Assembly (NCBI GenBank): GCA_030429345.1
Contig: JAUIFJ010000003.1
Span: 62,001-126,000, forward strand
DNA: 64,000 nt
Origin: a bacterium
Lineage (GTDB): Bacteria; CAIWAD01
Reading direction: 5' to 3'
Below the pieces are notes generated by a model. That model was given only the letters and a program-made list of their open reading frames with translations. It searched no databases and was not told where the DNA came from. Position 1 is the stretch's first letter, and every line of letters starts with the position of its first letter. Positions 1 through 64,000 of this stretch are shown in pieces. Made by a program: the position numbers and the translations under genes.

Positions 1-1733
<1,733 letters not shown>

Positions 1734-1808
1734 GATGTCCTCCTCAGTCCTGAACGGCCTTGCGGCCGGGTGTGTATACGCCTTGTGCTCCCGCCCGTTT
1801 CACGCGAC

Positions 1809-5591
<3,783 letters not shown>

Positions 5592-5717
5592 GGAAGGTCC
5601 TCCCTGCTTGAAGATCCCGCAGGCATGGAGTATGCCCCGGGTTCAGGAGCTCTTGGGCTCCCGGTTCTGCTGTGCGAGCTGTGCGATCTGTGCTGCTGTT
5701 TCACCGGAGACAGAGCT

Positions 5718-5754
5718 GGCCGGATAGAGCGCTGCAAAGCCGCTCTATCCGGCC
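5718..5754 (-). terminator. 14-bp perfect hairpin in the rplL-rpoB gap
   Basis: Arms 5718-5731 and 5741-5754 pair perfectly over 14 bp around a 9-nt loop. No run of T follows on the minus strand, so it looks more like a processing or attenuation hairpin than a classical Rho-independent terminator. In E. coli the same gap carries an attenuator and an RNase III site that lower rpoBC expression relative to the ribosomal proteins; a similar role is inferred here. Confidence 0.6.
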
Positions 5755-5834
5755 GATCCCTGGTATGCTTTTGCGTCGTGTCCGGCGATGATGCAGCCCC
5801 TTGCCCGTTGACTTCGTGAAACGAAGAATTCAAA

Positions 5835-5858
5835 GGCATGCGGGTACTCCCGCATGCC
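5835..5858 (-). terminator. 10-bp hairpin just after rplL
   Basis: Arms 5835-5844 and 5849-5858 form a perfect 10-bp stem with a 4-nt loop, 13 nt after the rplL stop codon. On the minus strand it is followed by a short TTTG stretch, so partial termination is plausible. It is the first of two hairpins separating ribosomal-protein from polymerase genes. Confidence 0.6.
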
Positions 5859-5871
5859 CACGGGAAAGGAA

Positions 5872-6249
5872 CTACTTGATCTCGACGGTGGCGCCTTCGG
5901 CTTCGAGCTTTTCCTTGAGCTCGTTGGCCTCGTCCTCGGAGATCTTCTCCTTGACGGCCTTGGGGCATTCGTCCACGAAGGCCTTGGACTCCTTGAGGCC
6001 CAGGCCCGTGATCTCCTTGATCACCTTGATCACGGCGATCTTCTTGGCGCCCGCGGACTCCAGGATCACGTCGAACTCGGTCTGGACCGCGGCACCGCCG
6101 CCCTCGCCGCCGCCGCCGGCCATTACCGCCACGGGGGCCGCGGCAGAAACACCGAACTCATCCTCGATGGACTTGACCAGCTCGGAAAGCTGCACCACCG
6201 TCATTTCCTTGACCTGATCCAGGAAAGCCTGGGTATCGAACTCGGCCAT
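5872..6249 (-). CDS. rplL: 50S ribosomal protein L7/L12
   Basis: Stalk protein L7/L12, 125 aa, normal length. It has an N-terminal dimerisation helix, an Ala/Gly-rich hinge near residues 35-50, and the C-terminal factor-binding domain ([31 protein letters not shown]). It binds L10 in multiple copies and recruits EF-Tu and EF-G to the ribosome. It lies 33 nt after rplJ in the same operon. Confidence 0.97.
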
Positions 6250-6282
6250 TGTATTGCTCCTTGCTTCGTTTGTTACGCAGTT

Positions 6283-6900
6283 CTATTCGGCGGGCTTTTC
6301 TTCGCTGCCGCCTTCTTCCGCACTCTCGCCGGCGGCATCGGCCGCGGGCGCATCCGCCTTCTCTTCCGCCGGGGAGCCGCCTTCCGCCACGGCCGCGGCG
6401 GTCTCGGCACCCTGCTCTTCCATCTTCTCCTTCAGGGCGTTCAGCACGCGGGCGAAGGAAGCGGGGATGGCGTTGAGCGCACCGGCAAGCATGCCCAGAG
6501 CTTCCTCGCGGGTGGGCAGGCTTGCCAGGGTCTTGAGATACTCCCCGTCGAAGACCTCGGTCTCGTAGCCGATCTTCTTCATTTCCGGCTTGCCGTCGTG
6601 CTCCTTGGCGAAGTCACGCAGGATCTTGGCCGCCGCGGCTGCTTCGCCATAGGCGAAGGTCAGGGCCGTTGGGCCATTCAGATCCTGGCCGGCATCTTTC
6701 CAGGGGGTCTCGTCCAGGGCCAGGCGAATCAGGTTGTTCTTGACAACCTTGAACTCGGCATCGGCTCCGCGCAGGCGGCGGCGCAGGTCGGTCAGCGTCT
6801 CCACGTCCATGCCGGCATAGCCGGAGACGTAGACCACGCTGGAACGATCCAGCTTTTCGCCGACCTCCTTGACCGTGGCGATTTTTTCGGGTGTAGGCAT
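6283..6900 (-). CDS. rplJ: 50S ribosomal protein L10 with acidic C-terminal extension
   Basis: Ribosomal protein L10, base of the L7/L12 stalk. The body (about residues 1-170) matches the family, including an N-terminal rRNA-binding part and the C-terminal helix that carries L12 dimers. At 205 aa it is about 35-40 residues longer than E. coli L10 (165 aa), and the extra tail is almost entirely Ala, Glu, Gly, Pro and Ser. Such acidic tails occur on some bacterial ribosomal proteins; the function of this one is unknown. It starts 9 nt after the rplA stop. Confidence 0.96.
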   Translation of the reverse strand: MPTPEKIATVKEVGEKLDRSSVVYVSGYAGMDVETLTDLRRRLRGADAEFKVVKNNLIRLALDETPWKDAGQDLNGPTALTFAYGEAAAAAKILRDFAKEHDGKPEMKKIGYETEVFDGEYLKTLASLPTREEALGMLAGALNAIPASFARVLNALKEKMEEQGAETAAAVAEGGSPAEEKADAPAADAAGESAEEGGSEEKPAE

Positions 6901-6909
6901 GGGGTCCTC

Positions 6910-7614
6910 CTAGTTGCCGACAACGGCCAACGCGTCGGCCTTGTCAATCTTGATTCCGGGACCCATCGTCGAGCCAAGGGTGATCCCCTTGACGTACGTG
7001 CCCTTCGCTCCGGAAGGCTTCAGCCGGATTACGGTCTTGACGAATGCCTCGACGTTCTCCTGCAGCTTTTCCAGATCAAAGGACGCGCGACCCACCCCCA
7101 CGTGGAGGATGCCGTACTTGTCGACCCGGAAGTCGATGCGTCCTGCCTTCACCTCGTTCACGGCCTTGGCAACATCCATGGTCACAGTCCCCACCTTGGG
7201 GTTGGGCATGAGACCACGAGGACCCAGAACTCGACCAAGCTTGCCGACTTCTCCCATGACGTCCGGTGTGGCAATCACGGAATCAAAATCGAGCCAGCCG
7301 TCCTTGATCTTCTGGACCTGGTCCTCCAGCCCGGCGAAATCGGCTCCCGCGTCGATGGCCTCCTTGGCCTTGTCCGACTTGGCAAGCACGAGCACCCGGA
7401 CCGGTTTGCCAGTACCGTGTGGCAACGATACTGTCCCTCGCACGATCTGGTCCGCGTGACGCGGATCGACGCCGAGGTTCATGGTCACTTCAACCGTCTC
7501 ATCGAATTTCGCCGTCGCACACTCCTTGACGAGGCTGCATGCCTCACCAATGGCGTAGTGCTTCAGTCGGTCGACCTTCGAATGAGCCGCATTGAAGCGC
7601 TTGGACCTTTTCAT
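6910..7614 (-). CDS. rplA: 50S ribosomal protein L1
   Basis: Ribosomal protein L1, 234 aa, normal length. The family segments [27 protein letters not shown] and [13 protein letters not shown] are all present. It binds the mobile L1 stalk of 23S rRNA and in many bacteria represses its own operon by binding a leader mimic near rplK. It follows rplK by 30 nt and precedes rplJ by 9 nt. Confidence 0.97.
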
Positions 7615-7644
7615 TGGGCTTTCCTGGCTAACCTATCTGTCTGT

Positions 7645-8067
7645 CTATCGATCGACTTCGATGCCCATTGCCCGGGCCGTCCCCGCGATGATCGCGGCTC
7701 CGGCTTCGAGGTCATTGGCGTTGAGGTCGCTTTTCTTGATCTCGGCAATTTCCTTGCACTGCTCCCAGGTGACCTTGGCCACCTTGTCGCGGTTGGGAAC
7801 CGCGCTGCCCTTGTCGATGTTCGCCGCTTTCTTGAGCAGCGCCGAGGCGGGCGGGGTCTTGGTGACGAAGGAGAAGCTGCGGTCGGCGTATACGGTGATC
7901 ACCACGGGGATCACCATGCCGCGCTGGTCCTGCGTCTTGGCGTTGTACTGCTTGCAGAAGTCCATGATGTTCACGCCGTGCTGGCCGAGGGCGGGACCGA
8001 CGGGCGGGGCGGGCGTGGCGCCGCCCGCGGGCAGCTGCAGCTTGATGTAACCGGCAATTTTCTTCAT
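7645..8067 (-). CDS. rplK: 50S ribosomal protein L11
   Basis: Ribosomal protein L11, 140 aa, normal length. The N-terminal proline-rich thiostrepton-region segment [17 protein letters not shown] and the C-terminal rRNA-binding domain ([11 protein letters not shown] at the end) are present. It works with L10/L12 in the GTPase-associated centre. It is separated from nusG by 158 nt that contain a strong hairpin, so expression may be re-set here. Confidence 0.97.
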
Positions 8068-8158
8068 GACTCGTCCTGTTTGACAACGCTCGAAGGCGCG
8101 GATTTGTGTTTTCTCTTCCTGCAGCCGTCACACAAAAAACGCCTGCTATGAAGCGGCA

Positions 8159-8192
8159 TTACGCCCGTGACACGACTGCGGCACGGGCGTAA
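8159..8192 (-). terminator. 11-bp hairpin between nusG and rplK
   Basis: Arms 8159-8169 and 8182-8192 pair perfectly over 11 bp around a 12-nt loop. No T run follows on the minus strand, so it may be an attenuator, an RNase site or an L1 operator-like element for rplKA rather than a full terminator. Which of these applies cannot be decided from sequence alone. Confidence 0.5.
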
Positions 8193-8225
8193 TCCGGATA
8201 CACGTAGACGCAGGGCGCCTTCGTG

Positions 8226-8795
8226 TTATTCTATGCTCTCCACCTGGGCGAAGCCCAGCTCCACCGGGGTGCTGCGGCCGAAGATGGAAACGGTCACCTT
8301 GAGCCGCTTCTTCTCCTCGTTGATTTCCTGCACCAGGCCGGTGAAATCGTTGAAGGGGCCGTCGGTCACCTTGACCGTGTCGCCGACCTTGAAACTGATC
8401 TGGATCTCCGGCTCTTCTTCGCCGGTGGTCCGTCCGATGATCCGCTTGACCTCCGCTTCCGAAAGCGGGTGCGGATTGTTGTCGGGACCGACGAAGTTGA
8501 GCACGCTGGGAGCTTCCAGCACGAAATGGCGGCTGTGCGGAGTCAGCACCATTTCGATGAACATGTAGCCCGGGAAGTTGACCACTTCCTTGACTTTCCG
8601 CTTGCCGCCCCGCATCTCGACCTTCTTCTCGGTCGGAATGTGGACGTTGAGGATCGCGTCCTCGAGACCCTCGCGGGCGGACTCCTCGAGCATGTAGCGC
8701 TTGACCTTCTCCTCCTGGCCGGTATACACCTGCATGGTGTACCACAGGGGACGGGGTCCGGTCTCCTCCGGAAGGACCTGCTGCTGCTCTTCCAT
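8226..8795 (-). CDS. nusG: Transcription termination/antitermination factor NusG
   Basis: NusG, 189 aa, binds the RNA polymerase clamp and couples it to Rho or the ribosome. The N-terminal NGN domain is recognisable from WYTMQVYTGQEEKVK and FPGYMFIEM, and the C-terminal KOW domain from FKVGDTVKVTDGPFNDFTG. I start at the ATG at 8795-8793 because AGGAG sits 5 nt upstream; a GTG 15 nt earlier would include that ribosome site inside the gene. It follows secE by 24 nt. Confidence 0.96.
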   Translation of the reverse strand: MEEQQQVLPEETGPRPLWYTMQVYTGQEEKVKRYMLEESAREGLEDAILNVHIPTEKKVEMRGGKRKVKEVVNFPGYMFIEMVLTPHSRHFVLEAPSVLNFVGPDNNPHPLSEAEVKRIIGRTTGEEEPEIQISFKVGDTVKVTDGPFNDFTGLVQEINEEKKRLKVTVSIFGRSTPVELGFAQVESIE

Positions 8796-8819
8796 GGCTT
8801 CTCCTCTCACTCGGCCGTG

Positions 8820-8999
8820 CTACAGCAACAGGCCGATGGCCTTGGACAGCACCCAGTCGAAGACGTAGATGATCGCGGCCAGCACGAAGGTCACGAAGAG
8901 CACCACCTGGGTGGATTCCTTCAGGACTTCCCAGGTAGGCCACTGGACCTTCTTCATCTCTTCCGAGACTTCTTGGAAGTATTGCGTCACTTTACTCAT
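8820..8999 (-). CDS. secE: Preprotein translocase subunit SecE
   Basis: Small single-spanning SecE of 59 aa, the minimal form found outside enterobacteria. The amphipathic helix with the family motif EMKKVQWPTWEV is followed by one transmembrane helix (about residues 28-50). It clamps SecY in the Sec translocon. The ATG is only 7 nt from the 3' end of the upstream tRNA-Trp and no ribosome site is visible, so tRNA processing would leave an almost leaderless secE mRNA. Confidence 0.93.
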   Translation of the reverse strand: MSKVTQYFQEVSEEMKKVQWPTWEVLKESTQVVLFVTFVLAAIIYVFDWVLSKAIGLLL

Positions 9000-9006
9000 A
9001 AGATAG

Positions 9007-9080
9007 CAGGCCAGGAGGGACTCGAACCCCCAACCCACGGATTTGGAGTCCGTTGCTCTACCAATTCGAGCTACTGGCCT
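9007..9080 (-). tRNA. trnW: tRNA-Trp (anticodon CCA)
   Basis: A 74-nt cloverleaf with a 7-bp acceptor stem (9074-9080 with 9008-9014), a TTCGAGTC T-loop and the anticodon loop CTCCAAA. The CCA tail is not encoded. Its place between tuf and secE is the classic position of tRNA-Trp in bacteria. Confidence 0.96.
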
Positions 9081-9164
9081 GTGGTTTCCGCTTCGACGCG
9101 GCCCTGGAGCCGCGAAATGAAAGGGCCGGGCGCCTTCCGTCGGGAAGGCGTCCGGCCTCATGTC

Positions 9165-10355
<1,191 letters not shown>

Positions 10356-10520
10356 CGCATACTCCCTATCTGCCCGAAAACCGGGCCACATGCCCCCGCG
10401 CACAAAGCGACGCCTGTCCTTTCCGACAGACGCGGACTTTCGCGGATCTCTCTGTTGTCAGTTCGGGTGACGCGCCGACCCCATGTCCGGGCTTCGACGC
10501 TCCGCGCAGTGGTGCGTCAT

Positions 10521-10535
10521 CGGCCCCCAGGGCCG
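10521..10535 (-). other. Short GC hairpin in the fusA-tuf gap
   Basis: The 218-nt gap between fusA and tuf contains a perfect 6-bp GC-only stem with a 3-nt loop at this position. No T run follows. It may mark an attenuator or the leader of a separate tuf promoter, but no convincing promoter was identified. Confidence 0.3.
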
Positions 10536-10573
10536 GCGCGCACAGTGCACGTTCCGATAAGTCAACCCGGGGA

Positions 10574-12652
10574 CTAGCCCTGGGCTTTTTCCAGAATCGC
10601 TTCCGAGACGCTCTTCGGCGCTTCCTCGTAATGGGAGAATTCCATCGAGAAAACGGCGCGTCCCTGAGTGATCGAACGCAAGGTGGTGGCGTATCCGAAC
10701 ATTTCGGACAGCGGCACATTGGCGCGGATCACCTGGGCGTCGCGACGGGGATCCATACCGTTGATCCGGCCGCGACGCGAGTTGAGATTGCCCATCACGT
10801 CGCCCATGTAGTCGTCGGGAACGACGACCTCCACGCGCATGATCGGCTCCATGATGACCGGAGCGGCCTTGCGGGCGCCTTCCTTGAAGGCGATCGAGCC
10901 GGCAGTCTTGAAGGCCATTTCGCTCGAGTCGACTTCGTGGAAGCCGCCGTCATAGAGCGTGACCTTGATGTCTTCCATCGGATAGCCCGCCAGCACGCCA
11001 TTCTTCATGGCGTCCTGGATGCCGGCCGAGGTAGGATTGATGAATTCCTTGGGAATCGTGCCGCCGACGATCTCGTTGACGAACTCGAAGCCCTTGCCCG
11101 GCTCATTGGGCTCCAGGCGGATCTTCACATGGGCGAACTGGCCATGGCCGCCCGTCTGGCGGACGAAGCGCTGATCCTGCTCGACCATCTTGGTGATGCA
11201 TTCCTTATAGGCCACCTGGGGGGCGCCCACATTGCACTCGACCTTGAATTCCTTCTTCATGCGATCGATGAGGATTTCAAGGTGCAGCTCGCCCATGCCG
11301 GAGATGGTGGTCTGGGCCGTATCCGGATCCGTGCGCACCTGGAAGGTGGGATCCTCTTCGGCCAGCTTCTCCAGCGCCACGCCCAGCTTTTCCTGGTCGC
11401 CCTTGGACTTGGGCTCGACGGCAATGGCAATGACAGGCTCGGGGAAGGTGATCTTCTCCAGCACGACCGGCTTCTGCACGTCGCAGAGGCTGTCCCCGGT
11501 ATGGATCTTCTTCAGGCCGATGGCGGCGGCAATGTCCCCGCACTTGACCTCTTCGATGTCCTCGCGCTTGTTGGCGGACATCTGCAGCAGGCGACCCATG
11601 CGCTCCTTGCGGCCGGTGGCCACATTGAGGATCGAGTCGCCGGTCTTGATCTTGCCGGAATAGACCCGGAAATAGGTCAGCTTGCCGACGAAGGGATCGG
11701 TCTGGATCTTGAAGGCCAGGGCCGCGAAGGGCGCGTTCTCGTCGCACTCGCGGGTCTCGGGCTCGTCCGTGTCCGGATGGTGGCCCTCCACCGAAGGCAC
11801 ATCCAGCGGACTGGGCAGGTAGTAGCAGATGGCGTCCAGCAGGCGCTGCACACCCTTGTTCTTGAAGGCGCTGCCGCACATGGCGGGGACAATGCTCATG
11901 TCCACCGTGGCGGCGCGAATGGCGGCGCGGATCTCGTCTTCGGGGATCTCCTCGCCACCGAGGAATTTCTCCATCAGCTGGTCGTCGTAGTCGGCGACCG
12001 CCTCCATCAGCTTCTCGCGGTACTCGTCGGCAATCTCCCGCATGTCGTCGGGAATCTCGACTTCCTCGAAAAGGCTGCCCATGCTCTGCTCGTTGTAGAG
12101 CACGGCGCGCATGCTGATCAGGTCGACAATGCCGGTGAAGATGTCTCCGGCGCCGATGGGAATGGTGATCGCCACGGGATTGGCGCCCAGGCGACGACGC
12201 ATGGCATCGAGCACGGCATAGTAGTCGGCGCCGGTGCGGTCCATCTTGTTGACGAAGGCGATGCGGGGGACATTGTACTTGTCCGCCTGGCGCCAGACCG
12301 TCTCGGACTGGGGCTCGACGCCGCCGACGGCGCAGAAGAGCGCGACGGCACCGTCCAGGATTCGCAGGCTGCGCTCGACTTCGGCAGTGAAGTCGACGTG
12401 ACCCGGGGTATCGATGATATTGATATGGTGGTCATTCCAGGAGGTGCTGATGGCCGCCGAGGTAATCGTGATACCACGGGACTTCTCCTGCTCCATCCAG
12501 TCCATGACGGCGCCGCCTTCATGGACCTCACCCATCTTGTGCACGCGCCCCGTGTAATACAGGATACGCTCACTGGTCGTGGTCTTGCCGGCATCGATGT
12601 GAGCCATGATGCCGATGTTGCGGGTGGATTTGAGGGTTTCCTGGAAACTCAT
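10574..12652 (-). CDS. fusA: Translation elongation factor EF-G
   Basis: EF-G, 692 aa, the ribosomal translocase. The G-domain motifs [17 protein letters not shown] and NKMD are present, followed by domains II-V; domain IV begins near [12 protein letters not shown]. Length and motifs match the canonical FusA of the str operon. It lies 30 nt after rpsG. Confidence 0.98.
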
Positions 12653-12682
12653 TTCGAGCTCAAGACCTTTCTATGACCGCCG

Positions 12683-13150
<468 letters not shown>

Positions 13151-13193
13151 AGGTGCTTCCTGCGTTCCTTAAAAGCCCTGGGGCTTGCTTGAC

Positions 13194-13565
13194 TTACTTG
13201 GGCTTCTTGGTGCCGTACTTGCTGCGGCCCTGCTTGCGGCCGTCCACGCCGCTGGCGTCCAGGGAACCGCGGACGATGTGGTAGCGGACACCGGGAAGAT
13301 CCTTGACACGCCCGCCGCGCACCAGCACGATGCTGTGCTCCTGCAGGTTGTGCCCTTCGCCGGGAATGTAGGCCGTGACTTCGATGCCGCTGGTCAGGCG
13401 CACACGGGCAATCTTCCGCAAAGCCGAATTGGGCTTCTTGGGGGTGGTGGTCTTGACCTGGGTGCAGACGCCGCGACGCTGCGGACAACGCTTGAGCGCG
13501 GGGCTGTTCTGCTTGGCTACGGCTTTCTTCCGGCCCTGGCGGACCAACTGGCTGATCGTCGGCAC
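13194..13565 (-). CDS. rpsL: 30S ribosomal protein S12
   Basis: Ribosomal protein S12, 123 aa, at the decoding centre. The loop [13 protein letters not shown] and the segment [13 protein letters not shown] carry the lysines whose mutation gives streptomycin resistance, so the wild-type sensitive form is predicted. The start is the GTG at 13565-13563, preceded by GGAGGG with a 5-nt spacer; an ATG further upstream would add non-family sequence. It is the first gene of the long minus-strand operon. Confidence 0.96.
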
Positions 13566-13594
13566 TTCTGCCCTCCAAAATTTGCAAGCCCCAA

Positions 13595-13622
13595 GATTAA
13601 CACAGAGCCTTTGGACATGCAA
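13595..13622 (-). promoter_or_regulatory. Candidate sigma-70-type promoter for the rpsL operon
   Basis: On the minus strand TTGCAT (13622-13617) and TTAATC (13600-13595) are separated by 16 nt, and the -10 box ends 29 nt before the rpsL GTG. The boxes are only moderate matches, but the position fits the only place a promoter for this operon could lie between rpsL and the 23-bp repeats. Confidence 0.35.
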
Positions 13623-13698
13623 GGAACCCGCAGTCTCAATTCGGCGGAATCTTGGAGAAAAAGCCTCTTAGGTCGAGAGTGCGTAACGATTCCAACGA

Positions 13699-13951
13699 CA
13701 GCGCACCCTCGACTCCGTCGCCAGTACACCCTCGATTCCGTCGCCAGCGCACCCTCGATTCCGTCGCCAGCGCACCCTCGATTCCGTCGCCAGCGCACCC
13801 TCGATTCCGTCGCCAGTACACCCTCGATTCCGTCGCCAGTACACCCTCGATTCCGCCGCCAGTGCACCCTCGATTCCGTCGCCAGCGCACCCTCGATTCC
13901 GCCGCCAGTGCACCCTCGATTCCGTCGCCAGCGCACCCTCGACTCCGTCGC
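13699..13951. repeat. 23-bp tandem repeat, about 11 copies
   Basis: About eleven head-to-tail copies of a 23-bp unit built on CACCCTCGATTCCGTCGCCAG, differing at a few positions (GC or TA or TG before the CACC core, GTC or GCC near the end). There are no spacers, so it is not a CRISPR array. Because 23 is not a multiple of 3, all frames stay open with a repeating peptide; this is an artefact. It sits between the divergent rpsL and aldehyde dehydrogenase genes. Confidence 0.92.
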
Positions 13952-14152
13952 CCCCGCGCAGGCGGGGGCCTATCTTGGCACGGCTCCCCTTCCAGTCCAA
14001 CTTGACCGTTCAACGAAGCGACCAATCGCCACACGGCTCTAGCCTGGTGCCTTCGGAAAGATGGGCCCCCGCCTGCGCGGGGGCGACTGAAACGGGGGTG
14101 CGGAAAGGATGCTGGTTGAATCCTCGTGATCCCCGCTTTTGCAGGGATGACG
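13950..14152. repeat. Palindromic intergenic repeats (dRS3/VIPAKAGIQ-like)
   Basis: Two inverted copies of a GC hairpin, arms GCCCCCGC/GCGGGGGC, lie at 13950-13969 and 14065-14084. A third element at about 14127-14152 reads, in translation, as the familiar VIPAKAGI peptide of short palindromic repeats scattered through many bacterial genomes (comparable to the Neisseria dRS3 type). The remaining bases before the next gene at 14322 show no gene. Confidence 0.65.
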
Positions 14153-14321
14153 GTGCGGGAAGCGTGAGCGGCGGACTTGGGGCGCGGCGTGTCTGGGTCC
14201 GTGGTTGCCGGAGAGTCAGGGTCCACTCCAGGGTGCGCAACAGTCCCTCCTCTTGCCTTTGTTCGGCCATTCTGCCTACTTCGCCCTGATCACGAATGCC
14301 ATAACAGGAGACTTGCAGACC

Positions 14322-15851
14322 ATGCAGCAGATTCTTGCGAACCTGGGGATCAAGGAGATCAACCCGGGCGCTTCCACCGGAGCCGAATGGCTCGACTGCA
14401 GCGGCACCGCCCTCGACAGCTTTTCCCCCGCCAGCGGCCGGAAAATCGCCACCGTGACCCAGTGCGAAGTCGACGAATACGAGAAAGTGATGGAGGCCGC
14501 CGCCTCCGCCTTCAAGGAATGGCGCATGGTGCCCGCCCCGGTGCGCGGCGAGGTGGTGCGCCAGATCGGTGACGCCCTGCGCCGTCACAAGGAAGACCTG
14601 GGCGCGCTGGTCTCGCTGGAGATGGGCAAGATCAAGCAGGAAGGCCTGGGCGAGGTCCAGGAGATGATCGACATCTGCGACCTGGCCGTCGGCATGTCCC
14701 GCCAGCTGCACGGCCTGACGACCCACAGCGAGCGCGCGAAGCACCGCATGTACGAGCAGTGGCACCCGCTGGGCATCGTCGGCGTGATCTCGGCCTTCAA
14801 CTTCCCCGTCGCCGTCTGGGCCTGGAACACCATGCTGGCTCTGGTCTGCGGGGACACGGTCGTCTGGAAGCCCTCCAGCAAGACCCCGCTGACCGCCGTG
14901 GCCTGCCAGAAGATCGCCGCCGACGTGATCCGCGCCAACGGCTATCCCGAAGGCATCAGCAACCTGGTGATCGGCCGCGGCGCGACCATCGGCGACCGCA
15001 TGTCCCATGACCCGCGCCTGCCGCTGATCAGCGCTACGGGCTCGACCCCCATGGGCAAGAAGCTCGGCGCCATCGTCGGCGGACGCCTGGGCCGCGCGAT
15101 CCTCGAGCTGGGCGGCAACAACGCGATCATTGTCACACCGGACGCCGACATGAGCCTGGCGATCCCCAACATCGCCTTCGGCGCCGTGGGCACCGCCGGC
15201 CAGCGCTGCACCTCGACGCGCCGCATCATCGCCCATTCGAGCATCGTCGACAGCCTGGTCGACAAGCTGAAGGCGGCCTACGCCACGGTGAAGATCGGCG
15301 ATCCCCTGGACGAGAGCACGCTGATGGGTCCGCTCATCGACAAGGGCGCGGTGCAGGATATGCAGAACGCCATCAAGCGCGTCGGCGAAGAAGGCGGCGA
15401 GATGGTCTGCGGCGGCGAGGTGCTGGACGGCCCGGGCTACGAGAGCGGCTGTTTTGTCACACCGGCCATCGCCCGGGTGAAGAACGAGTTCGCCATCGTC
15501 CAGGAAGAGACCTTCGCGCCCCTGCTCTATGTCATGTCCTACGACACGCTGGACGAGGCGCTGGCCCTGCACAACGACGTGCCCCAGGGCCTGTCGAGCT
15601 CGATCTTCAGCAACAACATGATCGAGACGGAGACCTTCCTGTCCCACATGGGCAGCGACTGCGGCATCGCCAATGTCAACCTGGGCACTTCCGGCGCCGA
15701 GATCGGCCTGGCCTTCGGCGGCGAGAAGGAGACCGGCGGCGGCCGCGAGTCCGGCAGCGACGCCTGGAAGCTCTACATGCGTCGCCAGACGAACACGATG
15801 AACTGGAGTGGTGAGACCGCTCTTGCGCAAGGAATAAAATTCGACCTTTGA
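14322..15851 (+). CDS. Aldehyde dehydrogenase, ALDH7 family (probable aminoadipate-semialdehyde/piperideine-6-carboxylate dehydrogenase)
   Basis: NAD-dependent aldehyde dehydrogenase of 509 aa. The substrate-binding segment SAFNFPVAVWAWN, the glutamate motif LELGGNNAII and the catalytic cysteine in GQRCTSTRR are intact and have the ALDH7 (antiquitin/AmaB) flavour, which points to oxidation of alpha-aminoadipate semialdehyde in lysine breakdown. No other lysine-catabolic gene is nearby, so the substrate is an inference from family. The ATG at 14322 follows an AGGAG by 11 nt. It is a lone plus-strand gene with a strong hairpin 50 nt beyond its stop. Confidence 0.88.
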   Translation: MQQILANLGIKEINPGASTGAEWLDCSGTALDSFSPASGRKIATVTQCEVDEYEKVMEAAASAFKEWRMVPAPVRGEVVRQIGDALRRHKEDLGALVSLEMGKIKQEGLGEVQEMIDICDLAVGMSRQLHGLTTHSERAKHRMYEQWHPLGIVGVISAFNFPVAVWAWNTMLALVCGDTVVWKPSSKTPLTAVACQKIAADVIRANGYPEGISNLVIGRGATIGDRMSHDPRLPLISATGSTPMGKKLGAIVGGRLGRAILELGGNNAIIVTPDADMSLAIPNIAFGAVGTAGQRCTSTRRIIAHSSIVDSLVDKLKAAYATVKIGDPLDESTLMGPLIDKGAVQDMQNAIKRVGEEGGEMVCGGEVLDGPGYESGCFVTPAIARVKNEFAIVQEETFAPLLYVMSYDTLDEALALHNDVPQGLSSSIFSNNMIETETFLSHMGSDCGIANVNLGTSGAEIGLAFGGEKETGGGRESGSDAWKLYMRRQTNTMNWSGETALAQGIKFDL

Positions 15852-15852
15852 C

Positions 15853-15881
15853 CGTAAGGGTCGATCGCGATCGACCCCTAC
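15853..15881. repeat. 29-bp repeat with 20-bp perfect palindrome, copy 1
   Basis: A 29-bp block centred on the perfect palindrome GGGTCGATCGCGATCGACCC (15858-15877). An identical 29-bp copy in the same orientation lies at 15982-16010. Copy 1 begins directly after the aldehyde dehydrogenase stop codon. Confidence 0.85.
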
Positions 15882-15900
15882 GATGACTCCCGCGTATACG

Positions 15901-15930
15901 AAAGGCCCCCGCACGCCGCGGGGGCCTTTT
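15901..15930 (+). terminator. Rho-independent terminator, probably bidirectional
   Basis: Arms 15901-15912 and 15918-15929 form a 12-bp GC-rich stem with A and T runs at its outer ends, so it can act from both sides. It lies between the convergent aldehyde dehydrogenase and subtilisin genes, where a shared terminator is expected. Confidence 0.85.
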
Positions 15931-15981
15931 CTTTTCCGCGTGAAATCGTGATCCGCGATCGCGTCAAACGGGCCGGACCCT

Positions 15982-16010
15982 CGTAAGGGTCGATCGCGAT
16001 CGACCCCTAC
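15982..16010. repeat. 29-bp repeat with 20-bp perfect palindrome, copy 2
   Basis: Exact copy of the block at 15853-15881, same orientation. It overlaps the last codon and stop of the subtilisin gene, so the element provides that gene's stop codon. Confidence 0.85.
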
Positions 16011-17866
16011 CGCAAGGCCGTCACACGGAAGGCGCCGAAGCCTTCTGCCGGCGCGGGCAGGACAAGCTCCGTCTGGGCCGTCACCTGGCAGGGCAGGAAG
16101 GCGTCGCCGTCCGTGGAACACAGCAGCTCGTACTGCGAAGCGCCGGCGACGGCATCCCAGTGGAGCCGCAATCCGCCGTCCGGCAGCCGGGCGATCTGCA
16201 GCAGAGGCGCCGCAAGGGGCGCATCCTGTGTGACATGGAAGCGGTACTCCGCCCGGCTCTCGTTGAAGAAGTCGCTTGAATCCAGGGCCAGGATCTCGTA
16301 GTCGATCACGCTGCCCAGCGGCTGGGCGGGGATCTCCGCCGTATACCAGTCGTTGGCCCCGGCCGCCAGCGAGAGCTCGAGCGCGGCGCCCTCGTCGACC
16401 CGGTAGCGCAATACGGCCAGCAGGATGCCGCAGTCGTCGAGCAGGCGACACGCGACCTCGTAGGGGGCGTCGGACACGGCCGTGTCCGCCAGCGGATCAT
16501 GGACGATCCGGGGGGCCTCCTGGTCCAGGTCGCAGCCCACCGGTTCGGGAACGGCCGCCAGCGCGGCGCCGGCGTCCAGCCGCCCGTATCCGGTCTGCGT
16601 GTCGAAGCCCTGCGGCCCCATGTCGACGGCCGTATCACGCAGCAGCTGGTAGAGCGCGCCCGTGTCCAGCCCGGGATTCAGCGACTTGATCAGCCCTGCC
16701 ACTCCCGCCGCGTGGGGCGTGGCCCCGCTGGTGCCGCCCATCGAGTTCGTATACCCGCCGACCACCGCGCTGCGCAGCTTGCAGCCCGGCGCCATCAGGT
16801 CCAGGTCGCTGCCGTAGTTGCTGCCCCACCACCATTCGCCGTCGCAGCTCGTGGGCGACTTGCGCTCGTTGCAGGGGCTGAGCGCTCCCACGGCGAAGGC
16901 CTCCGGGTAGCGCGCCGGGTAGTTGACGACGCCCAGGTCGTCGTTGCCGGCGGCGGCGAAGACTGCCGTGCCCGTGTCGTGGGCCAGCCGGATCACGGTG
17001 TCGAAGGCCGTGGTGTATCCTCCTCCGCCGAGGCTCATGCTGATCACGTCCGCGCCGTGATTCATCGCCCACCAGACGCCGTCGATGATGTCGCTCGTGC
17101 TGCCCTGGCCGGAAGCGGCCATCACCTTGACCGGCATCAGGCGCGCCTGCCAGTCGACGCCGGCGGATCCTTCCGGATTGTCGCTCAGGGCCGCGGCCAG
17201 CGAGGCGCAGGCCGTTCCGTGGTCGTGGTCGTCGTCGGCAAGGGCGTCGTCGTTGACCAGGTCGATGCCCGGCACGAGCTTGGCCGCCAGGTCGGGGTGA
17301 TCCAGGTCGATGCCCGTGTCGAGAATGGCAATCGTGAGCCACTCGGCGCCCGTGCTCAGCTCCCAGGCCGCCTCGGCGTTGATGTCGACACCGGGCTGCC
17401 CCTGTCCGGGCCACTGGCCGGTATTGTGCAGCCCCCACTGCAGGGAGTAGTCCGGGTCCTGCGGACTGAGCTGGATCTCCACCAGCCAGTCCGGCTCGGC
17501 CACTTCCACTTCCGGCTGGCTCTGCCACCAGGCCAGCTCCTTCTCCAGGTCGCTCCCCGGCGCCAGTTCCAGCACCAGGTCCCGTTCGAGGCCGCTGCCT
17601 TCGGCTCCGCGCGGATCTCGCAACAGGCTGCGCGAATGGATCACGCGCTTCCCGGCGCGGGCCTCAAGGGCCGGCCGGTCGGCAAGACTGGCTGCCGCTT
17701 CCCCGCGCAGGCGCAGCAGGATCCGGTCGCGGACCCAGGGCGGGGCCTTGCCGGGCTGTTCGGCCCAACCGGGCAGCACGGAAGGGTCGATGGGTCCCGT
17801 CGCGTCGATGTGCCCCGCCGAAGCGACGACCGCGAAGCACAGGAGACCCGGAAGAGTCGTATACAT
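16007..17866 (-). CDS. Secreted subtilisin-like serine protease (S8 family)
   Basis: Predicted exported protease of 619 aa with a signal peptide (about residues 1-18), a prodomain-like region to about residue 130, and a peptidase S8 domain. The catalytic triad is visible: Asp in AILDTGID, His in DHGTACAS, Ser in GGTSGATPHAAG, with the oxyanion Asn in AAAGND. A beta-rich C-terminal part of about 180 residues may aid substrate binding or surface attachment. The ATG at 17866 has GGGAG 5 nt upstream; a TTG 12 nt earlier is rejected. It follows another secreted protease gene, suggesting a degradative secretome. Confidence 0.93.
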   Translation of the reverse strand: MYTTLPGLLCFAVVASAGHIDATGPIDPSVLPGWAEQPGKAPPWVRDRILLRLRGEAAASLADRPALEARAGKRVIHSRSLLRDPRGAEGSGLERDLVLELAPGSDLEKELAWWQSQPEVEVAEPDWLVEIQLSPQDPDYSLQWGLHNTGQWPGQGQPGVDINAEAAWELSTGAEWLTIAILDTGIDLDHPDLAAKLVPGIDLVNDDALADDDHDHGTACASLAAALSDNPEGSAGVDWQARLMPVKVMAASGQGSTSDIIDGVWWAMNHGADVISMSLGGGGYTTAFDTVIRLAHDTGTAVFAAAGNDDLGVVNYPARYPEAFAVGALSPCNERKSPTSCDGEWWWGSNYGSDLDLMAPGCKLRSAVVGGYTNSMGGTSGATPHAAGVAGLIKSLNPGLDTGALYQLLRDTAVDMGPQGFDTQTGYGRLDAGAALAAVPEPVGCDLDQEAPRIVHDPLADTAVSDAPYEVACRLLDDCGILLAVLRYRVDEGAALELSLAAGANDWYTAEIPAQPLGSVIDYEILALDSSDFFNESRAEYRFHVTQDAPLAAPLLQIARLPDGGLRLHWDAVAGASQYELLCSTDGDAFLPCQVTAQTELVLPAPAEGFGAFRVTALR

Positions 17867-17882
17867 GCTGGCTCCCAAGAAA

Positions 17883-17912
17883 GGACGCCCGCTCCTGGCG
17901 GAACGGGCGTCC
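17883..17912 (-). terminator. Rho-independent terminator after the metalloprotease gene
   Basis: Arms GGACGCCCG and CGGGCGTCC (17883-17891 and 17904-17912) with an inner 3-bp stem are followed on the minus strand by TTTCTT. It lies 36 nt after the matrixin gene stop and 16 nt before the subtilisin start, so it separates the two transcripts. Confidence 0.75.
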
Positions 17913-17948
17913 TGTAGTTGATCCCTTGCGTGATCCCGCTTCTGTCGG

Positions 17949-20288
17949 CTAGCGCGTTCGCGAGATCCCGCTGGGGGTGGTCTTGGCGGGCATCACAGGT
18001 CCCATCATGTCACGGGAGGACTGTACGGCCTCCAGTCCGCGCAAGCTCGACACGGGCAGGCGGTCCTGCTGGCGCGGGTGCTCGCGGATCTTCGCCGGTC
18101 CCGTCGCGCGCGCCGTCGGGAAACAATCCACTTCGGCGCGATGGAAGCGACCGTCATTCGTCACCGTGGCCACGATGTACTCGCCGACGCTGGAATCGAC
18201 CGTGGCGAGAAGCGTGCCGCCGCCGAAGTCGTAGGCCATGTCGGACTCGTAGATCGAGACCTCGGCACCCCCGAAGGGATCCCAGGAGATCCGCACCTGG
18301 TTGCCGGGCAGCTTGGTTGCCGTGATCTCGATGGGATCGCAGGGTCCCGGCGTGCGACAGATCTCGACGTCGTCGATGTACCAGGTGTCGCCGTTCTCGC
18401 CGCCGTAGAAGAAGCTGACGGCCACGGAATCGGGCAGGCTGTCCAGATCGGCCGTGATATGGCCCCAGGCCGGGGCGGTTTCCCAGAACAGCGTGTCGCT
18501 GATGTCAAAACCATAGAGGAAGTCCAGGGTGTCCTCCTCGACGCCGTATACGAGCAGGAAGTGCTCGCGAGTGTCGGCGGGGAAGGACTGGGTGTTGGCG
18601 AAGCCCCACTGCAGGTTGTCCAGGCCGGCATTGTCGACGAAGGTGTAGAGCTCGGAAGCCGCCGTGTCCCCTTCGGCGGTGTAGGGATGGCCGACGAAGG
18701 GCGTCGGACGATCAAAGCCGCCGCTGAAGAAGAACCAGCTGCCGCCCAGAATGTTGGTGTCACCGGTGGCCTCGACGAACCAGTCCAGCTCGTCGGGAGC
18801 GCCGACCCAGTCGTTGGTCAGGAACTCGCACTCGCTGCTCCCGGCGATCACGCCGAACTCGGTGGTCAGGCGCGCCGCCTGGTCCCAGTCGACGAAGACC
18901 GTGGTCGTATCACGGAAGACCGTGTCGGCCATGGAATTGAAAGTGACCGTGATCTCGACGCTGTCGCCGGGCGCGACCACCGCGGGCAGGCCGGCAGCGC
19001 TGGCGCTGTAGTGCGCCGGATTGCCGACGGCAACGCTGTTGACCGTGGCGTCCAGCTGGCCGGTGTTGATGGCGTGGAAGGTGCCGCTCACATCCATGCC
19101 GTTCTCGATCCGTCCCAGGTCCTGGAAGGTCGGTACGACGACGATGTTCCCGGGAGGAGTCTCCGTGTAGCAGATGTCGACTTCCAGCACCTGGTCGCCG
19201 CGGCCGGTGAACCACCAGCCCCAGGCTTCCGGGTACTCGTTGTACATCTGGGATCCGACGGAAACGCCAGAGGTGCCCAGGATCGCCAGCTCATCCGTGC
19301 CTTCCGTGTCCGGCAGGAATTCCCAGACGATGTGGAAGGGAACGCCGGCCGAGCAGCTGTAGTTGAGCGGCGTAAGGTCGACGACGTCGTAGGCGCCGAA
19401 GGCAGCGGCGAAACCGTCCGTCGTGACATCCAGCGGGCCGGCCAGGATGGCGTCGGGCTCGCCCGCGAGATCGCTGTAGATCCAGGTGCGCAGGGTGCCG
19501 TCATGGGCAATGGCGGGCGTGGCGTTGGCGTTGTAGTACTGCGCGCGCATGGTCTCGACGTCCCCGTCGGCGGCGGGAGTGATGAAATGCGCCACCCGGC
19601 GGATTTCCACTTCGTTGACCGCGTCGATGACAGGGAAGGTCGCGTAGAAGGTGATGCCGCCCTGGCTCTGCCAGTAGGCGAAGGTATCGCAGTTGCCGTC
19701 GTCCACGCAGTCGTAGATCGCCTCGAAGCCCTCGAGGTCGTCCGAATGCAACACGCGCTTGCTGACCCCGTCGCCGATGGTGGCAAACATGACCGCGGCG
19801 GTGATGCCGGAATGACCCAGGCCCAGGGCGTGTCCCAGCTCGTGGAGCACGACGCTCTGCAGGTCGTAGCTGCCCGAAGGCGGCGCGCCGGCCAGGTCGT
19901 TCCAGACATAGTTATCGAAGACCTGCATGTTCCATTCGATGGTCTCGCCGGGAGCGCTGGTCAGGTACCAGCTCTGGGTCACGGCCAGCGCCGTGAGGTC
20001 CGATCCGGCGCGGAAGATGTCGTTGCCGTCGGCGGGCATCCCCGACAGGTCGTCCAGCGCGGTCTTGCTGTTGGTGCCGGCATTGTTCCAGGCGAAGCAG
20101 CTGCCGTCGATGACGCTCCAGGTACTGGCCGCCGCATCGATGCGCGCGGCGGGCAGGGTGGAGGTGTTCACAGTGAAATCGACCACGCGCGGGGCGGGAA
20201 GGTAGTTCCAGTTGTTGCCTAGTAGGGCGTAGGCCATGGCCTGGGAGGCCACCAGGCTCGCGCCCAGGAAGAGGATCGTCTTCTTCAT
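17949..20288 (-). CDS. Secreted matrixin-type zinc metalloprotease
   Basis: Predicted exported protein of 779 aa with a signal peptide (cleavage near AMA-Y, residue 19). The zinc-binding motif HELGHALGLGHS near residue 150 with a downstream Met (AAVMFA) marks a metzincin/matrixin catalytic domain. Beyond residue 250 come beta-sandwich modules, including one near residues 390-480 resembling the DUF1573/ASH type (GTFHAINTGQL, ITVTFNSMA), then a MAM/jelly-roll-like segment. No FlgD-like sorting domain is obvious. It starts 1 nt after the stop of the small gene upstream, so the two are cotranslated. Confidence 0.88.
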   Translation of the reverse strand: MKKTILFLGASLVASQAMAYALLGNNWNYLPAPRVVDFTVNTSTLPAARIDAAASTWSVIDGSCFAWNNAGTNSKTALDDLSGMPADGNDIFRAGSDLTALAVTQSWYLTSAPGETIEWNMQVFDNYVWNDLAGAPPSGSYDLQSVVLHELGHALGLGHSGITAAVMFATIGDGVSKRVLHSDDLEGFEAIYDCVDDGNCDTFAYWQSQGGITFYATFPVIDAVNEVEIRRVAHFITPAADGDVETMRAQYYNANATPAIAHDGTLRTWIYSDLAGEPDAILAGPLDVTTDGFAAAFGAYDVVDLTPLNYSCSAGVPFHIVWEFLPDTEGTDELAILGTSGVSVGSQMYNEYPEAWGWWFTGRGDQVLEVDICYTETPPGNIVVVPTFQDLGRIENGMDVSGTFHAINTGQLDATVNSVAVGNPAHYSASAAGLPAVVAPGDSVEITVTFNSMADTVFRDTTTVFVDWDQAARLTTEFGVIAGSSECEFLTNDWVGAPDELDWFVEATGDTNILGGSWFFFSGGFDRPTPFVGHPYTAEGDTAASELYTFVDNAGLDNLQWGFANTQSFPADTREHFLLVYGVEEDTLDFLYGFDISDTLFWETAPAWGHITADLDSLPDSVAVSFFYGGENGDTWYIDDVEICRTPGPCDPIEITATKLPGNQVRISWDPFGGAEVSIYESDMAYDFGGGTLLATVDSSVGEYIVATVTNDGRFHRAEVDCFPTARATGPAKIREHPRQQDRLPVSSLRGLEAVQSSRDMMGPVMPAKTTPSGISRTR

Positions 20289-20289
20289 C

Positions 20290-20793
20290 TTATCGCTCCT
20301 CTCCGCTGATCAGGTTCTCCAGGCGCGCGAGCACGGTGCCGTAGGGCAGGTGGTGGTGGTGATCGTCGTGATCCACGGCGAAGGTGTGGCTGTGCGCCAT
20401 GCCATTCTCGACGGTGATCGCCCCGTACTCCCAGCCTGTCAGCCAGAGGGCCTCGGTTCCTTCCTTGTCGTACAGGAAGAACAGCCCCTCGTCGCCGGGC
20501 TCCAGCGCGGGCGTGTCGCTGACCTTCATGGTGTACTCGCCCTTGATCCCGCCGGGCCAGGTCACCAGCAGCTCGCCGGGGGCGGAGCCCTTGTAGCGGT
20601 CCTCGATGGACAGGCGGGCCTGCGTCATCACGGGGTAGGTCGGGTGGTCGTAGACGTAGGTGATCTCCTGCACGCTGGCGTAGACGATCTCCTGCGACAG
20701 GTCGACCATCTCCTGGTCGCTGACGGCGCGCTGCAGGGCAGTGCCTCCGGCAGCCAGGCCCAGGACCAGAAGGGGCATCAGGAACTTTTTCAT
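20290..20793 (-). CDS. Small secreted protein partnered with the metalloprotease
   Basis: Exported protein of 167 aa with a clear signal peptide (MKKFLMPLLVLGLAAGG). The mature part is probably all-beta, with a His/Asp cluster (DHDDHHHH) near residue 145 that could bind metal. The ATG at 20793 has GAGGAG upstream. It is directly upstream of, and almost overlaps, the matrixin gene; such proximity suggests a chaperone, inhibitor or substrate-handling role, but no function is recognised. Confidence 0.75.
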   Translation of the reverse strand: MKKFLMPLLVLGLAAGGTALQRAVSDQEMVDLSQEIVYASVQEITYVYDHPTYPVMTQARLSIEDRYKGSAPGELLVTWPGGIKGEYTMKVSDTPALEPGDEGLFFLYDKEGTEALWLTGWEYGAITVENGMAHSHTFAVDHDDHHHHLPYGTVLARLENLISGEER

Positions 20794-20976
20794 GGAACTC
20801 CTCGCTTTACAATGCTCAATGGGTGAACGTGTCTGCCTGCCCTGCGGAGTCTTCGCCCCTTCGCGAAGGGTCGCTAGAAGAATCCGGCTGATCGGGTCAA
20901 GGGTTGGGTGAATCAAGGATACATTGGTCCCCTTGCCCTGGCAAGGAAAAAGCATTGCCGCAAAAGGAAGCTCCTG

Positions 20977-23900
20977 GTGTCGGGTATCCGCCGCTCAACC
21001 ACCCTCGGACTGTGGCTGGCACTGCTGGCGGCATCGGGACCCGCCTGGACAGCCGATCCGGAGGACTGGGGCCATGAGAGCCTCTCTCTTCTGGTGGAGG
21101 GCTTGCGCAAGGCGGAAGTCCCGGGGGCGGACCTGCAGGACCTGTTTCCCCGTCCAGGGCATTTTCCCGCCTTGCGGCTTCCTTCGAACTGGCCGGACGA
21201 TGCTCCGCGCCTCCTGCCCCGCTGGACGCGGTGGGCGAGCGGTACTCGCCTGGAACTGAGAAACGACCTGCTGCCCCTGCTGGACGAGCGCGCCCTCCGC
21301 GCCCGGGAGCGGGACCCCCTGCAGCAGGTGATGAGCGGCAAGGAACGCAGCTCCGGGGCCGAAAGCCTGGCGCTCCGCTGGCGGATACGCGGGGAGGCGC
21401 GGGATCTCGACGCCGCGCGGGCCTACCTGCTGGCGATTCCTCCCCCGGCCCGCGTCAGCGGTCCGGAAGGCGCCCGGGACAGCGACTGGGGAGACTGGAT
21501 CGCCGCTTCCGGCGTGCTGCGCAACTATTGCCTGGCCTACGACCTGCTGCGGGAAAGCCTGTCTTCCGGGGAGCGGGCGGCCATCGAAGGGCAGCTCGGC
21601 GCCATGGCCCACCAGATGCATCGCTGGCTGCCGCTGGCCACTCCCAACAATCACGCCAGCATCATCGGCGGGGCGCTGATTGTCGCGGCCCTCACCCTGT
21701 CCCAGGACAACGGACGGCATGGCAGCACACCCGCGGATTGGCTGGAGAGCGGCAGCGAGGCCATCCGCCGGGGCCTGGCCATGCTGGACCGGGACGGATC
21801 CTACCGCGAGGGCCCCTACTACTCCGACTTCCTGGCCCGTGACCTGGTGCCGGTCCTGGCAGTGGTGCGCCACGCCCTGGGAGTCGATGTGCTCGCCGGC
21901 GGAGTGTTTCCGCTCTGGATCCGCTGGATGCTCGACCTGATGCGACCCGACGGCACGGCCCCCTTGACGGATGACGGCTGGATCGAGCCCTCCCTGTGGC
22001 CCTGGCTGCTCGCCGATCGCCCGGAAAGCGGCGCCGAGATCAGCTGGCGCATGCTCGAGCGCGCGGCGACCTGGAGCGACTCCGACAACCTGCCGGAGGT
22101 CCTGCTCGCGGCCCGACCGGCGGCTCCGCGTGCTCCTCGACGCCCTCCCTTCGCCGCCTATCCACGAAGCGGCAGCGTCGTGTTGCGGAGCGACTGGAGT
22201 CCCGAAGGACTGTACGCTCTTTTCCAGGCCGAACCCGCCGACAGGCTGGCAGGCTACCACGAGCACCAGGATGCCCTGGGCCTGACGCTGTCGGCGGCAG
22301 GCGAAAACTGGATCGTCGCTCCCGGCTACGGCCGCGGGGGCAGCCGCAACACGCGCCACGAATCCCTGACCCGGCCCCGCGCGCAGAATGTCCCGCTGCT
22401 CGACGGCAAAGGGCCGGATCCCAATCCCGTATACGGCGACCCCGAGGGAGCGCGCGGCCTGCTGGCCCTGGACAGCCCCTCCCTGGACTGGAGCTCGGCC
22501 TTGGCGACGATCCGCGGGCAGAGCCTGCGGCGCGATGTAGTACAGATCGCCGGGCAGGCCGTGCTGGTGCTGGACCGCCATCCCTCCGCCGCGCCGGAGG
22601 ACGGCCCCCTTGGCCAGCGCTGGCGCGGCCGGGGCGACTGGCACAGGCTGGATGAGCGCAGCGGCGAATGGCGCCGCAAGGGGCGGCGGCTCCAGCTGCA
22701 TCAACTCTTGCCCAGGCCGGCCCGTCTGCGGGAACGCCGGGAACTCGGCAGCCGGGACTGGTTCTCCTGGGAGCGGCAGGAGGTGGTCGAGCTGGAGCAG
22801 CCGGTCCGCGAAGGCGGCAGCCTGCCTGTGCTCTTCCTCCCGCGAGATGCAGGGGGCGCAGGTCTCCGCCTGCGCGAGGGGCCGGAGGGTCCGGGCCTCG
22901 CCCGCTGGCGCCTGCAGTCCGCAGAGGGCGAGGGCTGGATCCTGCACTCCTCCGCCGGCGCCCTGAACATGGCGGCGCTCAGGCAGACCCTGCCGCAGCT
23001 GTCCGATGAGCTGGTGCTGGAGCTGCTCGCGGCGGCCAGGGAGCCGTCCCTGCTGCTCTGCTGGCAAGAGCTTCAGGGGCGGAGCAGCGTGTTCCTCGCC
23101 GGACTGGAAAGCGGTGACACACGCATTTGGATCAAAGACTCCGGCGGCACCTGGCGGATGGATGCGCCCTTCGAAGACGCGGGGGCGGCTGGCCCGCCCA
23201 GCGGCTTTCGCGAGAGTATCCGCGGCATGCGCCCTCCCGGGATCCGTGTGAGACACGCTGCGGAAAAGGATCCCGCGGCGGCGCTGCGCAGGCTGGCCCG
23301 CCTTCGGGAGGGCGGCATTCCTCCCGGCACGGAGCTGCAGGCAGAGGCGCAGGCCGAGGCCATCGAGGCCTTCACCGGGGCCGGCGAGCAGTGGCTCGCC
23401 GGCCACTCCCTCGGCGACAGCCTGGACGCCCTGCAGGCCCTGAAGCTGGGCACCGCCCTGCTGGGCCAGCAGTATGACGCCGGGGATGCCGCGCAGCTGC
23501 GCCTGCCGCTGCGCTGGCGCAGGCCCCTCGGCCGGGAGGGCGGCCTGGAGCTCGACCTGGGCCTGCGTCTCGGCCCGGGGCACAACCAGGTCGTCGACTC
23601 CCGTCTCACGCGCGCGCAGGGCGCACGGCGGCAGCGTCTGTCCTTCGAGCAGCTGCAGAAAGGCGAAGAGCACACACGGCTCGAGCTGGAGGACGGGAAC
23701 GACTACGCCAGCGTCGAGTATCACAGCCAGCCAGGCCCGGACGCGGCCGCCCTGAGGCTCGAGAGGCGGGAGGAGCATCGCCTGACGCAGCTTGTCTCAC
23801 ACGGGGAAAGCTCGGGCCGGCACCGCACGGCCTGGAGCCGCTGGCAGGGAGCACAACGGCTGGAGGCTTCCCTGGGCGAGAACGCGCCGGGACGGTGGAG

Positions 23901-24675
23901 CCTTGGGCTGGCGGGCAGCCGGGGACAGGGAATCGGCCGCCTCTCGCTGTCCGGTCGCTGGGTCCGCGAGCGTCCCGCCGAGCGACTGCTGAGCGGCCGC
24001 CTCGCGCTCGCGCCCGGCGCCTCGCTCTACGAGGTTTCGCTCGAGGACCGGGCCGGGGACAGGCTGGCCGGCCTTCTGCTCCAGCCCGCCTGGCGAGAGG
24101 GCAGCGCCAGCCTGAGCCTCGGCGGCAGCGCCCTGCAGGAGGGCACCCTGGGCTTGCGCGGCCGCAGCGGCCCCTGGAAGCTGCGCCTCGCATCCGCCCT
24201 GCAGCTGGAGAAGCGGCCGCGCCTGGAGGACGAGTTCCTCGAGCTGGGGCTGCGTCGCGGGCCCGTGTTAAGGGATCGCTTCTCCCTGCGGGCCCTGCCG
24301 AAGGAAGGCGCTGTATCACGCTATCGGTTGCGGCTGCAGCGGGACCGGGAAGGGGCGGATCTGCGCCTCAGCGGCGCGCTGCTCGGGCATCACCCGCTGC
24401 GCGGCCCGCAGGATCTTGGGGCCGGCGCGGGCATCGGTTGGAGGGCAGGACACCTCACCGTCGACCTGGACCTTGTCCGGCCGCAGGAAGGCGAAGCCGG
24501 ACTGGCGCTGCGCCTGGAACGGAAGTCGATCCTGCTGGAAGGCGAAGGGGAATGGACCTCGCAGGGCCTGCGCTGTTGGTCGCTGCGCCTGGGCAACAGC
24601 CAGGGCCAGGCCATCGAACTGCGCCGCGAGGGCGAGGCGCGCTGGCTGGTCGGAAGCGTCGTCTGGCAGTGGTGA
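20977..24675 (+). CDS. Heparinase II/III-like polysaccharide lyase fused to a beta-barrel-like C-terminal domain
   Basis: Large exported protein of 1232 aa. After a signal peptide (about 24 residues) comes an alpha/alpha-toroid resembling heparinase II/III and alginate lyases, with the family-like NNHAS motif, then a beta-sandwich with the YHEHQDALGL His-Asp motif. From about residue 830 the sequence changes to amphipathic beta-strands with alternating Leu/Arg/Glu and ends in VVWQW; a terminal aromatic is typical of outer-membrane barrels. I start at GTG 20977, preceded by AAGGAAG, because it leads directly into the signal peptide. The upstream 183 nt are divergent from the metalloprotease operon. 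Confidence 0.78.
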   Translation: MSGIRRSTTLGLWLALLAASGPAWTADPEDWGHESLSLLVEGLRKAEVPGADLQDLFPRPGHFPALRLPSNWPDDAPRLLPRWTRWASGTRLELRNDLLPLLDERALRARERDPLQQVMSGKERSSGAESLALRWRIRGEARDLDAARAYLLAIPPPARVSGPEGARDSDWGDWIAASGVLRNYCLAYDLLRESLSSGERAAIEGQLGAMAHQMHRWLPLATPNNHASIIGGALIVAALTLSQDNGRHGSTPADWLESGSEAIRRGLAMLDRDGSYREGPYYSDFLARDLVPVLAVVRHALGVDVLAGGVFPLWIRWMLDLMRPDGTAPLTDDGWIEPSLWPWLLADRPESGAEISWRMLERAATWSDSDNLPEVLLAARPAAPRAPRRPPFAAYPRSGSVVLRSDWSPEGLYALFQAEPADRLAGYHEHQDALGLTLSAAGENWIVAPGYGRGGSRNTRHESLTRPRAQNVPLLDGKGPDPNPVYGDPEGARGLLALDSPSLDWSSALATIRGQSLRRDVVQIAGQAVLVLDRHPSAAPEDGPLGQRWRGRGDWHRLDERSGEWRRKGRRLQLHQLLPRPARLRERRELGSRDWFSWERQEVVELEQPVREGGSLPVLFLPRDAGGAGLRLREGPEGPGLARWRLQSAEGEGWILHSSAGALNMAALRQTLPQLSDELVLELLAAAREPSLLLCWQELQGRSSVFLAGLESGDTRIWIKDSGGTWRMDAPFEDAGAAGPPSGFRESIRGMRPPGIRVRHAAEKDPAAALRRLARLREGGIPPGTELQAEAQAEAIEAFTGAGEQWLAGHSLGDSLDALQALKLGTALLGQQYDAGDAAQLRLPLRWRRPLGREGGLELDLGLRLGPGHNQVVDSRLTRAQGARRQRLSFEQLQKGEEHTRLELEDGNDYASVEYHSQPGPDAAALRLERREEHRLTQLVSHGESSGRHRTAWSRWQGAQRLEASLGENAPGRWSLGLAGSRGQGIGRLSLSGRWVRERPAERLLSGRLALAPGASLYEVSLEDRAGDRLAGLLLQPAWREGSASLSLGGSALQEGTLGLRGRSGPWKLRLASALQLEKRPRLEDEFLELGLRRGPVLRDRFSLRALPKEGAVSRYRLRLQRDREGADLRLSGALLGHHPLRGPQDLGAGAGIGWRAGHLTVDLDLVRPQEGEAGLALRLERKSILLEGEGEWTSQGLRCWSLRLGNSQGQAIELRREGEARWLVGSVVWQW

Positions 24676-24685
24676 TGGCCGAGGC

Positions 24686-26269
24686 TCAGGCCCGGTAGAC
24701 CTCTTCCCCGGCGGCCCAAGTGCGCCGAATCGGCAGGCTCAGCAGCTGCTCCGGCTTGAGAGCGGCGGGATCCGCGCCCAGCAGCACCAGGTCGGCGTCC
24801 ATGCCGGCGGCCAGGGAACCGCGGCGGTCTTCCCAGCAGGCAGCTTCCGCGGCGTCCGTCGTCAGGCCGCGCAGCAGGCGGTCTACGCCGAGCGCTTCCT
24901 GCGGATCCAGCAGCTTCAGCCCGCCATAGCTGAGCTGGGTCGAGCCGTAATACAATGTGAGACGCGGATCCAGTTTCTCCACCGGCCAGTCGGAGCCCAG
25001 GGGCAGGCAGAGTCCCAGGCGGTCGAAGCTGCCCCAGATGAAATTGAGCAGCTGGTCCTCGCGGGTGAAGCGCGCCTCGAAACCGTCCTGGTCGCCGGCG
25101 CAATGCACCGGCTGCAGACTGGGCAGGATGCCCAGTTCGGCGAAACGCGGAATGTCCTCCCGGCGGACCATCTGCGCGTGCTCGATGCGGTGGCGGCGGC
25201 CCTTGACCGGCAGGCCGTCGCGATCCATGCGCTCGTAGATGTCCAGCATCTCGCGCACCGCGCGGTCGCCGATGGCATGGACCGCCAGGCGCCAGCCGGC
25301 CTCGGCGCCGCGGCGCATGAAGGCCTCCATGACGGGAATCTCCGCCACCAGGGTACCCTGCCCGCCGGAGAGATAGCGGCCATGGATCGCCGCCGTGCTG
25401 CTGCCCAGCGCGCCGTCGCTGAAGAGCTTGAGCGTGTCCATGCGAAAACGGGGCTCGTCGATGGGATCGTAGCCGAAGACGCTCTCGCCCAGGTTCTTCA
25501 TGTCGATCAGCCAGCCGTGGATCGCCAGCTTCAGCCGCCCTTCCTGCACCAGTTCCCGGTAGGCCGGAAAAAGGTTGAGGCGAATGTTCTCGTCCGTCGC
25601 CGTCACGCCCAGGCTGAAGGCATGTTCCTGGGCGCGCAGAATGCCGGCCTTGATCTCTTCCGTCGTCGGTGCGGGTTTCAGGGAACTGACCAGGCCGGCG
25701 GCGTTCTCCCGCAACAGGCCTGTGGGATTCCCGGCGGCATCGCGGTCGATGCTGCCGCCCGGCGGATCCGGCGTGGAAGCGTCGATGCCGGCGCGCTTGA
25801 GCAGGTCGCTGTCCACCAGCACGCTGTGCAGGTCGTTGGTGTCGATGTATACGGGAGTGCCCTGCGCCGCGTCGCGGATCTCCTCCGCGGTGGGCAGGGG
25901 CTTGTATCGTGTGACATGAACGCCGTAGCCCAGCACCCAGCCGCTGCGCTGGTCCGGTCCGCCCCGCTGCCGGACGCGGGCGGCCTGCGCCGCGATCCGC
26001 TCGAGCAGGTCGTCCTTGTGATCCAGGTCCGATGCGTCCAGGTAGTCGAGGAACTCGCCGCCCATCCAGGTATGGGTGTGGGCGTCATGGAAGGCCGGCA
26101 TCAGGAAGCCGCCTTCGCAGTCGACGGTCGGCAGCTCGCCGCCTTCCGGCAGCCGGCCGCTGGCGACCGACTGGATCACGCCCCCGGCCACGTGGACCAG
26201 CGCGTCTTCGATGCGCTTTCCCGAACGGGGGTCGAAGGCAAGGCAGTTGTGCAGCAGGAAGGAAGCCAT
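24686..26269 (-). CDS. Amidohydrolase, YtcJ-like (amidohydrolase 3 family)
   Basis: Predicted metal-dependent hydrolase of 527 aa. The HxH metal motif is in DAHTHTW, the lysine segment in KLFSDGALGS, further histidines in HAIGDRAV and RIEHAQ, and the catalytic Asp in LPLGSDWP, so the active site looks intact. Substrates of the YtcJ family are mostly unknown. There is an upstream ATG at 26275 that overlaps the ymdB stop, but the ATG at 26269 has the better GAGGAG spacing (7 nt). It is the last gene of the rny-ymdB transcript and converges on the lyase gene. Confidence 0.87.
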   Translation of the reverse strand: MASFLLHNCLAFDPRSGKRIEDALVHVAGGVIQSVASGRLPEGGELPTVDCEGGFLMPAFHDAHTHTWMGGEFLDYLDASDLDHKDDLLERIAAQAARVRQRGGPDQRSGWVLGYGVHVTRYKPLPTAEEIRDAAQGTPVYIDTNDLHSVLVDSDLLKRAGIDASTPDPPGGSIDRDAAGNPTGLLRENAAGLVSSLKPAPTTEEIKAGILRAQEHAFSLGVTATDENIRLNLFPAYRELVQEGRLKLAIHGWLIDMKNLGESVFGYDPIDEPRFRMDTLKLFSDGALGSSTAAIHGRYLSGGQGTLVAEIPVMEAFMRRGAEAGWRLAVHAIGDRAVREMLDIYERMDRDGLPVKGRRHRIEHAQMVRREDIPRFAELGILPSLQPVHCAGDQDGFEARFTREDQLLNFIWGSFDRLGLCLPLGSDWPVEKLDPRLTLYYGSTQLSYGGLKLLDPQEALGVDRLLRGLTTDAAEAACWEDRRGSLAAGMDADLVLLGADPAALKPEQLLSLPIRRTWAAGEEVYRA

Positions 26270-26271
26270 GG

Positions 26272-27090
26272 TCATTCTCCTCGATCGAAATCGGGACGAC
26301 TGATGCGGCGGATCGACAAGGCCCTGCCGCTGTCCGGATCCACCTGGATCACAGCGCCCTGGATGCGCGGCTGCCCCTGGGCCTCTTCGTACTTGTGCGG
26401 CGTCTGGTAGAGGAAGCGGCGCAGGGCGACTTCCGTCTTCATGCCGATCACGCTCTCGTGGCAGCCGGTCATGCCGGCGTCGGTCAGAAAGGCCGTGCCG
26501 CCGGGCAGCAGGCGCTCGTCGGCCGTCTGGGTGTGGGTATGCGTGCCGATCACCGCCGCCACCTTGCCTTCCAGGTGCCAGGCCAGGGCCATCTTCTCCG
26601 CGGTGGCCTCGGCGTGAAAATCGACGAAGATCACCAGCGGCCAGCCCTTGCTCTCCGCTTCCTTCCGCAGGCGATCGACTTCCTGCGCCGCGGCGCGGAA
26701 GGGGCAATCGATGGTCGGCAGGTAGACGCGGCCCTGCAGGTTGAGCACGGCGACGCGCACTCCGCCCGGCGCCATCTTGACCAGGCTTCCGCGGCCGCTG
26801 CAGCCGGGCGGATAGTTGAAGGGGCGCAGCAGGTCCTGCTCCTGCTTGAGCAGGGGGTGGATCTGGTAGCGGTCCCAGGTATGGTTGCCGCCGGTGATCA
26901 CATCCGCTCCCGCCTTGCGCAGGCGCTCGAGCAGTCCCTGGTTGAGGCTCTTCCCGCCCCAGGCGTTCTCGCCGTTGACAATGCAGAAATCGGCGCTGCA
27001 GTCGTGCTTCAGGTCCGGCAGGTGGCTCTCGACGGCCTCCATTCCCGGGGCCCCGACCACGTCCGCGATGAACAGCAGGGTCAAGGGCAT
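26272..27090 (-). CDS. ymdB: YmdB-family metallophosphoesterase
   Basis: Dinuclear-metal phosphodiesterase of 272 aa. The family motifs are complete: ADVVG, NGENAWGGK, GGNHTWD, FVDFHAEAT, GTHTHTQTAD and TDAGMTG. B. subtilis YmdB hydrolyses 2',3'-cyclic nucleotides and is encoded next to rny, as here; its start codon overlaps the rny stop by one base. The intact YmdB contrasts with the degraded active site of its RNase Y neighbour. Confidence 0.92.
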   Translation of the reverse strand: MPLTLLFIADVVGAPGMEAVESHLPDLKHDCSADFCIVNGENAWGGKSLNQGLLERLRKAGADVITGGNHTWDRYQIHPLLKQEQDLLRPFNYPPGCSGRGSLVKMAPGGVRVAVLNLQGRVYLPTIDCPFRAAAQEVDRLRKEAESKGWPLVIFVDFHAEATAEKMALAWHLEGKVAAVIGTHTHTQTADERLLPGGTAFLTDAGMTGCHESVIGMKTEVALRRFLYQTPHKYEEAQGQPRIQGAVIQVDPDSGRALSIRRISRPDFDRGE

Positions 27091-28661
27091 CAGTGCGCCA
27101 GCTCGATGCTGCGGAATTCGCGCACGGCGCTGACACGGATCTGTCCGGGATAGAGCACTTCGCGCTGGATGCGCTGGGCGATGCCGTGCGCCAGCTCGTC
27201 CAGGTCCTCGTCTTCGAGCAGGGTGTGGGAGACGACCACGCGCAGTTCGCGCCCCGCCTGGAGCACATAGGCCCGCTCGACGCCTTCGACGCCGGTGGCA
27301 ATGGCCTCGATCTCTTCCAGGCGCTGCACGTAGCTGTGGATCTCCTCGTCGCGCACGCCGGGGCGGGCGGTCGAGACCTGCACCGCGATCTGCAGCAGGC
27401 TGGCCAAAACTGTATCACGGGAATGGCCGGCGCCCAGGCTGCGGATCGCCTCCTCGATGACCGGGCTTTCGCCGTACTTGCGCACCAGGTCGGCGCCCAG
27501 TTCCGTGCTCTTCTTCTCCGCATAGCCGTCGACGGACATGCCGACAGCGTGCAGAAGGCCGGCGCGGCGCACCTGGCGCGGGTCGGCGCCCAGCTCGGTG
27601 GCCAGGATGCCGGCGATGGTCGCCACTTCCTTGCAATGGGTCAGCACGTTCTGGCCCCAGGAATTCTTGAAGGCCAGGCGGCCCAGGCAGAGCACCAGTT
27701 CCGGGTGCAGGCCGTGGACACCCAGGTCGAGCATGGCCTGTTCGCCGATCTCGCGGACCGCGTCGTCCATTTCCTCCACCGTGGTGGCGTAGACTTCCTC
27801 GATGCGGGCGGGGTGGATGCGGCCGTCGTTGAGCAGGCGCTCCAGGGTGATGCGGGCCGTCTCGCGGCGCAGGGGATCGAAACTGGAGAGCACGATCATC
27901 TGCGGCGTGTCGTCCACCAGCAGCTCGACGCCGGTCACGGTCTCGAAGGAGCGGATGTTGCGGCCTTCGCGGCCGATGATGCGGCCCTTGATCTCGTCCG
28001 AGGCCAGCTTGACCTGGGTCACCGTGCCCTGGCGGCTCACATCGAGGCAGGTGCGTTCCATGGCATTGAGCAGGATCTGGCGCGCTTCCTGCGTGGCGTA
28101 GAGGCGGGCGTTCTCACGGATCTCGTTCAGGTGCTGCTGGGATTCGCGTTGCACGCGTTTCTTCAGGTTGTCGAAGAGGTGCTGGCGGGCTTCCTCGCGG
28201 GTCATCGCGGCAATGGTCTCGAGCTTCGCCGTCTGCTCGTCGATGATCTCGTCGACGCGGGCCTGGCTCTTCTCGAGCTTCTCCTCGCGGCTTTCGAGCA
28301 GCTGCTGCTTGTGCTTGTGATCCAGCTCGCGGCCCTGGATCCGTTCCTGCAGCTTCTTGAGGGTCAGTTCCTGCTCGTGGAGTTCGTTGGCGCGATCCTT
28401 GAGCCGTCCTTCGGCCTGGGTGCGCTCGTCCTCCAGCTGGTCGCGCTGACGGGATTTCTCTTCCTCGATCTCCAGGCGCGCTTCGTGGCGCAGGGTCTCG
28501 CTTTCGTTGCGGGCTTCGGAAAGCAGGTCTTCCGCTTCCTTCTGCCGCAGGGCGTAATGCGAGTCCGCGCCGCGCATGGCCAGACGGAATCCGACCAGGG
28601 CTCCGGCGAGCACGCCCAGCAGCAGGGCGGCGCCCGCGATCAGCAAGGACAAGGGTTCCAT
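27090..28661 (-). CDS. rny: RNase Y homologue with degenerate HD active site
   Basis: Membrane-anchored RNase Y-like protein, 523 aa, normal length: one N-terminal transmembrane helix, a long coiled coil to about residue 200, a KH domain (GREGRNIRSFETVTGV) and an HD domain. The HD domain has lost its metal ligands. Where the family has LLHDIGK this protein has LLHAVGM, the EGSH histidine is replaced (EKKST), the SHHGD pair reads SLGAG, and the Asp of AAADA is gone. It is therefore probably not a nuclease by the usual mechanism. It may still act as a membrane RNA-binding scaffold. It follows the 6S RNA candidate and overlaps ymdB by 1 nt. Confidence 0.9.
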   Translation of the reverse strand: MEPLSLLIAGAALLLGVLAGALVGFRLAMRGADSHYALRQKEAEDLLSEARNESETLRHEARLEIEEEKSRQRDQLEDERTQAEGRLKDRANELHEQELTLKKLQERIQGRELDHKHKQQLLESREEKLEKSQARVDEIIDEQTAKLETIAAMTREEARQHLFDNLKKRVQRESQQHLNEIRENARLYATQEARQILLNAMERTCLDVSRQGTVTQVKLASDEIKGRIIGREGRNIRSFETVTGVELLVDDTPQMIVLSSFDPLRRETARITLERLLNDGRIHPARIEEVYATTVEEMDDAVREIGEQAMLDLGVHGLHPELVLCLGRLAFKNSWGQNVLTHCKEVATIAGILATELGADPRQVRRAGLLHAVGMSVDGYAEKKSTELGADLVRKYGESPVIEEAIRSLGAGHSRDTVLASLLQIAVQVSTARPGVRDEEIHSYVQRLEEIEAIATGVEGVERAYVLQAGRELRVVVSHTLLEDEDLDELAHGIAQRIQREVLYPGQIRVSAVREFRSIELAH

Positions 28662-28790
28662 GGGGTCCCTTGGAAGGCCGGCGGGGTGCCGGTCTTCCTT
28701 TCTATTTAAGGGCAGGGGGAGCGATCACGCGGAGTGACCGGCGCAGAGTCGAAGGAAGAGGATGAAAAGATCCCTGCAAACCGCGGCTGT

Positions 28791-28936
28791 CAAGAACCGT
28801 AACCCTATCATGCACGGTGGGCGTCGCCTGGATGCGTCTGCCGTCCGCTGGAACCAGGTTCACCGGTTTCCCGGTCGCGGCCTGCCATCGGCATCCTTGA
28901 GAGCTAACTCCCTATAAATTCAATGTTAGGTTCTTA
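28791..28936 (-). ncRNA. ssrS: Candidate 6S RNA between zapA and rny
   Basis: The gap between zapA and rny can fold into a long rod on the minus strand. The ends AAGAACC (28935-28929) and GGTTCTT (28798-28792) pair, next to TAAC/GTTA with one bulge. An inner stem pairs GGATGC with GCATCC (28896-28891 with 28835-28830), and a GNRA-capped hairpin lies at 28862-28875. Unpaired strands between the outer and inner stems resemble the open-complex bubble of 6S RNA. 6S RNA genes commonly neighbour zapA. The length (about 145 nt) is short for 6S, and no promoter or terminator was certain. Confidence 0.5.
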
Positions 28937-28945
28937 AATAAGGCG

Positions 28946-29278
28946 TCAGTCTGCAGGGACTTGTTTTGTTCCTTCGTTCGCGGACGCTTGCGGCGTCCTT
29001 TCTTCCGCCAGGCATCGGTCGATGCGGCGCACCAGATCCTTCAGTCGTTCTTCCCGCGCCAGGGCCTCGCGGCGCTGGCTGTGGGCCTCCCCCGCGTAGT
29101 TCAGCGAGGTCAAAATGGCGATGCGCAGGGGATCCTTGATCCTCGCGGCTTCCGCCATTTCCCGCATGCGGGCATCGACGGAGGCGGCGATCTCGCTCAC
29201 TTCCTCCGCCCGCTCCTGAGTGCGTATCGGGATTTCACGACCGAAGATCGAGAGCAGCTGCAAACGGTTTTCCGACAC
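28946..29278 (-). CDS. zapA: Cell division protein ZapA
   Basis: Protein of 110 aa matching the ZapA family: a short beta-strand start (LQLLSIFGREIPIR), then EEVSEIAASVDARMREMAE and the IAILTSLNYAGE helix, with a charged coiled-coil end. ZapA bundles FtsZ filaments at the division ring. I start at GTG 29278, which has AGGGA 8 nt upstream; the frame stays open further up but the sequence there is not ZapA. The gene follows a ZapB-like coiled-coil gene with a repeat-filled gap between. Confidence 0.82.
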   Translation of the reverse strand: MSENRLQLLSIFGREIPIRTQERAEEVSEIAASVDARMREMAEAARIKDPLRIAILTSLNYAGEAHSQRREALAREERLKDLVRRIDRCLAEERTPQASANEGTKQVPAD

Positions 29279-29560
29279 TCGATGCTTCCCTGCCAGGTAA
29301 CCGCGCACCAGGCGCGGGGCGCCGGCTCGTCCCGGCAACCGCGCGCAATGTAGGATTCCGGCCGCTCTCTTCCATCCATTCCCCGCGCGCTCCTCGAGTT
29401 CCTGGAAGGGAGAGTGACTCCGTGGAGGAAGGATGGCCTGTGGATCCGTCCACCGACTCTCCTTCGATCCCTTGGATTGTTCGATTGGTGAGGGGATCGG
29501 AATCGGAATGAAGGGATGGGGAAGGAGGGGGTGGGGAGGGGATGGAAGGTTCTCACCGAA

Positions 29561-29686
29561 TCTGCATGCGAAGCATGCAGCTGGAATCCTCAGCCCCTTC
29601 AGGGCTGGTGGTGCCGCGTTGGCAAACAACAGAAAAACCAGCCGTGAACACGGCTGAGCATCCAAGCTGCATGCTTCGCATGCAGA
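29561..29686. repeat. REP-like hairpin cluster with exact inverted ends
   Basis: Four hairpins in 126 nt: 29562-29580 (loop GAA), 29591-29607, 29639-29656 (loop AA) and 29667-29685 (loop TTC). The first and last form an exact 22-nt inverted repeat (29561-29582 with 29665-29686), so the whole unit resembles a bounded REP/BIME or MITE element. It occupies part of the 494-nt gap between zapA and the coiled-coil gene; the rest of that gap is low-complexity G/A-rich sequence with no gene seen. Confidence 0.85.
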
Positions 29687-29772
29687 CACGTGATTTCAAC
29701 ATACCGACCCCCAACAACCCATCGACCCGAAACCTGACACCAACTCGAATCCTCCCATCCCCCCCCACCAAG

Positions 29773-30090
29773 TCACCGCGACTCTTCCACCTCGTCCTTC
29801 TCTCCCGGAACCGGTGATTCCCCTTCGGCCTCCAGGCGGCGGATCATTTCGGTGACGCGACGGCGGATCTCGGCCAGGGTCTGCTGGTTGGGATCCGGAG
29901 CCGCCTTCTGCTTGCGGGTCGCGGAAAGGGTTTCCTGGCAGGTGGCGAGTTCGGCCTGGCAGTCCTGCAGGCGGGCTCCCAGTTCCCGGGTTTCCGCGCG
30001 CAGTTGATCCCGTTCCTGGCGCAAGTCGGCCACCAGGGAAAGCAGGCTCTCGAGACGCTCTTCCAGCTGCGTCAGGAAGCGTTCATTCAT
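29773..30090 (-). CDS. Small coiled-coil protein, ZapB-like
   Basis: Protein of 105 aa that is almost entirely heptad coiled coil (LEERLESLLSLVADLRQERD onwards) with a Pro/Glu-rich tail. No enzymatic motif is present. Its place directly upstream of zapA in the pheT-zap arrangement suggests a ZapB-like partner in FtsZ-ring stabilisation; this is inferred from context, as coiled coils carry little family information. It could also be a degenerate DUF904-type protein. Confidence 0.65.
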   Translation of the reverse strand: MNERFLTQLEERLESLLSLVADLRQERDQLRAETRELGARLQDCQAELATCQETLSATRKQKAAPDPNQQTLAEIRRRVTEMIRRLEAEGESPVPGEKDEVEESR

Positions 30091-30135
30091 CGGCCGGGCC
30101 TCATTCTCCGGGATTGATGTGTCACGGAATGCGTC

Positions 30136-30957
30136 CTAGGGCAGCATGCTCGCCGTTCCGCGGCGGACGCGGAAGAAGCGGTGATGGGTGTCGATCGGGT
30201 AGAAGGGGCTGTAGAGCAGGACGCCGCTGCCCGCGAAGAGCTGGACCTGCGGAGTCCAGGGGCCGTTCCATTCAGGAGCCGTGTCGATGCGGTAATACAA
30301 ATCCGTCTCGCCGAACCACGAGAGCTGCGCGCCGCCCTCCACCAGGTCGATCTCGACGATGAAGGGTGCGGCCGCCTCGACCCACAGTTCGACCTGGTCG
30401 ACGTGGGCGCCGCTGGCTCCGCTGTTGGTCCCCTGCACGAAGTCAATGCTCAGCTGCTCGCCGGACTGGACCTCGAAGCTGAACAGGTTCTCCGTCCAGC
30501 TGAAGCCGTTGCACTGGATCGGAGTCAGGGCCAGCAGCACTCCCGATTCGGATCCTGTGACACGGCACTGGCTGTTGCCCGCCGATCGCAGCCAGGCGTC
30601 GAAGCGGAAGGTGGCCTGCGGGTTCTCCAGCAAGGGCACGGTCACGGTCTGGCTGAGCACGGGAAAATCGTTGACGTCCATTTCCATGTGCTGGCCGGTG
30701 GCCTGCCCGTCGCTGCCCAGGGCCGGCGAGCCCAGGAAGGCCTCTTCCCAGATCTCGAAGGCGTCCTCGCTGGATTCCCAGTGCGGGAGCGTGGGCATGA
30801 TGGAATAATCGATGACGACAGGATCCTCGAACTCTCCGTTGGCGACCAGGTTGACCTGCCCGGCAGCGACCGTCGCTCCGCAGAACACGAGGGCCGCGAT
30901 GGCCAGGCTTCGGACGGTGCCCGTGCCCCGTCGCGTTCTGCTTGCGGTGCTGCCCAT
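30136..30957 (-). CDS. Secreted beta-sandwich protein of unknown function
   Basis: Exported protein of 273 aa with a signal peptide ending near AAGQ (residue 35 or so). The mature N-terminus LVANGEFEDP is typical of carbohydrate-binding-like jelly-roll domains of the PEP-CTERM/DUF642 sort, but no sorting signal follows. I start at ATG 30957; an ATG at 30966 overlaps the pheT stop but leaves no room for a ribosome site. A secreted gene embedded between pheT and the zap genes is unusual and suggests an insertion into a housekeeping operon. Confidence 0.7.
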   Translation of the reverse strand: MGSTASRTRRGTGTVRSLAIAALVFCGATVAAGQVNLVANGEFEDPVVIDYSIMPTLPHWESSEDAFEIWEEAFLGSPALGSDGQATGQHMEMDVNDFPVLSQTVTVPLLENPQATFRFDAWLRSAGNSQCRVTGSESGVLLALTPIQCNGFSWTENLFSFEVQSGEQLSIDFVQGTNSGASGAHVDQVELWVEAAAPFIVEIDLVEGGAQLSWFGETDLYYRIDTAPEWNGPWTPQVQLFAGSGVLLYSPFYPIDTHHRFFRVRRGTASMLP

Positions 30958-30962
30958 GACAT

Positions 30963-33371
30963 TCATCCTCTCAGTTCCACGCCCAGCTCCTTCTTGAGCC
31001 GGGCAAGAGTCTTCTTGATCAGCGGATCCACGTCCTTGTCGCGCAGGTTGCGGTCCGGGGCGCAGAAGCTGAGGCTCCAGCTTTGGCTGTGCCTGCCCTC
31101 GGGCACCCCCTCCCCCCGGTAGATATCGAAGAGACGCAAATCGCTCAAGAGTTTTCGCAGGCCTTGCTCAAGGACTTCGCGAACCGCGCCCGCCGAATGA
31201 CGGTCTTCGACCAGCAGACTCAGATCACGCAACAGCAGCGGCTGGCGCGAGAAGGCCCGGTACTGGGGCAGGCCCGCGCCGATTTCCTCCAGCGCTTCCA
31301 GGTCCAGCTGCAGGGCGAAGAGCTCTTCCTCGCAGCCCTGGGCCGCCAGGACACGGGGCTCGATCTGGCCGACCTGCAGCAGGAGGCGCCCCTTGCGGGA
31401 GGCGCTCAGCGTGTTCGCCGACCAGGGGCCCTCGCCGCCCTCGCTCCATTCCAGGTCCTTAAGGGCCAGCTCGCGCAACAGTTCTTCCGCGCGGGCCTTC
31501 AGGTCGTGGAATCCGAAGCGGCGCTCGGTGTCCTGCCAGTCGGCGCCGCGCTGGCGGCCGGCGAGCACGGCGCAAAGCATCATGCCCTCGCGGCAGCCGG
31601 TTTCCGACTGGCCGTCGGGGTGGAACTCGCGGTCGATCTCGAAGAGCGCCACGTGCTCCTGGCTGCGGTTCAGGTTGTAGACGGCGCACTCCACCAGCGA
31701 AGGCAGGAGGCTGTGACGCATCACGCTCATTTCTGCGGCCAGGGGATTGCGGATGCGCAGGGCCGGGCGCTCGGGGTGAAAACGCTCGAGCAGATCCGGC
31801 GAGACCATCGAATAGCTGCACTGCTGGCGGAAACCCAGGCGGACCAGGGCGTCCCGCACACGGTTGCGCAGGGCCAGCGAGGCATTGGCCGGCTGGTCCA
31901 GGGGGATGCCCGCCAGCAGCTGGTCGGGCACCTGGTCGTAGCCTTCCATGCGCACCACTTCCTCGATCAGGTCCACTTCGCGCTCCAGGTCGAAGCGCCA
32001 GGAAGGGGAACGGGCCAGCAGGGTGTCGCCCTCTCCCTCGCGCACCTCGATGCCCAGGGAGCGCAGGTGTGTCACGATGCGCTCCTTCGGGACATCCAGG
32101 CCCAGCAGGGCTGTCACACGGGCTGGCCGCAGGGCGATCTCCGGCCGTTGGCGGGGCGCGGCGTACTCGTCGACGATCGGCCCGGCGACCTGCGCTCCGC
32201 AGCAGTCGATCATCAGGCGGGCCATGCGCTGCAGCACCTCCGGCACGTTGTCCATGTCGACGCCGCGCTCGAAACGCCGCGCGCTGTCGCTCTGGATGCC
32301 GGCGCGCCGCGAGCCCATGCGGATGTTGACCGGGTCGAAGCAGGCGCACTCGAGCAGCACCTCGCTCGTATCCTCGGCGACCATCGAGTTCTCGCCGCCC
32401 ATGATGCCGCCCAGGGCCACGGGGCGCTCGCCGTCGCAGATCAGCACATGCTCGCCGTCCAGCTCGTGCTGCTGGCCGTCCAGGGTGGTGAAGGCCTCTC
32501 CGGCTTTCGCGAAGCGCACGCGGATCTCGTTGCCGCGGATCTCGCGGCGATCGAAGGCATGGACCGGATGCCCCGTTTCCCACATCACGTAGTTGGTGAT
32601 GTCGACCACGTTGTTGATCGCGCGCAGGCCGACGGCCTCCAGGCGGTCGCGCAGCCAGCGCGGGCTGTCGCCGACCGTGATGTGCGACAACACCAGTCCG
32701 GCGTAGCGCGGGGCGCCTGTCTGCGCGCAGCCTTGCTCGATGGAGACCTTGACCGCCTCCTCCCCGGAAGGCTCCGGCAGCTCGCGGGGCTGCTCCTTGA
32801 GCTCCACGCCGCGCAGGGCCGCCAGCTCGCGGGCGATGCCGACAATGGAAAAGGCGTCGCCGCGGTTCTGCGTGATGTCGATGTCGAGCATGGTGTCACA
32901 CAGGCCCAGGCGCTCGTCCAGGCACTCGCCGGCCTTCCAGGAGTCGTCCAGCTCGAGCAGGCCGCTGTGGTCCTCTGAAAGGCCCAGCTCCACGTCGCTG
33001 CAGAGCATGCCTTCGGAAACCACCCCGCGGATCTTCGCCTTCTTCAGCGGCTTGTCCAGGCCGGGCAGCTTCGCCCCCAGGCAAGCGTAGGGCACGCGTT
33101 TGCCGAGGGCCACGTTGGGCGCCCCGCAGACCACGGTCTGCGGTCCCTCTTCCCCGCGGTCGACGGTCACCAGGCGCAGCTTGTCCGCGTCCGGGTGGGG
33201 CTCGATGCCGGTGATGCGGGCGGCGATCACGCCGGAGAGGTCGCGTCTCACGCTTTCGCGGCTCTCGACCTCGAAACCGAGCATGGCCAGGTCGTGGACG
33301 AGGGCCTCGACCGCGGCCTCTTCCTGTGATACGGGAAGGAAATCGTTGAGCCAGTTGAGGCTGATCTTCAT
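30963..33371 (-). CDS. pheT: Phenylalanine--tRNA ligase beta subunit
   Basis: PheRS beta subunit, 802 aa, full length. An N-terminal tRNA-binding EMAP-like domain (about 40-150), the B3/B4 editing region, the catalytic-like core and a C-terminal FDX-ACB domain (from about residue 705) are recognisable. It forms an alpha2beta2 enzyme with PheS. It is 132 nt downstream of pheS, a gap holding two hairpins. Confidence 0.97.
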   Translation of the reverse strand: MKISLNWLNDFLPVSQEEAAVEALVHDLAMLGFEVESRESVRRDLSGVIAARITGIEPHPDADKLRLVTVDRGEEGPQTVVCGAPNVALGKRVPYACLGAKLPGLDKPLKKAKIRGVVSEGMLCSDVELGLSEDHSGLLELDDSWKAGECLDERLGLCDTMLDIDITQNRGDAFSIVGIARELAALRGVELKEQPRELPEPSGEEAVKVSIEQGCAQTGAPRYAGLVLSHITVGDSPRWLRDRLEAVGLRAINNVVDITNYVMWETGHPVHAFDRREIRGNEIRVRFAKAGEAFTTLDGQQHELDGEHVLICDGERPVALGGIMGGENSMVAEDTSEVLLECACFDPVNIRMGSRRAGIQSDSARRFERGVDMDNVPEVLQRMARLMIDCCGAQVAGPIVDEYAAPRQRPEIALRPARVTALLGLDVPKERIVTHLRSLGIEVREGEGDTLLARSPSWRFDLEREVDLIEEVVRMEGYDQVPDQLLAGIPLDQPANASLALRNRVRDALVRLGFRQQCSYSMVSPDLLERFHPERPALRIRNPLAAEMSVMRHSLLPSLVECAVYNLNRSQEHVALFEIDREFHPDGQSETGCREGMMLCAVLAGRQRGADWQDTERRFGFHDLKARAEELLRELALKDLEWSEGGEGPWSANTLSASRKGRLLLQVGQIEPRVLAAQGCEEELFALQLDLEALEEIGAGLPQYRAFSRQPLLLRDLSLLVEDRHSAGAVREVLEQGLRKLLSDLRLFDIYRGEGVPEGRHSQSWSLSFCAPDRNLRDKDVDPLIKKTLARLKKELGVELRG

Positions 33372-33419
33372 GGTGTGTTCTTCCGCTTCTCTTGAGACAC
33401 AGGCTCCTTGCCATGTGTC

Positions 33420-33442
33420 ATCCCGCGGCTTGACCGCGGGAT
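33420..33442. repeat. Palindrome in the pheS-pheT gap
   Basis: Perfect 9-bp arms (33420-33428 and 33434-33442) around a 5-nt loop; in translation the surroundings read VIPRLDRGI, a peptide typical of short palindromic intergenic repeats in many bacteria. A second, 6-bp hairpin lies at 33485-33499, 4 nt after the pheS stop. Both could modulate pheT expression. Confidence 0.6.
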
Positions 33443-33503
33443 CCTTGTCCCCCGCCGAAGTGCTTCCTGCGCAAACCCTGGAGCCGTCCGCTCCGGACGA
33501 ACC

Positions 33504-34508
33504 CTAGAACTGCCGCAGGAAGCGCAGGTCGTTCTCGTAGAACAGGCGGATGTCGTCCACGCCGTAGAGCAGCATCGCCATGCGCTCGATGCCCAGGCCG
33601 AAGGCGTAGCCAGTATACTCCTCCGGGTCGATGGCGACTTCCTTGAGCACTTCCGGGTCGACCATGCCGCTGCCGCCCATCTCCAGCCAGCCGCTCTGCT
33701 TGCAGACGCGGCAGCCGGCGCCGCGGCAGAAGACGCAGCTGACGTCGACTTCCGCCGAGGGCTCGGTGAAGGGGAAGAAGTGCGGCCGGAAGCGCAGCTT
33801 CGTATCACGACCGAAGAGCCGGCGGTAGAACTCGAGCAGCGTGCCCTTCAACTCGGCGAAGGTCAGGCCGTGTCCGACAGCCAGGCCCTCGACCTGCATG
33901 AACATCGGGCTGTGCGTCGCGTCGGGCTTGTCGTTGCGGTAGACGCGGCCCGGGGCGATCATCCGCAGCGGCGGACGGCGTTTCTGCATGGTGCGGATCT
34001 GCACCGGGCTGGTCTCCGTGCGCAGCATGTGTCCGTCTTCGATGTAGAGGCTGTCGCTGTCGCGGCGCGCCGGGTGCCAGAAGGGCGTGTTGAGCGCGTC
34101 GAAGTTGTAGTACTCGGTCTCGACTTCCGGGCCCTCGTTGACCGTGAAGCCCATCGAGGTGAAGACCTCGATGATCCGGTCCTGCACCTGGGCCAGCGGG
34201 TGCAGGCCGCCCGTGTGCAGCCGCGGTCCGGGACGGCTCAGGTCGATGGCGTCGGCGCTGACGGAGGCGCGCAGGCTTTCCTGCTTGGCGAAAAAGGCCT
34301 GTTCCAGGTCTCCCCGCAGAGCATTGACCGCCTGGCCGAAGGCCGGACGCTGCTCCGCCGGCAGCTGCTTCATCTGGCCGAAGAGCGTGCGCAGCTCGCC
34401 CTTTGCGCCCAGCCAGCGGTGATGCACCGCCGCCAGGGCCCCGGTGTCGGTGGCCGCTTCGAGCGCTTCGGCGAAGGCGGTGCGCAGCTGGTCCAGTTGT
34501 TCCTGCAT
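33504..34508 (-). CDS. pheS: Phenylalanine--tRNA ligase alpha subunit
   Basis: PheRS alpha subunit, 334 aa. An N-terminal coiled-coil arm (about 1-90) is followed by the class II catalytic core with motif 2 (RVYRNDKPDATHSPMF), the FRPHFFPFTEPSAEVDV segment and motif 3 (GYAFGLGIERMAML). It activates phenylalanine in the alpha2beta2 enzyme. It lies downstream of rplT after a 196-nt gap. Confidence 0.97.
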   Translation of the reverse strand: MQEQLDQLRTAFAEALEAATDTGALAAVHHRWLGAKGELRTLFGQMKQLPAEQRPAFGQAVNALRGDLEQAFFAKQESLRASVSADAIDLSRPGPRLHTGGLHPLAQVQDRIIEVFTSMGFTVNEGPEVETEYYNFDALNTPFWHPARRDSDSLYIEDGHMLRTETSPVQIRTMQKRRPPLRMIAPGRVYRNDKPDATHSPMFMQVEGLAVGHGLTFAELKGTLLEFYRRLFGRDTKLRFRPHFFPFTEPSAEVDVSCVFCRGAGCRVCKQSGWLEMGGSGMVDPEVLKEVAIDPEEYTGYAFGLGIERMAMLLYGVDDIRLFYENDLRFLRQF

Positions 34509-34704
34509 GGGTCTCGATTCCGGAAAGGGGTGTGTTACAGTGTTTCGTGATCCATCCGGCTAGCGGGGTCGGCTTGGCGCGTGGTATCGATCACGATGTC
34601 GATAGCGATCCCGATAGCGATTATTTGCCGAAGGGTTCTGGAGCAGAAATGTCCCCGCTGGACGAGGACATTTCGGTTCTTCCTGTCGGCTGTGACACGG
34701 CGCG
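34509..34704 (-). other. rplT-pheS gap with CGATAGCGAT repeats and a 9-bp hairpin
   Basis: This 196-nt gap holds a low-complexity stretch (about 34573-34622) built from repeats of CGATAGCGAT-like words, and a perfect 9-bp hairpin at 34647-34675 without a T run. It may attenuate readthrough from the ribosomal-protein genes into pheS. No gene or recognisable leader peptide with Phe codons was seen. Confidence 0.5.
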
Positions 34705-35049
34705 CTACTGGACGGCCTTGACCAGCTCGGCAAAAGCTTCGGGGTTGCGCACGGCCATGTCCGCCAGCTGGCGGCGATCCAGGTCGATGCCCTTTTCGCC
34801 CAGCAGGTGGATGAAGCGCGAATAGCCCATGCCGTGCTGGCGCGCGGCGGCGTTGATGCGCGTGATCCACAGCTTGCGGAAATCGCCGCGGCGGCGCTTG
34901 CGGTGCGCCGTGGAAAAGGCCATCGAGCGCTCGACGGCCTCGATGCTCTGGCGCAGCAGGTTGCGGCGGCCTCCGCGGAAGCCCTTGGCGGCCTTGAAGA
35001 TGCGCTTGCGGCGCTGCTTGCTGGCGGGATTGTTGGTTGCTCTCGGCAT
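34705..35049 (-). CDS. rplT: 50S ribosomal protein L20
   Basis: Ribosomal protein L20, 114 aa, normal length, with the highly basic N-terminal helix (KRIFKAAKGFRGGRRNLLRQ) and the family segment RDFRKLWITRINAAARQHG-like RGDFRKLWITRI. It binds 23S rRNA early in assembly and represses the infC-rpmI-rplT unit in E. coli. It follows rpmI by 12 nt. Confidence 0.97.
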   Translation of the reverse strand: MPRATNNPASKQRRKRIFKAAKGFRGGRRNLLRQSIEAVERSMAFSTAHRKRRRGDFRKLWITRINAAARQHGMGYSRFIHLLGEKGIDLDRRQLADMAVRNPEAFAELVKAVQ

Positions 35050-35061
35050 GATTCGTCCTCC

Positions 35062-35256
35062 TTATCCGGCCAGCATGGTCTTGACGCGACGCTCGTCGGC
35101 CTCGGCCACCAGGCCCGCGTGACGCAGGCCGCGCTTGCGGTCGGGGCTCTTCTTGGTCAGGATGTGAGCGCCATAGGCCTTGTTGCGGCGCACCTTGCCG
35201 CGGCCCGTGAGACGGAAGCGCTTGGAGGCGCCCCGGTGGGATTTCATTTTCGGCAT
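35062..35256 (-). CDS. rpmI: 50S ribosomal protein L35
   Basis: Ribosomal protein L35, 64 aa, with the family opening MPKMKSHRGASKRFRLTGRG and the GAHILTKKS segment. It lies between infC (17 nt) and rplT (12 nt) in the classic infC-rpmI-rplT order. Confidence 0.97.
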   Translation of the reverse strand: MPKMKSHRGASKRFRLTGRGKVRRNKAYGAHILTKKSPDRKRGLRHAGLVAEADERRVKTMLAG

Positions 35257-35273
35257 TTTGCCCTCCTGGTTGT

Positions 35274-35828
35274 CTACTTTTTCTTGCTGGGGCTGAGCAG
35301 CATGGTCAGGTTGCGCGGACCTTCCATGGTCGGCGCCTGCTCCACCGTGACCTCGTCGCCGAGGGACTCGATGAATTTCTGCAGCATCTCGAAGCCCAGC
35401 TCCTTGTGCGTGATCATGCGCCCGCGGAAGAGCACGGTCACCTTGACCTTGTTGCCCTCCCCGATGAACTCGCGGGCGTGGTTGACCTTCGTGTCCATGT
35501 CATGGCCGTTGATCATCGGCGAAAGGCGAATGCCCTTCACGGTGATCGTGTGCTGTTTGGCCTTGGCCGCCTTTTCCCGCTTGGCCTGCTGGTACAGGAA
35601 CTTCCCGTAGTCCATGATCTTGCAGACCGGGGGATCGGCGTTGGGCGCTACCTCGACCAGGTCGGCACCGGCCTCGCGCGCCATCTCCACGGCCGTGGCC
35701 GTCTCGACGACTCCGCGCTGTTCCCCCTCGTGATCGATCAGACGCACGCGGGGAGCGCGTATACGCTCGTTGATGTTGTTCTTGGGTGCCTGCGGTACAG
35801 GCTTGGGACGAAATCTGCCTCTGGCGAT
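35274..35828 (-). CDS. infC: Translation initiation factor IF-3 (ATC start codon)
   Basis: IF-3, 184 aa. The N-domain begins with the family motif NNINERIRAPRVRLID and the C-domain ends in EGPRNLTMLLSP. No ATG, GTG or TTG lies at the right place: a GTG at 35747 would cut off the conserved start of the N-domain. Instead an ATC at 35828-35826 stands 8 nt after a perfect AGGAGG, giving the usual IF-3 length. Non-AUG starts (AUU, AUC) are the hallmark of infC and allow IF-3 to repress its own synthesis. It starts 16 nt after the thrS stop. Confidence 0.95.
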   Translation of the reverse strand: MARGRFRPKPVPQAPKNNINERIRAPRVRLIDHEGEQRGVVETATAVEMAREAGADLVEVAPNADPPVCKIMDYGKFLYQQAKREKAAKAKQHTITVKGIRLSPMINGHDMDTKVNHAREFIGEGNKVKVTVLFRGRMITHKELGFEMLQKFIESLGDEVTVEQAPTMEGPRNLTMLLSPSKKK

Positions 35829-35843
35829 AAGTGGAGCCTCCTG

Positions 35844-37775
35844 CTACCGTGTTTCCGCGTCGTCCAGCCGGCGCTCGCGGGTCTCTTCCGTGATGCGCCG
35901 GATCACGTCGTCAAGGGACATCTGTCCGATGTCCCCCTGGCCGTGCCGCCGGACGGCGACCAGACCCGCTTCGGCCTCGCGCGCGCCGATCACCAGCATG
36001 TAGGGGATCTTGCGCATTTCGGCCATGCGGATCTTGTATCCGATTTTCTCGTTGCGTTCTTCGAGCCAGGAGCGGATGCCCGCCTCCTCCAGGGCCTGGT
36101 GCACTTCGCGGCAGGACTCCAGCTGGCCTTCCGTCAGCGGCAGCACGGCCACCTGCACCGGAGCCAGCCAGGTCGGGAAATTGCCGGCGAAGTGCTCGAT
36201 CAGGATGCCGATGAAGCGCTCGAAACTGCCGTAGATCGCGCGGTGGATCATCACCGGGCGATGCTTCTCGCCGTCCTCGCCCACGTATTCCAGCTCGAAG
36301 CGCTCGGGCATGCTGAAATCCAGCTGGATCGTGGCGCACTGCCAGCTGCGCTTCAGGCTGTCGCGAATGTGGAAATCGATCTTCGGGCCGTAGAAGGCGC
36401 CGTCGCCGGGATTGACGCGGTAGTCGGCGCCCCAGGCCTCCAGGGCCTCCTTGAGCGCACCTTCCGCGCGGTCCCAGACCTCGATCCCGCCGATGTACTT
36501 CTCTTCGGGCCGCGTGGAAAGCTCCATGCTGAACTCGAAGCCGAAGGTCGAATAGATGCGGTCGATCAGGCGGATCACGCCGACGATCTCTTCCTTGATC
36601 TGCTCCGGCGTGCAGAAGATGTGCGCGTCGTCCTGTGTGAACTGCCGCACGCGCATCAGGCCGTGGAGCACGCCGCTCTTCTCGTGGCGGTGGACCAGGC
36701 CCAGCTCGCCCATGCGGATCGGCAGCTCGCGGTAGCTGTGCGGATTGCTGTTGTATACGGTGAGACAACCCGGGCAGTTCATCGGCTTTACGGCGAAGGT
36801 CTGCTCGTCGATCTCGCTGAAATACATGTTCTCGTGGTAGTTCTGCCAGTGCCCGCTGCGGTGCCAGAGCTGCTCGTTCAGGAGGATCGGGGTCTTGATC
36901 TCCGTGTAGCCGTCCTCGCGGTGCAGTTCGCGCCAGAAACGGGCCAGCTCCTCGAAGACGATCATGCCGTTGGGATGCCAGAAGGGGAATCCCGGACCGA
37001 CATCGTGGAAACTGAAGAGATCCAGCTCCTTGCCCAGGCGGCGGTGATCCCGCTTCTTCGCTTCTTCGAGCATGTGCAGGTAGTCTTCCAGCATCTGCTG
37101 CTTGGGGAAGGTGACGGCGCGGACGCGCGTCAGCTGCTGGTTCTCCTGGTCGCCGCGCAGGTAGGCGCCGGCCACCGACATGACCTTCAGGTTCTTGATC
37201 TTCTTCGTGTCCGGCAGGTGCGGTCCGCGGCAGAGGTCGGTCCAGTCGCCCTGGTCGTAGACGCTGATCGCCTCGCCGCGCTGCTCGATGGCCTCGATCA
37301 GGTCGATCTTGAAATCCTCGCCCTTGGCGCGGAAAAAGGCGCGCGCCTCCTCGCCGTCCAGTTCGCGACGCGTCAGGGCATTCCCCCGTTTGAGAATCTC
37401 GGCCGCCTTGGCCTCGATCTTCGGGAAGTCCTCCTCGTTGATCGGCTCGGGAAAAAGAATGTCGTAGTAGAAGCCGGTCTCCTCCGGCGGGCCGTCGTCC
37501 AGCTTGGCCTCGGGCCAGAGTTCCTGAACCGCCTGGGCCAGCACGTGGGCGCTGGTGTGCCAGTAGACCGCGCGGCCCTCGGCATCGTCCCAGGTCAGCA
37601 CCTGGAAGCGGCAATCCTTGTCCACGACCGTGGTCAGCGAGCAGGTGACCCCATCGACCTTGACGGCAAGAGCTGCCTTGGCCAGGGAGCGGCTGATCGC
37701 TCCGGCCAGTTCAAGTGCGGTCTGTCCCGGCTCCACGCTGCGCGTGGCGCCATCGGGGAAGGTCAGCGTGATCAT
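35844..37775 (-). CDS. thrS: Threonine--tRNA ligase
   Basis: ThrRS, 643 aa, full length: N-terminal TGS domain (about 1-62), editing domain with the HxxxH motif HTSAHVLAQA, class II core (KPMNCPGCLTVYN, zinc ligands Cys/His/His) and C-terminal anticodon-binding domain. It heads the thrS-infC-rpmI-rplT cluster. The 249-nt leader between it and tRNA-Val carries four hairpins, which may serve in autoregulation as in E. coli. Confidence 0.97.
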   Translation of the reverse strand: MITLTFPDGATRSVEPGQTALELAGAISRSLAKAALAVKVDGVTCSLTTVVDKDCRFQVLTWDDAEGRAVYWHTSAHVLAQAVQELWPEAKLDDGPPEETGFYYDILFPEPINEEDFPKIEAKAAEILKRGNALTRRELDGEEARAFFRAKGEDFKIDLIEAIEQRGEAISVYDQGDWTDLCRGPHLPDTKKIKNLKVMSVAGAYLRGDQENQQLTRVRAVTFPKQQMLEDYLHMLEEAKKRDHRRLGKELDLFSFHDVGPGFPFWHPNGMIVFEELARFWRELHREDGYTEIKTPILLNEQLWHRSGHWQNYHENMYFSEIDEQTFAVKPMNCPGCLTVYNSNPHSYRELPIRMGELGLVHRHEKSGVLHGLMRVRQFTQDDAHIFCTPEQIKEEIVGVIRLIDRIYSTFGFEFSMELSTRPEEKYIGGIEVWDRAEGALKEALEAWGADYRVNPGDGAFYGPKIDFHIRDSLKRSWQCATIQLDFSMPERFELEYVGEDGEKHRPVMIHRAIYGSFERFIGILIEHFAGNFPTWLAPVQVAVLPLTEGQLESCREVHQALEEAGIRSWLEERNEKIGYKIRMAEMRKIPYMLVIGAREAEAGLVAVRRHGQGDIGQMSLDDVIRRITEETRERRLDDAETR

Positions 37776-38024
37776 GGGATCCTGCTTCCTGCTTTAAAAA
37801 ATGAAAAAGGGAGAGAGGGCTCGGAAGGATGCATGAAGTGCGTCTTTCCGGGACCTGGTCCCAGGGGTCGTGCGGGCAGTTGCCCGCAGCGACAGGACTG
37901 CCCGAAGGCATTCCGTCAAAGCCCGTCTTCAACGGGCCGGGCGCGACGTGCGCTGAACGCGGCACCCTTTCAACAGACGCGACCGCGCTCAGGCGGTCGC
38001 AGGGGGACCTTCAGGCCCCGGCGA
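37776..38024 (-). promoter_or_regulatory. Hairpin-rich thrS leader
   Basis: The stretch between tRNA-Val and thrS contains strong stems at 37979-38000 (8 bp), 37921-37937 (6 bp), 37871-37888 (8 bp) and near 37850 (6 bp), then an A/T-rich run just before thrS. This pattern fits an RNA leader that could regulate thrS or process the tRNA 3' end. It lacks a true T-box sequence, so tRNA-sensing of that type is not supported. Confidence 0.45.
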
Positions 38025-38098
38025 TGGGCGATACTGGAATCGAACCAGTGACCTCTTGCGTGTCATACAAGCACTCTAACCAACTGAGCTAATCGCCC
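38025..38098 (-). tRNA. trnV: tRNA-Val (anticodon GAC)
   Basis: A 74-nt cloverleaf with a 7-bp acceptor stem GGGCGAT/ATCGCCC, D-loop AGTTGGTTA, T-loop TTCGATT and anticodon loop ATGACAC, giving anticodon GAC (Val). The CCA end is not encoded. It lies upstream of thrS on the same strand. Confidence 0.95.
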
Positions 38099-38276
38099 GC
38101 AGTCTGCAAGACGACGATTGTAGCAAGGCTGCAGGAAGATGTCAAGCTTGCCCGCGCGCCAATCGATGCCCAACCCGCGGAAACCACCTTCCGCTCCATC
38201 AGCTGTATGCTTCTGCCGATAGATTCAGGAAGATCGTCAGACTGAAACCGGCAGAAATCCCTTGAGCAGCTTGAGC

Positions 38277-39902
38277 ATGGAACAGCGAATGCATCCGGAA
38301 GCACTTCCGGTGCCACGACGGGAGCGAAGCGACGCCAACCGGCTTCTGCGCAGCCGTCTGATGGTCTCGCTGGCCTGCCTGTTGCCAATGATTCCCGCCG
38401 TCGGCATTCTGACAAGCGGGCTGCCGGGCAACTCTCTCAGTTTCACGCTGCTGCAGGCCCTGGCCAGCGCCTTCTCGCTGATGATCAGCCTGATGGCCCT
38501 GCTGCGCTACTACAGCCGCAAGGATTTCCTCTACCTGGTCCTGGGCGCGGGCTTTCTGGGGGTCTTCCTGCTGGAAAGCTTCCAGCTGCTGGCCGGCGCC
38601 TACTGGTTCCTGCTCGACCTGCCCATGACCAATGACCGGCTGCTGCCCTGGGACTGGATCGTGACCCAGACCTTTCTTGCCTGCATGCTGCTGGGCAGCT
38701 TCCTCTTCCGCAAGCGCTTTCCGCATGGCCATGAAGACCTGTCCCTCCACGAACGGCGCGTCTACCTGCTGACCGGCGTCTTCGTCCTGAGCGCGTTGGC
38801 CGTCTTCAACTTCGTCGACCTGCCGCACCTGCGTCTGCCCTGGATGCATCTGCCCCAGCCCGGCAACCTGCCAAGCGCCCTGGTCTATGCCCTGTCCCTG
38901 GGCTATCTATTGCGCAATGGCGGCTGGCGGAAGGACCTGATGGATTTCTCCCTGCTGATCGTGATCGGCCTGCTCTTCGTCACACAAGGATTTCTGGTGC
39001 CCTGGTCGCTGACACTCTTCGACCAGGCCTTTCTCGCAGGGCACCTGCTCAAGCTCTGCGCCTACATCGTGCTGCTGGTGGCCCTGCTGCTGGCCATGTA
39101 TACGAGCTTCCGCGCGCTCGAAGCCGCGCACGGCTCGCGGCAGCGCCTGCTGGCGGAACTGGAAGAGAAGAACGACCAGCTGCACCGCTCCAACCGCGAA
39201 CTGGAAAGCTTCGCCTACACGGCGAGCCACGACCTGCAGGAACCCCTGCGCAAGATCCAGGCCTTCGGGAGCTACCTGGAGCGGAGCCGCGAGATCCTGC
39301 CGCAGAAGGAGCAGGACTACCTTTCGCGCATGATCAGCGCCTCGGAACGGATGAGCGACCTGATCTCCCACCTGCTCAGCTATTCGCGGATCAACACGAC
39401 ACACTTTCATCCGCGTCTGGTCGACCTGGGACTGCTGGTGGAGAACATCCACCGCGACCTGCTGGAGGATGCCGGCGATCCGGAGGCGCGCATCGAATGG
39501 CAGGACCTGCCCGTCGTGGACGCGGATCCGGTCCTGCTGGAGCAGGTTCTGCGCAATCTGCTGAGCAACGCGCTGAAGTACCGGCGCGCGGACCGGAGTC
39601 CCCGGATCCTTCTCTCCGCGAATCCGGCCAGGACGCGCATGGGGGAAGCGGCCATCGAACTGCGCGTCGCGGACAACGGCATCGGCATCGAGAAACAGTA
39701 CCGGGAAGCTGTTTTCGGAGTCTTCCGCCGACTGCACGGCCGCAACGAGTACAGCGGTACCGGGATCGGACTGGCGATCGTGCAGAGAATCGTGTCACGC
39801 CATGGCGGGGAGATCCGCATCGAGGGCAACGAGTGGCAGGGCAGCACCTTCGTCCTGCTGCTGCCCCTGAGCCAGAAAGGGAGCGCGCCGGCGGAGACCT
39901 GA
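38277..39902 (+). CDS. Membrane sensor histidine kinase
   Basis: Histidine kinase of about 541 aa. Seven or eight hydrophobic helices (to about residue 290) form a membrane sensor module, followed by a coiled coil, a HisKA domain with the phospho-acceptor SHDLQEPLRKI near residue 316, and a complete HATPase (N box NLLSNALKY, G1 ADNGIGIE, G2 GTGIGLAIV). The H-box is of the bacteriophytochrome-like type. No cognate receiver is fused; the REC protein at 42.3-43.0 kb is a candidate partner. The start is uncertain: ATG 38277 is used, a TTG 15 nt earlier is possible. Confidence 0.85.
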   Translation: MEQRMHPEALPVPRRERSDANRLLRSRLMVSLACLLPMIPAVGILTSGLPGNSLSFTLLQALASAFSLMISLMALLRYYSRKDFLYLVLGAGFLGVFLLESFQLLAGAYWFLLDLPMTNDRLLPWDWIVTQTFLACMLLGSFLFRKRFPHGHEDLSLHERRVYLLTGVFVLSALAVFNFVDLPHLRLPWMHLPQPGNLPSALVYALSLGYLLRNGGWRKDLMDFSLLIVIGLLFVTQGFLVPWSLTLFDQAFLAGHLLKLCAYIVLLVALLLAMYTSFRALEAAHGSRQRLLAELEEKNDQLHRSNRELESFAYTASHDLQEPLRKIQAFGSYLERSREILPQKEQDYLSRMISASERMSDLISHLLSYSRINTTHFHPRLVDLGLLVENIHRDLLEDAGDPEARIEWQDLPVVDADPVLLEQVLRNLLSNALKYRRADRSPRILLSANPARTRMGEAAIELRVADNGIGIEKQYREAVFGVFRRLHGRNEYSGTGIGLAIVQRIVSRHGGEIRIEGNEWQGSTFVLLLPLSQKGSAPAET

Positions 39903-39934
39903 GAAGCGCTCGGCAGCCAGATCCAGCTGCCCGC

Positions 39935-42208
39935 TCAGCGAAGCAGGAGCGCCTTTCTCGCGGCCGAGTGACCGCCTTCCGCCTTCGCCCTCAGCAGGTA
40001 GCAGCCGCTCGGAAGGTCCTCGGCCCGCCAGTGGATCACATGCGATCCTGCCGCCAGCCGGCCCTCGTGCAGGATCCGCACGCGCCTCCCCTGCAGGTCG
40101 TATACGGAAAGGGAAACGGCTCCCGCCCGGGGCAGCCGCAGCTCGATGCTCGTCGCAGGGTTGAAGGGGTTGGGCCATGGCGCGCCCAGCCGGAATCCGC
40201 CGGGGTCTGTCTCACCCTCATCCACGAAGGTGCCGCCCAGGAAGAAGCCCACGCTGTCCGCCACCTCGGGAAGAGCGGGAAGTCCCGCCCCGTTCAGCAG
40301 GACGAGGCGCACGGTGTGTTCCTCCGGACCCGGGGCCGGGTCCAGGACAACGGGCCCGGGATCGAAGTGCTCGCCGCTGTATACCCCATCGACCCAGACC
40401 TCCAGTCCGCCGACCTGCGGCGCGGGCGTCAGGCCCTCCAGGCTGAACCACACCTCGTAGGGGGGAGACTCGATCGTCGCGCCCTGTTCCGGGGAGGTGA
40501 TCTCCAGCAGGGGCTGGATCCACTGGCCGCCGGCTTCCTGCATCACGGGCGGCTCCAGCGCCTGGCCCTCGTAGTCCACCAGTTCCAGCTCCAGATGCCA
40601 GGCGCCCGGCGCCGAGAGTGCCAGCTGGAACAGGCTGTCGGAGAAGGTCTGCGTCAGGGTGTCGACGGGGCCGGCCAGCCGGGCGCGCAGCAGGCCGTCG
40701 CCCCCCTCGGCGGCGAGCGCGAACCCTGTCACACGGGCATGGACCGCCAGTTCTCGGAAGGCCAGGGTATCCCCGGCGGCGGGAGCAATGAGTTCGAGCC
40801 CCGGTTCGGCGGGCGCTCCCAGACTGCCGTCCGGGTGGACATTCTGCAGGTAGAGGTCCGCGTTCCCGTTGCGCTCGTCCTCGAAAACGGCCAGCAGCAT
40901 GCCGGAAGGGCTCCGCGCGGTATGCAGATGGCCGCGAGCCGCCGGCGCGGTGGTCAAGGCGCGGGTCCAGGTCACCGCGCCCTGGGCGTCCAGGGCAAGC
41001 GCGCGGACGGAAGCGGCAAGCCCCCCGCCCGGGTCCGCCTGCTGGTAACACAGCATACTGCTGCCGCCGGGCAGGTCGTGCAGCGCGAGATGCGAACACT
41101 GCTCGCCGCCCAGCGCCACGAGCGTCACGCCCGCGTCCCCGTTCCAGAGGGGCTGTCCCTGGGCATCGAGTCGCTGCGCCGCCATGCCCAGGGCGGTCTG
41201 CCCCGCGTTGGCGGACTCCCAGGCCACCGTCAACTGGTCGCTGAGGACGTCGTGACACAGAGTCGGCGTACCCTGCTGCTCCCCGGCCGGGCCGACCTGC
41301 ACTCCTCCCGCAGGCCACAGCACCTCCCCTGTCGCCGAGACGCGCTGGACGAAGGCGTGCAGCTGGTTGGCCAGGTGGCTGTCGTACCACCAGCAGATCG
41401 CGCCGCCCGCGCCGTCGTTCAGCACTTCCGGCCGCATCTGGATGCCGATGCCCCCCGTCGTGTTCAGCGGCGCGCTCCAGAGCATCTCCCCCTCCGCGGT
41501 GTAGCGGTGCAGGTAGAGATGACGCGGCGAACCGAAGCTGCTCCCCTGTGAGACAACGACCGAAAGCAGGAAGCCTCCGTCCGCCGTCGCCGCCATGCGC
41601 GGGATCGAGACGCTGTAGGTGTCCGACACCTGCAGGGGCGAGTCCCAGACCGGTGTCCCGGCGGCATCGACGAGGACCAGCTGGATCACGCCGGCTGTGG
41701 CCTCGGGCGGAACATACTGCCAGGCGAAGAGGATGTCCCCGTTGGCAAGGGGCTCGATCTGCTGCCCGACATCGTCGCCGTCATTGGGATCCAGCGGCAG
41801 GCCGTCGTTTCCCCAGACCGCCTCGCCATCCGGTGATACACGATAGGCGTGGATGTCCCAGTCGCCCCCGTCCCGGATGTCATTGGTCGCCACCAGGGCG
41901 TGATCCGCCGTATCGACGGCCAGGTCCCACTCGGTGACGAAGGAGGTCATGGGGTGATTGCTGAGCAGCAGGCCATTGGCCTCCCACTGGGGAACACCGG
42001 CCGCGTCCAGCCGCTGCAGCCGGACGTCGTAGTTCCCGCCGGCGTTGTCGTACCACAGCACATAGGCTCCACCGTCGGCGGTGGCCGCGACCCGGGGAGT
42101 CACCTGCTCTCCGCCGCCCGTCGCGAGGGGAAGATTCTGGGAGCTGTCGTCGGGCCACTGGGCCCGGGCAAGAGAGACAAGAAACAGAAGAAGGGCGGCG
42201 ATTCGCAT
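39935..42208 (-). CDS. Secreted beta-propeller-like protein with FlgD-Ig C-terminal domain
   Basis: Exported protein of 757 aa: signal peptide (MRIAALLLFLVSLARA), a long body of repeated GGAYVLWYD-, DGDILFAWQ- and DGGFLLSV-like motifs that suggest propeller blades reading out stored data, an Ig-like segment near 590-660, and a C-terminal domain with NPFNPATSI, YDLQGRRVR and LPSGCYLLRA. The last is the FlgD-Ig-like domain that FCB-group bacteria place at the end of secreted proteins, comparable to type IX sorting domains. It is between the histidine kinase (convergent) and the response regulator (same strand, 118 nt upstream). Confidence 0.85.
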   Translation of the reverse strand: MRIAALLLFLVSLARAQWPDDSSQNLPLATGGGEQVTPRVAATADGGAYVLWYDNAGGNYDVRLQRLDAAGVPQWEANGLLLSNHPMTSFVTEWDLAVDTADHALVATNDIRDGGDWDIHAYRVSPDGEAVWGNDGLPLDPNDGDDVGQQIEPLANGDILFAWQYVPPEATAGVIQLVLVDAAGTPVWDSPLQVSDTYSVSIPRMAATADGGFLLSVVVSQGSSFGSPRHLYLHRYTAEGEMLWSAPLNTTGGIGIQMRPEVLNDGAGGAICWWYDSHLANQLHAFVQRVSATGEVLWPAGGVQVGPAGEQQGTPTLCHDVLSDQLTVAWESANAGQTALGMAAQRLDAQGQPLWNGDAGVTLVALGGEQCSHLALHDLPGGSSMLCYQQADPGGGLAASVRALALDAQGAVTWTRALTTAPAARGHLHTARSPSGMLLAVFEDERNGNADLYLQNVHPDGSLGAPAEPGLELIAPAAGDTLAFRELAVHARVTGFALAAEGGDGLLRARLAGPVDTLTQTFSDSLFQLALSAPGAWHLELELVDYEGQALEPPVMQEAGGQWIQPLLEITSPEQGATIESPPYEVWFSLEGLTPAPQVGGLEVWVDGVYSGEHFDPGPVVLDPAPGPEEHTVRLVLLNGAGLPALPEVADSVGFFLGGTFVDEGETDPGGFRLGAPWPNPFNPATSIELRLPRAGAVSLSVYDLQGRRVRILHEGRLAAGSHVIHWRAEDLPSGCYLLRAKAEGGHSAARKALLLR

Positions 42209-42326
42209 GAGGGGCTTCTCCTTGCTTGAGGAAGTCTCGATCCGTTGCAACCTGCAGCGGTTCGTCTTCGGCAAGAAGGCAAAACGAGTCCGGCAAGAAA
42301 GAGGCTCTGCGCGAGTGGCCGGGGGA

Positions 42327-43004
42327 TCAGGCCGATTTCTGCCCGGAACTGGACTGGTCCAGGTCCAGGATGCGGGTGTTGAGGTAGGGCTTGGAGCGCA
42401 GCTGGGTCAGTTTGCGGATCTGTCCGGTCAGGGTGCGCAGGCGCTCCAGGGCGTTGCCGGCGTTCATCAGCCATTCCTGGTCCGGGTGCAGGCGTTCCTG
42501 GATCTCCAGTGAGATCTGCAGGATCTGCAGCGGCTGGGAGAACTCGTGGGCGATGCTGCCCGCCAGGCGCCGGACCTCTTCCAGGCTCTGGATCTGTCGG
42601 TTCTTGACCGCGTTCTGATGATTGGACCAGGCGTAGAGCACGCTGCGGCGCAGCTGCTGGGGATTCAGCCGGGCCTTCTCGATGAAGTCGCTGGCCCCTT
42701 CCTCCAGCACCTTCATGTCCAGGTCCTCCATGGAAGCGCCGGTCAGGAAGATCACCGGCGCGTCCACGCCGGCCTTGCGGATCCGCTGCAGCAGGTCCAG
42801 GCCCTTGATGCTGCCCAGGTTGTAATCGAGAATGTACAGGTCGTGACTGCCAGTCTTGGCCCTCAGCAGGGCCGCCTGGGGATCCTGCTCGGAGGACAAT
42901 TCCAGCCAGTGCATGCCGGCGTCTTCCACCATCTGCTGAAGCAGCAGCACGTCGTCTTCGTCGTCTTCCACATACAGGACAGACAGTCGTTCCGGACCGA
43001 GCAT
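42327..43004 (-). CDS. Response regulator with C-terminal HisKA-like helix pair but no ATPase
   Basis: Protein of 225 aa. Residues 8-125 form a receiver with the acidic pocket EDDEDD, phospho-Asp in YILDYNLG, Thr in FLTGA and Lys in IEKA. The rest (about 140-210) resembles the dimerising phospho-acceptor domain of a histidine kinase with SIAHEFSQPLQ near residue 153, but the gene ends without any HATPase. It may be a phosphotransfer protein served in trans by the membrane kinase at 38.3 kb. The ending matches neither a DNA-binding nor an enzymatic output. Confidence 0.82.
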   Translation of the reverse strand: MLGPERLSVLYVEDDEDDVLLLQQMVEDAGMHWLELSSEQDPQAALLRAKTGSHDLYILDYNLGSIKGLDLLQRIRKAGVDAPVIFLTGASMEDLDMKVLEEGASDFIEKARLNPQQLRRSVLYAWSNHQNAVKNRQIQSLEEVRRLAGSIAHEFSQPLQILQISLEIQERLHPDQEWLMNAGNALERLRTLTGQIRKLTQLRSKPYLNTRILDLDQSSSGQKSA

Positions 43005-43173
43005 GAACAGGATCTCCTTTGACTGGTTCTATCATCGTCAGGAAGGCGGGGAGAATTGATCCTTGGAAAAGAGTCTTCGGGAAAAAGTACTCAGCGCTAC
43101 TCTCTTGTTTCTGCTGCGTTTGCCTATTTCCTTTGAAGGAAAAGGCTCTTTTGACCCCAGAGGGGAGTGGGGG

Positions 43174-44679
43174 TTACAGCAGGCAGGGCCGCAGGAACTG
43201 CGCCTGGCGCAGGGCCAGCTGGACAATGGTGAAGCTCGGATTGGCGTAGCCGCAGCGGGGAAACAGGCTGCTGCCGGCAACGAAGAGATTGTCCAGCCCG
43301 TGCACGCGCCCCTGCGGATCACAGACTCCCACCATGGGATCCTGGCTGATGCGGGTGGTGCCCATATGATGATGCCCAGCCAGCTCCTCCTGCGGAAAGA
43401 GGGGAAAGTGGTCATCCTCCTCCAGCAGCCATTCCGGGAGCCGCAGGCGGGCGATGCCGCAGAGGGCCAGCTCCTGGCCCATGCGCAGGGCCTGGCGGCG
43501 CAGCAGGTCCTTGTCTTCCCGCTGCAGCTTCCAGTCCAGCGTGGGACGGCGCAGTCCCAACTCGTCCACCTCGCTGCCCAGGCGGACGCGGCTCTGCGGG
43601 CGCTGGGGCTGTTCCGCCGCTCCCTTCAGCACGCCGTCGCCGCAATGCAGGGCTTCGCCTCGCAGGTTCTCCACCAGGTCGCGGCTCCAGTCCCGGGCGC
43701 AGAGCAGCCGTTTCAGGCGGCCGCGGAAGGTGTCGCTGTTCGCGGGATCCCAGGCCTCGAAGCGCAGGCCGATGGCTCCCGCCTGTCGCGCCTCCCCCGG
43801 CAGGGGCGCCAGATAGCGGTGGCAGGCCAGCGGATCCAGGGCCTGCCGAGCCTGGCGCAGGGCGCGCAGGGCGTGGTCCTCCAGCACGAAGGCGCCGAGC
43901 ACGAAATGCGGGTGCTCGCTGAAACAGGCCCCCAGCAGCCCGCCCTGGTCGCCGGGCGCGCCGCCGGCGGGCAGGCTCTGGTTGAGCAGGAAGCGCGGGT
44001 TCTCGATGCCGCCCATGGCCAGAACCAGCGCGCGGGCCTTCAGCTTGCGGGGCGCCTGTCCGAAAGCCCTCACGCGCAGATGGGATACACGGGAGCGCTC
44101 GAAGTCCAGTCCGACCAGGTTGGCGCCCAGCAGGACCTGCAGCGCGCTTCGGTCGCGCAGCAGGTCCGCGAAGCGCGCGGCAAACCGGGTCGGCGGGCTG
44201 AAGCGGAAAGGAGCGTTTCCGAAGGAAGGCAATCCGGCAAAGAGCTCTTCCCAGGCCCGCGCGGCAGGAGGCGTTTCCGCAAGGGCGGGAAGCTCGAGGA
44301 TCTCCGAGGCCTTCTCGGCCCAGGGCTCCAGCTCCTGAATGCCGAAGGGCCAGCCGGGCAGCTCGCCCGACGGCGGGGCGTCGAAATCCTCCGCGTCCAG
44401 GGGCCGGCACCAGCCGGCCCAGTGGTTGGAACTCCCGCCCAGGAAGCGCAGGCGCGTCTGGACCAGGGGGAAATAGGGGTGCCCGTCGATCCGGCCGGCG
44501 TATACATCCTGCGAACGCGGGTCGTAGTGCTCCCCGCCGCCCTCCAGCAGCAGCACCGGCAGGTCTTCGGGAAGAGAGGCCGCCAGGGTGATGCCCGCCA
44601 TGCCCGCGCCGGCGATCACCAGGGGCCACTCGCGCCCCTCCAGCTCCCCCGGCCGAAGATCCCGCAGGCGTCGTATCAC
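43174..44679 (-). CDS. GMC-type FAD-dependent oxidoreductase
   Basis: Oxidoreductase of 501 aa. The FAD-binding IAGAGMAG motif is at residues 20-27, LGGSSNHWAGW near 85, and the C-terminal GHHHMGTTRIS and CGYANPSFTIVQ segments carry the catalytic histidine region of the GMC/gluconate dehydrogenase group. The GTG start overlaps the TGA of the upstream twin-arginine gene (GTGA), so the two are translationally coupled. In this exopolysaccharide operon it may oxidise a sugar residue, but the substrate is unknown. It has no signal peptide of its own. Confidence 0.87.
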   Translation of the reverse strand: MIRRLRDLRPGELEGREWPLVIAGAGMAGITLAASLPEDLPVLLLEGGGEHYDPRSQDVYAGRIDGHPYFPLVQTRLRFLGGSSNHWAGWCRPLDAEDFDAPPSGELPGWPFGIQELEPWAEKASEILELPALAETPPAARAWEELFAGLPSFGNAPFRFSPPTRFAARFADLLRDRSALQVLLGANLVGLDFERSRVSHLRVRAFGQAPRKLKARALVLAMGGIENPRFLLNQSLPAGGAPGDQGGLLGACFSEHPHFVLGAFVLEDHALRALRQARQALDPLACHRYLAPLPGEARQAGAIGLRFEAWDPANSDTFRGRLKRLLCARDWSRDLVENLRGEALHCGDGVLKGAAEQPQRPQSRVRLGSEVDELGLRRPTLDWKLQREDKDLLRRQALRMGQELALCGIARLRLPEWLLEEDDHFPLFPQEELAGHHHMGTTRISQDPMVGVCDPQGRVHGLDNLFVAGSSLFPRCGYANPSFTIVQLALRQAQFLRPCLL

Positions 44680-44888
44680 AGGAAGCGCTCCCTTGCCCGC
44701 GGCCGGTCCTCGCCGAGCAGCTTCAGGTCCTCTTCCAGCAGAAGGGTCGTGCCCGCCAGCAGGCAACGGCGTGTCGGGGCGGGTCGCGGCAGAAGGGGCG
44801 GGGGCAGCGGAGGCAGCAGCGCCAGCCCCAGGCCGCCGGCCAGCAGCCGCAGCATGCGGCGCCGCGTGATGCAGGCTGCGTCGCTCAT
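44676..44888 (-). CDS. Tiny twin-arginine leader protein coupled to the oxidoreductase
   Basis: A 70-aa product with a Tat-type signal (ITRRRMLRLLAGGLGLALL) followed by a Pro-rich stretch and about 30 mostly polar residues. Its ATG overlaps the sugar transferase stop (ATGA) and its TGA overlaps the GMC start (GTGA). GMC dehydrogenases often have a small Tat-exported subunit (about 180 aa) that carries them across the membrane; this may be a minimal version. A remnant of a longer gene is the alternative. Confidence 0.6.
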   Translation of the reverse strand: MSDAACITRRRMLRLLAGGLGLALLPPLPPPLLPRPAPTRRCLLAGTTLLLEEDLKLLGEDRPRARERFL

Positions 44889-46279
44889 CGTCCCAGGCCC
44901 CGCACCACGGTCCGCAGGGTGAAGAGCAGGATCTTCAGGTCCAGGCCGATGCTCATGTTCTCCAGGTAGAAGAGGTCCAGCCGCAGCTTGTCCTCGATCT
45001 GTCTCACGCTCTGGTCGTAGTGCTGCTTGACCTGGGCCCAGCCCGTCAGTCCCGGGCGGACATTGTGGCGGCGCGCGTAGAGCGGCCAGCGGCGAATGTA
45101 GTCCTCGACGAACTCGCGGCGTTCGGGGCGCGGGCCGACCAGGCTCATCTGCCCCAGCAGGATGTTGAGGAACTGCGGCCACTCGTCGAGACGGTAGCGG
45201 CGCATCCAGCGCCCCGGCGCCAGGATCCGCGGATCCTCGTCCCCGGCGCAGGGCGCGCCGCGGTCATCGGCGTCCGGCACCATGGTGCGGAACTTGTAGA
45301 GCGTGAAATCCCGGTCCCCCCGCCCCGTACGGCGCTGGCGATGGATCACGCCGCCGCCCGGCGAGACCCGCCGCAGGACGAGCGGCCAGATCAGGAACAG
45401 GGGCAGCCCGAGCACCAGCAGCACCGCCGAGACGCCCAGGTCGAGCAGGCGTTTGAGCAGGAACTGCCAGGGGGCCATCAGGTGCGGGAAGACGCGGATC
45501 AGCGGCAGGCCCCAGATGTCCTGTGACTTGTGGCTGCCCAGCACCAGCTCCTGCAGGTCGGGCACGATCTGGACCTCGATCCCCCGTCTCACGCAGACCG
45601 AGATGACGTGATACAGCACCTCGCGGTTCCCCGTGGCGACGATGCACTCCTTGACCGGCAGCCGGTCGGCCAGCTCTTCCAGGTCCTGCAACCCGCCGAG
45701 CACGGGGGCTTCATCGCTCTCCGGGACCTCGTCGTTCTCCGGCAGGCGCAGAAGCCCCAGCAGGCCATAGCCCATGCCCGGGTGGCGGCGGAACTGCCGC
45801 GCCAGGTCGCGGCCCCTCTCCCCGGCGCCGATGACCAGGCAGGGGCGCAGGCCGTGGCCGCGCTCGAGCAGTCGCTTCTGCGCCGTGCGGAAGAGCACCC
45901 TCCCCGCGCCGGCGCCCAGGAAGACCACGCCGCCGTAGACGAGCAGGTTCCCCCGTCCGGCGCTTAGAAGCCCGCTCTGCGGATCGAAGGTGATCACGAA
46001 GAGCAGGACCATGCCGGTGAAGACGCTGGCGCCCACCTGCTGCAGGCTGCGGAAACGGCTCACGTGGTAGAGTTTGCGGTAGAGGCCGCGCAGGGCGAAG
46101 ATCGCCAGCCAGAAGGCCAGCAGCAGTCCGTGGACCTGCATCGGCATGCTGAAGGGCTCGGGGTCGTCGAAGAGGCCCGAGCGATAGCGCAGCCACCAGC
46201 TGAGCATTGTCGCCGAGGTGATGCTGGCGGCATCCGCCAGCAGCAGGAAGAAGCGCTCGCTGTCGAGTCTGCGTGTCAT
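44885..46279 (-). CDS. Polyprenyl-phosphate sugar-1-phosphate transferase (WbaP/WcaJ-type)
   Basis: Inner-membrane glycosyl-1-phosphate transferase of 464 aa that starts exopolysaccharide repeat units on undecaprenyl phosphate. Four N-terminal transmembrane helices, a CoA-binding-like Rossmann part (VIGAGERGRDLA), one further helix near residue 275, and the catalytic bacterial sugar transferase domain with YKFRTM, RRYRLDEWPQFLN, MSLVGPRPE and PGLTGWAQV. It follows the SLBB export gene by 19 nt and overlaps the twin-arginine gene by 4 nt. Confidence 0.93.
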   Translation of the reverse strand: MTRRLDSERFFLLLADAASITSATMLSWWLRYRSGLFDDPEPFSMPMQVHGLLLAFWLAIFALRGLYRKLYHVSRFRSLQQVGASVFTGMVLLFVITFDPQSGLLSAGRGNLLVYGGVVFLGAGAGRVLFRTAQKRLLERGHGLRPCLVIGAGERGRDLARQFRRHPGMGYGLLGLLRLPENDEVPESDEAPVLGGLQDLEELADRLPVKECIVATGNREVLYHVISVCVRRGIEVQIVPDLQELVLGSHKSQDIWGLPLIRVFPHLMAPWQFLLKRLLDLGVSAVLLVLGLPLFLIWPLVLRRVSPGGGVIHRQRRTGRGDRDFTLYKFRTMVPDADDRGAPCAGDEDPRILAPGRWMRRYRLDEWPQFLNILLGQMSLVGPRPERREFVEDYIRRWPLYARRHNVRPGLTGWAQVKQHYDQSVRQIEDKLRLDLFYLENMSIGLDLKILLFTLRTVVRGLGR

Positions 46280-46298
46280 CTCATGCCTTGCCGGAAGG

Positions 46299-47903
46299 CT
46301 AGAGACCCTGAGTGACCAGCACGATCGTCAGGATCTGGGTGGCGATGGTCAGGGACTCCTTGAAGATCTCGTAGGCGGTGAGCGGCTCCTCGTAGGGCAC
46401 GAAGATCACGTCGCCCGGCGAGGGCCGGTAGCTCGAGCGCACGGGCACGAACTGGTCCGAGTCCCTTGTGCGCACGCGAATGCGCGAGGTCTGCGCGCCG
46501 CGGATCTTGCCGCCGACAGCGTCCAGGTAGTCGCGGATGCTCCAGTCGTCCCGGTGCACCATGCGCCCCTGGTTGCCGACGGCGCCGACGAGCTCGACGT
46601 CCTCGCTGCGCCGTGTGACAAGCACCTGGTCGCCGTCCTCCAGCACCAGGGATTCCATGTCCTGCAGCGCGCTGTCGTAGTAGATCGAGATGCGCCCGCC
46701 GCTCCCTGTCACACGGGACTTGAGGTAGCTCGTCTCGATCGGGTCCAGGCCGATCAGGGCCGCCTCCTCGCTGCGCACGTAGGCCAGTTCCGGGTCGTGC
46801 AGGTGCTCGCGGTAGATGCGGATCGCGCCCAGGTCGGCGCGCTTGGCGTGGGGCCCGGCCTGCTCGAGCAGCCAGCCCAGGGTCGTCACGCCCGCCTCGA
46901 TGGCGTAGCTGCCGGGGTGCAGCACTTCGCCCTCCACTCGGACCCGGCTGATGAAGATGTCGCCCGCATCGTGGCGGTAGCTGAACTGGTCGCCCGGAGC
47001 GATGCGCAGTTCATGCATCGCCGTGTCCTCCATGCGGAAGGTCCAGCTCTGCACCGGATTGCCCAGCAGGTCCTGGCGATGCAGCTCGAAGGTGCCGCCC
47101 TCCGTGCCGGGCTGCAGGCCGCCCAGCGCCGCCAGCAGGGTTGCCGGCGTGTCCCCCTGGCGGAACTCGACCACTTCCAGGGGCTGGCCGAAGGGGCCGT
47201 CCACGTAGACTTCCGGCCCCGCGAAGGGAATCACGACCCGGTCTCCGCCCTGCAGCAGCGGGTTCTGCGAAAGGTCGCCGGAATGGAAGAAGCGCAGCAT
47301 GTCGAAGCGCAGGCTGTCCTCCTGGCGCAGCAGCAGCAGGTTGCGTCGGGACACCGGCGGCTGGTCCGGCAGGGGCGTGACCAGTCTCACGCGGGAGAGC
47401 ACTTCGCTCAGGCGTGCGGGAAACTCCAGGGCGAGCACCGCCGGCCGCTGGATCGCGCCGCTGGCGTAGACCTTGATGCGGCGCGGCCGCTCGAGCCAGA
47501 GATCCAGGCTGTCCGCCTCGAAGACTTCCGCCATCAGGGGCTCGAGGGCCTTTTCCAGCTCGACCAGGTTGTGTCCGCGGGCGTCGAAGCGCCCCATGGG
47601 AGGAAGCGTCAGCCAGCCGTCGGAGCCGACGCTCAGGCTGCGCTGGGTGCGGGTCGTATTGTAGAGCAGCAGGCCCAGCCGGTCTCCCGGTCCCACCTGG
47701 TATTCGCGGGGATCCAGGGGCTGTTCCCAGGCCTGGGAAGCGCCGGGCGCTTCCAGGCCCCTTTCCCCCGGCTCTTCCGGGCGGACGCCCAGCAGGTCCT
47801 CGATGCCTCGCGGCAGGTCGCGCGACTGCGCCTGCGCCAACAGGGGCAGCAGCAGGAGCAGCCCGATCAGGATTCCACGCGTGCGCGCAGAGCGTCCACC
47901 CAT
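46299..47903 (-). CDS. Polysaccharide export protein with SLBB domains (Wza-like)
   Basis: Exported protein of 534 aa with a signal peptide (about 1-25), a poly_export domain starting at YQVGPGDRLGLLLYN and several SLBB-type repeats (VRVEGEVLHPGSY, VELVGAVGNQG). It ends in a hydrophobic helix (SLTIATQILTIVLV). Proteins of this kind form the outer-membrane or periplasmic channel for exopolysaccharide. No Cys lipobox was seen, unlike classical Wza. The ATG at 47903 has AAGGA upstream and overlaps the rfbB end by 37 nt. Confidence 0.87.
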   Translation of the reverse strand: MGGRSARTRGILIGLLLLLPLLAQAQSRDLPRGIEDLLGVRPEEPGERGLEAPGASQAWEQPLDPREYQVGPGDRLGLLLYNTTRTQRSLSVGSDGWLTLPPMGRFDARGHNLVELEKALEPLMAEVFEADSLDLWLERPRRIKVYASGAIQRPAVLALEFPARLSEVLSRVRLVTPLPDQPPVSRRNLLLLRQEDSLRFDMLRFFHSGDLSQNPLLQGGDRVVIPFAGPEVYVDGPFGQPLEVVEFRQGDTPATLLAALGGLQPGTEGGTFELHRQDLLGNPVQSWTFRMEDTAMHELRIAPGDQFSYRHDAGDIFISRVRVEGEVLHPGSYAIEAGVTTLGWLLEQAGPHAKRADLGAIRIYREHLHDPELAYVRSEEAALIGLDPIETSYLKSRVTGSGGRISIYYDSALQDMESLVLEDGDQVLVTRRSEDVELVGAVGNQGRMVHRDDWSIRDYLDAVGGKIRGAQTSRIRVRTRDSDQFVPVRSSYRPSPGDVIFVPYEEPLTAYEIFKESLTIATQILTIVLVTQGL

Positions 47904-48859
47904 GCGTCGTGTTCCTTGTACCATTGGATCGTGTGTTTCAGGCCGTCCTCGAAGGTGTAGGACGGTTCCCAGCCCAGCTCGCGTCGAATGCGGCCGGCGT
48001 CGATGGCGTAGCGCAGGTCGTGTCCGGGCCTGTCGGCGACATAGGAGATCAGCTCCTCGGGCTGCCCCGTCTCCGCCAGGATGCGCTTGACGATGTCGAT
48101 GTTGCGCCACTCGTTGCTGCCGCCCACGTTGTAGACGGCGCCGCTCCCGGCCTTCGTATACACTTCCCAGATCGCGTCGACATGGTCCTCCACGTGCAGC
48201 CAGTCGCGCACGTTGAGCCCCTTGCCGTATACGGGAAGCTTCTCGCCCCGGCGGGCTTTCCAGATCATCAGCGGAATCAGCTTCTCGGGAAACTGGTAGG
48301 GGCCGTAGTTGTTGCTGCAGCGCGTGATCACCGTGTCCAGCCCGAAGGTCCTGCGCCAGGCCCCGACCAGCAGGTCGGCGGAAGTCTTCGAGGCGCTGTA
48401 GGGGCTGGAGGGCGCCAGCGGCGTGTCCTCGCGGAAGTAGTCGCCGCTGTCGCCCAGGTCCCCGTAGACCTCGTCGGTGGAGACCTGGTGGAAGCGCAGC
48501 TTGCGGCCGTGCTTCTTCTCTTCCTGTCTCACGGCATCCAGCAGCACGCGCACGCCAAGGATGTTGGTGCGCAGGAAGACGTCCGGGTCCTCGATGCTGC
48601 GGTCCACGTGGCTCTCGGCGGCGAAATTGATCACGCCTTCCACGCGGGCCACCAGCTCGCCGACAAGGGACTCGTCCAGAATGTCTCCATGGACGAAGGT
48701 GTGCCGCGGGTCGGCATCCAGCGAGGCCAGGCTTTCCCGGCAGCCGGCATAGGTCAGGGCGTCCAGGTTGATCAGCTCGAGCTCCGGCAGGCGCTGAAGC
48801 ATGCGCAGCACGAAGTTGGCGCCGATGAAGCCGGCGCCGCCCGTTACCAGCAGTCTCAC
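47867..48859 (-). CDS. rfbB: dTDP-glucose 4,6-dehydratase
   Basis: SDR-type dehydratase of 330 aa making dTDP-4-keto-6-deoxyglucose, precursor of rhamnose and other deoxysugars. The NAD motif GGAGFIG, the catalytic STDEVYGDL and the YSASK pair (Tyr, Lys) are intact, along with AAESHVDRS and GPYQFPEKLIP. The GTG start overlaps the TGA of the upstream membrane gene (GTGA). No rfbA, C or D is in the window; they must be elsewhere if rhamnose is made. Confidence 0.95.
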   Translation of the reverse strand: MRLLVTGGAGFIGANFVLRMLQRLPELELINLDALTYAGCRESLASLDADPRHTFVHGDILDESLVGELVARVEGVINFAAESHVDRSIEDPDVFLRTNILGVRVLLDAVRQEEKKHGRKLRFHQVSTDEVYGDLGDSGDYFREDTPLAPSSPYSASKTSADLLVGAWRRTFGLDTVITRCSNNYGPYQFPEKLIPLMIWKARRGEKLPVYGKGLNVRDWLHVEDHVDAIWEVYTKAGSGAVYNVGGSNEWRNIDIVKRILAETGQPEELISYVADRPGHDLRYAIDAGRIRRELGWEPSYTFEDGLKHTIQWYKEHDAWVDALRARVES

Positions 48860-50784
48860 GAGGACCTCTGTTCGCGTCGTCCCTGGACCGCCAGGGCCAG
48901 GATGATCACCACCAGGGCGCCGACCGCGATCTTCGGATAGATCAGCAGGTCCTGCATGCGGCCGATGGCCAGGCTGATGCGTCCCATGACCGTGTAGCCG
49001 AAGCTGGCTCCGAAGCTCATCATCAGGAAGGCGATGCCGATCTTCGAGACCACGCCCAGGCCGCCGGTCTGCTTCTTCGAGAAGAAGAAGTAGAAGACAC
49101 CGGTGCAGACACCGACGACCACCAGCAGGTTGCTGAGGATCTCGATGAAGATGCGCAGCCCCAGGTTGTGAGACGGATTCTGCAGGTCCATGCCCACCAG
49201 CCCCAGCAGTCCCTGGCTGAAGCGGCCGAAGCGGCTGGCCGTGCCGTCCTCCAGGCCTTCGACGAGGGCCGGCATGTCAAAGGGTTCCGCACGGAAGGCG
49301 CGGATCTCCTCGTCGCTGTAGGAGGTCAGCAGCTTGCTGCCGGTGAAGAGCGCAGCGCCGTCGGACAGCACGCGGCGATGCAGTCCCAGCGCCTGCCGCG
49401 GCAGGTCGCTCAGCCAACCGGCCAGCACCAGGCGCTGCAGGGAAAGCCTCTGGTCTTCGCCCAGGTGATACTCGCCGAGCAGCAGGGCGTCCAGCGAGCC
49501 CAGGCGCAGCTCCAGCTCTTCCTGCAGGCTTCGGCCCTGGCCCGCCGCATCCAGCCGCGCGCGCAGGTCTTCCACCTGCTCCGAGGTCCAGTTGCGCAGC
49601 TGCTCGGGACGCGGATTGCGCGATTTGAGCAGGCTGTCGACCACGACAACCGTACGCTGGTCGTTCCAGTCCAGGGTGGTGCCCGGCGCGAAGGCGCCGG
49701 CCTTGTAGAGTTCCCAGAAATGGCTGCGGCCGGCAGGGCGTGTCAGGGCGTCGGCCGCGTCGCGGGCCTGCTCCGCGGACAGGCCGTTTTCCTGCAGCCG
49801 CTTCGCAAGGGCCGTCTCCGCCGGCAGGTTTTCCACGTGTACACGCAGCAGCAGCCCGTAGAGCTCGTCCTGCCAGGCCGGCAGCTCCAGGGCGGGCAGG
49901 GGCAGGGGAACCTGCGCGCCGTCGGCGCCGAGCCATTCATCGAAGGAGGGCAGGGGCATGGGATCCGCGGGATCCATTCCGCCGAGACGCGTCAGCAGCG
50001 CCCGGTCCAGGGATTCACCGCCGAGGGAGTTGCAGAGCTGCATCTCGAAGCTCCGCGCGTCCTCGACCACCTGGGCCACGCGCGGCCCCAGCTCGCGAAA
50101 GAAGGCCCGCGGCATGTCGCGGAACAGACGACTGTTGCCCGCGTCGGCCAACAGCTCCTCTTCGACCCAGGGCATGAGGGCCGTGCCTGCGCGATCCCCA
50201 TACCAGGCGCTGAAGTGCTGCTGGAGCTCCACGCGCCGGGCTTCCATTTCGAGGGCCGGAAAGGCATCGCTTTTCGTCAGCAGCTCCTCGACGATCTCCC
50301 GGCCGCTGAAGTCCTTCATGGTCGCCTGCAGCTGCGGGACCAGGCTGCCCTGGGCCGCCTGGATCACCTGGATGCCGGCGAAGGCGCCGATCACATAGGC
50401 CAGCGGCCAGCGGCTGACCCAGTGCAGGCGCTTGGTGACCTTGAAGAGCATCATGATGCCCAGCACCAGAAAAAGCAGGTAGATCCAGTGGGTGTAGCCC
50501 AGCTGGTCGGCGAAACCGGGATCGTAGCTCGTGTACTCGGCCGGGCTGATTTCCCCCGCCAGGAACATGCGCTGGATGAGCACGCTCTCCGGGATCCACA
50601 GCCGGTCCCACAGGTTGGGAGTCAGCACCTGCGTCCAGACCATGACCACGCCATAGCCGGCGCTGACGCCGACGAAGACATGCTCGGCGAACTTGTAGAG
50701 CGGATTGTCGCGGTAGAGGAAGCTGAAGATCATCAGCGTGGAGGCGCAGATCAGCAGCGCCCCAATGATGTCGAGGCTGAACAC
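48856..50784 (-). CDS. Uncharacterised membrane protein, fourth gene of the membrane cassette
   Basis: Membrane protein of 642 aa. Five or so helices occupy the first 170 residues (IIGALLICASTLMIFSF, GYTHWIYLLFLVLGIMMLF, YVIGAFAGIQVIQ), then a large soluble helical part of about 370 residues, and three helices near the end (residues 550-635). The GTG start (50784) shares one base with the TAG of the upstream gene, and its TGA overlaps the rfbB GTG. No enzyme motif is recognised. The family appears, from memory, to recur with the other three genes in FCB-type and related bacteria. Confidence 0.7.
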   Translation of the reverse strand: MFSLDIIGALLICASTLMIFSFLYRDNPLYKFAEHVFVGVSAGYGVVMVWTQVLTPNLWDRLWIPESVLIQRMFLAGEISPAEYTSYDPGFADQLGYTHWIYLLFLVLGIMMLFKVTKRLHWVSRWPLAYVIGAFAGIQVIQAAQGSLVPQLQATMKDFSGREIVEELLTKSDAFPALEMEARRVELQQHFSAWYGDRAGTALMPWVEEELLADAGNSRLFRDMPRAFFRELGPRVAQVVEDARSFEMQLCNSLGGESLDRALLTRLGGMDPADPMPLPSFDEWLGADGAQVPLPLPALELPAWQDELYGLLLRVHVENLPAETALAKRLQENGLSAEQARDAADALTRPAGRSHFWELYKAGAFAPGTTLDWNDQRTVVVVDSLLKSRNPRPEQLRNWTSEQVEDLRARLDAAGQGRSLQEELELRLGSLDALLLGEYHLGEDQRLSLQRLVLAGWLSDLPRQALGLHRRVLSDGAALFTGSKLLTSYSDEEIRAFRAEPFDMPALVEGLEDGTASRFGRFSQGLLGLVGMDLQNPSHNLGLRIFIEILSNLLVVVGVCTGVFYFFFSKKQTGGLGVVSKIGIAFLMMSFGASFGYTVMGRISLAIGRMQDLLIYPKIAVGALVVIILALAVQGRREQRSS

Positions 50785-51644
50785 TACTTGCCCCCCCGCT
50801 TGCGTGTGCCGAAATAGGCCACATTGCCCAGGAAAATGAAGAGGATGATCAACAGGTGGCCGAAGCTCTGGGCCGCCATGCCCTTCGTCGCCGCGCCGCC
50901 CTCGATGCCGACCAGGGTCTCGTAGTCGGCGCTGCCCTTCATGCCGCCGGCCAGGCCGATCAGCTGTCCGCTTTCGTAGTACGGAATGTTGTCCGGCGCC
51001 ATCACCGCGGTGCAGGAGGCGGCCATGGTCAGGCCGAAACGGCCCTGGGCCGTCTCCACCCACTCCTTGGTGCCCGGGCTGCCGCCGCTCACGTTGATGA
51101 AGAGGTCGAAATCGCCCAGCTTCTTCAGCTGGCGCATCAGCGGCACCTGGCCGATGGGCGTGCCGTCATAGGTCACGGGAAAGGTCGAATGGATGTTCTC
51201 GCCCATGCTGAGCATCACCAGCTGGCGGCCATCCTTGTAGCCCAGGTTGACATAGTCGATGCCCTGCTCGAGCCCCATGTCGCGAATGCCCTCCTGCTCG
51301 AGGGCCAGGGTGATCGCCTGTCCGACCAGCGGCGGCGCCGCCGGCCAGAGGCAGCTGATCACCACGTTGATGTCCTTGCGGAAGAGGTGCTGGAAGAGCG
51401 CTTCGGTGAAGGGCTGCAGCTCGGGCTTGCTGCCCGGGTCGTAGTCGCAGCTGACGATCACGTTGTCGCCGGCGTCCAGATCCTCGATGGCCTCGTAGAT
51501 CGCCTCGACGGCAGGGTCCGTGGTGAAGGGCAGGCTCTGGTCCAGCAGCAGGGGGACCAGGATGCAGATCGCCATGAAGGAGAAGATCCAGCGGCGGTCC
51601 AGGGTGAGGATGCGGTTGAGGAACCGCAGAATCGCGTGCCACAT
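50784..51644 (-). CDS. Uncharacterised membrane-anchored Rossmann-like protein, third gene of the membrane cassette
   Basis: Protein of 286 aa with one transmembrane helix at each end (about 17-35 and 262-280) and a soluble alpha/beta domain between (NVIVSCDYDPGSKPE, INVVISCLWPAAPP, FDLFINVSGGSPGT). The domain looks like a nucleotide- or ligand-binding Rossmann-like fold, but no P-loop or GxGxxG motif is present. It starts directly after the stop of the second cassette gene and its own stop shares a base with the start of the fourth. Confidence 0.7.
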   Translation of the reverse strand: MWHAILRFLNRILTLDRRWIFSFMAICILVPLLLDQSLPFTTDPAVEAIYEAIEDLDAGDNVIVSCDYDPGSKPELQPFTEALFQHLFRKDINVVISCLWPAAPPLVGQAITLALEQEGIRDMGLEQGIDYVNLGYKDGRQLVMLSMGENIHSTFPVTYDGTPIGQVPLMRQLKKLGDFDLFINVSGGSPGTKEWVETAQGRFGLTMAASCTAVMAPDNIPYYESGQLIGLAGGMKGSADYETLVGIEGGAATKGMAAQSFGHLLIILFIFLGNVAYFGTRKRGGK

Positions 51645-52265
51645 CTAGTTGTCCCCTCCCAGGTAGCTGCGTTCCAGACCGAGGATCACGCGCAGGCCGG
51701 TCGAGATGGCTCCCAGCGCGGCGCCGATCAGGATCGCGCGCTTGCCGGCCAGGTTGGGAAAGTTCATGATCCAGTCGCTGATGTCGGGAAAGGCGCCCCA
51801 GATCGATTCGCCCAGCGGAATGCGGCCCATCATCACGAAGGAGGCGCAGACCAGCAGCAGCGTCGCTTCCATGCTGCGGGCGCGGAAGGCGCGGAAGGCG
51901 GCACTGGCAATGTAGAAGGCCAGCAGGCTGAACATGGTCGCCTGCAGCGGCACGTAGAGCTTGAGATACATCCAGTCGAAGGGCGTGCCCGGTGTGACAC
52001 CCCAGAAGCCGAGCACGATCATCAGCGTCAGGCTGGCCAGCAGGGCCACTTTGTGGATCACATCCTGCCCGCGGCGGATCTTCTTCAGGTTGACGAAGAT
52101 CACGCTGTAGAGGCCCAGGATGTAGGTGAAGGCCATGATGATGATGCCGCCGTTGAACAATGTCTCACGGCTTTCCCGCACCCACGGGATCCCGCCGGCG
52201 AAGTTCTCGAAGATCATCCACGCTCCCAGCAGGAAGGTGATGATCAGGGGGATTTCCTTTTTCAT
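51645..52265 (-). CDS. Uncharacterised multi-span membrane protein, second gene of the membrane cassette
   Basis: Integral membrane protein of 206 aa with about six helices (IPLIITFLLGAWMIFENF, GIIIMAFTYILGLYSVIFV, VALLASLTLMIVLGFWGV and others). It begins 15 nt after the first cassette gene and abuts the third with no gap. No transporter signature is recognised; its tight linkage points to a structural subunit of a membrane complex. Confidence 0.7.
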   Translation of the reverse strand: MKKEIPLIITFLLGAWMIFENFAGGIPWVRESRETLFNGGIIIMAFTYILGLYSVIFVNLKKIRRGQDVIHKVALLASLTLMIVLGFWGVTPGTPFDWMYLKLYVPLQATMFSLLAFYIASAAFRAFRARSMEATLLLVCASFVMMGRIPLGESIWGAFPDISDWIMNFPNLAGKRAILIGAALGAISTGLRVILGLERSYLGGDN

Positions 52266-52280
52266 CCGTTCGTGTCCTGC

Positions 52281-53162
52281 CTAGATGTGGAACCAGTTGA
52301 GGAAGTTCTTCGGCTGGAAGCTTTCGGTGTGCAGCCCCATGTTGTCCAGCGTCAGGGCCAGGCTGCCGATCAGGATCAGCGCGATGCAGATCACCTTGAA
52401 CCAGTCGGTGGCCTTCAGGTTGCTGAGCAGTTTCGGATCACGGCTCAGGTAGGCCGAGGCGGCGAAGAGCTCCTCTCCGATCAGCGTGTAGTCGCAGGCG
52501 GCGATGAAGAAGGGCAGCTGTGTCACCTCCGCCGTGCCCGCCACCTGGATCGCCTTGGCCTGGAAGCCGGTCTCGGATAGGATCAGCGACTCGGCGAAGA
52601 AGCGGCCGAGGAAGAGGTTGGCCGCCGGACGCTCGCGCAGCATGATGCCGTTGACGCCGGCGGTGAAGGCGAACTGCTCATCGGAAATGAAGCTGACGTT
52701 TTCCGGCCGGTGATCTTCGGGCAGGCCGGCATTGTAGAAGCCCTGGCGGACCATCTCCTCCGCCACGCTCATCACGAAGGGCACGCGGCAGGGAACGTAG
52801 ATCTCGCTCTTGTAGCGCGCCGTCGTCTCCGAGACCTTGCCCAGGATCAGCATACTGGCAATGGTCTGGATGTCCTGCATGTCCTCGATGCCCGGCACAT
52901 AGAGCAGCGGCCGCCCCATTTCCGTGCAGCGGCCGATGGCCTCCTCGATGGCGTCGATGCCGGCGATGCGGCGGACGAAAAGCGAGTCGGGCTTCTTCCT
53001 GATGCGGTCGTAGAAGTAGAACAGCAGGGCCGTCATCGCCAGAATCACCAGCAGCACGGTCAGGCGGCCGGGTTCCAGCAGGAAGGCCTGCTGCCCCAGG
53101 GCTGCCGGCGCCGCACCCGCGGAGGGCGCGATCAGGGCAGACAACAGGGGGATGGGGGTCAT
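52281..53162 (-). CDS. Uncharacterised membrane protein (DUF6754-like), first gene of the membrane cassette
   Basis: Protein of 293 aa with transmembrane helices near residues 34-50 and 255-275 around a conserved soluble domain (GRPLLYVPGIEDMQDIQT, VMSVAEEMVRQGFYNAG, EQFAFTAGVNGIM). I associate it, from memory and unverified, with the family labelled DUF6754. It heads the nine-gene run that continues into rfbB and the polysaccharide export genes. The ATG at 53162 is preceded by GGAA about 8 nt upstream. No function is known. Confidence 0.7.
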   Translation of the reverse strand: MTPIPLLSALIAPSAGAAPAALGQQAFLLEPGRLTVLLVILAMTALLFYFYDRIRKKPDSLFVRRIAGIDAIEEAIGRCTEMGRPLLYVPGIEDMQDIQTIASMLILGKVSETTARYKSEIYVPCRVPFVMSVAEEMVRQGFYNAGLPEDHRPENVSFISDEQFAFTAGVNGIMLRERPAANLFLGRFFAESLILSETGFQAKAIQVAGTAEVTQLPFFIAACDYTLIGEELFAASAYLSRDPKLLSNLKATDWFKVICIALILIGSLALTLDNMGLHTESFQPKNFLNWFHI

Positions 53163-53289
53163 AGGGGATTCCACTGTGCTGGACGACGGATCCCGGCAGG
53201 CAACTTCCAGCCGGGGCAACCCTTTAAGGTAATGGAAGATGCCTAGGGGGGCAAAGGAAGGGCCGGGGGGCATGGGACAGCTTCTTCGA

Positions 53290-53488
53290 ACGATGATCGT
53301 GCGTGATTCTATTCTCCGCACGAGGATCGTGCGTGAATCTATTCTCCGCACGATGATCGTGCGGCTATATGCAAGGACCGCGATGCGGTCCTCTGGCATG
53401 ACCACCTTGAATGGACAGCGGAAACCATGTCGAAGACAAACGACCGCGTAGCGGTCGCTGCATAAAGCCGCGGGTGAATCCCGCGGAC
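53290..53488. repeat. REP-hairpin block, left copy
   Basis: A 170-nt block repeated directly at 54149-54319. It begins with a 30-bp sub-repeat (ACGATGATCGTGCGTG then AATCTATTCTCCGC; three copies here, two on the right) and carries hairpins at 53349-53363, 53375-53391 (loop GAT), 53441-53457 (loop GTA) and 53468-53486 (loop TGAAT). It lies between the promoter region of the membrane cassette and the transposase stop. Nothing else was seen in 53163-53289 apart from the cassette leader. Confidence 0.9.
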
Positions 53489-53517
53489 TCAAGAGCGAAT
53501 CCCCATTCAAACGGAGA

Positions 53518-53994
53518 TCAATCATCCGCATCATCCGGATTCTCCCTGTCGAAGAGGTGGCGGGGGTCGTATTCGATGCCGTTTGATTTCAGCAATGACT
53601 CGTATTCCTCGCGAAAGCTGCGGCTCCTGTGATGCACCTCCTGGTTGCGGATGTAGTTCCTGATGCCGTCGAGCTTTTTGCTGTTGACGCTAAAAGCGGA
53701 ATACCCCCCTTGCCATCGTGGTTTCCCGATTTCCGGATAACACTTTTTCGTCCAGGACAAGCTCGAGAGTTTCAGCTCCCGCACGATGGTACCGAAGGAT
53801 CCATCCGCCGGCATGCGTACCAGCAGGTGTACATGGTCCTCGACACCCCCGATCTCGATCGCTTTCCACCCGTTTGCGCGGAGCACGCCACCCATATATT
53901 CATGCATCCGCCCACGCAACCCGGATTGGATCCAGGGACGGCGACGCCGTGTTCCGAACACCAGGTGTACGATCACATTCGTAAACGAGCCCAA
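53518..53994 (-). CDS. REP-associated tyrosine transposase (Y1/IS200-like TnpA)
   Basis: Transposase of 158 aa, HUH type. The metal-binding DHVHLLV motif lies near residue 54, and the catalytic tyrosine is expected in GIRNYIRNQE near residue 115. The second half (WQGGYSAFSVN, EEYESLLKSNGIEYD) matches the Y1_Tnp group. The TTG start at 53994 follows GGAGG by 4 nt. The gene appears intact. The 154 nt between it and the right REP block carry no other gene. Confidence 0.88.
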   Translation of the reverse strand: MGSFTNVIVHLVFGTRRRRPWIQSGLRGRMHEYMGGVLRANGWKAIEIGGVEDHVHLLVRMPADGSFGTIVRELKLSSLSWTKKCYPEIGKPRWQGGYSAFSVNSKKLDGIRNYIRNQEVHHRSRSFREEYESLLKSNGIEYDPRHLFDRENPDDADD

Positions 53995-54148
53995 AATTCC
54001 TCCAGTCGTGCTACATGCATTGCCCTTCTGGAGACCATGAAATCGAATTCGTCGAACTCAATCAAGCGCTATTTCGAGAATTGTGATGTATCTGAGGATC
54101 ATGTCCACAAACTTGGACAGACTACTGGAACAAAGATTTTTCTTCATA

Positions 54149-54319
54149 CACGAAGATCGTGCGTGAATCTATTCTCCGCACGATGATCGTGCGGCTATAT
54201 GCAAGGACCGCGATGCGGTCCTCTGGCATGACAACTATAAATGGATAGCGGAAAACATGTCGAAGACGCACGACCGCGTAGCGGTCGCTGCCTAAAGCCG
54301 CGGGTGAATCCCGCGGACA
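54149..54319. repeat. REP-hairpin block, right copy
   Basis: Direct repeat of 53319-53488 with about 95% identity by eye, including the hairpins with GAT, GTA and TGAAT loops. Its last hairpin lies 18 nt beyond the stop of the RND gene on the minus strand and is followed there by TTTAGG, so it may act as the transcript end of the efflux operon. Confidence 0.9.
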
Positions 54320-54337
54320 TCTAATAGCAAGAACACC

Positions 54338-57300
54338 CTACTCCCTCTGCATCGAAGGCGCCGGCGCTCCCGCAGCCTTGACGCGCCGGCTCATGAGCCT
54401 GCCGCGCAGGTCGCGCAGGAAATTGCCCAGGTCGTCGACGAGTGTATACACCAACGGGATCACGATCAGGGTCGAGAGCGTGCTCACCAGCAGGCCGCCC
54501 ATCATGGCGCGGCCCATGGGGGCGTAGGGCATGCCGATCAGGGCGGCGTTGCCGACGGCCATCGGGATCAGGCCGCAGACGGTGGTGGCGGCGGTCATCA
54601 TCACGGGGCGGAAGCGCTGGCGGTTGGCGGTCAGCAGGGCCTCGTGGCGCGGCATGCCGCCGCGCTGCAGGCGTACGACAAGGTCGATCAGCACAATGGC
54701 GTTGTTGACCACGATACCCATCAGGATCACGACCCCGATGCCGGCCATCATGTCGAAACTGCTCCCTGTAATCAAAAGGGCCCATTGCGCGCCCCAGAAG
54801 GCGAAGGGCAGGCTGGCCAGGATGGTCAGGGGCAGCATGAAGGACTCGAAGAGCACGCCCATCAGCAGGAAGACGAAGCTGACCGCCAGCAGGAGCGCCA
54901 GCTGCTGGCTGTTCTGCTGCTCGCGCAGGCGGTCGAAGAAGCGCCCGAAGCTCCAGTCGTAGCCCGCCGGGAAATCCAGGCCGTCCATCACCTGGCGGAT
55001 CGACTCGTTGACGCCGTCCTGGTCTTTCGTATCCCCGACGATCTTCAGCCGCATGAAGCTCTTGCCCGAACTGCGACGGATCGTGCCCAGCGCCGTTTCG
55101 TGCTTCACTTCCACCAGTTCGTCCAGGGGCACCAGGCGCCCGCTGGCGGAGGGGATCTCCAGCTGCTTGAGTTCGCTCAGCTGGTCCCGGTCCTCCTTGG
55201 CCAGCCTGACGCTGGCGTCGAGCTCGCGGCCGCGCTGGCGCAGGTCGGGCAGTTCGTTGCCGGCGAGGGCGTAGCGCACCGTGCCGGCCAGGGTGCTGGC
55301 CTGGATGCCGTTGCGGTCGAGGGCCGCGCGGTCGGCGAGCACGCGCAGTTCCGGGTCGCCCTGCTCCACGTCGAGCTCGGTGGAGATGATGTTGGGCATC
55401 AGCTCGAGGCGGCGGCGCGCCTCCTCGGCCAGGGCCTTGAGGACCGTTGTATCACGCCCGTTGATCGCCACCGTGATCGCGTTCTCGTCGTTGCCGTTGT
55501 TGCCCCAGCCGATGAAGAGGTCGACGCCCGGCACCTCCGGCAGGTTGGCCTCGATGTCCTCGATCACCTCCTCGCGGGTCATCGTCGAGGTCTTGTAGAG
55601 GCCCAGCTTCTGCCCCAGGGTGCGCCCCAGGTGGACATACCAGCTGGCCTGCCCCTCGCTGTGCAGGAAGACCTCCAGCTCGCCCCAGGTGTTCGAGTGG
55701 CGCGAGGTGATGGTCTTGATGTTGTATACATCGGCCTTGGCGCGGATCCCGTCCTCCACCCGCAGCACCAGGCTGTCGGCGTCGGCGAAGGAGTAGGAAG
55801 GCGGCATGCTGAAGTACAACTCGAAATTGTTGATGTTGCCGTCGCCTTCCGCCGACTGCTTGACCAGGTTCTGCGGAATGGCGATCAGCAGGAAGATGCC
55901 GAGCACGACCAGCGCCGTGTCGAAGCGCCGGCGCAGGGCGATGTCGAGCAGATGTGTGACAGCGGCGCTGCTCTTCGTGATCAGCCGGCTTTCGCGCACG
56001 TCGCGGATCGTCTTCATCTTGCTGGCCAGCAGGGGCAGGAAGAGCAGAGCCACCAGCAGCGAGGCCAGCAGGGAGATCACGACCGGCATGCCGATGCGCG
56101 TCATGTAGAAGGAGAAGCCGACGTCGTCCGACATCAGCATCAGCGGCAGGAAGACCACGATCGAGGTCAGCGTGGCCACGGTGACCGCCAGGCCCACTTC
56201 CGCCGCGCCGGCCACGCTGGCCTTGCGCGGATCCTGCGTGTGTTCCCTTTCGGACTGGATGCTCTCCATGACCACGATGGCGTTGTCCACCACCATGCCC
56301 ACGCTGAGCATCAGCCCCATCATCGTGATGATGTTGAGGCTCCAGCCGATGAAGTAGATCCCCGTGATCGTGATGAAGATCGAGAAGGGAATCGCCGCGG
56401 TGATGATCATCGTCATCCGCCAGCGACGCAGGAAGAAGAAGATCACGCCGATGGCGAAGATCCCGCCCCAGAGAGCGCTTTCCTTCAGGTTGTCGATGGA
56501 ATCGCGAATGAAGTCGCCGCGGCTGAAGAGCTTGTTGAAATTGATGCTCTCCATGCGCGGATCCTGCGAGACGCGCTGTAGCACGGCATCCACGTCGCGG
56601 CAGACCTGTTCCGTGTTGGCCGTGCTCTCCTTGGCGATGGCCAGCAGCATGCCCAGTTCGCGGTCGACGCGCATAATCCAGTTGCGCTCCGGCGCGTCGA
56701 TGTGCACGTCGGCAATGTCCTTCAGCCGCAGGGGGCTGCCGCGGATCGGGATCTCGCGCACCTCTTCCACGCCGCGCCAGACCGCGTCGCTGCGCACCGT
56801 GAGACGCCGGCCGCCGTCGAGGATCTCGCCGTTGGTCAGGGCGAAGTTCTCGCTGCGCAGCTGTTCCACCACCTGCCAGGCGCTCAAGCCGTAGCGCGCC
56901 AGGTTCTCCAGGTTCAGGTCGATCAGCAGCTCCTGGTGGTCGCCGCCCCAGAAGTCGACCTTTGCCACGCCGTCCACCTGCTCGATGGGCTTGCGCAGGA
57001 ACTCGTCTACAAGATAGTGCGCTTCCCCGGGGTCCAGTTCGCTCGAGGCCCCCAGGAAGTAGATCGTCTCCCCCATGCCCATGCGCCGGAGTCTCACGCG
57101 CTCGATGCCCAGGTCGACTTCGGCGATCGCGCGGTCGATGCGGTCGCGCAGTTCGTTCCAGGCGACGTCCGTGTCCACTCCGTTGCGGATCTGCAGCCAG
57201 AACCAGACGCCGTGGCTCTGGCTGTAGGACTCCAGGTACTTCAGCCCGCCGACTGTGCGCAGGTGTTCCTCGAAGGGTCGGGAGATCAACTCCTCGATCT

Positions 57301-57487
57301 CCTCCGGCGTCGAATTGGGGTAGGAGACCCAGAAGCCCATCCACGGGGACTTGAAGCCCGAGGGCATCATTTCCAGCGGCACCTTGGTCAGGGCGACGGC
57401 CCCGGTGACGACCAGGGCGATGAAGAGCATCAGCACCGTGACCGGTCGCTTGAGACTGAAGGCGGGGAGCAGGCGATCAAGCTTCAC
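54338..57487 (-). CDS. RND-family efflux transporter (second pump subunit)
   Basis: Inner-membrane RND transporter of 1049 aa with twelve transmembrane helices and two large periplasmic loops. The helix-4 signature GMVVDNAIVVMES holds one proton-relay Asp (AcrB has two), and RND repeats such as FFFLRRWRMTMIITAAIPFS are clear. It is the downstream member of two RND genes; its start overlaps the upstream stop by 11 nt. Two different RND subunits in one operon recall heteromeric MdtBC-type pumps. The substrate is unknown. Confidence 0.93.
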   Translation of the reverse strand: MKLDRLLPAFSLKRPVTVLMLFIALVVTGAVALTKVPLEMMPSGFKSPWMGFWVSYPNSTPEEIEELISRPFEEHLRTVGGLKYLESYSQSHGVWFWLQIRNGVDTDVAWNELRDRIDRAIAEVDLGIERVRLRRMGMGETIYFLGASSELDPGEAHYLVDEFLRKPIEQVDGVAKVDFWGGDHQELLIDLNLENLARYGLSAWQVVEQLRSENFALTNGEILDGGRRLTVRSDAVWRGVEEVREIPIRGSPLRLKDIADVHIDAPERNWIMRVDRELGMLLAIAKESTANTEQVCRDVDAVLQRVSQDPRMESINFNKLFSRGDFIRDSIDNLKESALWGGIFAIGVIFFFLRRWRMTMIITAAIPFSIFITITGIYFIGWSLNIITMMGLMLSVGMVVDNAIVVMESIQSEREHTQDPRKASVAGAAEVGLAVTVATLTSIVVFLPLMLMSDDVGFSFYMTRIGMPVVISLLASLLVALLFLPLLASKMKTIRDVRESRLITKSSAAVTHLLDIALRRRFDTALVVLGIFLLIAIPQNLVKQSAEGDGNINNFELYFSMPPSYSFADADSLVLRVEDGIRAKADVYNIKTITSRHSNTWGELEVFLHSEGQASWYVHLGRTLGQKLGLYKTSTMTREEVIEDIEANLPEVPGVDLFIGWGNNGNDENAITVAINGRDTTVLKALAEEARRRLELMPNIISTELDVEQGDPELRVLADRAALDRNGIQASTLAGTVRYALAGNELPDLRQRGRELDASVRLAKEDRDQLSELKQLEIPSASGRLVPLDELVEVKHETALGTIRRSSGKSFMRLKIVGDTKDQDGVNESIRQVMDGLDFPAGYDWSFGRFFDRLREQQNSQQLALLLAVSFVFLLMGVLFESFMLPLTILASLPFAFWGAQWALLITGSSFDMMAGIGVVILMGIVVNNAIVLIDLVVRLQRGGMPRHEALLTANRQRFRPVMMTAATTVCGLIPMAVGNAALIGMPYAPMGRAMMGGLLVSTLSTLIVIPLVYTLVDDLGNFLRDLRGRLMSRRVKAAGAPAPSMQRE

Positions 57488-60400
57488 GCAGGGTGCCCTC
57501 CACTTCGGCTGCGGCCTCGTCCAGCGCCTCCAGCTCTTCCTGTCTCACTTCGAGCAGGGAGTACAAGGTGGGCACGACGAGCAGGGTCAGCAACGTGCTC
57601 GACAACAGGCCGACAATGACCGTGATCGCCATCGGCGCCCGCATCTCGCTGGCCTCCCCGGCGCCGAGCGCCATCGGCAGCAGGCCGAGCACGGTGGTGC
57701 CGGTGGTCATCAGGATCGGCCGCAGGCGCAGGCTGCCGGCATGGATGATCGCCTGCACCGTCGGCTCGCCCTGGCTGCGCTTGAGGTTGATCGTGTCCAC
57801 CAGGATGATCGCGTTGTTGACCACGATGCCCACCAGCAGGATCGCCCCCAGGAAGACCACCACGGAGAGCGGCATGTTGAAGGCCCAGAGAGCGAGCATC
57901 ACGCCGACGAAGGCCAGCGGCACCGAGAAGAGGATCACCAGCGGGTGCAGCAGGCTTTCGAACTGGCTGGCCATGACCACGTATACAAGGAAGATCGCCA
58001 GCATCAGCGCCATGTAGAGGCTGTTCATGCTGCGGGCCATTTCCTGGGACTGGCCGACGACCTGGGTCCGGATGCCCTCCGGCAGCACCAGGCCGTCCAG
58101 CGTGCGACGGATGTCGATGATCGCGCTGCCCAGGTCGCGGTCGGCCAGGTTGGCGCGGATCACGGCGCTGCGTTCCTGGTCCTCGCGGCGGACCTCGCTC
58201 GGCCCCTCGGCCAGGCTCACGTCCGCCACCGCCGACAGGGGCACGGGCACCGGCTGGCCGGGATTGATCACCAGGCCGCGAATGGCGTCGACGCCGAGCA
58301 GGTCCGGATCACGCAGCTTGACGCGCACGTCGACACGGCGGTCCTCGTCGCGGAACTCCGTGTCCACATTGCCCAGGATCTTGGCCCGCACCAGCTCGGC
58401 AACCTGCTGCAGGTCCAGCTGCAGGCGATTCAGGGCCTCTCGGCGGTAGCTGATCTTCAGTTCCGGATTTCCGGGCCGCAGGCTGCTGTTGAGGTCTGCC
58501 AGGCCGGGCACCGAGCGCAGGGCGGCCAGGGTCTGCTCGTTGGCTTGCGCCAGGTCGTGCAGCTCGTAGCCGCGCAGCTGGATCTCGATCGGCGTGCGGA
58601 AACTGAAGAGCACGGGGTAGCTGACGCGGCTTTCCAGCTCCGGCAGGCGATCCAGGAAGGGGCGCAGGCGGGCGAGCACGGTCTGCTCGCTCTGCTCGGG
58701 GTCGTCGCTCTCGTGGAGTCTCACGGTGATCCGTGCAATGTGCTCGCCGATCTCGCGGTCCATTGCCGCCCGGTCGTCCCCGCCGACGACCGTGGCCAGG
58801 CTGGCGACCTGGGGCTGCTGCTCCAGGAAGTCCTCGATGGGACGCAGGGACTCCGCCGTGCGTTCGATGGGCGTGCCGACAGGGTAGACCATGTCCAGGT
58901 GGAACTCGCCCTGGTGTACCACGGGCATCAGTTCCTGGCCGAGGCGCGGCAGCACCTGCCAGACGCAGACCGCGAAGGCCAGCACCACGAAGGCCATCAC
59001 TTCGGTGCGGTGACGCAGGCAGCGGCCCAGGAGGCGCGGATAGACGGTTCCCAGTCCGCCGAGGCTACGGCCCGATCGTCCCAGCAGGGCGCCGAGTCCG
59101 TTTGTCGCACGCACCAGCAGGAAGGCCAGCAGGCCGAAGAGCCCCATCACCAGGTAGGCCAGGGCCCCGGCAAGGCGCAGGACCAGCTCGACGACTAGCA
59201 GCAGCAGCGCGCGCAGCAGCTGGATCACGAGCAGCAGCGGCAGCAGGGGCCAGCGCAGCAGGCCGGTAACACCGCTGCCCGCAGCGCACCAGCCGACCGG
59301 GCCCCGGAAGAGGGCGCGGAAGACGCGCATCGCCTTGAGGGGCTGCAGCAGAAAGGCGCGGTGGAAGGGCGCCGGCTTCTCCACGCTGGACGCGCGGCCG
59401 GTTTTCATGTGCAGGGCCGCCAGCATGGGAATGAAGCTCAGCGCGAGGATCAGCGAGGCGGTCAGGCTGTATACGACGACGCGGCTCAGGTCGCCGAAGA
59501 TCTGGCCGGCAATGCCCTCGACGAAGACCATCGGGAAGAAGACGGCGATCGTGGTCAGGGTCGAGGCGAAGACCGCCCCGCCGACCTCGCCGGTGCCGCG
59601 GATGGCGGCCTGTACGACATCATCCCCTTCTTCCCGGCAGCGGAAAATGCTCTCCAGCACGACGATCGCGTTGTCGACCAGCATGCCGATGCCCAGGGCC
59701 AGTCCGCCGAGGCTCATGATGTTGAGGCTCAGGGCGGAGAGCTGCATCGGCCCGAAGGCGGCGACCACGGAGAGCGGAATCGCCAGGGCGACGATCAGCG
59801 TCGTATACGCGCTGCGCAGGAAGAGGAAGAGCACCAGCACGGCGAAGAGCCCGCCGAAGAGCGCCGTGCCCTTCAGCTCGTCGATGGCGCCCTGGATGAA
59901 AGTGCTCTGGTCGGCCAGCAGGTGGGTCTGGATGCCCCGTTCGGCCAGCACCGCGCTGAGCCACCAGGGCTTCCAGTTGCCGTGGCCTCCCCCGCCGGCC
60001 TGCGCCACGGCGGCACCGCTTGAATCGGCGGCGGCGCTGCTGTCGGCCTCGGCGACGGCCGGACCCGGCTGCGGCGGCTGCGGCGGCTGTCCGCTCGGGC
60101 CGAAGAGGCGCTGTCTCACGCTCTCGGCGACGCGGACCACGTTGGCGTCGGCCTCCTTGTGGACCTCGATCTCCACCGAGGGAACCCCGTCTACGCGGGT
60201 GATCACGTCCGGATCACGGGCTCCGCGGTATACGCGGCCGATGTCCCCCAGCCGGACCCAGCTGTCGCTGCCGGTGCGGATGCGCGTGTCGGCGATCTCC
60301 TCGACGGACTTGTATTCGCTGAGTACGCGCACCACGTATTCGGTGCGCCCCTCCTTCAGGTTGCCGCCGGCCAGGTTGACGTTCTCCGCGGAGAGCTGGC

Positions 60401-61055
60401 GGGAGATGTTCTGCAGGTCCAGCCCGCGCAGGCTGATCTCCTTCTCGACCAGCTCGACACGGATCTCCTCCTCCAGGCCGCCCTGGACCTTGACAGCGGC
60501 CACTCCGCCGGTCTTTTCCAGCTCGCGCTTGACCACGTCCTCGCAGAGAATGCGCAGCTCTTCCAGGTCCATGCTTTCGCTGGTCACACCGATGCGCATC
60601 ACGGGATCGAGGCTGGGATCGTAGCGCAGGATCAGCGGCCGTTCGACCTCGACGGGCAGCCAGACATTGTCCAGCTTCTCGCGCACTTCCTGGATCGCCT
60701 GGTCCATGTCCGTGTCCCAGGCGAACTCGATCATCAGCTCGCTCTGCCCGGCACGGCTGGCGCTGGACATGCTGACCATGTTGCCGATGACGGCGAGGGC
60801 CTGCTCCAGGGGGCGTGTCACATACTGTTCCACTTCCTCCGGGGCGGCGCCCTCGAACTCGCTGCGCAGCGTGATACTGGGGTAGCTGATGTCGGGCATC
60901 AGCGTCAGGGGCAGGCGGTTGAAGGAGATCAGGCCGAAGACCAGCACGGCCAGCACCAGCATCGTGACCGCGACGGGACGGTTGACCACGAAGCGGTAGA
61001 AGCCCCAGCGGCCTTCCTCGGGCGGTTCCTGCGGACCGCGGCGGGCGGCGGTCAT
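57477..61055 (-). CDS. RND-family efflux transporter with an extra membrane insertion
   Basis: RND transporter of 1192 aa, about 150 residues longer than AcrB. Helix 4 carries GIGMLVDNAIVVLES. Two insertions account for the length: a Pro/Ala/Gly-rich segment near residues 320-360 in the first periplasmic loop, and a hydrophobic stretch near 590-660 between helices 6 and 7 (LLPLLLVIQLLRALLLLVVE, GLFGLLAFLLVR) that seems to add two or more helices. Its ATG overlaps the adaptor stop (ATGA). Confidence 0.92.
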   Translation of the reverse strand: MTAARRGPQEPPEEGRWGFYRFVVNRPVAVTMLVLAVLVFGLISFNRLPLTLMPDISYPSITLRSEFEGAAPEEVEQYVTRPLEQALAVIGNMVSMSSASRAGQSELMIEFAWDTDMDQAIQEVREKLDNVWLPVEVERPLILRYDPSLDPVMRIGVTSESMDLEELRILCEDVVKRELEKTGGVAAVKVQGGLEEEIRVELVEKEISLRGLDLQNISRQLSAENVNLAGGNLKEGRTEYVVRVLSEYKSVEEIADTRIRTGSDSWVRLGDIGRVYRGARDPDVITRVDGVPSVEIEVHKEADANVVRVAESVRQRLFGPSGQPPQPPQPGPAVAEADSSAAADSSGAAVAQAGGGGHGNWKPWWLSAVLAERGIQTHLLADQSTFIQGAIDELKGTALFGGLFAVLVLFLFLRSAYTTLIVALAIPLSVVAAFGPMQLSALSLNIMSLGGLALGIGMLVDNAIVVLESIFRCREEGDDVVQAAIRGTGEVGGAVFASTLTTIAVFFPMVFVEGIAGQIFGDLSRVVVYSLTASLILALSFIPMLAALHMKTGRASSVEKPAPFHRAFLLQPLKAMRVFRALFRGPVGWCAAGSGVTGLLRWPLLPLLLVIQLLRALLLLVVELVLRLAGALAYLVMGLFGLLAFLLVRATNGLGALLGRSGRSLGGLGTVYPRLLGRCLRHRTEVMAFVVLAFAVCVWQVLPRLGQELMPVVHQGEFHLDMVYPVGTPIERTAESLRPIEDFLEQQPQVASLATVVGGDDRAAMDREIGEHIARITVRLHESDDPEQSEQTVLARLRPFLDRLPELESRVSYPVLFSFRTPIEIQLRGYELHDLAQANEQTLAALRSVPGLADLNSSLRPGNPELKISYRREALNRLQLDLQQVAELVRAKILGNVDTEFRDEDRRVDVRVKLRDPDLLGVDAIRGLVINPGQPVPVPLSAVADVSLAEGPSEVRREDQERSAVIRANLADRDLGSAIIDIRRTLDGLVLPEGIRTQVVGQSQEMARSMNSLYMALMLAIFLVYVVMASQFESLLHPLVILFSVPLAFVGVMLALWAFNMPLSVVVFLGAILLVGIVVNNAIILVDTINLKRSQGEPTVQAIIHAGSLRLRPILMTTGTTVLGLLPMALGAGEASEMRAPMAITVIVGLLSSTLLTLLVVPTLYSLLEVRQEELEALDEAAAEVEGTLREA

Positions 61056-62248
61056 TCGGCGGAATCCGTGTTTCCGGCATCCGCGGTTTCAGTCCCTGCT
61101 TCGGGGGCCTTCGCGTCCGCAAGCCCGGAAGCCGGATCCTCGTTGATCACGCGGACCGGGCTCTTGTCCTTGAGGCTGTTCTGTCCCACAAGCACCAGCT
61201 GCTCGCCCTCGTCGATGCCGCTCAGCACCTCGATGCGCTCCTCGTCCTCGAAACCGCGCTGAAGCACACGCCGGTGGGCCTTGTCCTCATCGTCCACCAC
61301 GAAGGCGACGACCCGGTTGCGTTCGTAGAGCAGGCTTCGCTTGGGAATCAGCACCGCGTTCTCACGCGTGCCGGCGACGATGGCGAAACTGGCGTACATG
61401 CCGCTGCGCAGGCGGGTCTGCGGATCCTCGATGCCGACGGTGACACGGATCGTTCCGCTGGTCGGATCGACAACCGGGCTGATGCGCTTGATCCAGCCGC
61501 GGAAGGGATCCTCGCCGGCGGCCCGGGCCTCGACCTCGACCGGCAGGTTGGGACGGATGCGGGCCAGGTCCTTCTCCGGCAGATCCAGTTCGGCGATCAG
61601 TTCGCGATCGTCGAGCAGCCGGAAAAGGGGATTGGACCGCTGGATCCAGGCTCCGATGCTCACAAGGCGCTCGCTGACCACGCCGGCGATCGGCGCGGTG
61701 ATGCGGCTGCGCTCGAAGGCCAGGCGGGCGGTCTTCCAGTTCAGCGTCGCGCGATCAAGGGCCGTGCGGGACTGGTCCAGCTCCTGGGGACTGACGAGCC
61801 CCTTGTCCGCCAGCTGCTGCAGGCGCTCCCAGTCGCGTTCGGCCTGCTGCATCTCGAGGGAGGTCCGCTCGACCTCGAGCACGATCTCCTCATCGGCCAA
61901 CACCAGCAAAGTATCCCCGGCGGAGACCCGGTCGCCGGCCTCGACCCGCAGCTCGGCCACGTGGCCGCTGACCAGCGAGTAGACCTCGATCTGGGATTCG
62001 GTGGCCACGACCCCGTCCAGGCGGATGTAGTCATGAATGCGCCCCCGGCTGACGGGAGTGATTTCCACGGGCACCAGGCGGCTGGAAAGACTGTCCTTTT
62101 TCTCGCCTTCGGCCTTGTCTTCCGAGCCCTCCTGCTTGGCGTCGGCGCTGCAGCCGACAAGGATGGCCAGGAACAGGGCCGACAGCAGCGCCACGGGCCA
62201 GCGGCGGGTCCAGGGTCGACGGACAGACCCGTTGAAGGGGATGGACAT
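61052..62248 (-). CDS. RND efflux periplasmic adaptor lipoprotein
   Basis: Membrane-fusion protein of 398 aa. A lipobox LVGC after the signal peptide (about residue 33) predicts lipid anchoring. The lipoyl-like halves (ATESQIEVYSLVSGHVAELR and ITAPIAGVVSERLVSIG), helical hairpin (about 130-190) and beta-barrel domain are in order. It heads the adaptor-RND-RND operon; no TolC-like channel gene is in the window. The ATG at 62248 has GGAG 7 nt upstream; longer forms upstream are rejected because the lipoprotein signal would be buried. Confidence 0.92.
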   Translation of the reverse strand: MSIPFNGSVRRPWTRRWPVALLSALFLAILVGCSADAKQEGSEDKAEGEKKDSLSSRLVPVEITPVSRGRIHDYIRLDGVVATESQIEVYSLVSGHVAELRVEAGDRVSAGDTLLVLADEEIVLEVERTSLEMQQAERDWERLQQLADKGLVSPQELDQSRTALDRATLNWKTARLAFERSRITAPIAGVVSERLVSIGAWIQRSNPLFRLLDDRELIAELDLPEKDLARIRPNLPVEVEARAAGEDPFRGWIKRISPVVDPTSGTIRVTVGIEDPQTRLRSGMYASFAIVAGTRENAVLIPKRSLLYERNRVVAFVVDDEDKAHRRVLQRGFEDEERIEVLSGIDEGEQLVLVGQNSLKDKSPVRVINEDPASGLADAKAPEAGTETADAGNTDSAE

Positions 62249-62840
62249 GAGGATACTCCGGTGTATTGCTGTTCGGAACCTGATCGCGCATGAATCGGAT
62301 CTGCCCCATAGACCGGGGCCGTGGGAATGGGTTTCGTTCGCCGTCCGAATTCGGACAGGAGAAAATGGCTCTTCCGTGGCAGGCCATGAAAGCAAATTTC
62401 TCATGGCTGCCGAGGGATTCCGACAGGATCAAAGCTGCACAGGCTCTGGTCTCCCGAAAGAGCTTCCGGAAGCGACGGAAGGACAAGATCCATACATCAA
62501 TAAAGCAGCGCTGGCAATGCCTTCCGATTCCCGGCTGGTGCGAATACATGGCAGCGCATTGTGTGTCAGCGGGTCAAAACATGGCTGAAGGTGCATGGAA
62601 ACAGGGCGCGTGTTCGTTGGATCACGGGATTTCACGCATAATGTATGCCGCGGCTGCGCCTTTCCAAAGATCCTGTGTGAAAAAGTTAACCCGCTGTTTG
62701 TTCCTGCGGCTCATGGCCTGTTCGTCCAGGATTTCTTAACAAGGAAGGTGGCCTCGTGGCACAAAGGGCAGCAGGCCGGCAGCCCCTATCTTCTTGATAT
62801 TAATCTTTTTACGAGATCCCGTTTATCAAGCGCCAAAAAC

Positions 62841-62855
62841 TGGCACAGGCCTTGC
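62841..62855 (+). promoter_or_regulatory. Sigma-54-type (-24/-12) promoter
   Basis: The plus strand reads TGGCACAGGCCTTGC with exactly 10 nt between the GG (-24) and GC (-12) doublets, a near-consensus RpoN site. A/T-rich sequence precedes it. Transcription would start near 62867 and meets the terminator at 63050. It is in the 1.1-kb gap upstream of the efflux operon, which otherwise (62249-62820) shows no gene. Confidence 0.6.
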
Positions 62856-62866
62856 CTATTCCAGAA

Positions 62867-63050
62867 TCGAGTTCAGGTTACTGGAATCGGGGCCTGGTCT
62901 GGAGACTGACTTTGCCGGAACCCATTGTCAGCACTCGCAGGCCCCATTTCATTTCTTTCGTCTTCTCTTTGTCTGGAACCAAATCCGATTTGGCGCCCCT
63001 GGACATACTTCCCATCCGGACCCCGGTGCTCCCCTGTGCCGGGGTTTTTT
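62867..63050 (+). ncRNA. Candidate sigma-54-dependent small RNA
   Basis: About 185 nt between a sigma-54-type promoter and a Rho-independent terminator, with no plausible coding region. It can fold into an 8-bp stem (62889-62896 with 62938-62945) enclosing a 5-bp stem (62906-62910 with 62927-62931), then a perfect 6-bp hairpin (62979-62993), then the terminator. A U/C-rich single-stranded stretch (62945-62975) lies between. No known RNA family is recognised. Confidence 0.5.
63021..63050 (+). terminator. Rho-independent terminator of the small RNA candidate
   Basis: Arms CCCCGG (63021-63026) and CCGGGG (63039-63044) followed directly by six T on the plus strand. No plus-strand gene ends here, which is why an upstream non-coding transcript is proposed. 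Confidence 0.75.
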
Positions 63051-63067
63051 GTGTCCGCGAGAAGGAG

Positions 63068-63270
63068 GGTGCCAGGGACGGTGCCACGCACGGTGCCAGG
63101 GACGGTGCCAGGGACGGTGCCAGGGACAGTGCCAAGGACGGTGCCACGCACGGTGCCAGGGACAGTGCCAGGGACAGTGCCACGGACGGTGCCAGGGACG
63201 GTGCCACGCACGGTGCCAAGGACGGTGCCACGCACGGTGCCAGGGACGGTGCCAGGGACAGTCCTTGGCA
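63068..63270. repeat. 12-bp minisatellite, about 17 units
   Basis: About 17 tandem units of GGTGCCAGGGAC with variants (GGTGCCACGCAC, AGTGCCAGGGAC, GGTGCCAAGGAC). All six frames are open with repetitive peptides such as GTVP or ARDG, an artefact of a 12-bp period. The last units form an imperfect palindrome (GTGCCAGGGACAGTCC then TTGGCAC). It fills the space between the small-RNA terminator and the end of the secreted protein gene; nothing else was seen to 63343. Confidence 0.93.
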
Positions 63271-63343
63271 CTGAACCAAGACGAACCGCCGGAAACGATC
63301 AGGATCGATCCCGGCGGTCGTCGGCTTGTCACACAGATTTGCC

Positions 63344-64000
63344 CTATTTCACCAGCAGCATGGTCCGTTCCTGGCGGAAGTTGCCGCTCTGCAGGCTGTA
63401 TACATAGAGCCCGCTGGGAAGATCCTCGGCAAGGAAAGTGACCTGGTGTTCGCCCGGGGGTTGGCGACCCTCGACGAGCGTCGTCACATGCTGGCCCAGC
63501 ATGTTGTAGACGGCGAGACGCACGGGATGCCCTGCAGCCGATCCGGCAACCGGCAGGGAGTAGCGGATGGTCGTCACCGGATTGAAGGGGTTCGGCGCGT
63601 TGGGCAGCAGGCGGAACTCGGCGGGCATGCCGGGCCGTTCGGCCACGTCCACCTGCAGATCGCGGCGTACAAGGGCCGAGTCCGTGTCCCACTGGGCGGC
63701 GTAGAGCTGGCCCTCGTGCACGCAGAAGCTCTTCACCCAGTGTGCAAGGGGCTCGCCGTCGCTGATATCGCTCCAGCTGCTGCCGCTGTCATCGGAGACA
63801 TAGGCCGAATCGTCCTGGGCCGTCGAGGCGAAGAGGCTGCCGCCATAGGTGTCGATGGTCATGATCGGTGTCACATTGAACTGGTTCCAGGTGGCGAAGC
63901 CCGAGTCGACGCGCTGCCAGCTATCGCCGCCGTCGGCACTGCGGAATACGCCGTTGCTGCTGGCAACGAACAGCGCGCTGCCGTCGCTGCACAGGCGGTT
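63344..64000 (-). CDS. Secreted BNR/propeller protein with FlgD-Ig domain, 5'-truncated by window edge
   Basis: C-terminal 218 codons of a protein whose start lies beyond the right edge. The visible part has BNR/sortilin-like propeller repeats ([28 protein letters not shown]) followed by a FlgD-Ig-like domain with [28 protein letters not shown] and [13 protein letters not shown]. This resembles the C-terminal sorting domains of FCB-group type IX secretion substrates. The frame remains open to the last base of the window. Confidence 0.88.

Follow-up and report, generated by a model that had tools for sequence, protein, structure and literature searches.

A four-gene membrane unit headed by a DUF6754 protein is conserved across bacterial phyla and accompanied by a MutL-type ATPase and a BSH-KOW protein

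Four adjacent genes, here named A, B, C and D, encode the membrane part of a proposed machine that is common to many distantly related bacteria, spread over at least a dozen named phyla. The recurrent partners of A-D are an ASKHA ATPase of the MutL type (PF13941) and a barrel-sandwich hybrid/KOW-like protein (BSH-KOW). In the genome studied here the four genes sit beside sugar-export genes, an arrangement local to this lineage and not a sign of the machine's general job. Gene order and co-occurrence suggest that A, B, C and D form one physical complex. The chances are about even that this complex belongs, as the integral-membrane module, to a conserved inner-membrane machine of eight proteins that is powered or gated by ATP.

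Results

The nine-gene locus

The window, the whole stretch of DNA that was analyzed, comprises 64,000 nt of contig JAUIFJ010000003.1 (GCA_030429345.1), and the study region within it is 43174-53162. A first-pass annotation had drawn nine minus-strand genes there; all nine reading frames are open with the same boundaries (Table 1) and all eight junctions are as it described them. A and B are separated by 15 nt, B and C by 0 nt, and C and D overlap by 1 nt. D runs into rfbB through a GTGA (4-nt overlap), and rfbB overlaps by 37 nt the SLBB gene, which starts at ATG 47903 and continues into a signal peptide. The SLBB and WbaP genes are 19 nt apart, WbaP meets the gene for the 70-aa protein in an ATGA, and the latter meets the GMC gene in a GTGA.

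Table 1. Features of the study region, with window coordinates
Feature	Position	Strand	Basis
A, DUF6754 (PF20539) protein, 293 aa	52281..53162	-	Pfam E 1.8e-102
B, six-TM protein, 206 aa	51645..52265	-	Six hydropathy segments, positive-inside loops
C, 286 aa, Rossmann-like domain between two TM helices	50784..51644	-	AF2 model, charge pattern
D, seven-span protein, 642 aa	48856..50784	-	Alignment A5; ~210-aa core conserved across phyla
Insert in D, ~380 aa, between TM4 and TM5	49150..50292	-	Lacking in relatives outside the window's family
rfbB, dTDP-glucose 4,6-dehydratase	47867..48859	-	TIGR01181, 465 bits
SLBB/Poly_export outer-membrane exporter	46299..47903	-	Pfam SLBB_2, Poly_export
WbaP/EPS-type polyprenyl-phosphate sugar transferase	44885..46279	-	TIGR03025, 367 bits; Bac_transf PF02397
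70-aa protein, Tat-like leader RRRMLRLLAGG	44676..44888	-	Sequence only
GMC-type FAD oxidoreductase	43174..44679	-	PF05199 (GMC C-terminal domain), E 4e-19

The DUF6754-like label given to A was borne out by Pfam: A is a full-length member of PF20539, scoring 342.3 bits against a gathering cut-off of 27 and covering positions 8-250 of the 257 in the profile. Family matches also agreed with the names given to rfbB, the SLBB exporter, the WbaP-type transferase and the GMC oxidoreductase. The 70-aa protein does have the RRR-leader but no family match, so its label as a Tat mini-protein comes from that leader only. Window proteins B, C and D had no family match in Pfam or NCBIfam, and the relatives of B (47 members, window's included) gave scattered weak family matches only. 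Only one of the four membrane subunits, A, thus has even a DUF name.

A-B-C-D is a conserved unit

One genome per bacterial or archaeal species was scanned, yielding 362 relatives of A, and sequence was retrieved for the best 80 loci. According to their record titles, these loci come from Delongbacteria, Myxococcota, Deltaproteobacteria, Eisenbacteria, Gemmatimonadetes, Zixiibacteriota, Coatesbacteria, Fermentibacteria, Acidobacteria, TA06, WOR-3, BRC1, Sumerlaeota, Phycisphaerae, Cloacimonadota and Ignavibacterium. One A-bearing MAG labelled ANME-2 is probably mis-binned. Of the 72 A copies whose downstream sequence reaches at least 2.7 kb, 67 have B, C and D directly after them on the same strand, and the median A-B, B-C and C-D gaps are 8, 0 and -23 nt. 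The exceptions number five, two of them tandem A genes. The order A-B-C-D is conserved across phyla and is not due to chance.

Co-occurrence was followed in a set of 244 genomes, the phylum of a Phycisphaerae MAG (Planctomycetota-type). A and C are present in the identical 64 genomes, including some where the two genes are unlinked (3.91 vs 5.87 Mb on contig C1 of G284; 0.29 vs 3.53 Mb on C1 of G209) or on separate contigs (G268, G314 and G364). No DUF6754 protein was found in a control set of 14 well-known genomes. The contiguous copies and the shared distribution of A and C uphold the earlier claim that the four proteins are a unit. They are also undescribed, as had been proposed, in the libraries and papers searched, and neither DUF6754 nor PF20539 is named in that literature, from which subscription journals are mostly missing.

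Folds, topology and conservation of the membrane subunits

All four proteins had been called membrane proteins, in agreement with their hydrophobic spans: two in A, six in B, two in C and seven in D of the window, and six in B and six to seven in D more generally. Another hydrophobic stretch at the N-terminus of A is possibly a signal sequence. In the AF2 model of A (pLDDT 89.7), alternating helices and strands lie between two TM helices and make up a Rossmann-like domain of ~200 aa with a TM on either side. The 20 TM-flanking residues of this domain contain 9 K/R vs 4 D/E, a charge distribution that predicts a cytoplasmic location. The model of C has the same layout, its Rossmann-like domain flanked by two TM helices (pLDDT 96.1, pTM 0.91). 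Its K/R residues lie at the N- and C-terminal ends and the domain flanks are acidic, from which the domain is predicted to be periplasmic. The N- and C-termini of B are predicted to be cytoplasmic. In many relatives A carries an extra N-terminal domain, predicted to be periplasmic (L016 sequence).

Only within the window's family is D a large protein. Its relatives are ~210 aa long, and the core of the window's D is 46% identical to one of 208 aa. The insert (residues ~165-545), predicted to be periplasmic, is lacking even in a class-level relative (L003), and a piece covering most of it (49280-50370) had no Pfam match. Elsewhere, a D homologue at L020:10579-11538 has a helix-hairpin-helix (HHH_3) domain inserted at residues 134-181.

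Mean column identity of A across phyla is 51%. Polar residues are invariant in A (E81, Q163, R176, E191, E197, D224, E230 and E231) and in C (D67, E75, D130 and T212), and the short loops of B and D are strongly conserved. Foldseek comparison of the A and C models with the PDB found no relative at E <= 0.001. Matches to SIS-domain proteins, a MoCo carrier, a GT-B fold and an SDR were set aside as generic Rossmann similarity with E > 0.001 and a low TM-score. PDB sequence-profile comparison of A and C likewise gave nothing convincing. A and C have a similar order of helices and strands; as mutual homologues they were rejected by profile comparison (1.5% probability, only a TM stretch aligned). 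B and D were unrelated to each other by the same kind of comparison.

A soluble module accompanies the membrane unit

BSH-KOW is a protein of 377 residues with 60% mean column identity (alignment A1). It is encoded just upstream of A in 28 of the 58 A copies with enough upstream sequence. On its own 5' side are the genes for the MutL/GlmL-type ATPase and for a short membrane-associated protein (sm), often joined by one for a bPH-like protein with two helices, the bPH name being a weak Pfam match. One example of such a gene string is bPH-sm-MutL-BSHKOW-A-B-C-D. The four additional genes are a separable module: they share an operon with A-D in many phyla, and in the window's genome they lie together on another contig (C75, ~182173-186656, minus strand).

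The N-terminal domain of BSH-KOW is a candidate barrel-sandwich hybrid of the RnfC/NqrA type. RnfC_N was matched by 5 of 15 members (best 33.4 bits vs a cut-off of 25.6), NQRA_N was matched marginally, and Pfam support for the KOW-like C-terminus is weak. PF13941 scored 431 bits in the MutL of L016 and 402 bits in that of the window's genome, and was over the cut-off in all five genomes of the window's phylum. PDB sequence-profile comparison of BSH-KOW gave nothing convincing, and MutL had no solved relative by sequence. A locus of MSMEG_0317/LmcA was considered as a parallel for MutL, which the paper on it did not bear out.

Both soluble proteins track A closely. Among A-bearing genomes of many phyla, BSH-KOW was found in 38 of 39, the exception being a 1.9-Mb assembly. 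In the 244-genome set, BSH-KOW was present in 58/64 genomes with A (not detected in the other 6) vs 1/180 without (Fisher p ~5e-48, phylogeny ignored), and MutL was over the cut-off in 60/64 (lacking in 4) vs 6/180 (Fisher p ~7e-45, phylogeny ignored). In a Myxococcota-type set (n=145), a strong A match and BSH-KOW occurred in the same two genomes; one was the seed, and the other has the two genes on different contigs. Several genomes encode two or three full A proteins and one full-length BSH-KOW (e.g., G198, G245, G301, G316, G323 and G390).

Some arrangements depart from the common string. A divergent Myxococcota-type locus (L146:5452-8652, genome G076) has sm first, next an A protein of 1067 aa that includes a long extension at its N-terminus, and then B, C and D; the 18 kb of sequence retrieved for it contains no MutL or BSH-KOW, and no BSH-KOW was detected in that genome. 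Open frames of ~840-990 aa with a partial match to the BSH-KOW profile occur in G016, G017, G024, G026, G027, G030 and G316. The one in G316 overlaps a MutL match, and such long frames are possible MutL-BSH fusions or paralogues.

Polysaccharide-export genes are neighbors in one lineage

The first-pass annotation had linked the four proteins to polysaccharide export. The window's rfbB, SLBB and WbaP proteins were used as queries against the 80 loci from other genomes (E <= 1e-3). An rfbB-like gene was present in 2/80 loci, an SLBB protein in 3/80 and WbaP in 1/80. The unit is thus mostly without export genes elsewhere, the outcome that had been set beforehand as counting against the link. Since these genes are missing from nearly all 80 loci, the general export claim fails, and an export partner was ruled out as a general reading.

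Both loci with rfbB (L002 and L003) belong to the small phylum of the window itself (n=5 genomes). There, rfbB directly follows D in all four loci (G000, G001, G003 and G004). SLBB and WbaP lie further on in G000, G003 and G004, which belong to the window's family; the G001 contig has 2.9 kb remaining, and neither is encoded there. This conserved D-rfbB neighborhood makes a lineage-specific functional coupling possible. Two WOR-3 loci also encode an SLBB protein, immediately upstream of A.

When 90 flanking proteins were compared with Pfam, the families were mixed and none recurred. In Zixibacteria-type genomes a recurrent string has the order ptsI, a phosphosugar isomerase gene, A-B-C-D, a nucleotidyltransferase gene, metK and ahcY (L047, L054, L055, L059, L066, L080 and L081, some of which do not have all parts). 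In an Eisenbacteria-type arrangement (L013, L016 and L021), the full eight-gene set stands between glycine-cleavage genes (gcvT, gcvH and gcvP) and lplA. The latter neighbors suggested lipoylation of the BSH domain. That idea was rejected for want of conservation at the candidate lysine, whose place is taken by threonine in the window's genome.

Discussion

A possible mechanism

In the machine that we propose, B and D, with six to seven spans each, would form the membrane core, as their topology suggests. A would present its Rossmann-like domain to the cytoplasm and C would present one to the periplasm. MutL would bind and hydrolyze ATP as a motor or switch, and BSH-KOW may be the adaptor that docks it at the cytoplasmic face, as NqrA/RnfC-type subunits do on their membrane complexes. 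A-B-D would relay the cycle to C's periplasmic domain, where an envelope ligand might be moved, flipped or released. A single soluble module could serve two or three A-D modules per cell. The window's downstream genes for sugar export would be a later, lineage-specific neighborhood, with the insert of D perhaps a local adaptor.

The substrate is probably envelope-related. Hints at such a ligand come from FadL- and YjbH-like proteins (the latter below the cut-off) encoded after BSH-KOW in the window's class, and from TonB-receptor and ExbBD genes downstream in Fermentibacteria. Counting against this explanation, the housekeeping neighbors in many lineages (ptsI, metK, ahcY and gcv) point to no substrate. 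MutL could also be an enzyme-reactivating chaperone instead of a motor. We suggest only tentatively that this is a new kind of trans-envelope machine driven by ATP, with one shared ASKHA-ATPase/BSH-KOW module that would energize one or several four-subunit membrane modules. The same tentative reading takes in the Rossmann-like domains, for which no close relative is known, on both sides of the inner membrane and the range of a dozen or more phyla.

Other readings of the unit

Among the alternatives, a membrane enzyme is unlikely. A and C would be catalytic on a nucleotide, sugar or lipid, and MutL would be a reactivating chaperone of the ASKHA type. The many invariant polar residues of A and C would suit this reading, as would MutL itself, which is named for the glutamate-mutase operon and is weakly similar to hydantoinase and BadF-type proteins. 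The conserved residues may instead serve assembly, however; neither A nor C matched an enzyme fold (listed TM-scores <=0.34 by query length), and no B12 enzyme is among the recurrent neighbors. It is less probable still that the proteins are a scaffold that positions envelope proteins, with an actin-like MutL tied to a transmembrane frame on a plan like PilM-PilN-PilO or MreB-RodZ. Such a plan is consistent with an ASKHA ATPase alongside bitopic proteins whose domains are predicted to face the periplasm and the cytoplasm, with the additional N-terminal domain of many A relatives and with outer-membrane barrels among the neighbors. The recurrent neighbors include no pilus, secretin or division genes, though, and the conserved loops of B and D suggest more than a frame.

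The explanation in the first-pass annotation, that A-D energize, gate or couple the export of a modified exopolysaccharide that the downstream genes produce, is now distinctly unlikely. The overlap of D with rfbB, the arrangement within the window's phylum and family, the two WOR-3 loci and the YjbH-like protein speak for it. Against it, nearly all of the 80 loci have no such neighbors and the unit elsewhere adjoins gcv, pts, metK or TonB genes; it is MutL and BSH-KOW that co-occur with A-D, while export genes were compared in neighborhoods only. A redox-linked ion pump or electron-transfer complex with an Rnf/Nqr layout, BSH-KOW replacing RnfC/NqrA, is very unlikely. NqrA is a cytosolic, cofactor-free subunit and has a barrel-sandwich N-terminus in common with RnfC (PMC4014512), the RnfC_N and NQRA_N matches of BSH-KOW agree with this layout, and B and D would supply two multi-span subunits. 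Yet only a third of the BSH-KOW members examined matched RnfC_N, the ATPase stands where redox partners would, and the unit has neither NqrB/RnfD nor NqrF/RnfB, nor any Fe-S/flavin subunit. Pfam matched none of B, C and D to Rnf/Nqr subunits; for B and D, alignments of 47 members each (window's included) matched none of RnfA/D/E or NqrB/D/E. A role in anti-phage defence was dismissed after no PADLOC model matched A-D, MutL or BSH-KOW.

Comparison with known systems

The ATP-dependent assembly that we favor fits none of the systems tested, and its parts echo known families (MutL and RnfC_N). Pfam's PF20539 names one subunit, A, whereas the four-gene unit and its link to MutL and BSH-KOW are in no library or paper searched. 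MutL matches the MutL/GlmL of the glutamate mutase operon over the whole domain and belongs to the same family, but here it accompanies BSH-KOW and A-D; the glutamate mutase genes mutS and mutE are not among the recurrent neighbor families. BSH-KOW probably shares the barrel-sandwich hybrid domain with RnfC and NqrA but differs in its KOW-like C-terminus, and neither the redox nor the membrane subunits of Rnf and Na+-NQR were matched by sequence. ECF transporters have a shared energizing module with several membrane partners. The soluble ATPase module inferred here to serve more than one membrane module per cell is similarly separable, but its ATPase is of the ASKHA and not the ABC type, and there is no sequence relation. 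The window resembles Wza/Wzx-type export loci in having rfbB, an SLBB exporter and a polyprenyl sugar transferase after A-D, except that A-D are without such genes in almost all other loci.

Few multi-subunit inner-membrane systems kept over so many phyla are still without an assigned function. The local operon neighborhood alone would have given a wrong functional label, and a lone DUF is now replaced by a defined eight-gene hypothesis. Carriers include genomes assembled as single large contigs, where the system could be deleted and tested.

Sequence upstream of the operon

Three tandem 30-nt repeats lie just upstream of A (window 53282-53371), two of them 87% and 73% identical to the first. 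They are near a gene for an IS200-like transposase (53518-53994, minus strand; PF01797, E 1.2e-23). Beyond the transposase, and also upstream of the operon, is a full RND (AcrB-type) efflux pump gene (54338-57487, minus strand).
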